Positions 1 to 34,894 of a stretch of DNA of 34,894 bases are shown piece by piece. Source of the stretch: an uncultured Parvularculaceae bacterium (GTDB taxonomy: Bacteria; Pseudomonadota; Alphaproteobacteria; Caulobacterales; Parvularculaceae); contig CAJXLJ010000029.1 of assembly GCA_913055785.1 (NCBI GenBank), positions 1-34,894 on the forward strand, in the 5' to 3' direction. A model generated the notes under the pieces. That model did no database searches, was not told the origin of the DNA, and saw nothing but the letters and a program-made list of their open reading frames with translations. The translations under genes and the position numbers were made by a program. Position 1 is the stretch's first letter. The number at the start of each line of letters is the position of its first letter.

Positions 1-2900
<2,900 letters not shown>

Positions 2901-3035
2901 ATTCCTACCCCTCAGGCTTTCGTTGCAGGGACCGTATAGGCTTCGCGGATCAACGCCAAGACCTGGAGGGGGCTTTCGCTACGTCTTCCACCCGTTTGTT
3001 ATTGCTGTTTTTTCCCGCCCTTACCTGAGAGCCGG

Positions 3036-3755
3036 TCAAACGCCGTCCAGCACTTCTCGCACCCATTGCGGCGCGACTTCCGTCGCCGGGCCGTACCGGC
3101 TGTCATTAAACAAATAGGCGTTCTCGGAAGGCTCAAGATTGAGCTCCATCGCCGGGATGCCGAGCGCCCGCGCTTCTGCGACGAACCCGGCGGCCGGATA
3201 GACCGAGCCCGACGTGCCGATGGAAACGAAGAGCTCCGCGGCCATGATTGCGTCCGCCGCCTCATCCATGAAGCGCGGTATTTCGCCGAACCAGACAACA
3301 TAAGGACGCATGGCGCCTGAACGCCCGCAAGCGCCGCATACGGTCTTGACGCTTAAATCGTCCCGCCAGTCGCAAACATCACCGCACGCGGCGCATGCCG
3401 CTTTGCAGAGTTCGCCATGCATGTGCAGAAGATTTTTGGAACCGGCCTGTTCGTGAAGGTTGTCGACATTCTGGGTGATGAGCGTCATGCGCCCGCCGCG
3501 CGCCTCGAGCCCGGCTTCGAGTTCCGCAAGCGCGCGATGCGCGGCGTTTGGTTCCGCGGTCTGAACGCCGCGCCGGCGCATGTTGTAGAATTCGTGGACC
3601 AGCGCCGGGTTGGCGGCGAAACCTTCCGGCGTCGCCACCTCCCGGTAATCGTATTTCGCCCAAACACCGTCCGCATCGCGAAAAGGGGCGACGCCCGACT
3701 CGGCCGAGACGCCGGAGCCGGTCAGGACGACGATATTCTTGACGGGGCCGCCCAC
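3036..3755 (-). CDS. cobB: Sir2-family NAD-dependent protein deacylase, class III type
   Basis: This 239-residue sirtuin removes acyl groups from lysines using NAD. The nucleotide-binding GSGVSAESG is at residues 13-21, TQNVDNLH at 94-101, the catalytic His in HMHGEL at 113, and the zinc cysteines at 121/124 and 140/143. Tyr57 and Arg60 (FYNMR) match the Y-x2-R pair that in CobB and SIRT5 binds succinyl or malonyl lysine, so desuccinylase or demalonylase activity is likely besides deacetylation (inference). Translation starts at a GTG directly after the TAA of the upstream DUF1993 gene, with no bases between, which suggests translational coupling. The length is normal for the family. Confidence 0.93.
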   Translation of the reverse strand: MGGPVKNIVVLTGSGVSAESGVAPFRDADGVWAKYDYREVATPEGFAANPALVHEFYNMRRRGVQTAEPNAAHRALAELEAGLEARGGRMTLITQNVDNLHEQAGSKNLLHMHGELCKAACAACGDVCDWRDDLSVKTVCGACGRSGAMRPYVVWFGEIPRFMDEAADAIMAAELFVSIGTSGSVYPAAGFVAEARALGIPAMELNLEPSENAYLFNDSRYGPATEVAPQWVREVLDGV

Positions 3756-4283
3756 TTAGGCGCCGGGAATATAGTCGCGCAGACCGATCAGGAAATCGCG
3801 CTTGCCAATGTCGAGGCCCGTATGACGCAGGATCAAATAGGCCGCCGTCACATGGAAATAGAGATTGGGAAGAATCCAGTTCTGCGCAAACACCTTGCGC
3901 GGCAAGGTCACTTCCATTGGCCCCATGGGCACGGTGATGTTCACATCGGCATCAGCGTCGATCGCGGCGCGATCCAGTCCGTTGATTATGCTCTCGGCGC
4001 GATCAATCCGGGCCAGCAATTCGGCGAAGCTGGTTTCATCGTCGGGAAAACTCGGGATCTCGGCGCCCGCGAGACGCGAGAGCGCACGGGCCGGAATTTC
4101 AGTCGCAAACCGGACCTGCGTCGCGAGCGGGAACATGTCCGGCGCCATGCGCCAGTTCAAATAAACGCCCTCCTCGACATTCGTTTCCTTGCAGCGCTCC
4201 GCAGCCTTTGCAAGAACGCCGCGCAAGGTTTCGAACATATGCGCGACAGCGCCGTTGACAGAAGACGATACGGATAGGCTCAT
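3756..4283 (-). CDS. DUF1993 family protein
   Basis: This 175-residue protein is recognised as DUF1993 from its overall pattern: the N-terminal MFETLRGVLAKA helix, the RMAPDMFPL motif near residue 45, and the C-terminal NWILPNLYFHVTAAYLILRH segment with conserved Asn and His. The family is all-helical and DinB-like, with no established biochemical role. It has no signal peptide or membrane segment, so it should be cytoplasmic. The ATG at 4283 has an AGAGAGGAA ribosome site 8-9 bases upstream. It is the first gene of a two-gene unit with the sirtuin and is divergent from the phosphatase gene; the 110 bases between them must hold both promoters. Confidence 0.85.
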   Translation of the reverse strand: MSLSVSSSVNGAVAHMFETLRGVLAKAAERCKETNVEEGVYLNWRMAPDMFPLATQVRFATEIPARALSRLAGAEIPSFPDDETSFAELLARIDRAESIINGLDRAAIDADADVNITVPMGPMEVTLPRKVFAQNWILPNLYFHVTAAYLILRHTGLDIGKRDFLIGLRDYIPGA

Positions 4284-4393
4284 CGGGGGTTCCTCTCTTT
4301 TCCGGGATCAATGGCCGGTAGCTTGGGTTTGACGTTGCGCGCTTCAAGAGACAAGGACTAGAAAGACGGAAGATTTAATCGGCAGAATTTCTG

Positions 4394-4861
4394 ATGACCA
4401 CAAAAGTTCTTTTCGTTTGCCTCGGCAATATCTGCCGTTCGCCGGCGGCCGAGGGCGTCTTGCGCGCCAAGGCGCGGGCGCGAGGGTTCGATGTCTATAT
4501 CGATTCCGCCGGCACCGGCGCGTGGCATGTGGGCGACCCGCCGGATGCGCGGATGATCGCGGCGGCCGGCAAGCGCGGCTATGACCTTTCTCACCAGCGC
4601 GCCCGCAAGGTCGACCTCGCCGACTTTTACGAGTTCGACTATTTGCTGGCGATGGATCTGTCGAACCAGACCGATCTCCTCGAAACGTCGCCGCCGAACC
4701 GAACCGCCGATATCCGTCTGTTCCTCGATTTCGCCGAATGCGACACGCGCGAAACGCCCGACCCCTATTACGGCGCCGCCGGCGGTTTCGAGCAGGTGCT
4801 CGATCTGATTGAGATGGGCGCTGAAGGTTTCCTCGATCACCTCGAAAACGAAAGCGAATAA
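4394..4861 (+). CDS. Low-molecular-weight protein-tyrosine phosphatase
   Basis: This 155-residue phosphatase carries the P-loop CLGNICRS at residues 9-16 (nucleophile Cys9, Arg15) and the general-acid loop DPYYG starting at Asp123, which is the complete catalytic set. Cytoplasmic members dephosphorylate tyrosine or small phospho-substrates. Some regulate exopolysaccharide kinases, but no such kinase is nearby, so the partner is unknown. The ribosome site before the ATG is weak. The last 25 bases overlap the 3' end of the convergent thpR gene. Confidence 0.93.
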   Translation: MTTKVLFVCLGNICRSPAAEGVLRAKARARGFDVYIDSAGTGAWHVGDPPDARMIAAAGKRGYDLSHQRARKVDLADFYEFDYLLAMDLSNQTDLLETSPPNRTADIRLFLDFAECDTRETPDPYYGAAGGFEQVLDLIEMGAEGFLDHLENESE

Positions 4862-5379
4862 CTCGCCTCGATCTCATAGTGGCTGGCGACGCCGCCGAGC
4901 TGCGATGAATAAAGATGAAACGCCTCGACCGGAAACGGGCCACAGGAAAAGAGCCCGTGCCGGGCGCAATACGCCGCCGCGGCCGGCTGCGTCGTGTTCC
5001 TGAGATAGGCGAGCGTGACATGCGGCTTGAATTTGCGGCGCTCAAGATCGAAACCGGCGCGGCGCAACGCCTGCTCGACCTTGCCCTGCAAATGATCGAG
5101 CGCATCGCAAGCGTCAACGCCCGCCCACAAGGCGCGCGGCTGGCGGTCTCCAAAAAAGCCGATCCCTGAAAGCCTCAAGTCGAAAGCAGGCGCCTCAATG
5201 GCGGCGAGCGCATCAAGCGCCGCCCCAAACCCGTGGCGGTCAGTCTCGCCGATAAAGGCGAGCGTCAGGTGGAAATTCTCAACCGGTCGCCAGCGCGCGC
5301 CTTCAACGCCCGATTGCAGCGTCGACAGCGCATCGGCGACGATTTCAGGGATAGAAAGGGCGACGAAAAGGCGGGACAT
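4837..5379 (-). CDS. thpR: RNA 2',3'-cyclic phosphodiesterase (LigT/ThpR, 2H family)
   Basis: This 180-residue member of the 2H phosphoesterase superfamily has both catalytic HxTx motifs, HLTL at residues 37-40 and HVTL at 120-123. The family opens 2',3'-cyclic phosphates at RNA ends; the E. coli protein also ligates tRNA halves in vitro, and its cellular role is unclear. It has no signal peptide. Its 3' end overlaps the phosphatase gene by 25 bases on the opposite strand, so the two C-terminal coding segments share DNA. It is divergent from the SDR gene, with 80 bases between the starts. Confidence 0.92.
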   Translation of the reverse strand: MSRLFVALSIPEIVADALSTLQSGVEGARWRPVENFHLTLAFIGETDRHGFGAALDALAAIEAPAFDLRLSGIGFFGDRQPRALWAGVDACDALDHLQGKVEQALRRAGFDLERRKFKPHVTLAYLRNTTQPAAAAYCARHGLFSCGPFPVEAFHLYSSQLGGVASHYEIEASYSLSFSR

Positions 5380-5459
5380 GATTTAGGCGCGCTGACAAAA
5401 TTGAAGCACCGCACTACGCGGAAATTGACAGAAAGTCGATAAAGAGGGAGCAAAGCCGA

Positions 5460-6338
5460 ATGACCAAAAAGCTTTTCTGTTTCGGCTACGGCTATACAGC
5501 GGGGGCCTTCGCCAAACGTTTGCAAACGACAGGCTGGCGCATCGCAGGAACGACCACATCGCCGGATAAAGCCGCCGGCATGGTGGCGGAAGACATCGAA
5601 GCGCACGTCTGGAACGACAATGCCCATTTCGATCCGCGCTGGCTGGCGGACGCGTCGGCGATCCTTGTATCAACGCCGCCGGACGAGACCGGATGCCCCG
5701 CCTTGCGCGCCGCCTGCGGCGCGATAGCGGAACGCGCCGGAGCGCTCGACTGGTTCGGATATCTCTCTACAAACGGGGTTTACGGCGATCACGGCGGCGC
5801 CTGGGTCGACGAAGAAAGCGAACTGCGAGCGAACACGCCGCCGGCGACATGGCGCATCGAAGCGGAGAAAGCGTGGGCCGGGCTCGCTGACGAATGCGGC
5901 CTCAACGCCATGATCTTCCGCCTGCCGAGCATCTACGGACCCGGCCGCTCGACCCTCGATCGGGTGCGCGAAGGCGTTGCGCGTCGGATCGTCAAGGAGG
6001 GCCAGGTCTTCAACCGGATGCATGTGGAAGACATCGCCGCGGCGCTGGCGGCCAGCATGACGGCGCCGCCCGCGCACCGGATCTACAATCTTGCGGACGA
6101 TGAGCCCTCGCCGCCGCAAGACGTGATCGAACATGCGTGCCGGCTGCTCGGCGTAGAGGCGCCGCCAGTCATCCCTTTTGAAGACGCGAAACTCTCACCC
6201 ATGGCGAAACGGTTTTACGCCAACAACAAACGGGTGTCGAACGCGCGCATGAAACGCGCGTTCGATGTTACCCTGCATTACCCCAGCTACCGCGAAGGGC
6301 TTGAAGCGATCTTGAATTGCGAAAGCGGCGAGGCTTAA
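5460..6338 (+). CDS. SDR/epimerase-type NAD(P)-binding protein (YeeZ-like)
   Basis: This 292-residue protein begins with the dinucleotide-binding FGYGYTAGAFA loop at residues 8-18. It continues with ISTPPDE-like and STNGVYGDHGGAWVDE segments that mark the atypical extended SDR group of E. coli YeeZ. An R-P-IYGPGR motif around residue 160 is also typical of epimerase folds. The substrate is unknown; these proteins are annotated as nucleotide-sugar epimerase-like. The start is supported by an AGAGGGAG site about 10 bases upstream. The stop shares the four-base TTAA with the stop of the convergent DUF6491 gene. Confidence 0.85.
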   Translation: MTKKLFCFGYGYTAGAFAKRLQTTGWRIAGTTTSPDKAAGMVAEDIEAHVWNDNAHFDPRWLADASAILVSTPPDETGCPALRAACGAIAERAGALDWFGYLSTNGVYGDHGGAWVDEESELRANTPPATWRIEAEKAWAGLADECGLNAMIFRLPSIYGPGRSTLDRVREGVARRIVKEGQVFNRMHVEDIAAALAASMTAPPAHRIYNLADDEPSPPQDVIEHACRLLGVEAPPVIPFEDAKLSPMAKRFYANNKRVSNARMKRAFDVTLHYPSYREGLEAILNCESGEA

Positions 6339-6781
6339 TCCTCTTCGTCCTCACCCAGCGGTTCGCCGATATCCGGCGGCGACCCTTTTGCATTCCACTT
6401 GTTGATACGCTTGATCCGGCAAGGCAGTTCCAGCCCCCCATAATCGACCAACGAGATCGAGTCATTGACCCGCAAGCAGCCCGTACCCGGCTTGGTCTCG
6501 ATGTTGATATGGTTGGCGCGCCGGATCAGCTTTTCCGAACAGCCTTCGCTGATCTCCAGCCGGTACCAGTCGTTCGCCGTGCGGTCGAGCAGGATGACGC
6601 CATCCTCGCCCTTGACCTCGCTCCAGCGGTTAATCGAGCTGGAAAAACAGATCTGACTGACTTCTTCACCGAGTCGGGGGTCGCCGCCCGACGCCGGGTC
6701 CGAACCATCGAACGACATGGCCGATGGTGCAGCCATCAGTGCGGCGGCGGTAAGCGACAGCACAAGATAGGCGGTTTTCAT
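6335..6781 (-). CDS. Secreted DUF6491-type protein
   Basis: A 148-residue protein starting at the ATG at 6781, which is preceded by AAGAAGGG; an open frame extends 32 codons further upstream but lacks a ribosome site. The N-terminus MKTAYLVLSLTAAALM is a signal peptide, so the mature protein is periplasmic or extracellular. The mature part has ICFSSSINRW, a NDWYRLE segment, and cysteines in EGCSEK, TGCLRV and LPCRIK; this pattern matches the DUF6491 family as I remember it. The four mature cysteines could form two disulfides. The C-terminus is acidic (GEDEED). No function is known. It is divergent from ahcY, so the palindrome at 6875-6896 could also affect this gene. Confidence 0.75.
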   Translation of the reverse strand: MKTAYLVLSLTAAALMAAPSAMSFDGSDPASGGDPRLGEEVSQICFSSSINRWSEVKGEDGVILLDRTANDWYRLEISEGCSEKLIRRANHINIETKPGTGCLRVNDSISLVDYGGLELPCRIKRINKWNAKGSPPDIGEPLGEDEED

Positions 6782-6874
6782 CTTCGTTATCCCTTCTTTG
6801 CGCCCAGCCGCCTTAAAGTATACTGGAGACGCCGCTTCGAGGGCCACACATTCTCGCGAGAAACTGCGGAAAAT

Positions 6875-6896
6875 CATATAAAGAAATCTTTATATG
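6875..6896. promoter_or_regulatory. 22-bp palindromic operator upstream of ahcY (SahR-type candidate)
   Basis: CATATAAAGA, two bases, then its exact reverse complement TCTTTATATG. This AT-rich perfect dyad stands out in GC-rich surroundings. It lies 73 bases upstream of the ahcY ATG and 93 bases from the divergent DUF6491 start. ArsR-family regulators of SAM/SAH metabolism (SahR) are known to bind palindromes of this kind upstream of ahcY and met genes in Proteobacteria. The assignment rests on that knowledge plus position; the regulator is not in the window. Confidence 0.6.
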
Positions 6897-6900
6897 TCTC

Positions 6901-6929
6901 TTGGCAGGCGCTCCTGTCACTGTTATATG
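6901..6929 (+). promoter_or_regulatory. Candidate sigma-70 promoter of ahcY
   Basis: TTGGCA at 6901-6906 (five of six consensus bases), a 17-base spacer and TATATG at 6924-6929. It begins four bases after the palindrome, and transcription would start near 6936, giving a leader of about 35 bases that ends in ATAAGGA before the ATG. The palindrome touches the upstream edge of the -35 box, which fits repression or activation from there. Assigned by eye only. Confidence 0.4.
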
Positions 6930-6969
6930 CCGGGCGAAATATCGGCTTTTTTTATAAGGACATTCGCCC

Positions 6970-8376
6970 ATGAACGCGCCCAGCCATCACGATTACGTCG
7001 TCAAGGATCTCAATCTCGCCGATTGGGGCCGCCGCGAGATCGAGATCGCCGAAACCGAAATGCCCGGCCTGATGGCGACGCGGGAAGAATTCGGCGCCGC
7101 GCAGCCGCTGAAGGGCGCACGCATCGCCGGCTCGCTGCACATGACGATCCAGACCGCCGTACTGATCGAAACCCTGCAAGCCCTCGGCGCCGACGTGCGC
7201 TGGGCCTCGTGCAACATCTATTCGACCCAGGACCACGCCGCCGCGGCCATCGCCGCCGCCGGCACGCCGGTTTTCGCATTCAAGGGCGAAAGCCTTGAGG
7301 AGTACTGGGATCTTGCGGACAAGATCTTCGAATGGCCAAACGGCGAGACCGCCAACATGATCCTCGACGATGGCGGCGACGCAACGCTGCTCATTCTACT
7401 TGGCGCCGACGCGGAAAAAGATCCGTCTATTCTCGACAACCCGTCCAATGAAGAAGAAACCGCGCTGTTCGACACGATCAAGCGTCGCCTCGCCAAACAG
7501 CCGAACTGGTATTCGACGGTGAAAGCCAACATCAAGGGCGTCACCGAAGAAACGACCACAGGCGTTCTTCGTCTCTATCAGCGCCAGAAAAAGGGCCAGC
7601 TCCCCTTCCCGGCGATCAATGTCAATGACAGCGTCACCAAGTCGAAATTCGACAACAAATACGGCTGTAAAGAGTCGCTTGTTGACGGCATCCGCCGCGG
7701 CACGGATGTGATGATGGCGGGCAAGGTCGCGCTCGTCGCCGGTTACGGCGATGTCGGCAAAGGCTCCGCCGCTTCGCTGCAAGGCGCCGGAGCGCGCGTG
7801 ATGGTGACGGAGATCGACCCGATCTGCGCGCTGCAGGCGGCGATGGACGGCTATGAAGTCGTGACCATGGAAGAAGGCTGTCCGCGCGCCGATATCGTCA
7901 TCACCGCGACCGGCAACAAGGACGTCCTCACCGTCGACAATATGCGCCAGCTCAAAGACATGGCGATCGTCGGCAATATCGGTCACTTCGACAACGAGAT
8001 TCAGGTCGAGGGCCTCAAGAATTTCAAATGGGCGAATGTCAAGGACCAGGTCGACATGATCACCTTCCCCGACGGCAAGCGCATGTTGCTCTTGTCTCAG
8101 GGCCGTCTGCTTAATCTCGGCAACGCCACCGGCCATCCTTCTTTCGTGATGTCCGCATCCTTCACCAACCAGACGCTCGCGCAGATCGAGCTCTGGACGA
8201 AGGGCGATCAGTACAAGAACGAAGTCTATATCCTGCCGAAACACCTCGACGAGAAAGTCGCCAAGCTGCATCTCGACAAGATCGGCGCGAAACTGACGCG
8301 GCTTTCCGAAGGACAGGCCGATTATATCGGCGTACCGGTCGAGGGGCCGTTCAAGTCCGATCACTATCGGTATTAA
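6970..8376 (+). CDS. ahcY: Adenosylhomocysteinase (S-adenosyl-L-homocysteine hydrolase)
   Basis: This 468-residue cytoplasmic NAD-dependent enzyme reversibly splits S-adenosylhomocysteine into adenosine and homocysteine, removing the product inhibitor of methyltransferases and feeding the methionine cycle. Family marks are the [15 protein letters not shown] segment, [14 protein letters not shown], the [11 protein letters not shown] region, the NAD-binding loop GYGDVGKG at 258-265, and the C-terminal KSDHYRY, which contributes to the cofactor site of the neighbouring subunit. The length fits the bacterial enzymes with the extra insertion. The ATG follows ATAAGGA. It is probably controlled through the 6875-6896 palindrome. 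The ahcY-divL neighbourhood is, from memory, common in alphaproteobacteria. Confidence 0.98.
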
Positions 8377-8401
8377 AGCCATCCCAGCTGCGAAATACTG
8401 A

Positions 8402-8441
8402 CCGCTCATTCCAGCCGCCGACCGGTCGCAGGAATGAGCGG
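8402..8441. repeat. Inverted repeat after ahcY (family A-like), possible terminator
   Basis: CCGCTCATTCC at 8402-8412 and its exact complement GGAATGAGCGG at 8431-8441 enclose 18 bases that themselves contain the palindrome CGACCGGTCG (8419-8428). The outer arms match the ends of the family A repeats at 29607-29678 and 30053-30136. No T-run follows, so a role in ending ahcY transcription is possible but not shown. Confidence 0.6.
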
Positions 8442-8617
8442 CGGATGCGTGAATTATCTTGCTCCCGCTATTATTTCCGGCTATCCTGCTACTATTGTAG
8501 CATTTCCAGTAGCCTGTAGTTCCAGTTAACGGGGGCGCGATTTCTCGTGCGTTCGCCGCATGGGCCGCGCTGCATCAAACCTTGCCTAGGGCTCAGCCCG
8601 GAAAGGAGTTGCGCGTT

Positions 8618-9199
8618 ATGACGACAGTAAGATGGATACTCGGCCTGCCCGTCGCGGGAGCGATTACGGCGATCCTGTTCATCGCAATGGCCGCGCTTAT
8701 CAAGAATGACGAGGTAATCGTCGATCCGGCAAATACGCCTGGCTTCAAAATACTCGCCAATATCAAGGACACCCCGGAGGGCGGAGAAGAAAAACAGGCC
8801 AGGCCAGTCCTGAAGAAAAAGCCGCCGGACCCGGTGATTCACCACGCCGAACCGACCGGCAAACCTAATCCGACCCAGACGACCATCGATAAAACCACGG
8901 TGACGACTGAAACGTTCAAGGGCGAAAAGATGGTGATCACGCCAACCATCATCACGCCGCCGCCTTATCCTCAGGCCTGCGCCAGCAAGGGCGTTGAAGG
9001 CGTGGTGGTGGTGCAGTTCGACGTCACGCCCGAAGGCCGGGTCGTCAACGTGCGAATCATTGATTCGCCCGACGCCTGCTTCCACCGCACCGTGCGCAAC
9101 ACGGTCGCCAAGTGGAAATACCCGCCCGCCATGGAAAACGGCCGCCCGGTCATGCGCCGCGGCGTAATCGAGCGCATTGCTTTCAAGCTGGAAGATTAA
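8618..9199 (+). CDS. TonB C-terminal-domain protein (energy-transducer type)
   Basis: I start at the ATG at 8618 because AAAGGAG lies 9 bases upstream; an in-frame TTG at 8582 lacks support. The 193-residue product has an N-terminal membrane anchor (about residues 5-29), a periplasmic linker with a Lys/Pro-rich KKKPPDP stretch, and a TonB-type C-terminal domain. That domain shows PPYPQACASKGVEG, VVVQFDVTPEGRVVNV and the KWKYPPAMENGRPV segment, so it should contact outer-membrane receptors or other envelope partners. The linker is short for a TonB that must span the periplasm. No exbB, exbD or receptor gene is in the window. The gene ends at a strong terminator that separates it from divL. Confidence 0.85.
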   Translation: MTTVRWILGLPVAGAITAILFIAMAALIKNDEVIVDPANTPGFKILANIKDTPEGGEEKQARPVLKKKPPDPVIHHAEPTGKPNPTQTTIDKTTVTTETFKGEKMVITPTIITPPPYPQACASKGVEGVVVVQFDVTPEGRVVNVRIIDSPDACFHRTVRNTVAKWKYPPAMENGRPVMRRGVIERIAFKLED

Positions 9200-9205
9200 A
9201 CGCCG

Positions 9206-9234
9206 GGCTCCCGGGCTCGGCCCGGGAGCCTTTT
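9206..9234 (+). terminator. Rho-independent terminator after the TonB-like gene
   Basis: The perfect 10-bp stem GGCTCCCGGG (9206-9215) pairs with CCCGGGAGCC (9221-9230) around a five-base loop, followed by TTTT. It begins six bases after the TonB-like stop codon. This should end the ahcY/tonB-like transcripts, so divL must use its own promoter in 9235-9406. Confidence 0.88.
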
Positions 9235-9406
9235 CCTGTTGAAAACTTAACCTGATCGAAAGGAGAAATCGCCCGGGCGGCTCTAGCGGGCCCGCGCGAA
9301 CACGATAGATATTGAAGGCGAATTGCAGGTTACGCACTAGATATGGGCGAATCCCCCTAGATTGCGGGGTTCATCGGGCGGCGGACGCGAGTTAGGGCAA
9401 GGCTGA

Positions 9407-12088
9407 ATGCGCCTTCTGAAAACAGCATTGATGAGTTCCGGAGCGGCGCTCGCCGCACTGGCGCCGGCGCGCGCGGCCGAGGCCGGAGTCTCGGGCGCCG
9501 ATCCGATGGTGATCGCTGTTTCAGGCGCCGTCGCCCTGACCATCGCCGCAGTCCTCTGGGCGTTCCGCGTCTCGGCGGCGACCCGCACTCAGTCCCTGCG
9601 CTGGTCGAACCGGCTTGCGGAGATGGAGGCGCGCCTAGAAAAATCCGACGCCGTACTCTCCGCCCATCCGGGCCTCGTTCTGGTCTGGGAAGACGACAAT
9701 GAGGCGGTGAAGGACGGCTGGGGCAATCCGAAAATACTCGGCGGCCCGGCGGCGCTCGCCTCGCTGCTTTCCTTTTCCACGGAGGGCGAGACAGCGAAGA
9801 CGCCGCCGGTCGATCGCCTGCTGAATGCGCTCGGCGATTTACCGCTTGAAGAAGACGATACAGACGCCCCGCAAACACTGCGCGAAAAACTCGTTGAACT
9901 TCGGGCGCATGGCGTCGCCTTTTCTGGCGCCGTCGTAACGCCTGACGGCCGTTCGATCGAAGTCGACGGCCGGGTGGCCGGCGGCCAGGTCGCCTTGTGG
10001 ATCACCGACCCGGCGGTGCGCATGGCCGAAGATGGGGCGATCATCGGCGCCTTCCGCGAGCGCGCGATGGACCTTCATGGCTCGCATGCGCTGCTCGAGC
10101 GCTCGCCGCTTCCCGCCTGGCGGCGCAATGCGGAAGCAGCGCTTGTCTGGGTCAACCGCGCCTATGCGGAAGCGGTCGAAGCCTCGTCCGCCGCCGAAGC
10201 GGTCAAACAGCAGATCGAACTCGACCCGGCGGTCAAAAAACTCGCCGCGAACGCCGCATCGGAACGAAAGGCGGTCGAGGGGCGGATCATCATCAACAGC
10301 CGCGGCGAACGCCGGGTGCTGCGCGTCATCGAAACCCCGCTTCACGCGTCAGGCGACGCGGCGCTTGGCGGTCTCGCCGTCGACGCCACCGAACTCGACA
10401 AGGCGAAGGCCGACCTCAAGCAACATATCGAGGCGAACCAGCGCACCCTCGACCAGATCCAGACCGCGGTCGCGATCTTCGGCGCGAGCCAGAACCTCAT
10501 TTATCACAACCGCGCCTTTCAGAAGCTGTGGGGTCTTGAGGACGCCGCGCTTTCCGGGCGGACCTATCATGGCGAAATCCTCGACCAGCTGCGCTTTGAC
10601 GGCAAACTCCCCGAACCCGCCGACTACGACGGCTGGAAAGCCGCCCAGCTCGCTCTTTATACGGAAGACCTCGGCCATCCGGGATCGGAGCGCGACGCCG
10701 GCGCGCCGGACGAAATCTGGCACCTGCCGGACGGGCGCACCCTGCGCGTCGCCAAACAGCGCCATCCGCTGGGCGGCGTCATGGCGGCTTTCGAGGACAT
10801 CACCGAAAAAGTCTCGCTCGAAGCGCAATACAACACGCAGCTCAGCGTCCAGAAGGCGACGCTCAACAATCTTACCGAAGCGGTCGCCGTGTTCGCCGCT
10901 GACGGCACGCTCCGGCTATACAACAACGCCTTCGAGGAGCTCTGGAAGCTCGACGCGAAGACCCTCGACAAGAAGCCGCATGTGGATACGATTGTCGCGC
11001 GGCTCGTCGGCAAGACCGTCGGCGGCGAGACGAAACTCGCCCAGATCAGGCGAGCTGCGACGTCGAAATCGCCGGAAGACAGGAAGCCGTTCTCCAGCGT
11101 CGAACTTTCCTTGCGTGACGGACGCACATTCTCGTTCGGCGCGGAACCCCTGCCCGACGGCGCAACGCTCGCGCATTTCGTCGACATCACCGACTCCAAG
11201 GAGCGCGAAAAGGAACTCAAAGAGCGCAACGCCATCCTCGAAAACGCCGATCGGCTCAAATCGAAATTCGTCGATCACGTTTCCTATCAGCTCCGGACGC
11301 CACTTTCGACGATCATTGGCTTTTCGGAAATGCTCGACGGGCAAATGTTCGGTATGCTGAACGACCGGCAGAAGGACTATGTCGCGAGCGTACTTTCCGC
11401 GTCCTATCATTTGCGCGACCTCATCAACGATGTGATCGACCTCGCCGCCATCGATGCAGGCAAGCTCGAACTTGAACGCAAGCCCGCCGACATTCGCGGG
11501 CTTCTCGAAAACGCTGCAACTTTCGCCGCGTTGAAGGCCGAAGACACGAAGATTGCGCTGAAGGTCGATTGCCCCAAGGATATCGGCGCCGCCGAAATCG
11601 ACGAACGCCGCATCAAACAGGTGCTGTTCAACCTTCTGGCGAACGCTTTTTCCTATACGAGCGAGGCTGGCGAAGTGACGATCGGCGCGCGGCGGGAAGA
11701 CGGCGTCGTCAAAATCTGGGTCGCCGACAATGGCCGCGGAATTTCACCGGAGGACCGCGCGAAGATATTCGACGCTTTCGAGAGCCGCGGCCCCAGCGCC
11801 GGGGCCGGGCTCGGTCTCTCGCTGGTCGAGCGGTTTGTCAGCCTTCACAACGGCTGGGTGCGCATGGACTCCAAGGAAGGCGAAGGCGCGCGCGTGACCT
11901 GCTATCTCCCGGAACAGGCCAAGGCCGCGCCCAAAGACGCCGCCGCGCCGACGCCCGCCGGGGAAGAGCCCGCCGCAAAAAAGAAGAAAACCGCGACCGC
12001 CAAAACACCGGCCAAGCGCCGCCGCAAGCCGGCGGCTGGCGGCAAGACCGGCGCGGCGGAGCGCCAGCGCCCGACGGCGGCGGAATAA
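9407..12088 (+). CDS. divL: DivL-type PAS-domain tyrosine (pseudo)kinase of the CtrA pathway
   Basis: This 893-residue membrane sensor has one N-terminal membrane span (about residues 31-53), then PAS-like modules near 215-320, 345-470 and 490-610. A dimerisation/phospho-acceptor helix and a HATPase domain follow. The acceptor motif reads DHVSYQLRTPL, with Tyr627 where histidine kinases have His, which is the hallmark of DivL. In Caulobacter DivL binds phospho-state-dependent DivK and tunes CckA and hence CtrA. The ATPase boxes look intact: NLLANAFSYT, DNGRGIS and GAGLGLSL. The last ~55 residues are Ala/Pro/Lys/Arg-rich and histone-H1-like, an unusual tail. The protein is longer than Caulobacter DivL (769 residues). 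Start ATG follows AGGGCAAGG. Reclassification as an ordinary PAS histidine kinase is unlikely given Tyr627. Confidence 0.9.
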   Translation: MRLLKTALMSSGAALAALAPARAAEAGVSGADPMVIAVSGAVALTIAAVLWAFRVSAATRTQSLRWSNRLAEMEARLEKSDAVLSAHPGLVLVWEDDNEAVKDGWGNPKILGGPAALASLLSFSTEGETAKTPPVDRLLNALGDLPLEEDDTDAPQTLREKLVELRAHGVAFSGAVVTPDGRSIEVDGRVAGGQVALWITDPAVRMAEDGAIIGAFRERAMDLHGSHALLERSPLPAWRRNAEAALVWVNRAYAEAVEASSAAEAVKQQIELDPAVKKLAANAASERKAVEGRIIINSRGERRVLRVIETPLHASGDAALGGLAVDATELDKAKADLKQHIEANQRTLDQIQTAVAIFGASQNLIYHNRAFQKLWGLEDAALSGRTYHGEILDQLRFDGKLPEPADYDGWKAAQLALYTEDLGHPGSERDAGAPDEIWHLPDGRTLRVAKQRHPLGGVMAAFEDITEKVSLEAQYNTQLSVQKATLNNLTEAVAVFAADGTLRLYNNAFEELWKLDAKTLDKKPHVDTIVARLVGKTVGGETKLAQIRRAATSKSPEDRKPFSSVELSLRDGRTFSFGAEPLPDGATLAHFVDITDSKEREKELKERNAILENADRLKSKFVDHVSYQLRTPLSTIIGFSEMLDGQMFGMLNDRQKDYVASVLSASYHLRDLINDVIDLAAIDAGKLELERKPADIRGLLENAATFAALKAEDTKIALKVDCPKDIGAAEIDERRIKQVLFNLLANAFSYTSEAGEVTIGARREDGVVKIWVADNGRGISPEDRAKIFDAFESRGPSAGAGLGLSLVERFVSLHNGWVRMDSKEGEGARVTCYLPEQAKAAPKDAAAPTPAGEEPAAKKKKTATAKTPAKRRRKPAAGGKTGAAERQRPTAAE

Positions 12089-12139
12089 GCCCGAATATCC
12101 GGTCTTCCGCGCTGGGTTTTTCTCCTCTAAAAAGCCGTG

Positions 12140-12805
12140 ATGGTTTCTGTACTCGCTTTTTCGCTCGCCCTTACCGCGGCCGATCCGTCGGCCATTCCCG
12201 TAACGACCCGCTATGACGACTGCGTCGCGCTTGTCCAAAGCGACCTCGAGGCCGGACGCGCCCACGCGCAGCGCTGGACTCAGGAAGGCGGCGGCGCGGA
12301 GGCCCAGCATTGTCTCGCGATTGCCGACATGGCGGCCGGCTTCAACAAACTCGCCGGCGCGCGGCTCGAAGAAGCCGCCGAACGCAAAGACGCGGGTGAC
12401 GATTACATGCGCGCGCGCCTGCTTAATCAGGCCGCCCTCGCCTGGCTTGAGGCGGGCGAGATCGTCAATGCACGCCGCGCGCTGAACGCAGCCTTCACGC
12501 TGGTGCCGGATTCCGGCGAGCTGCAACTCACCGCTGCAAAACTGCACGCCGCCGAAGGGCAATGGAGCGAGGCGATCGCCGCCGTCGACGCCGCCAGACA
12601 GGCGGGCTTTGTCTCTGCGGAAGCTTATGTGCTGCGCGGGCGCGCTCATATCGCGGTGGGCGACTATCGCGCCGCTGCAGAAGACGTCGTCAATGCGCTC
12701 AAACTCGATCCGGCCAATATCGATGCTTACACACTGCGCGGCGAGATCCAGCAGACAGGCATCGACATCAATGTCGCCTACCGCAAACGCAACGCCGGCG
12801 AATGA
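12140..12805 (+). CDS. Exported TPR-repeat protein
   Basis: A 221-residue protein with a short hydrophobic N-terminus (MVSVLAFSLALTAADPSA) that looks like a signal peptide. At least three TPR-like helical pairs follow; the clearest is AYVLRGRAHIAVGDYRAAAEDVVNALKLDP near the C-terminus, with an earlier one around LLNQAALAWLEAGEIVNARRALNAAFTLVPD. It is probably a periplasmic scaffold; partners are unknown. It starts 51 bases after divL, in the same direction, so it may be co-transcribed. An in-frame GTG directly precedes the chosen ATG, and neither has a clear ribosome site. Confidence 0.75.
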   Translation: MVSVLAFSLALTAADPSAIPVTTRYDDCVALVQSDLEAGRAHAQRWTQEGGGAEAQHCLAIADMAAGFNKLAGARLEEAAERKDAGDDYMRARLLNQAALAWLEAGEIVNARRALNAAFTLVPDSGELQLTAAKLHAAEGQWSEAIAAVDAARQAGFVSAEAYVLRGRAHIAVGDYRAAAEDVVNALKLDPANIDAYTLRGEIQQTGIDINVAYRKRNAGE

Positions 12806-12931
12806 CAGCCGGTCACGGCAGTGTGAACGGCCGTTAGCGGACAGAGCGAGCGCCAGCGATTATCCTTTTCACGGGTCTGGTTGGCGGTGCCTTGCGTTTC
12901 CCGCGAACACAAAAAGAGCTTCATAGTCTGA

Positions 12932-12962
12932 CCCAGGCAATAACAAGGCCCAGGCAGTAACA
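12932..12962. repeat. Tandem direct repeat, 17-bp period
   Basis: CCCAGGCAATAACA (12932-12945) recurs as CCCAGGCAGTAACA (12949-12962), 13 of 14 bases identical, 17 bases apart. Two direct copies at this spacing could be a tandem binding site or a duplication; nothing in the sequence decides. Confidence 0.6.
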
Positions 12963-13020
12963 GGCGAAGTGTCTTAGGTCCCCCTTCTCATTTCGCCTGA
13001 CGCGCCATGTACCGGCGCGG

Positions 13021-13058
13021 CGGGCCGCCGGTTTCGCCCGCAATAAACCGGCGGCCCG
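13021..13058. repeat. Perfect 14-bp inverted repeat (strong hairpin)
   Basis: CGGGCCGCCGGTTT (13021-13034) and AAACCGGCGGCCCG (13045-13058) are exact complements around a 10-base loop. As RNA this would be very stable. TATATTTG follows on the plus strand, which is a poor T-run; it could be a factor-dependent terminator for the TPR gene 215 bases upstream, or a structural element. Confidence 0.7.
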
Positions 13059-13064
13059 TATATT

Positions 13065-13078
13065 TGCGCATATGCGCA
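13065..13078. promoter_or_regulatory. 14-bp perfect palindrome, possible operator
   Basis: TGCGCATATGCGCA is its own reverse complement. It lies 36 bases upstream of the CtrA box and 99 bases before the chosen start of the membrane-protein gene, a fitting place for a dimeric regulator. No known family motif was recognised. Confidence 0.35.
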
Positions 13079-13113
13079 TCGACATCGCCGGAAAATCAGC
13101 CCAAGGGTGCGCA

Positions 13114-13128
13114 TTAACCATTCGTTAA
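13114..13128 (+). promoter_or_regulatory. CtrA binding box (TTAA-N7-TTAA)
   Basis: TTAA at 13114-13117, seven bases, TTAA at 13125-13128: an exact match to the full CtrA consensus of Caulobacter-type bacteria. It is 48 bases upstream of the chosen ATG at 13177, where a CtrA-activated promoter would be expected. The nearer in-frame ATG at 13132 is only three bases beyond the box, which argues against it as the start. A GANTC methylation site (13166-13170) follows. Confidence 0.65.
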
Positions 13129-13176
13129 GCAATGGCGCGTCCCATAAGTCCGCCGCAAAACAAGAGAATCGTTTCG

Positions 13177-13926
13177 ATGGCGCCCGCCGCGATGGAAGCC
13201 AAAGACGTCCGCGAGTTACAACGCCTCGCCCAGCAGTCGCCGCAAACGCTGCGCCGCCGCGGGGCCAGAAGGCACTCACGCGCGGCCTATCTTGAACTGA
13301 TCGACATTCTCTCTCGCTGGAGCGCCGCCGGGCTTGCCCTGGTCGCCGGCGTCGGCGTCTATCTCGCCGTCACCATCGGCCAAGTTTATCCCGCCCGCGC
13401 CGCCGCCTGGACAATATTGCTGATCGGCGCGCTCTGGATCGCGCGCTCGATGCGCAGCCGCTTCAGGGCCGGCGCTGCTATCGCTGCTCGCCCCTTCCGC
13501 TGGCGCGCAAGCTACACCTCGGCCTTGTGCGTGCTCGGCGTTGTTTTCGCGACAGCGCCCGTCCTCCTGACGCCGGCGACAGCGCCGCCAGCGCTATTCC
13601 TGCAGGCGCTCGCCCTTTCCATGGTCGGGGCTTTCGGCGCTTCCCTGTTTCACGCCGCGCATGCGCCCAGCGCCGCGGCCTTCGCGCTGCCGGGCGCGAT
13701 CATTCCGGTCCTGGCGGCAATCCGGTCCGGCGACTTCGTGATCGTCATCGCTGTCGGTGCATTGAGCGCCCTCGCCCTTTCATGCCTTGCCTTTTTCTGC
13801 CGTGCGATGACCGAGCTGTCGGCGCGGCGCAATCCGCGGACCAGCGTTCTGCGCCGGGAAGTCGAAACCGGCGACGTCGCCGGTGCTGTCGCAGATACCG
13901 ATGCGGCAGTGCAAAACGCCCTTTAG
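13177..13926 (+). CDS. Multi-pass inner-membrane protein of unknown function
   Basis: A 249-residue product if started at 13177 (AAGAGAA upstream; CtrA box further up). A basic N-terminal cytoplasmic part (RRRGARRHSR) precedes about six hydrophobic stretches between residues 47 and 213, and a short soluble C-terminal tail ends at DTDAAVQNAL. The core, with RPFRWRASYTSALC after the second span, resembles the membrane sensor part seen in front of GGDEF or kinase domains in alphaproteobacteria. Here no output domain follows, so it may be a stand-alone or truncated sensor (inference). It is a likely CtrA target and lies between the divL unit and the NAD-GDH gene. Confidence 0.7.
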   Translation: MAPAAMEAKDVRELQRLAQQSPQTLRRRGARRHSRAAYLELIDILSRWSAAGLALVAGVGVYLAVTIGQVYPARAAAWTILLIGALWIARSMRSRFRAGAAIAARPFRWRASYTSALCVLGVVFATAPVLLTPATAPPALFLQALALSMVGAFGASLFHAAHAPSAAAFALPGAIIPVLAAIRSGDFVIVIAVGALSALALSCLAFFCRAMTELSARRNPRTSVLRREVETGDVAGAVADTDAAVQNAL

Positions 13927-14056
13927 AACAGGGTCTTCCAAGTCCGAACCGCCGGCGGCTACTTTCGGTCAAAGTCTCTCTTAATTCGTTAGACAATGCT
14001 GAAGCCTTCGCGTTAAGAGGGCGTCCGAAAAGCCATAAAATTCGGGTGAGGAAGAA

Positions 14057-17000
14057 ATGCCAGAGGGCTTCGTAACCGATATCGACGATGAAATCCTTCA
14101 TCAGGTTGTCGAGCACGCCAAAAAACAAAAAGAAGCGGACTTTCTCGATAACGGCGAACCGACCCGGGCCTTCGCCAATTACCTTGCTCAGCTGGTGCGC
14201 TACGCGACAGGAGAAGACAGCATCTGGGCCGATCCGGGCCTGCTTCTGGCGCGCGCCGCATGCGCGTGGTCGAACGCCGCCGAACGCGAACCGGGCGGCC
14301 ATAAAGTCTCATTGAGGATCGAGGAAGGCGGTTTCTGGAAAGGCAAGCGGCTGGTTCTCGACATCGTCACCGACGACAAGCCGTTTCTCGTCGATTCAAT
14401 TTCGGCAGCGCTCTCCGAAGCCGGCAAACCTGTCTCGTTTTTCTCAAACGCAGTTGTCGATATCGCCCGCAACGACAAGGGGGCGCGCGTCACCGACAGC
14501 GCCGGCCAGCCGTTTCGCGAGTCGATCATCCACGCGGAAATGGATCCGCCCGTCGTCGAGACCGAAATTTACGCACTGAAAGACCAGCTCGACACGGTGC
14601 TCTATGACGTTGCGAGCGCGGTCGCCGACTGGGAGCCGATGCGCGCGCGGCTCGCGGCCTGTATCGCCCAACTGGAAAGAACCCGCATCCCCGGCGTTAA
14701 AAGCGAGGAACAAAAGGAAGCAATCGATTTCCTGAAATGGCTTTGGGACAATCGTTTCGCATTTCTCGGCGTGCGCCGCTACAATTGTTCAACCAAGGGC
14801 GGCGAAACGCAATTCACCCATGACGCGGCTCAGGATCTCGGCATCCTCAAGGATTCAACGCGCAAGATACTCAAGGCGACTTTCATGGCGTCCGGCGAGC
14901 TTTCTCCGGCTGTGGACGCCTTCCTCAAGTCGAGCGAGCCGGTGTTGGTCGCCAAGGCCAACGCGCGTTCACTCGTGCATCGCCGCGTGCACATGGATTA
15001 TATCGGTGTCAAATCCTATTCGGTCGACGGCGCCGTCATTGGCGAGGAGCGGTTTGTCGGCCTGTTCACCGCTGACGCCTATAACCGCCCGGCGACGGAA
15101 ATTCCGCTCATTCGCGCCAAGGTCAACGCCGTGCTCGATGCGACGGCGTTCAATCCGGGCGGACACAATGAAAAAGCGCTGATCAATATTCTCGAAACCT
15201 ATCCCCGCGACGAGCTCTTCCAGATCGACGTCGATGCATTGCGGGAAACCAGTCTCGGGATCCTGCGCCTTTACAAGCGGCCGCGGGCCAAGCTGTTCAT
15301 GCGGCGCGACCGGTTCGACCGTTTCCTGTCAGCGCTGGTCTTCATTCCGCGCGATCGCTTCAATTCCGATGTTCGCGAGGCCATCGGCGCGCTCATCGCC
15401 GAAACCTTCAACGGGCGCGTGACGACCTTCTCGCCGTTCTTCGGCGACGCGGCGCTGGTGCGCGTCCATTACATCATCGGCATCGATCCGGGCGCGCCGG
15501 AGGGACCGGGCATCGCGGCGCTGACCGAAGCGATCAGGGAAATCACCCGCAACTGGAGCGACGACTTGCTCGCTGCAATGCGCGACGCCCATGGCGGCGC
15601 GACGCCGGCGGCGCTTTTTGAGAAATATGAGCGCGCATTCACCGCCGGCTATAAAGAACGCACCGGCATGAGTGAAACGCTCAAGGACATTGAGGCGCTG
15701 GAAGCGGCGGAAAAGCAAACGCTTATTCTTCGCGCCTACCGCCTCGACGGCGACAATGACAAAACCGTCCGCATCAAGATCTACCGACGGGGCGGGCCGA
15801 TGCCGCTGTCGGGCCTGATCCCCACCATCGAAAATCTCGGCCTCAGCGTCATTCAGGAAGCCGGCTACCGCGTTGCGCCATACGGCCAGGACAAGTCTAT
15901 CTGGATTCACGACTTCCACACGGAACAGCAAAAAGGCCTCAGCATCGATCTCGACGATGTCACCCAGGCCTTCGAGGACGCCTTACTTGCAGTCCTTGAA
16001 AAGCGCACGGAAGACGACCGTTTCAATGCGCTGGTGCTGACCGCAGGCGTCGACTGGCGCGAGGCGTGGATGCTGCGCGCGGCGGCGAAACATCACGTCC
16101 AGTCGGGCTTTTCCTATTCTCTCTCCTACATGGAAGAAGCGCTCTCGAACAATCCGGCGATCGCCCGCGATCTCGCCGCCGCGTTTCACGCGCGCTTCAA
16201 TCCGGCGGGCGCGCGCAAAGCGGACAAGCGCGAGAAGGATGTCGCCGAAGCCGACGCCCGCGTGCTCGAAGGGCTGAACAATGTGGAAAGTCTCGCCGAG
16301 GATCGTATTTTCAGACGCTTCCTCAACCTGTTCTCGGCGATCACCCGCACCAATTATTATCAGCGCGCCGACGACGGCGGCTTCAAACCCTACATCTCGA
16401 TGAAGATCGACAGCGCGAAACTCGACGAATTGCCGGAACCGCGCCCCTATCGGGAAATCTTCGTCTCGGGCCCGCGTGTCGACGGCGTTCACCTGCGTTT
16501 CGGCCCTGTCGCGCGCGGCGGCCTTCGCTGGTCGGACAGGCGCGAGGACTTCCGCACAGAAGTGCTGGGTCTCGTCAAGGCGCAGCGCGTCAAGAACGCG
16601 GTCATCGTGCCAACCGGCGCGAAGGGCGGTTTCTACCCGAAACAGCTGCCGCAGACCGGCGACCGCGGCGCCGTCTATGAAGAGGGACGCGAAGCCTACA
16701 AGCTGTTCATCCGCGGCCTCCTCGATCTCACGGACAATCTCATCAAGGGCAAGATCAAGCAGCCCGCCGATATGGTGATCTGGGACGATCCCGATCCCTA
16801 TCTCGTCGTCGCCGCCGACAAGGGCACGGCGGCGTTTTCCGATACGGCGAATGCAATCTCCGCCGAATACGGCTTCTGGCTCGGCGATGCGTTCGCTTCC
16901 GGCGGCTCGGCCGGCTACGACCACAAGGTGATGGGCATCACCGCCCGCGGCGCCTGGGAGGCGGTGAAGCGCCATTTCCGGGAGATGGGCAAGGACATCC

Positions 17001-18949
17001 AGACCCAGGTGTTCACGGCAGCCGGGGTCGGCGACATGTCCGGCGACGTCTTCGGCAACGGCATGCTGCTGTCGAAGAAGACCAAACTGATCGCCGCGTT
17101 CGACCATCGCGACATCTTCATCGACCCAAAACCCGATCCGGCGAAGTCCTGGAAGGAACGGAAGCGCCTTTTCGATCTGCCGCGCAGCTCCTGGCAGGAC
17201 TATGACAAGAAGCTGATCTCGAAAGGCGGCGGCGTCTTCTCGCGCAGTGCGAAAGCAATTCCGCTGACGCCGGAGATCAAGGCGACGCTCAACATCACCG
17301 CAGACAGTCTGACGCCAAGCGATCTCATCAAGGCGATCCTCAAGGCGCCGGTTGAACTGTTCTGGCTCGGCGGCATCGGCACCTACTTCAAGGCGGAAAC
17401 CGAAGAGCACTGGCGGGTCGGCGACCGGGCGAATGACGCGATCCGCATCAACGCCAAGGAAGCCGGCGCGCAAGTGATCGGCGAAGGCGCCAATCTCGGC
17501 CTCACCCAGCTCGCGCGGATCGAATTCGCGCTCAAGGGCGGACGGGTCAACACCGACGCGATCGACAACTCCGCCGGCGTCGACTCCTCCGACCACGAGG
17601 TCAACATCAAGATCCTGCTCTCTTCGGCGATCGAGCAGGCGGAACTCAAAACCGAAGACCGCAACGATCTTCTCGCCTCGATGACTGACGACGTCGCCGA
17701 GCATGTGCTGCAGCACAATTACGACCAGACCCGCGCGATCTCGCATATGGAAATGACCGCTGCGGACGATCTCGACATTCACGCGCGTTTCATGGCGACG
17801 CTGGAACGCAAGGGCCGTCTCGACCGGACGATCGAGCACCTTCCCAACGCCGAAGAGATCAACGACCGCCGCCAGCAGGGCGCCGGGCTCACCCGGCCGG
17901 AACTCTCGGTGCTTCTCGCCTACGCCAAGCTGTGGCTGTTCGACGAGCTGGTCGCGTCGCACGCGCCGGACGATCCGGTGTTCGAATCCGAACTCTACGC
18001 CTATTTCCCGGAAGCGCTGCACAGCTTCACCAAGCCGATCGTCTCGCACCAGCTGCGCCGCGAGATCATCGCGACGCGAATGTCGAACGAGATCGTCGAC
18101 ACCTGCGGCGTCGCTTTCGCCCAGCGCGTCGTTGAAACCACCGGCGTCGATTTCGCCACCGTCTGCCTCGCCTATGAATCGGCGCGGCGCATCTATTCTC
18201 TCGCCGATTTCGGCAAACGCATCGACGCGCTCGACAACAGCGTTCCCGCGTCGCTGCAGCTTTCGCTTTATCTCGAAGCCGCCGGCCTTCTCCGCGAGCA
18301 GGTGTTCCACCTCCTGAGCGCGCAACGCTCAAAGGACGCGATCCTCGAGCGCGGCGTCAAGGCGATCGCCACGAGATACAAGGCGCCGGTCGCGGAATTC
18401 AAAAAGGCCCTGCCCGATATCCTGACCACCGACGCCGCCGAAGCCCTGCAGGCCCGCTTCGATTACTGGATCGAACAGGGCGCGCCGGAAGACCTCGCGA
18501 AGGAAGCCGCCGCCCTGCCGTCGCTCGAATACGCCCTCGATATTGTCGACCTCGCCGGCGAAACCGGCTGGTCGAACCCCGGCGTCGGCAGCGTCTATTT
18601 CACGGTTGGGCGGCATTTCCACTTCGACGCGCTTCGCGAAAAGGCGCGGCGCGAACCGCCCGTCGATCATTTCGACAAGATCGCCATAAGGCAGATCACC
18701 GAAGACATCTCGGCGCGCCAGCGCATGCTGACCAAGACCGTCATCGCCTTCGCCCATGGCGAGCCGAAGGGCAAAAACGCCGACTGGGCGCACAAGCTCA
18801 TGGCGCAATGGGAAGAAAGCTATTCCGACACCGTCGCGCGCTGCCATCGCGTGATCGCGGAGCTCGATCTCGCCGGCCCTGTCAGCGTCGGCAAGTTCTC
18901 GCTGTTCACCCGCAAGATCGACGAATTGATCTCAAGAACCGCGGAATAG
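14057..18949 (+). CDS. NAD-specific glutamate dehydrogenase, 180-kDa class
   Basis: This 1630-residue enzyme catalyses oxidative deamination of glutamate to 2-oxoglutarate and ammonium with NAD. The size is right for the large (L-GDH180) class. The long N-terminal half holds the ACT-like regulatory modules. The catalytic part shows GPVARGGLRWSDR at 816-828, VPTGAKGGFYPK with the likely catalytic Lys856, and a GVGDMSGDVFGNGM segment near 990. It ends with WLGGIGTYFKAETEE, VIGEGANLGLTQLARIE and the DSSDHEVNIKILL segment. GAGGAAG precedes the ATG. In Caulobacter the orthologue GdhZ also stimulates FtsZ disassembly, tying glutamate supply to division. The 130 bases upstream contain a CTCTTAA/TTAAGAG dyad (13978-13984 and 14013-14019). 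It is convergent with purH, 25 bases apart. Confidence 0.97.
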   Translation: MPEGFVTDIDDEILHQVVEHAKKQKEADFLDNGEPTRAFANYLAQLVRYATGEDSIWADPGLLLARAACAWSNAAEREPGGHKVSLRIEEGGFWKGKRLVLDIVTDDKPFLVDSISAALSEAGKPVSFFSNAVVDIARNDKGARVTDSAGQPFRESIIHAEMDPPVVETEIYALKDQLDTVLYDVASAVADWEPMRARLAACIAQLERTRIPGVKSEEQKEAIDFLKWLWDNRFAFLGVRRYNCSTKGGETQFTHDAAQDLGILKDSTRKILKATFMASGELSPAVDAFLKSSEPVLVAKANARSLVHRRVHMDYIGVKSYSVDGAVIGEERFVGLFTADAYNRPATEIPLIRAKVNAVLDATAFNPGGHNEKALINILETYPRDELFQIDVDALRETSLGILRLYKRPRAKLFMRRDRFDRFLSALVFIPRDRFNSDVREAIGALIAETFNGRVTTFSPFFGDAALVRVHYIIGIDPGAPEGPGIAALTEAIREITRNWSDDLLAAMRDAHGGATPAALFEKYERAFTAGYKERTGMSETLKDIEALEAAEKQTLILRAYRLDGDNDKTVRIKIYRRGGPMPLSGLIPTIENLGLSVIQEAGYRVAPYGQDKSIWIHDFHTEQQKGLSIDLDDVTQAFEDALLAVLEKRTEDDRFNALVLTAGVDWREAWMLRAAAKHHVQSGFSYSLSYMEEALSNNPAIARDLAAAFHARFNPAGARKADKREKDVAEADARVLEGLNNVESLAEDRIFRRFLNLFSAITRTNYYQRADDGGFKPYISMKIDSAKLDELPEPRPYREIFVSGPRVDGVHLRFGPVARGGLRWSDRREDFRTEVLGLVKAQRVKNAVIVPTGAKGGFYPKQLPQTGDRGAVYEEGREAYKLFIRGLLDLTDNLIKGKIKQPADMVIWDDPDPYLVVAADKGTAAFSDTANAISAEYGFWLGDAFASGGSAGYDHKVMGITARGAWEAVKRHFREMGKDIQTQVFTAAGVGDMSGDVFGNGMLLSKKTKLIAAFDHRDIFIDPKPDPAKSWKERKRLFDLPRSSWQDYDKKLISKGGGVFSRSAKAIPLTPEIKATLNITADSLTPSDLIKAILKAPVELFWLGGIGTYFKAETEEHWRVGDRANDAIRINAKEAGAQVIGEGANLGLTQLARIEFALKGGRVNTDAIDNSAGVDSSDHEVNIKILLSSAIEQAELKTEDRNDLLASMTDDVAEHVLQHNYDQTRAISHMEMTAADDLDIHARFMATLERKGRLDRTIEHLPNAEEINDRRQQGAGLTRPELSVLLAYAKLWLFDELVASHAPDDPVFESELYAYFPEALHSFTKPIVSHQLRREIIATRMSNEIVDTCGVAFAQRVVETTGVDFATVCLAYESARRIYSLADFGKRIDALDNSVPASLQLSLYLEAAGLLREQVFHLLSAQRSKDAILERGVKAIATRYKAPVAEFKKALPDILTTDAAEALQARFDYWIEQGAPEDLAKEAAALPSLEYALDIVDLAGETGWSNPGVGSVYFTVGRHFHFDALREKARREPPVDHFDKIAIRQITEDISARQRMLTKTVIAFAHGEPKGKNADWAHKLMAQWEESYSDTVARCHRVIAELDLAGPVSVGKFSLFTRKIDELISRTAE

Positions 18950-18974
18950 CGTTTCTCAACGCCGGCACAACTGC

Positions 18975-20558
18975 CTAATGCCGGAAGTGACGGACGCCGG
19001 TGAAGACCATGGCGAGGCCGGCCTCGTCGGCGGCGGCGATAACTTCATCGTCGCGCAACGAGCCGCCAGGCTGGATCACCGCCTTCGCGCCGGCTTCCGC
19101 CGCGGCGAGAAGACCGTCCGCAAACGGAAAGAACGCGTCGGAAGCGACCACCGAGTCTTTTGTGAGCGTAGCCGGGGCACCGCAGGCTTCCGCGGCGTCA
19201 ATCGCCTTGCGCGCCGCAATGCGGCTTGAATCGAGCCGGCTCATCTGCCCGGCGCCGACGCCCACCGTCGCGCCATCCTTCGCGTAGACGATGGCGTTGG
19301 ACTTGACGTGTTTGGCGACACGGAACGCGAACATCATGTCGTCGAGTTCCTGTTCGGACGGCGTGCGTTTCGTCACGACCTTCAGCATGTCGCGCGTCAG
19401 GCGATGACTGTCGCGGCTCTGCACCAGAAAACCGCCGGCCAGAGGCTTCATGACAAGTCCGCCCGCATCAGCGCCCGGCGTCGCGCCGGCGATGAGGAGC
19501 CGCAGATTTTTCTTTCTGGAAAACACCTCAATCGCCGCTTCGTCCGCCTCGGGCGCGATCACCACTTCGGTGAATATCTCGACGATCTTCCGCGCCACCG
19601 GCTCGGTGAGTTTGCTGTTGAGCGCGACAATGCCGCCGAACGCCGAAACCGGATCGCAACGATGGGCGTTCTCGTAAGCGGTCAACAGATCGTCCGCTGT
19701 CGCAACGCCGCACGGGTTCGCATGCTTGATGATCGCGACGGCGGGTGTTTCCGGATCGAATTCGGAGATCAGTTCATAAGCCGCGTCGGTGTCGTTGAGA
19801 TTGTTGTAGGAAAGCGCTTTGCCCTGCACCTGCCGGGCGGAAATCGCGCCGGGACGCCTGTCGCCGGTTTTATAAAACGCCGCTTTCTGGTGCGGGTTCT
19901 CGCCATACCGCAATTCGCTGACGAGACGGCCCGCCGCCGAGAAATGACGCGGGAAGCCCTCGCCTGTTCTTTCCCGGAACCATTCGGCGATAGCGCTGTC
20001 ATAGGCGGCGGTCATCGCGAACGCTTTCGATGCGAAGCGTTTTTTCAGCGCAACATCGAGCCCGCCGGCGGCATCAATCGCCTCGGCCACCGCGTCGTAG
20101 TCCGCCGGGTCGGTGACGACGCCGACAAAGGCGTGGTTCTTGGCCGCCGCGCGGATCATCGCCGGTCCGCCGATATCGATGTTCTCAACGCAATCCTCAT
20201 AACCCGCGCCGCGCGCCACCGTTTCCTCGAACGGATAGAGATTGACGACAAGCAAATCGATCTCCGGGATGTCGTGCGCTTCCATCGCCTGGCGATGGGC
20301 GGCGTCGGACCGCACGGCGAGCAGCCCGCCATGAACGCGCGGGTGCAGCGTCTTGATGCGCCCGTCCATCATTTCCGGAAACGCCGTGATTTCGGAAACA
20401 TCGAGAACGTCGAGACCGCCGTCGCGCAACGCCTTCGCCGTGCCGCCCGTCGAGACAAGTTCGACGCCGCAGGCCGCAAGCCGCCGCGCCAGCGCTTCAA
20501 CGCCGGTCTTGTCCGAAACCGATATCAACGCCCGTTTGACCGGATGGATGTCCGTCAT
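18975..20558 (-). CDS. purH: Bifunctional AICAR formyltransferase / IMP cyclohydrolase
   Basis: This enzyme carries out the last two steps of purine synthesis, formylation of AICAR and ring closure to IMP. I choose the ATG at 20558 (ACGGAGAC upstream), giving 527 residues; a TTG nine codons earlier is less likely. The N-terminal MGS-like cyclohydrolase domain includes [20 protein letters not shown] and [16 protein letters not shown]. The C-terminal transformylase domain includes [14 protein letters not shown], the catalytic KHANPCGVA region, [10 protein letters not shown] and [11 protein letters not shown]. All expected blocks are present and the length is normal. In alphaproteobacteria purH often follows a heparinase-like gene, as in this neighbourhood. 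Confidence 0.97.
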
Positions 20559-20608
20559 GTTGTCTCCGTCTTGTTTTTTGCTCAACTAGGATGGTCTTGT
20601 TCCGGAAT

Positions 20609-20702
20609 GCTTCGTCCTTCGCGACGCAAAAATTCCTTTATCCTGAGGGGCGCGAAGCGCCGTCTCGAAGGACGGAGGAATTATTGCTCCTCAGGATGAA
20701 GC
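20609..20702. repeat. Intergenic palindromic repeat, family B, copy 1
   Basis: A 94-bp element with GCTTC/GAAGC ends, containing CTTCGTCCTTC, CCTGAGG, a GGCGCGAAGCGCC hairpin, CTCGAAGGACGG and CCTCAGGATGAAG. It sits between purH and the CapD-like gene. The copy at 28414-28507 has the same length and order. Confidence 0.85.
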
Positions 20703-20732
20703 ATAGTCTGAGGGTTCGCCGGGTGAACACGA

Positions 20733-21938
<1,206 letters not shown>

Positions 21939-21998
21939 CCGCGCCCCACAATTCCCGATATGACAGCATTAGCCGACAAGACGCGCCAGGCAAAGCGT

Positions 21999-23633
21999 TC
22001 AGATCGCATCGAGCCGCTGCAGCGCCCATCGGGCGGCGAAATTCCGCCGCTCGTCAAGGCCCTGATAAGCGGCGGCCCGCATGACGATCTGCTCGGTCGA
22101 TACCGGCGCGCCGCCCTCCCCGCAATAGACGCTTTTTTCGAGCTGTAGTTCCGGGCAGTTCGACTTGAAGCGCCAGCCCTCCTTGTTGGGCAGAAGCAGG
22201 ATCACCGATTTTTTGTCCCTGGCGAGCGAGGCGCGCACCGCCGGGTGCAGATGAAAACGCCAGACCGCCGCGCGAATGACTTCCGGCTCGAGCTCTGTCA
22301 GCAATTCCTCACCGCGCAGATCGCCGCCGCCCGCCGCCAGAAACAGCCGGCGCACATAGGAAGCGCCGCCGTCTTCCGGCGCAATGAACTGCCGCTCGAA
22401 TTCGATCAGCTGGCCTTTGGCCTCCTCGGCCCGGCGATGGGCGATCGGGCCGAAGGCAGGCGCCGCGGCGATTTCCTCGTCAAATGACAGCGCGGAATGG
22501 GCGGCGCGGGCCTGAAGCGCCTTGCGCCAGCCGCTTGCGCGATGACCGCCGTTCCCGCAATTGACGATGATGCGGCTGCGGCCGGAAGAAAAATGCAGCG
22601 ACCCGCTGCCCTTGAACCCGTGTCCGCCGCTGTCGTCGCCGGTGTCGGCGATGATCAGCGCGCGCGCCGCGGTCAGTTTGTGATAGCCGGAATGACGGGC
22701 GAACCCGATTGGCGCGGAGTCTGCGCTCAGCGAATTGTAAACGGCGAGCACCGCCCGGCCGTCATCTTCATAGCCGCCGTTGAACACGGCGAGCTTTCCG
22801 TCGGCGCAGCGGAAGAACGCCGCCATGGCGCTCGCCCGCATCAGCGTGTGGCGCAAAAAACCCGGCGGTTGGAATCCGCGCGCTTCAATCGTCTTCAGCA
22901 CCGTCTGTAACCGAACGGCGAGTTTCAATTGCCGCGACGGATTGCGGCTCACATGACCGCCGTCGGCGCGCAATTGCAAACGCAGCTCCCGGCGCGCCAT
23001 CTCCAGCCCGCGCTCGGCGGGCCCTTCGCAGCCCGGCAGGCTGTAACCGGCGACGCACAGCCCGAGCGCCGCCATCAGACGGTCGAAGCCGGTCTCTGCG
23101 CGATGCGCGCTGTGGGCGAGATGCCGCGTCTGGCGCGCCATGGTGGTGAGCACGCGACTGCGCCACAGCGCATCGGCGCGCGAGAGGATCAGCGGATAAT
23201 GGGCGCAAAGCTGAACCAGCCGTTCGGAAACGAAGAAATGGTTCCAGGCGCGCGCTTCCCATTTTTCATAGCGATCGAGCCACGCCCGCATCAGCGTCCG
23301 CGCGACCGGTTTCGCATCATCACCGAGGGCTTCGAGATGGCGAAGCCAGCCGAACTCATGCAGGAAAGCCTCGAGCGCGCCGCCTTCAACCGTCCGGTCC
23401 CAAACGCTTTCAAGTTCGCCTTCGCAGTCGATGGTTTCATCGCCGAGGCGCAGGCGTCCGCGGGAGATCGCAAGCGCCAGCGACTTGTCCGGCGTGAACG
23501 GATCGTCGGGTTGATACAATAAACGATCCGGGGCCGGACCTTTAAGACGCGCCTGATAGAACGGGCTTTCGCCCCAGGCTTTCTGAACACGGGAGAGCAT
23601 GTCCTTCGGACCGCGCCGGGCGGCATTGGCCAT
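21999..23633 (-). CDS. Heparinase II/III-like protein
   Basis: A 544-residue protein with the alpha-toroid N-terminal half (WNHFFVSERLVQLCAHYPLIL region; the GGHVSRNPSRQLKL stretch) and a beta-sandwich C-terminal half (FARHSGYHKLTAARALIIADTG, GSGSLHFSSGRSRIIVNCG). These mark the heparinase II/III family of polysaccharide lyases. No signal peptide is seen, which is odd for a lyase acting on an external polymer; the standard alphaproteobacterial rpe-purH neighbour likewise has no known substrate. The start codon lies three bases after the rpe stop, and its ribosome site (AAGGAT) is inside rpe, so the two are translationally coupled. Confidence 0.88.
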   Translation of the reverse strand: MANAARRGPKDMLSRVQKAWGESPFYQARLKGPAPDRLLYQPDDPFTPDKSLALAISRGRLRLGDETIDCEGELESVWDRTVEGGALEAFLHEFGWLRHLEALGDDAKPVARTLMRAWLDRYEKWEARAWNHFFVSERLVQLCAHYPLILSRADALWRSRVLTTMARQTRHLAHSAHRAETGFDRLMAALGLCVAGYSLPGCEGPAERGLEMARRELRLQLRADGGHVSRNPSRQLKLAVRLQTVLKTIEARGFQPPGFLRHTLMRASAMAAFFRCADGKLAVFNGGYEDDGRAVLAVYNSLSADSAPIGFARHSGYHKLTAARALIIADTGDDSGGHGFKGSGSLHFSSGRSRIIVNCGNGGHRASGWRKALQARAAHSALSFDEEIAAAPAFGPIAHRRAEEAKGQLIEFERQFIAPEDGGASYVRRLFLAAGGGDLRGEELLTELEPEVIRAAVWRFHLHPAVRASLARDKKSVILLLPNKEGWRFKSNCPELQLEKSVYCGEGGAPVSTEQIVMRAAAYQGLDERRNFAARWALQRLDAI

Positions 23634-23636
23634 GGC

Positions 23637-24299
23637 TTATCCTTCCGCTCTCAACGCACGAATATTGTCCGCATAGGATTGAGCGCCGCCGCGGAAAACC
23701 GCCGATCCTGCAACCAGCACGGTCGCGCCGGCGGCGATGACTTTCGGCGCCGTCGACGGGTCGATCCCGCCGTCGACTTCCAGCATGATATCCTTGCCGG
23801 TGCGATCGATCATCTTGCGAAGCGTTTCGATCTTTTTGAGTTGCGAGGAAATGAATTTCTGCCCGCCGAAGCCGGGATTGACCGACATCACCAATACGAG
23901 ATCGAGATCTTCGAGCACTTCTTCCACCGCGGCGACAGGAGTTCCCGGATTGAGCGCCGCACCGGCCTTGACGCCCGCCGCCTTGATCCGCTGAAGCGTG
24001 CGGTGAAGGTGCGGCCCCGCTTCCGGGTGAACGGTGAGAATATCGGCGCCCGCCGCGGCGAACTCGTCGATATAAGGATCGACCGGCGATATCATGAGAT
24101 GCACGTCGAAAGGCAGCTTCGTCGCCGCGCGGATCGCTTTCACAACGACCGGCCCGATGGTGATGTTCGGCACGAAATGCCCGTCCATCACATCGACATG
24201 GATGAAGTCCGCGCCGCCCGCCTCGACCGCGCGGATTTCCTCGCCCAGACGGGCGAAATCGGCGGCGAGAATGGAAGGGGCGATGCGTACGGAACTCAT
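23637..24299 (-). CDS. rpe: Ribulose-phosphate 3-epimerase
   Basis: A 220-residue TIM-barrel enzyme interconverting ribulose 5-phosphate and xylulose 5-phosphate in the pentose phosphate pathway. It is started at the ATG at 24299, directly before [11 protein letters not shown]; the longer frame to 24359 would begin beside the T-run of a terminator. Marks are [12 protein letters not shown] with the metal ligands, [25 protein letters not shown] and the C-terminal VAGSAVF phosphate-binding loop. The set is complete and the length normal. It heads the rpe-heparinase-like pair. Confidence 0.97.
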
Positions 24300-24371
24300 G
24301 CTGTCTGAGGTATCGTGATGCGCCGCCAAAGCGCAATCAATTCCCGCCCGAATTCGCATTCCCGGGGAAAG

Positions 24372-24393
24372 AAAAACCCCGCCAGAGGCGGGG
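24372..24393 (-). terminator. Rho-independent terminator, minus strand
   Basis: Read on the minus strand, the stem CCCCGCC (24393-24387) pairs with GGCGGGG (24383-24377) around a three-base loop, then TTTTT, C and TTT. It lies 73 bases upstream of the rpe start and about 180 bases beyond the previous minus-strand stop codon, separating rpe from the genes upstream. Confidence 0.88.
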
Positions 24394-24572
24394 TTTAAAG
24401 TTGGGGGTTGTGCAAGGGGATCACAGGGGACTTAAAGCGGTTTGCTCCTTTGAGGACTGCCAGTGCTCTGATGGCGAAACAGATAGTGGCCGAATTGGGC
24501 GGAAATAAGACAAAATCCGAGCAAATCGTCTTAATTGACTGATATTACTAGTTAATTTCGATTAACCATATA
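24394..24572 (-). other. Non-coding stretch before the terminator, possible small RNA
   Basis: No coding region is visible between the membrane-protein stop and the terminator at 24372-24393. The part from 24500 to 24580 is clearly AT-rich. A minus-strand transcript of 100-180 bases ending in the terminator could be a small RNA, or just the 3' tail of the membrane-protein message. I found no promoter convincing enough to decide. Confidence 0.25.
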
Positions 24573-25091
24573 TCAGGATTTAACCCTGACCGGCGCGGGC
24601 GCCAAGGCTTTCCGGACCTTCCAGGCGCCGAACGCAGAGAACCCGGTTAACGCCGCGCCGGCGATAAGCCCGCCGACCCATTCGACGTCGTACAGGCCGA
24701 CGCCGGTCAGCGCGAACAGGGAAAGGCCCGCCATCAGAGCTGCGAAACGCAGCGGCGAGGCGAACGGCCGCGCCGCCGCCCTAACCGCCTTGCCGGCGGC
24801 TTTCGCGGTGACGGCCGCGCCCTTCCCGGCGGCGCGCAGAAGCCTGCGGGCGCCGATCAGTTTTACCAGCCCGGCAAGCGCACCGGCGGCGATGGCGATC
24901 AGCGCCCAGCGCGGCGCTTTCGATTGTTGATCCGCGTGGTCGGCGGCGTGAGCAACGGACGGCGCTTCAACGGTCGCCGGATAGGCCGCGGCGTCGAAAT
25001 CAGCCGCGCCCGCCGGCGCAAGCGCAGCGCTGGCGGCCAACAGCGAACTCGCCGCCATCAGCGCAATCTTAGACTTTCGGGCGTTCATCAT
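24573..25091 (-). CDS. Small membrane protein with signal peptide, unknown function
   Basis: A 172-residue product. Residues 1-29 look like a cleaved signal (ALMAASSLLAASAALAPAGA then A-D). A short soluble stretch to about 60, a membrane span at 61-79 (WALIAIAAGALAGLVKLIG), a basic Ala/Lys/Arg-rich amphipathic segment to about 110, and two more spans at about 113-132 and 140-160 follow. It ends in the basic APAPVRVKS. I do not recognise the family. It is 70 bases downstream of the VDSFPD-repeat gene on the same strand, so the two exported products may share a transcript. An ATGATG pair leaves the start uncertain by one codon. Confidence 0.65.
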   Translation of the reverse strand: MMNARKSKIALMAASSLLAASAALAPAGAADFDAAAYPATVEAPSVAHAADHADQQSKAPRWALIAIAAGALAGLVKLIGARRLLRAAGKGAAVTAKAAGKAVRAAARPFASPLRFAALMAGLSLFALTGVGLYDVEWVGGLIAGAALTGFSAFGAWKVRKALAPAPVRVKS

Positions 25092-25161
25092 CGCTCGGTC
25101 CGATTTACTGCTACATCAAAATGGGGAGCGAAACCGCCGGTTTCAATCCGACTGAACCGCC

Positions 25162-25485
25162 CTAAGGCAAGCCCGGAAAGCTCGTCACCATCTGGATTTT
25201 GATGTCCGGGAAGCTATCCACATACTGGATTTTGACGTCGGGAAAGCTGTCCACGAACTTCCACTCGCCGCAGTCGTCGGGAAAGCTGTCGACCGCCTGC
25301 ACTTTCAGATCCGGAAAGCTGTCGACGATCTGGACCTTGATGTCCGGGAAGCTGTCGACCACCTGCACGTCGCCGTAAAGCGGAAAGCCGTTAAAGGTGC
25401 AGGCGCTCTTGTCGATCCCGCCCGCATGAGCGGCGTTAACCATCAGAGGGCTGAGAAAGGCGGAAATAAGCCAGAATGGTTTCAT
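25162..25485 (-). CDS. Secreted VDSFPD-repeat protein, probable 7(1) septoil-knot domain
   Basis: A 107-residue protein. Residues 1-21 (MKPFWLISAFLSPLMVNAAHA) are a signal peptide, so the mature ~86 residues are periplasmic or secreted. Six hexapeptides, five VDSFPD and a final VTSFPG, start at residues 43, 54, 65, 78, 89 and 100, linked by (I/L/V)K(V/I)Q-type strands; spacing is 11 except 13 where DCGEWK is inserted. Cys29 (SACTFNG) and Cys72 (DCGEW) are the only mature cysteines and could pair. The pattern matches what I recall as the septoil-knot (7-crossing knot) domain family, with no known function. No clear ribosome site precedes the ATG; a TAAAAT hexamer lies 9 bases upstream (25495-25500), hinting at a very short leader. 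Confidence 0.8.
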   Translation of the reverse strand: MKPFWLISAFLSPLMVNAAHAGGIDKSACTFNGFPLYGDVQVVDSFPDIKVQIVDSFPDLKVQAVDSFPDDCGEWKFVDSFPDVKIQYVDSFPDIKIQMVTSFPGLP

Positions 25486-25804
25486 AATCTGGTGATTTTA
25501 GGCCACACACAGCGATTTCGCCAGCGCCGGACGGGACAATTCGTTGACTTCCGCGCGGAAGCCCCCTACGTCCGGAGGCGGTAATGCTGCAGTGCAGCGC
25601 GCGCAACCGGCCTCACCGCCCCACCATAAGACGCAGCGCCTTTACGCACCGCCTGAATGTCATTGCCGCATGATGACGCATCGCTTGTTATCCCCAGATT
25701 TTGGGGCGGCGGAAGAGCGGGGCGTTGAGAACCAATAGCCCGCCATGCGCCAGACCGGCCGTTCAGGAACGAACCGCCGGTCCACAAAACCAGACGGAGC
25801 CTCA
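25486..25804. other. Divergent intergenic region of 319 bases
   Basis: It separates the VDSFPD-repeat gene (minus) from the helicase gene (plus) and must hold both promoters. I see a GCTGC-AGT-GCAGC mini-hairpin near 25583 and a CCCC-N7-GGGG element near 25695, but no gene. An in-frame ATG at 25745 could extend the helicase by 20 residues, but it has no ribosome site. Confidence 0.5.
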
Positions 25805-27178
25805 ATGTCGTTTGCCGATCTCGGTCTCGAACCGAAGTTACTCGAAGCCATAGCCGCGTCCGGCTATGAAAACCCGACCCCCATCCAGAAAGAAGCCATT
25901 CCTCCGGCGCTCGCCGGCGAGGATGTTCTCGGTATCGCCCAGACAGGCACCGGCAAGACCGCTTCTTTCACCCTGCCGATGATCCAGCGCCTCGCAAAGG
26001 GCCGCGCCAAAGCGCGCATGCCGCGCTCGCTCGTCCTGGCCCCGACCCGCGAGCTCGCCGCGCAGGTTTCCGAGAACTTCGAAAAATACGGTGCCAACCA
26101 CAAGCTGACGATGGCGCTTTTGATCGGCGGCGTATCATTCGGCGATCAGGATGCGAAACTGACCCGCGGCGTCGACGTGCTGATCGCAACACCCGGGCGC
26201 CTGCTCGATCACTTCGAACGGGGCCGCCTTCTGCTGACCGGCATCGAAGTCATGGTGGTCGACGAAGCCGACCGCATGCTCGACATGGGATTCATTCCGG
26301 ATATCGAGAAGATCTTCAAACTGACGCCAATGACCCGGCAGACGCTGTTCTTCTCCGCGACCATGCCTCCGGAGATCCAGCGCATCACCGATCAGTTCCT
26401 GCACAATCCGGCTCGTGTAGAAGTCGCAAAACCAGCGACGACCGCCGACACTATTACCCAGCGCATCGTGAAACTGCCAGGCAAGGACGAAAAACTGAAG
26501 CGCGCCGCCCTGCGCGAACTTTTAAGCCATAAAGACGTCAAGAACGGCATCATTTTCTGCAACCGGAAATCGACCGTCGACGTCGTCGCGAAGTCGCTGC
26601 AGAAACACGGCTTCAACGCCCGCCCGATTCACGGCGATCTCGCCCAGGCGTTTCGCATGGAAACGCTGGATAAATTCCGTAAGGATGAAATCCAGTTTCT
26701 GGTAGCCTCGGACGTCGCCGCGCGCGGGCTCGATATCCCCGATGTCAGCCATGTCTTCAATTTCGACGTGCCGATCCATTCCGACGACTATGTCCATCGC
26801 ATCGGCCGCACCGGCCGGGCGGGCAAAAAGGGCGCGGCGATGATGCTCGTCACCCCGGCGGACGACAAGTTTTTCACATCGATCCTCAAGACGATCGGCG
26901 CCGAGGACATTCCCGCCCTCGACTTCTCGGCTTTCTTTGAAGAAAACAAGGACGTCCGCGACCGGCACCGTTCATCGGACGATAAAAAGCCCGGAGACCG
27001 CCGCCGGCGATCGAAAAAGGACGACTCCGTCAAGCGCACCGACGACGACGCCCCCGCGCCGCGCCGCAAGAGCAGCGCAAGGCCGAAATCGCCACAAAAA
27101 CGCGAGCGCAATGACGAGCCGGTAGTCGGCTTCGGCGATCACCTGCCGGAATTCCTGACCCGCGCGGTCGCTGGTTAA
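25805..27178 (+). CDS. DEAD-box ATP-dependent RNA helicase (RhlE-like)
   Basis: A 457-residue cytoplasmic helicase started at the ATG at 25805 (ACGGAG upstream). All motifs are present: Q motif with Gln28, Walker A AQTGTGKT with Lys51, PTRELAAQ, TPGRLLDH, DEAD at 153-156, SAT, IIFCNRK, ARGLDIPDVSHV and HRIGRTGRAG. The C-terminal ~85 residues are highly charged and basic (RRRSKKD, RRKSSARPK), as in RhlE-type proteins, where the tail binds RNA. Likely roles are ribosome assembly or mRNA turnover, especially in the cold (family knowledge). The long upstream gap could give a structured leader. Confidence 0.95.
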   Translation: MSFADLGLEPKLLEAIAASGYENPTPIQKEAIPPALAGEDVLGIAQTGTGKTASFTLPMIQRLAKGRAKARMPRSLVLAPTRELAAQVSENFEKYGANHKLTMALLIGGVSFGDQDAKLTRGVDVLIATPGRLLDHFERGRLLLTGIEVMVVDEADRMLDMGFIPDIEKIFKLTPMTRQTLFFSATMPPEIQRITDQFLHNPARVEVAKPATTADTITQRIVKLPGKDEKLKRAALRELLSHKDVKNGIIFCNRKSTVDVVAKSLQKHGFNARPIHGDLAQAFRMETLDKFRKDEIQFLVASDVAARGLDIPDVSHVFNFDVPIHSDDYVHRIGRTGRAGKKGAAMMLVTPADDKFFTSILKTIGAEDIPALDFSAFFEENKDVRDRHRSSDDKKPGDRRRRSKKDDSVKRTDDDAPAPRRKSSARPKSPQKRERNDEPVVGFGDHLPEFLTRAVAG

Positions 27179-27224
27179 GACGCGGTTACGCACATCTTTC
27201 CAAATCGTGAATAGTCGGCGTCTT

Positions 27225-27248
27225 AAGCGCCGGCTTAGCGCTTCTTTT
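27225..27248 (+). terminator. Candidate terminator after the helicase gene
   Basis: AAGCGC (27225-27230), seven-base loop, GCGCTT (27238-27243), then CTTTT. The stem is only six base pairs, so this is a weaker candidate. It is 46 bases after the helicase stop. Confidence 0.45.
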
Positions 27249-27324
27249 ACGCAAGAATCCTAGGCTTTAGGACACAAGGGCGCGAAGCGGCGACGACGCC
27301 GCGTTTCAGGCTGGGAAATTATCA

Positions 27325-28389
27325 ATGACGCCAGGCGTCGAACCGACACATCGCATCGCCGAACTTACGCTCGGCGCGCTCAAGAAGATCGGCCTTCCTG
27401 CATCGGCGCGGAATTACGAACTCTGGTACGCGCATATCGAAGGCAAAAATCCGGCGCTCTCGCGCGACATCCAGATCGCCGCTGACTCGTTCGGCAAGGT
27501 GAGCCAGGGCGACGCCGACCGGCTTTACAAGACCCACATCCAGCATGCCGGACTTTCAAACGACGTCATCGAACTGGTGACGAAATTCCAGTCGGAAATT
27601 TCCGGACTTTACGACATGATCGAACAGACCGGCGAGAACGCCGTCGATCATCGCGACACGCTGCAGTCGCTGTCCGACCAGTTGCGCCAGACGACAGAGG
27701 ACTATCCTGCGGTCGGCAAGCTCCTGGAAGGCGTGATCTCGGTCGCCAAGGATATGCGGACAGAGAATGAGCAGCTTGAAAACCGGCTCGCGGAGTCAGT
27801 GATCGAAATCAGCGTCCTGCAGCGCAATGTCGAAAACATTCAGGAAGAAGCGATGCGCGATCCGCTGACCGGCGTCGCCAACCGCGCCCGTTTCGACAAG
27901 GCGCTCGATCAGCAGATGGCGAACGCGACCGCAACGGGCGCGCCGCTGTCGCTCGTTATGGCGGATATCGACTATTTCAAATCGTTCAACGACAAATGGG
28001 GGCATCAGACCGGCGATCAGGTGCTGCGTCTCGTCGCCGAAGTCATGAACGCCAATATCAAAGGTCAGGACGTGCTTGCCCGCTATGGCGGCGAGGAGTT
28101 CGCGATCATCCTACCGGAAACCAGCGCAGAAAACGCACAGAAGCTCGCAGATCGCATCCGGAACGCGATTGAGTCGCGGCGCCTTAAAAAACGCCGCACG
28201 GAAGAAGATCTCGGCGTTGTCACTATCTCCATGGGCGTCAGCGCCTTCCGGCGCGCCGATACAGCCGAGTCTTTCGTCGAACGCGCGGACGAATGTCTTT
28301 ACGCGGCCAAGGACGCCGGCCGGAATAAAGTGGTGACCGAAACCGATCTCAACGGGAAAAGCGCCAAGGCCGAAAAAGGCGCCGCTTAG
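27325..28389 (+). CDS. Diguanylate cyclase (GGEEF domain)
   Basis: A 354-residue protein that should make cyclic di-GMP from GTP. The N-terminal ~185 residues form a helical, partly coiled-coil module without membrane spans (NYELWYAHIEGKNPALSRDI near residue 30; heptad-like NRLAESVIEISVLQRNVENI before the catalytic domain). DPLTGVANRARFD opens the GGDEF domain, DIDYFKSFND holds the metal site, and the active-site loop is RYGGEEF with GGEEF at 255-259. The expected inhibitory I-site RxxD is KGQD (Lys246 to Asp249), so product inhibition may be weakened. Unlike many regulators here it is cytosolic; its input signal is unknown. Confidence 0.94.
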   Translation: MTPGVEPTHRIAELTLGALKKIGLPASARNYELWYAHIEGKNPALSRDIQIAADSFGKVSQGDADRLYKTHIQHAGLSNDVIELVTKFQSEISGLYDMIEQTGENAVDHRDTLQSLSDQLRQTTEDYPAVGKLLEGVISVAKDMRTENEQLENRLAESVIEISVLQRNVENIQEEAMRDPLTGVANRARFDKALDQQMANATATGAPLSLVMADIDYFKSFNDKWGHQTGDQVLRLVAEVMNANIKGQDVLARYGGEEFAIILPETSAENAQKLADRIRNAIESRRLKKRRTEEDLGVVTISMGVSAFRRADTAESFVERADECLYAAKDAGRNKVVTETDLNGKSAKAEKGAA

Positions 28390-28413
28390 TATTCTTTTTC
28401 ATCAAATGACAAG

Positions 28414-28507
28414 GCTTCGTCCTTCGAGACGAAATTTTTCCTTCATCCTGAGGGAGCCGAAGGCTCGTCACGAAGGACGAAGGAAAAATTTCTCCTCAGG
28501 ATGAAGC
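28414..28507. repeat. Intergenic palindromic repeat, family B, copy 2
   Basis: A 94-bp element: GCTTCGTCCTTCGAGACG at the left end, CATCCTGAGG, a GAGCCGAAGGCTC hairpin, CGAAGGACGAAGG, then CTCCTCAGGATGAAGC. Same length and module order as copy 1 at 20609-20702. It lies between the convergent cyclase and DsbA-like genes and might serve as a two-way terminator. Confidence 0.87.
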
Positions 28508-28526
28508 GGTTTTAATGCTTCTTACG

Positions 28527-29099
28527 TTAACCGGTGCCTTTTGCATCTTCCGCAAGGATGTGAAAGCGGTCGTGGCCCCAATATTTAACGCCGTTCATGA
28601 CCGCAAAGGGCACGCCGAACACGCCGTCCTCGGCGATCATTTCACGGTGTCGTTTCATCTCTTTATCGATGCTGTCGTCGGTCTGCGCGGCATCAACCGC
28701 CGAGGCGCTCCAGTCGATCTTTTTTGCGCACTCCCGCAGCACGCCGAGATCTGAAACATCCCTGCCCTCGCCCCAGCGGGCGTCCGACACGGCGAGCGCG
28801 AAGGCGAGCGCCTTGCCGTCGCGCGATGCGGCGACGGACGCCTTGTAGGATGGCGCAAGATCGATTTCGAACGGGTTGGGCGCCCGGATCGGAAGCCCCA
28901 TGCGCATGGTCATGCGCGGCACGTCATTCATGTAATAGGCGAGCTTTAACGGGTTCGCCGACGGATCGCTGAACCCGTGGCCGTCCGGCGGGCCGGTAAA
29001 CGGAATGAGCTCGGCGTCGAGCCCCGACCGGTCGAGCATATGCAGCCCGAGACGCGAGTACGGGCTGCGAAACGAATGATAAACGCGGATATCGGCCAT
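28527..29099 (-). CDS. DsbA-family 2-hydroxychromene-2-carboxylate isomerase-like protein
   Basis: A 190-residue thioredoxin-fold protein of the kappa-GST/DsbA group. The ATG at 29099 has GGGAGAGA upstream. The N-terminal YHSFRSPYSRLG replaces the CxxC of true DsbA with S-P-Y, as in hydroxychromene carboxylate isomerases, where this serine binds glutathione. The cis-Pro loop is GVFGVPFAV near residue 165, followed by YWGHDR. Naphthalene-type catabolic genes are absent, so the substrate is unknown; a glutathione-linked detoxification role is inference. It is divergent from an HxlR regulator, with two operator dyads between them. Confidence 0.88.
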   Translation of the reverse strand: MADIRVYHSFRSPYSRLGLHMLDRSGLDAELIPFTGPPDGHGFSDPSANPLKLAYYMNDVPRMTMRMGLPIRAPNPFEIDLAPSYKASVAASRDGKALAFALAVSDARWGEGRDVSDLGVLRECAKKIDWSASAVDAAQTDDSIDKEMKRHREMIAEDGVFGVPFAVMNGVKYWGHDRFHILAEDAKGTG

Positions 29100-29126
29100 C
29101 AATCTCTCCCGGATCGGATGCGCTAG

Positions 29127-29147
29127 TAACTTTAATTTTGCAAGTTA
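29127..29147. promoter_or_regulatory. HxlR operator candidate, site 1
   Basis: TAACTT, nine bases, AAGTTA: a perfect dyad 28 bases upstream of the isomerase ATG. The identical arrangement recurs at 29161-29181. Confidence 0.65.
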
Positions 29148-29160
29148 GTGAGAACCAAAC

Positions 29161-29181
29161 TAACTTGCAATTAAAAAGTTA
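29161..29181. promoter_or_regulatory. HxlR operator candidate, site 2
   Basis: TAACTT, nine bases, AAGTTA, starting 34 bases after site 1 (about three helical turns) and ending 12 bases before the HxlR ATG, so a bound regulator would also block its own translation start region. The outer arms of both sites together form a 57-bp inverted repeat (29126-29182). Confidence 0.65.
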
Positions 29182-29193
29182 CAGTCGCCCGCC

Positions 29194-29562
29194 ATGCCAA
29201 AATTGCCGGATTTCGAAAGATCGACCTGCCCTGTCGCTGTGTGTCTCGACATTCTCGGCGATAAATGGACGCTGCTTGTCGTCCGCGACATCCTGCTCGG
29301 CGCCCGGCGCTTCAGCGATTTTGAAGCCTCTCCCGAAGCCGTCCCGACTAATATTCTTTCCGACCGGCTGAAGAAACTGGTCGAACACGGCATCGTGGAA
29401 AAGAAAGCCTATTCGGAACGGCCGGTGCGATACGAATACCGCCTGACGCGCAAAGGCCACGCCTTACGCAAGGTTCTGAAAGACATGATGGATTGGGGCA
29501 ATCAATATTATCCGGAGACGGCGACCGTTCCGGGCGAAGGCGTCAGCACGCGGCGGAAGTGA
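29194..29562 (+). CDS. HxlR-family winged-helix transcriptional regulator
   Basis: A 122-residue MarR-like dimeric regulator. CLDILGDKWTLLVVRDILLGARRFSDFE and ILSDRLKKLVEHGIVEKK give the winged helix, and YRLTRKGHAL closes it. Cys12 in STCPV matches the conserved N-terminal cysteine that in YodB/HypR-type members senses quinones, aldehydes or disulfide stress. It is divergent from the DsbA-like isomerase gene and probably represses both through the two dyads at 29127-29181. The inducer is unknown; an electrophile is a reasonable guess given Cys12 and the glutathione-type target. Confidence 0.93.
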   Translation: MPKLPDFERSTCPVAVCLDILGDKWTLLVVRDILLGARRFSDFEASPEAVPTNILSDRLKKLVEHGIVEKKAYSERPVRYEYRLTRKGHALRKVLKDMMDWGNQYYPETATVPGEGVSTRRK

Positions 29563-29606
29563 GCGATATTATGTTCCGTATTGAAAAGCCGGCCGGATAA
29601 TCTCAT

Positions 29607-29678
29607 CCGCTCATTCCCGCGAAAGCGGGAATCCATAAACGGATTTACCTCGATCCCCGCTTCCGCGGGGATGAGCGG
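29607..29678. repeat. Intergenic palindromic repeat, family A, copy 2
   Basis: A 72-bp element with CCGCTCAT/ATGAGCGG ends enclosing two hairpins: TTCCCGC-GAAA-GCGGGAA and ATCCCCGC-TTC-CGCGGGGAT. It lies after the HxlR gene, and its right part is coding for the end of the convergent TfoX-domain gene. Confidence 0.87.
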
Positions 29679-30034
29679 GATTTGGACTTGGTTTTCTTCT
29701 TCGGCTTGTAACCGCGGCGGGCGGCGGCGAGCGCAAGCGTCATCCAGCGCGCCAGCGCGTCGTGATCGTCGAAGATTTCTTCCGGCGCGTTGTAATAGGA
29801 CATGGTCCCCTTCTTGCCGTTCATCTCGACTTCGAAAGGCGCGAGCCCCGCGTCTTCAAACTCGGCGCGCGTCGCATCATCGACCTTGAACCACAGATCG
29901 TCCTCACCAATGATGGCGAAGATCATCCCGTCGCAATAAACGCCGGCGCCGCCGAACATGCGCCGCGTCGTGATCTCACCGAACGGAGAAAGAAGATCCT
30001 TGATGTAGTCGAGATGAGAGGCGGATGGGGGCAT
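29645..30034 (-). CDS. TfoX N-terminal-domain protein
   Basis: A 129-residue protein with the TfoX-N pattern: GEITTRRMFGGAGVYCDGMIFAII, then DDLWFKVD, and YYNAPEEIFDD near residue 85. Stand-alone domains of this type are common in alphaproteobacteria and have no proven link to competence. After about residue 105 a basic tail (KPKKKTKSKS) runs into SRSSPRKRGSR, whose codons lie in a family A repeat, including the stop region. So the true ancestral end has probably been replaced or extended by the repeat. No ribosome site is evident before the ATG, which is 18 bases from a second family A copy. Confidence 0.85.
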   Translation of the reverse strand: MPPSASHLDYIKDLLSPFGEITTRRMFGGAGVYCDGMIFAIIGEDDLWFKVDDATRAEFEDAGLAPFEVEMNGKKGTMSYYNAPEEIFDDHDALARWMTLALAAARRGYKPKKKTKSKSRSSPRKRGSR

Positions 30035-30052
30035 CGCGATATCTTAAAACAT

Positions 30053-30136
30053 CGCTCATTCCGGCGAAAGCCGGAATCTCCTGAAACCGGCGGTACGGCT
30101 TGTATCGCCAGATCCCGGCCTGCGCCGGGATGAGCG
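30053..30136. repeat. Intergenic palindromic repeat, family A, copy 3
   Basis: CGCTCATT and its partner ATGAGCG form the ends of an 84-bp element with inner hairpins ATTCCGGC-GAAA-GCCGGAAT and ATCCCGGC-CTGC-GCCGGGAT. It lies between the TfoX-domain gene and sufA. Confidence 0.85.
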
Positions 30137-30152
30137 GATCAGGAGATGTTAG

Positions 30153-30518
30153 TTAAGCATCCGCCTTCGCCGGCACAATCGTCACGCTCTCGCCGCAACC
30201 GCAGGCGTCGGTCTGGTTCGGATTGTTGAAGACGAAGCGCTGGGAAAGTTTTTCCGTGACGAAATCGATTTCCGAGCCGATCAGGAACAAAATCGCCTTC
30301 GGGTCGATCAGGATTTTGATCCCGTTTTCCTCGACCACCTCCTCAAGCGGCGCGGCTTCGGTGGCGTAGTCCATGGTGTATTCCATGCCGGCGCAGCCGC
30401 CGTTCTTAACGCCGATGCGGACGCCAATATAGTTCTCGTACGCGCCGGCCATGATCTCTTTCATGCGCGCGGCGGCCGCGTCTGTCAGCGTAACGACTTT
30501 AGGTCTCGGTCTCGCCAT
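30153..30518 (-). CDS. sufA: HesB/IscA-type Fe-S scaffold or carrier protein
   Basis: A 121-residue A-type carrier. The three ligands Cys42, Cys106 and Cys108 keep the canonical C-x63-C-x-C spacing (NGGCAGM and ACGCGES). It accepts clusters from the SufBC2D scaffold and passes them to apo-enzymes. It is the last gene of the suf cluster, separated from sufT by 121 bases that hold a family B repeat. ErpA is an alternative name if phylogeny places it there. Confidence 0.9.
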   Translation of the reverse strand: MARPRPKVVTLTDAAAARMKEIMAGAYENYIGVRIGVKNGGCAGMEYTMDYATEAAPLEEVVEENGIKILIDPKAILFLIGSEIDFVTEKLSQRFVFNNPNQTDACGCGESVTIVPAKADA

Positions 30519-30533
30519 CTCATTTCCTCTACG

Positions 30534-30628
30534 CCATCCTTCGTGACGATCGCTGCGCGGTCTCCTCAGGATGAAGGTTCTTGCTCGTCTTCACCCTGAG
30601 GAGCGCCGAAGGCGCGTCTCGAAGGGCA
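30534..30628. repeat. Intergenic palindromic repeat, family B, divergent copy 3
   Basis: It contains ATCCTTCGTGACGA, CTCCTCAGGATGAAGG, CTTCACCCTGAGG, an AGCGCCGAAGGCGC hairpin and GTCTCGAAGGGC, the same modules as copies 1 and 2 but in a different order. It sits inside the suf cluster between sufT and sufA. Confidence 0.75.
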
Positions 30629-30639
30629 AACCAGAACTT

Positions 30640-31035
30640 CTAAAGCCATCCCAACTCTAACTTCGCCTCTTCGGACATTTTCTCCGGCGTCCAGGGTGGA
30701 TCGAAGGTCATATTGACCGTGACGTCCTCGACGCCCTCGACGCCGCGCACCGCGCTCTCGACCCATCCCGGCATCTCGCCCGCCACCGGACAGCCCGGCG
30801 CGGTCAGCGTCATGTCGATGGTCAACAGCCGCTCGTCCGACAAATCCACCTTATAGATGAGGCCGAGTTCGTAGATATCAACCGGGATTTCGGGATCGTA
30901 AACGGTTTTGAGGGCGCGGATCACGTCCGCCGTGATCCGGTTCAGCTCATCCTCGGGAATGGCGGAGCTGCCCGGAGCGGTTTCCGGCGCCGGCGCGGCG
31001 CCCTTGATGTCAATAATATCGCGTTGGTCGTCCAT
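30640..31035 (-). CDS. sufT: SUF-associated MIP18/DUF59 protein SufT
   Basis: A 131-residue protein. A variable 28-residue N-terminus precedes the DUF59 domain with VIRALKTVYDPEIPVDIYELGLIY, then TLTAPGCPVAGEMPGWVE, in which the single Cys is the conserved functional residue, and the C-terminal FDPPWTPEKMSEEAKLELG. SufT assists Fe-S maturation, notably under high cluster demand. It starts 8 bases after sufS ends, in the suf operon. Confidence 0.95.
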   Translation of the reverse strand: MDDQRDIIDIKGAAPAPETAPGSSAIPEDELNRITADVIRALKTVYDPEIPVDIYELGLIYKVDLSDERLLTIDMTLTAPGCPVAGEMPGWVESAVRGVEGVEDVTVNMTFDPPWTPEKMSEEAKLELGWL

Positions 31036-31043
31036 CTCGTTAC

Positions 31044-32300
31044 TCAGCTAAACATTTCATGGCATTTGTGAAGACCGGCGATGAGCGCATCGACGTCTTC
31101 ATGAGTGTTGTAGGCGGCGAAGGAAGCGCGCGCCGTCGCCGTGACGCCAAGGCGTTTCATCAAAGGCTGCGCGCAATGGTGTCCGGCGCGAACGGCGACG
31201 CCGGTGCGGTCGAGGATCGCCGAAACGTCATGGGGATGCGCGCCGTCGACCGTGAAGGCGATGATCGGCGCCTTCGCCGCCGCGCGACCGTAAACCCTGA
31301 CGAAGTTGAGCTTTGCGAGTTCCTCGAGCGCGTGGGCGTTCAGTTGCGATTCGTGAGCGGCGATCGCTTCGACGCCTTTGCCTCGCATCCATTCGAGCGC
31401 CGCGCCGAGGCCGATCGCTTCGAGGATCGGCGGCGTGCCCGCTTCGAAGCGGTGCGGCGCGTCGTTATAGGTGACGGTCTCGGTGGTCACGAGATCGATC
31501 ATCTCGCCGCCGCCCTTGAAGGGCGGCATGGCGTTGAGGAGCGCCTTTTTGCCGTAAAGCACGCCGACGCCGGTTGGCCCGTAAAGCTTGTGACCGGTCA
31601 TGGCGTAAAAATCGCAGTCGATATCCTGCACATCGACCGCCCCGTGCACCGCGCCCTGACAGCCGTCGAACATGATCTTCGCGTCATGCTCATGGGCGAT
31701 CCGCGCCAGTTCCTTCGCGGGCGCCGGCGCGCCGAGCACGTTCGACATGTGCGAGATCGCGACGAATTTGGTATTCGAGGTGAACAGCGCCTTGTACGTT
31801 TCGAGGTCGATCTCGCCATCGTCGGAGATATCGAGCCATTTCAACACCGCGCCTTTGCGTTCGCGCAGAAGATGCCACGGCACGATGTTCGAGTGATGCT
31901 CCATCAGCGACAGGATGATCTCGTCGCCCTCGCCGATGTCATCGACGCCAAGCGCATAGGCGACGAGGTTCATGGCGTCGGTGCCGCCCGAGGTGAAGAT
32001 GATCTCGTCCGGCGAGGCGGCGCCCAAGAAAGCCTGCGCGGTTTTGCGCGCGGCTTCGTAAGCGGCGGTCGCTTCGTTCGAAAGAAGATGAAGGCCGCGA
32101 TGCACGTTTGCATAAGAGGTTTCCATCGCCGCCGTCATGGCGTCGATGACGGCGCGCGGCTTCTGCGCCGAGGCGGCGTTGTCGAGATAGACGAGCGGCC
32201 GACCGTACGCCTCGCGCGCGAGAATCGGAAACTCGGCGCGCAGGGCCGCAACGTCGAGCGGTTTTGCCGGCGCTTCGTTTTGCCGAAAATTGGCGCTCAT
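31044..32300 (-). CDS. sufS: Cysteine desulfurase SufS
   Basis: A 418-residue PLP enzyme that takes sulfur from cysteine for Fe-S assembly. The PLP lysine is Lys238 in TGHKLYGPTGVG and the persulfide cysteine is Cys376 in RAGHHCAQPLM, the short-loop arrangement of group II (SufS) enzymes. EHHSNIVPW is also present. The start overlaps the sufD stop by four bases (ATGA), so translation is coupled. No sufE or sufU is seen in the window, so the sulfur acceptor must be elsewhere. Confidence 0.97.
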   Translation of the reverse strand: MSANFRQNEAPAKPLDVAALRAEFPILAREAYGRPLVYLDNAASAQKPRAVIDAMTAAMETSYANVHRGLHLLSNEATAAYEAARKTAQAFLGAASPDEIIFTSGGTDAMNLVAYALGVDDIGEGDEIILSLMEHHSNIVPWHLLRERKGAVLKWLDISDDGEIDLETYKALFTSNTKFVAISHMSNVLGAPAPAKELARIAHEHDAKIMFDGCQGAVHGAVDVQDIDCDFYAMTGHKLYGPTGVGVLYGKKALLNAMPPFKGGGEMIDLVTTETVTYNDAPHRFEAGTPPILEAIGLGAALEWMRGKGVEAIAAHESQLNAHALEELAKLNFVRVYGRAAAKAPIIAFTVDGAHPHDVSAILDRTGVAVRAGHHCAQPLMKRLGVTATARASFAAYNTHEDVDALIAGLHKCHEMFS

Positions 32301-33538
32301 GCTTCGTTCCTCAGCCAGTCGTTGACCCGGGCGCGAAAGATATACCGCGCCGCCTCGTCGCCGATCCCGTCAATCACTTCGCCGACAAACGCCTCGACCA
32401 GCAGCGTTCTGGCCGACGCCTCGTCAAGTCCGCGCTGACGCAGATAAAACAGCGCATCCTCGTCGAGCGCGCCCGAAGTGCTCCCATGCGCGCACTCTAC
32501 ATCGTCCGCATAAATCTCGAGTTCGGGTTTGTGGTTCGCCTCCGCGTCATCGGAAAGGAGAAGCGCGTTCGCCGCCATCCGCGCATCGGTTTTCTGGCCG
32601 CCGCGCTCGACATGAAACTTGCCCTGAAAGACATTGCGCCCGCGATCCTTGGCGACGCCCTTATGAAGCTGGCGGGTTTCACACGCTTCAGCCTTGAAAA
32701 TCACGTCGCTGGTGAAATCCGAATGACGCCCGCCGGAAACCAGCGCCGCGCTGTTCAGCCTCGCCGATGACTGCTCGCACCAGAAATGCGCGTGCGTTTC
32801 GTGGCGAGCAAGCCGCGCGCCGGTCGAAAGCGCCGTCTGGTCGAAGCGCGATGCGCAATCGATTTTCGCCGCGCAGATCCCATGAACGACCGCATCGCCC
32901 CCGGTGTCCTGCAACACAAGCCGGTCGAGCCGCCCGCCGTCGCGCACGACCGTATGGAAAAGATGCGAATAAAACCCGGCGCCGCCGCCTTCATAAGTTT
33001 CGATCAACTGCGCCCAGGCGTTTTTCGAAACGCGCAGCAGGGTCTGCGCGAATGTAAAGCCGGCGCCCGTATTGATGTGCCGGATGAGGATCGGGCGATT
33101 GAGGACAGCGCCTTCGACCACCTGCATCCCGAGCGCCTTCCCGGTCATTGCGACATTCAGCATCGCCATCGGGTGGCGTTCGAATTCGGGTATCGTCCCG
33201 GAAGGGTCGATCAGGCGGAACCTCAGGCCTTCCGGCCTTGCGCCTTCCGGCAGTTGGTACTGTCCGTCGACAATGCGGATTTCCACCGGATGCAGCGCCG
33301 CGAAAGGCGACAGCGGTATCTCTCCGGCCGCCGGTTTTTTACCTTTCTCCTGCGGCTTGCGCAGGGCGGCGTTGAAGTCGGACCATTTCCAGCCTTCGAC
33401 CCGCCGGTTCGGAAAGCCGAGCTTTGAAAAGCGCTGGAACGCCGCCGCCTGGGGCTCGCTGGTCTTTGAGCGGGCCGCGAAAGCCGCTTCCAGACCGGCT
33501 TCAAGCGCCGAAGGGTTGATGAGGAGAGACTTGCTCAT
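32297..33538 (-). CDS. sufD: Fe-S scaffold subunit SufD
   Basis: A 413-residue SufB/SufD-family protein. N-terminal part: FPNRRVEGWKWSDFNAAL. The beta-helix core contains FTSDVIFKAEACETRQLHKG and GRNVFQGKFHVERGGQKTDARM. The C-terminus carries the family signature NHKPELEIYADDVECAHGSTSGALDEDALFYLRQRGLDEASARTLL. SufD pairs with SufB and SufC in the scaffold complex. It starts 5 bases after the sufC stop. Confidence 0.96.
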   Translation of the reverse strand: MSKSLLINPSALEAGLEAAFAARSKTSEPQAAAFQRFSKLGFPNRRVEGWKWSDFNAALRKPQEKGKKPAAGEIPLSPFAALHPVEIRIVDGQYQLPEGARPEGLRFRLIDPSGTIPEFERHPMAMLNVAMTGKALGMQVVEGAVLNRPILIRHINTGAGFTFAQTLLRVSKNAWAQLIETYEGGGAGFYSHLFHTVVRDGGRLDRLVLQDTGGDAVVHGICAAKIDCASRFDQTALSTGARLARHETHAHFWCEQSSARLNSAALVSGGRHSDFTSDVIFKAEACETRQLHKGVAKDRGRNVFQGKFHVERGGQKTDARMAANALLLSDDAEANHKPELEIYADDVECAHGSTSGALDEDALFYLRQRGLDEASARTLLVEAFVGEVIDGIGDEAARYIFRARVNDWLRNEA

Positions 33539-33543
33539 GCGCG

Positions 33544-34296
33544 TCAGGCCGCCTCGATAAACTGTTCGTAACCGGACTTTTCAAGCTCCCGCGCGAGCTC
33601 AGGCCCGCCGGATTTGACGATGCGGCCGCCCGCAAGAACATGCACGGCGTCCGGTTTGATATATTCAAGCAGGCGCTGGTAATGGGTGATGACAAGGAAG
33701 CCGCGCGACGAATCGCGTAGGGCGTTCACCACTTCGCCGACCATTTTCAGCGCATCGATATCGAGCCCTGAGTCGGTTTCGTCCATGATGCAGAAACGCG
33801 GCTCGAAAATCGCCATCTGCAGCATCTCCATGCGCTTTTTCTCGCCGCCGGAAAAACCGACATTGAACGGGCGCTTGAGCTTGGCGTCGTCGAGGCCGAC
33901 AAGCTTCGCCTTTTCGCGGATGAGCTTTAAAAAATCCGCCGCCGAGACTTCTTCCTCGCCGCGCGCTTTTCTTTGGGCGTTCAAGGCCGTGCGGATGAAG
34001 TTCATGGTCGCGACACCGGGAATTTCCATCGGATGCTGGAAGGAAAGGAAAACGCCCTTCGCAGCTCGTGCGTCGGGGTCGAGCGCCAGGAGGTCCTCGC
34101 CGTCGAACGTCACTGCGCCGTCAGTCACTTCATAGGAGTCGCGCCCGGCGAGCGTGTAAGAGAGCGTCGACTTGCCCGACCCGTTCGGCCCCATGATGGC
34201 ATGGATCTCGCCCTGGCCGATCGTGAGGTCGATGCCGCGCAGGATCTCGCGATCGTCGACCGTCACATGCAGATTCTTGATTTCGAGGAAGCTCAT
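33544..34296 (-). CDS. sufC: Fe-S assembly ATPase SufC
   Basis: A 250-residue ABC-type ATPase. Walker A GPNGSGKST is at 36-44, the Q-loop follows in LSFQHPMEI, the signature reads GFSGGEKKRMEM, and Walker B with the D-loop is FCIMDETDSGLD. SufC is soluble and drives structural changes in the SufBC2D scaffold. It starts 11 bases after a small membrane-protein gene. Confidence 0.97.
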   Translation of the reverse strand: MSFLEIKNLHVTVDDREILRGIDLTIGQGEIHAIMGPNGSGKSTLSYTLAGRDSYEVTDGAVTFDGEDLLALDPDARAAKGVFLSFQHPMEIPGVATMNFIRTALNAQRKARGEEEVSAADFLKLIREKAKLVGLDDAKLKRPFNVGFSGGEKKRMEMLQMAIFEPRFCIMDETDSGLDIDALKMVGEVVNALRDSSRGFLVITHYQRLLEYIKPDAVHVLAGGRIVKSGGPELARELEKSGYEQFIEAA

Positions 34297-34307
34297 TACG
34301 CGAACCT

Positions 34308-34571
34308 TTAGTTATTCCCGCCCCAGCGCCAGCGCCATTCACCATCGGTGTGACGTTTGGAGACGAGCCAAAGCGCCAAGACGAGAAGCAGAGCGAATTT
34401 GAAGAACATGATCAGGTTGAAGAAACCCGGCGGCTCGGAACGGTCGAAGCCGATCAGCCCCCAGACGAGAAAGAGGACGGCGCCGACGAAACCGGCGACA
34501 AGCGCCCAGCCCTGCCAGCTCACCGGTGTCGCGCCATAGCCGTAGCGCTTCGGCTTGAACCAGTTGGCCAT
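34308..34571 (-). CDS. Small two-span membrane protein inside the suf operon
   Basis: An 87-residue protein with a basic aromatic N-terminus (ANWFKPKRYGYGATPVSW), membrane spans at about 22-42 (GWALVAGFVGAVLFLVWGLIG) and 50-68 (FNLIMFFKFALLLVLALW), and a C-terminus rich in Trp and Arg (GEWRWRWGGNN). The family is not named, but small proteins at this place between sufB and sufC occur in alphaproteobacteria (from memory). I start at the ATG at 34571; a GTG directly upstream is possible. It ends 11 bases before sufC. Confidence 0.75.
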   Translation of the reverse strand: MANWFKPKRYGYGATPVSWQGWALVAGFVGAVLFLVWGLIGFDRSEPPGFFNLIMFFKFALLLVLALWLVSKRHTDGEWRWRWGGNN

Positions 34572-34592
34572 CACTTGCCATCCCAGTCGCTT

Positions 34593-34894
34593 TTACCCAA
34601 CGCTTCCCTCGAGGCTGACCGAAATCAGCTTCTGGGCCTCGACGGCGAACTCCATCGGCAACTGCTGGATCACGTCCTTGACGAAGCCATTGACCACCAG
34701 GGCGATCGCTTCCTCCTCGTCGAGGCCACGACTGCGACAGTAAAACAGCATGTCGTCGGAGATCTTCGACGTTGTCGCCTCGTGCTCGAAGGTCGTCGAT
34801 GCGTTGCGCGCCTCGATGTAGGGCACCGTGTGGGCGCCGCACTTGTCGCCGATGAGCAGCGAGTCGCAGTTGGTGTAGTTGCGCGCCCCGGTCG
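34593..34894 (-). CDS. sufB: Fe-S scaffold subunit SufB, C-terminal fragment (5' end outside the window)
   Basis: Only the last 100 codons are inside the window, with the frame open at the right edge. They read TGARNYTNCDSLLIGD, then CGAHTVPYIEARN, EHEATTSKISDDMLFYCRSRGLD and EEEAIALVVNGF, the invariant SufB C-terminus including the NCDSLL cysteine and the HEATTSKI block. SufB is the main scaffold subunit. Gene order sufB-hyp-sufC-sufD-sufS-sufT-sufA is consistent with one operon transcribed leftward. Confidence 0.95.
   Translation of the reverse strand, partial: TGARNYTNCDSLLIGDKCGAHTVPYIEARNASTTFEHEATTSKISDDMLFYCRSRGLDEEEAIALVVNGFVKDVIQQLPMEFAVEAQKLISVSLEGSVG

Follow-up and report, generated by a model that had tools for sequence, protein, structure and literature searches.

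The 107-residue protein described here, encoded on the minus strand of the window (the whole analysed stretch of 34,894 nucleotides from an uncultured Parvularculaceae bacterium), is probably an exported, disulfide-stapled member of the Q9PR55/P73136 torus-knot family. This assignment is supported by homology in sequence and by a confident match of the fold; in addition, the repeat spacing is invariant, the cysteines are paired and the gene is under purifying selection. A preliminary description of this DNA had reported a signal peptide followed by six nearly identical hexapeptides spaced by 11 residues, with one step of 13. The repeat pattern was confirmed on the minus-strand translation, and the plus strand of 25162-25485 contains no pattern of this kind; the signal peptide was supported by inspection and by a home-made heuristic. 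The features of the gene are as follows.

25485 to 25162, minus strand: knot-family protein gene, 107 residues, ATG start, stop codon included (ORF translation)
25423 to 25485, minus strand: Sec-type signal peptide, residues 1-21, MKPFWLISAFLSPLMVNAAHA, cleavage approximate, near A21 (by eye and home-made heuristic)
25165 to 25422, minus strand: mature protein, residues 22-107, six predicted strands, AlphaFold2 pLDDT 95.5 (model)
25399 to 25401, minus strand: Cys29, partner of Cys72 by covariation
25342 to 25359, minus strand: corner 1, VDSFPD, residues 43-48
25309 to 25326, minus strand: corner 2, VDSFPD, residues 54-59
25276 to 25293, minus strand: corner 3, VDSFPD, residues 65-70
25270 to 25272, minus strand: Cys72, in the DDCGEWK stretch past the third corner
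25237 to 25254, minus strand: corner 4, VDSFPD, residues 78-83
25204 to 25221, minus strand: corner 5, VDSFPD, residues 89-94
25171 to 25188, minus strand: corner 6, VTSFPG, residues 100-105
25490 to 25507, minus strand: upstream element TGTGGCCTAAAATCACCA, -10-like, a few bases 5' of the start codon (alignment)

The corner motif V[DT]SFP starts at residues 43, 54, 65, 78, 89 and 100, giving steps of 11, 11, 13, 11 and 11 residues, and the longer step contains DDCGEWK. Five corners are exact VDSFPD hexapeptides and the sixth is VTSFPG. One 5-mer occurs five times in the mature part; among 100,000 shuffles, none contained a 5-mer five times and one contained a 5-mer four times. Positions 29 and 72 are the only cysteines of the protein, and its pI is 4.05. 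The pN/pS ratio of the gene against 22 relatives, 20 from the genus and two from the family (L094 and L099), ranged from 0.12 to 0.27 with a median of 0.18, and because these values are low, the open reading frame is a real gene under purifying selection. Many of the same 22 aligned relatives have a counterpart of the TGTGGCCTAAAATCACCA element, which could serve as promoter for a transcript with almost no leader. The gene immediately downstream, also on the minus strand (24573-25091), encodes a 172-residue protein that has a signal peptide as well as hydrophobic segments; this protein had no match in Pfam or NCBIfam, and few loci have one of its relatives next to the knot gene.

A search of the PDB sequences revealed a single significant match, Q9PR55/UU089.1, with a phmmer E value of 2.4e-11 for the single protein and 1.1e-16 for a 67-row profile. 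By sequence, the window protein is thus a homologue of a solved 7_1 knot, the record holder among protein knots with its seven crossings, and belongs to the Q9PR55/P73136 family. It had been proposed to be a septoil-knot domain. The kinship with a solved seven-crossing protein agrees with this proposal, but no Pfam or NCBIfam entry matched the window protein above its curated cut-off, no entry so named was met, and five crossings are at least as likely as seven. When 67 family members were compared with Pfam, the best E value was 0.002 among the 25 of 31 families listed. PF19647, which we take to be the entry for such a knot, is named DUF6150 in the Pfam copy used and had no match in the window's genome.

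According to the parts of Brems et al. 2022 (PMC9278004) consulted, Q9PR55 is a 7_1 knot with its core at residues 27-83, and its 112-residue homologue P73136 is predicted to be a 5_1 knot with its core at 45-94. Both are called uncharacterised there, in agreement with the earlier remark that this domain has no known function. Confirmation of the Q9PR55 knot by crystallography is described in passages of PMC13352647 and PMC11223836, and passages of PMC11184937 mention nine-crossing knots as well as untabulated families with more than three predicted knot types among their members. The window protein resembles Q9PR55 (PDB 8iwa, 8iwb, 8iwc, 8jrm and 8w68) in homologous sequence, strand-corner repeats and predicted fold. 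Unlike the window protein with its pair, Q9PR55 has one cysteine in the stretch 26-85. Q9PR55 is reported to be chemically very stable and to resist ClpAP.

The structure of the window protein was predicted with AlphaFold2 from 67 rows, i.e., the window protein and 66 of 80 loci (the best 80 of 102 relatives). The model has a pLDDT of 95.5 and a pTM of 0.82, and consists of six strands with a corner after each. A Foldseek search of the PDB with this model gave nine matches; the four below E 0.001 (E 7e-6 to 1.2e-4, TM 0.55-0.63) were without exception structures of Q9PR55, which places the model in the fold of the knot family. The best match was 8iwa (E 7e-6, probability 1.0, TM 0.58/0.62, rmsd 3.3 Å); with a TM of about 0.6 at this rmsd, the path of the window model is therefore not identical to that of 8iwa. 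None of the 16 matches in the viral structure library BFVD reached E≤0.001. A second model was calculated from 44 rows for L222, a natural relative on a phage contig that stops after the fifth repeat (pLDDT 93.1). It also had four matches below E 0.001 to the same Q9PR55 structures (E 1.9e-6 to 2.1e-4), but these were local, with TM 0.31-0.41 and an rmsd of 10.1 Å. Because the L222 model matches the 8iwa-type structures only locally, the AlphaFold models of this family are firm in local structure and not in the predicted global path.

These models bear on what kind of knot, if any, is formed. A 7_1 knot as in Q9PR55 is possible but doubtful: homology and the fold match speak for it, but in the best alignments Q9PR55 carries two extra residues at the third corner and ends one repeat sooner than the window protein. 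On these alignments, the Q9PR55 core corresponds to about residues 40-94 of the window protein, with a register that is ambiguous by one repeat. P73136, presumably of cyanobacterial origin, points the other way. L202, a 112-residue protein from a cyanobacterial genome, aligns with the window protein without gaps (63% identity over 79 residues), and we infer, from its length only, that it is the counterpart of P73136. If so, the core limits of the published 5_1 homologue (45-94) would fall at residues 40-89 of the window protein. Judged from these alignments, five crossings (5_1) seem at least as likely as seven, and we lean slightly toward 5_1. It is much less probable that the protein is an unknotted beta-roll or solenoid which AlphaFold placed near the knot fold through homology. 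Repeats of 11 residues resemble those of solenoids, the knot of the window protein is a prediction, and the L222 model disagrees globally with 8iwa. Against this, a solved knot is the sole significant PDB match both by sequence and by fold, and the core carries no insertions across the family. As discussed in passages of PMC10672856, AlphaFold ignores topological barriers, and the 5_1 and 7_1 cases are possibly real.

A pattern scan of the genomes of 84,980 species yielded 102 relatives, and the best 80 of these, which were kept, come from about ten phyla, judged by the titles of their records. Among sampled genomes, the knot domain was found in 43 of 100 relatives, in 37 of 62 members of the family to which the window belongs and in 6 of 398 of its phylum. 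In the groups surrounding other loci, the positive genomes numbered 12 of 188 (L069), 14 of 244 (L031), 12 of 199 (L042), 7 of 288 (L077) and 2 of 297 (L040). Positive genomes mostly had one match; G014 and G585 had two, those of G585 in a single ORF, and G1269 had three. G022, a genome of the window's genus, and Marinicaulis flavus have the same knot domain without any difference (L092, L004). Homologues with the repeat pattern thus exist: the full domain set, including phage and plasmid copies, has 235 rows, of which 169 are distinct. In the profile alignment, none of the 169 distinct domains has an insertion and one (L196) has an internal deletion of one residue, as counted among relatives found with gap-free profiles, which may have missed odd ones. 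The remaining gaps are chain ends, contig ends or ends of local alignments, and the only insertion-bearing relative we saw is Q9PR55. In one ORF (L134/L135/L201), two knot domains with DYGED-type corners stand in tandem, and the contig end truncates the first of them; should both fold, they would form a composite knot.

Cysteines 29 and 72 had been suggested to staple the fold, and they do behave as a pair across the 169 domains. Both occur together in 101, Cys29 never occurs alone, and Cys72 occurs alone in five, of which two are truncated (L048 and the first L134 domain), two have their N-terminal cysteine at a shifted position (L057 and L224) and one, L194, is genuine. This pattern points to a probable Cys29-Cys72 disulfide staple, with the caveat that the 169 sequences are not independent and that Fisher values on them are indicative only. 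A second pair at positions equivalent to 34 and 106, which lie before and after the mapped core, respectively, occurs in seven domains (L040, L069, L076 and L130-L133), never one cysteine without the other. In these proteins, a 34/106 disulfide may close the chain around the entire knot core. L040 and L076 contain no cysteines beyond these two, and the other five have a third at position 21 or 22, so that Cys106 could pair with either N-terminal cysteine, as both are located outside the core, or be free if 21/22 and 34 pair. The remaining 56 domains have no cysteine at any of these four positions. In 20 of them, one or two cysteines are present at other sites from residue 21 onward, for the most part at 21-26, within the signal peptide or close to it.

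We classified the export signals with a home-made heuristic corrected by eye rather than with a dedicated predictor, and the window protein has an N-terminal signal peptide of the Sec type. By this classification, Sec-like signals precede 99 of the 101 Cys29-Cys72 domains and all seven of the 34/106 type, i.e., 106 of the 108 paired domains, with L032, L033 and L036 counted by eye and doubtful. The two exceptions, both among the 101, are L016, which has the cysteine pair and no visible signal, and L134, as the second domain of the tandem. The 56 unpaired domains comprise 41 Sec-like, five Tat-like and ten cytosolic-looking ones without a visible signal. The five Tat-like members (L038, L044, L054, L056 and L060) have twin arginines and lack either cysteine pair; three of them have a cysteine at position 23, near or in the signal peptide. 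Because the window protein combines a Sec-type signal with the cysteine pair, its knot most likely forms only once the chain is across the membrane, which supports the earlier idea of knotting after translocation. By the same logic of signal type, the Tat-like members would be exported already folded.

Several homologues are carried by phages or prophages. The window protein matches the virus protein family phrog_6462 (E 5.9e-31, residues 26-107), but its own gene is chromosomal, and no phage-like gene was recognised beside it among the ORFs and families looked at. On a Leptospira weilii plasmid, a homologue with the cysteine pair and, by eye, a signal peptide overlaps the start of the baseplate J gene and is preceded by genes for tail X, a hub (phrog_4930), phrog_5275 and phrog_5564. 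Judged by gene order and size, this arrangement recurs in eight of nine contigs found with the phage-type query; in L207, the genes adjoining the knot gene are kept and those further upstream are not. In Leptospira prophages, the knot gene thus lies inside the baseplate cassette (L204-L214 are among the loci beside or within baseplate genes). A search of IMG/VR with alignment A1 revealed 13 more loci. The knot gene lies on the opposite strand and adjoins the phrog_4930 baseplate hub in L220, L222, L224 and also L229; a minor tail protein is found near L226 and an endolysin near L223. In the bacterial locus L037, the knot gene is flanked by short fragments of the two hub genes, an arrangement that resembles a decayed prophage. 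Most of the copies listed begin with a signal peptide by eye, and L219 and L221 do not. The P0002 query had no match in IMG/VR, and the phage-type query, alignment A1 and the L222 protein did match there. Since an exported protein sits inside a tail cassette, the arrangement suggests cargo for the host envelope and not a part of the virion. A check for co-conserved bacterial neighbours, made with simple ORF calls in 5 kb flanks, found none conserved across phyla, and only within-genus synteny or too-common families.

This phage association could also mean that the protein is a phage-derived exported factor of phage-host interplay, e.g., for superinfection exclusion, which is merely domesticated here. 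The phrog_6462 match, the baseplate-cassette position in Leptospira prophages, the adjoining hubs and the hub fragments of L037 favor such an origin, but we consider the explanation unlikely: the window gene has no recognised phage-like neighbour, tblastn with two queries found no match in 50,697 phage records, a PADLOC search gave no convincing match (best E 0.051), and the gene is widely retained in the family (37 of 62). The likeness of the corners within one protein could likewise have a cause other than structure, namely gene conversion among the repeats. In 39 representatives at 70% identity, the agreement between corners of one protein at the S position was 0.685 versus 0.321, and the maximum of 1000 permutations, which ignore relatedness, was 0.374. 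Some proteins repeat one motif throughout, such as DAFPD (L126), EHFPD (L125), DTFPD (L127), DNFxD (L133), DYGED (L134) and TIAPx (L205), and many other representatives have mixed corners. Over 126 genes, codons of matching residues were identical at 0.48, with 0.41 expected (Wilcoxon p 2.6e-11, with rows that are not independent), reaching 0.86 versus 0.41 in L126 and 0.61 versus 0.47 in the window gene. Because matching codons are somewhat more alike than expected, the repeats have probably been homogenised to some extent at the DNA level. However, the excess is small against a rough expectation (codon usage in the long ORFs of each locus, including spurious ones), L205 with its six TIAP corners (0.36 versus 0.38) and L130 (0.54 versus 0.53) hardly deviate, and the corners of the window gene use mixed codons (GTC/GTG, GAC/GAT, TTC/TTT and CCG/CCC). 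Gene conversion is therefore rather improbable as the explanation of the identical corners and, despite the small codon excess, is not favoured as their sole cause; we favour structural matching as the main one.

Taken as an exported, stapled torus knot, the window protein would cross the inner membrane unfolded via Sec. In the periplasm, its six strands, alternating with six VxSFPD corners, would coil into a torus knot of the (2,n) type, either 5_1 or 7_1, whose core spans approximately residues 40-94, and a Cys29-Cys72 disulfide would staple the N-terminal segment to the region past the third corner. The outcome would be a small, acidic and very stable module of the cell envelope, and the gene may be a former phage cargo, now chromosomal and kept for a role in the envelope. 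We infer an ultra-stable exported module that was probably spread by phages. More tentatively, and with rather less confidence than doubt, we propose a single family of bacterial and phage proteins in which some members tie their torus knot before they cross the membrane and others do so beyond it. Members with a Sec signal, including the window protein, would knot after translocation and then be locked by a disulfide, and Tat-like members would be exported pre-knotted without the cysteine pair. The sub-branch of seven in 169 domains (L040, L069, L076 and L130-L133) would join Cys106 to a cysteine upstream of the core, giving covalently closed torus knots.

The assignment to the knot family is right, and what is new is the exported, cysteine-paired character of its members and their carriage by phages. 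Among the matches listed in the open-access literature, no paper deals with exported, disulfide-paired or phage-borne members, and the terms "knot" and "signal peptide" are both absent, by a word search, from a Leptospira prophage study (PMC8705779). How complex knots arise in proteins inside cells is an open question, and self-knotting after export would be a clean version of it. In this family, small proteins that are exported in nature and probably locked by a disulfide can be compared with Tat-like and cytosolic-looking relatives of the same fold, and some members may be covalently closed knots.
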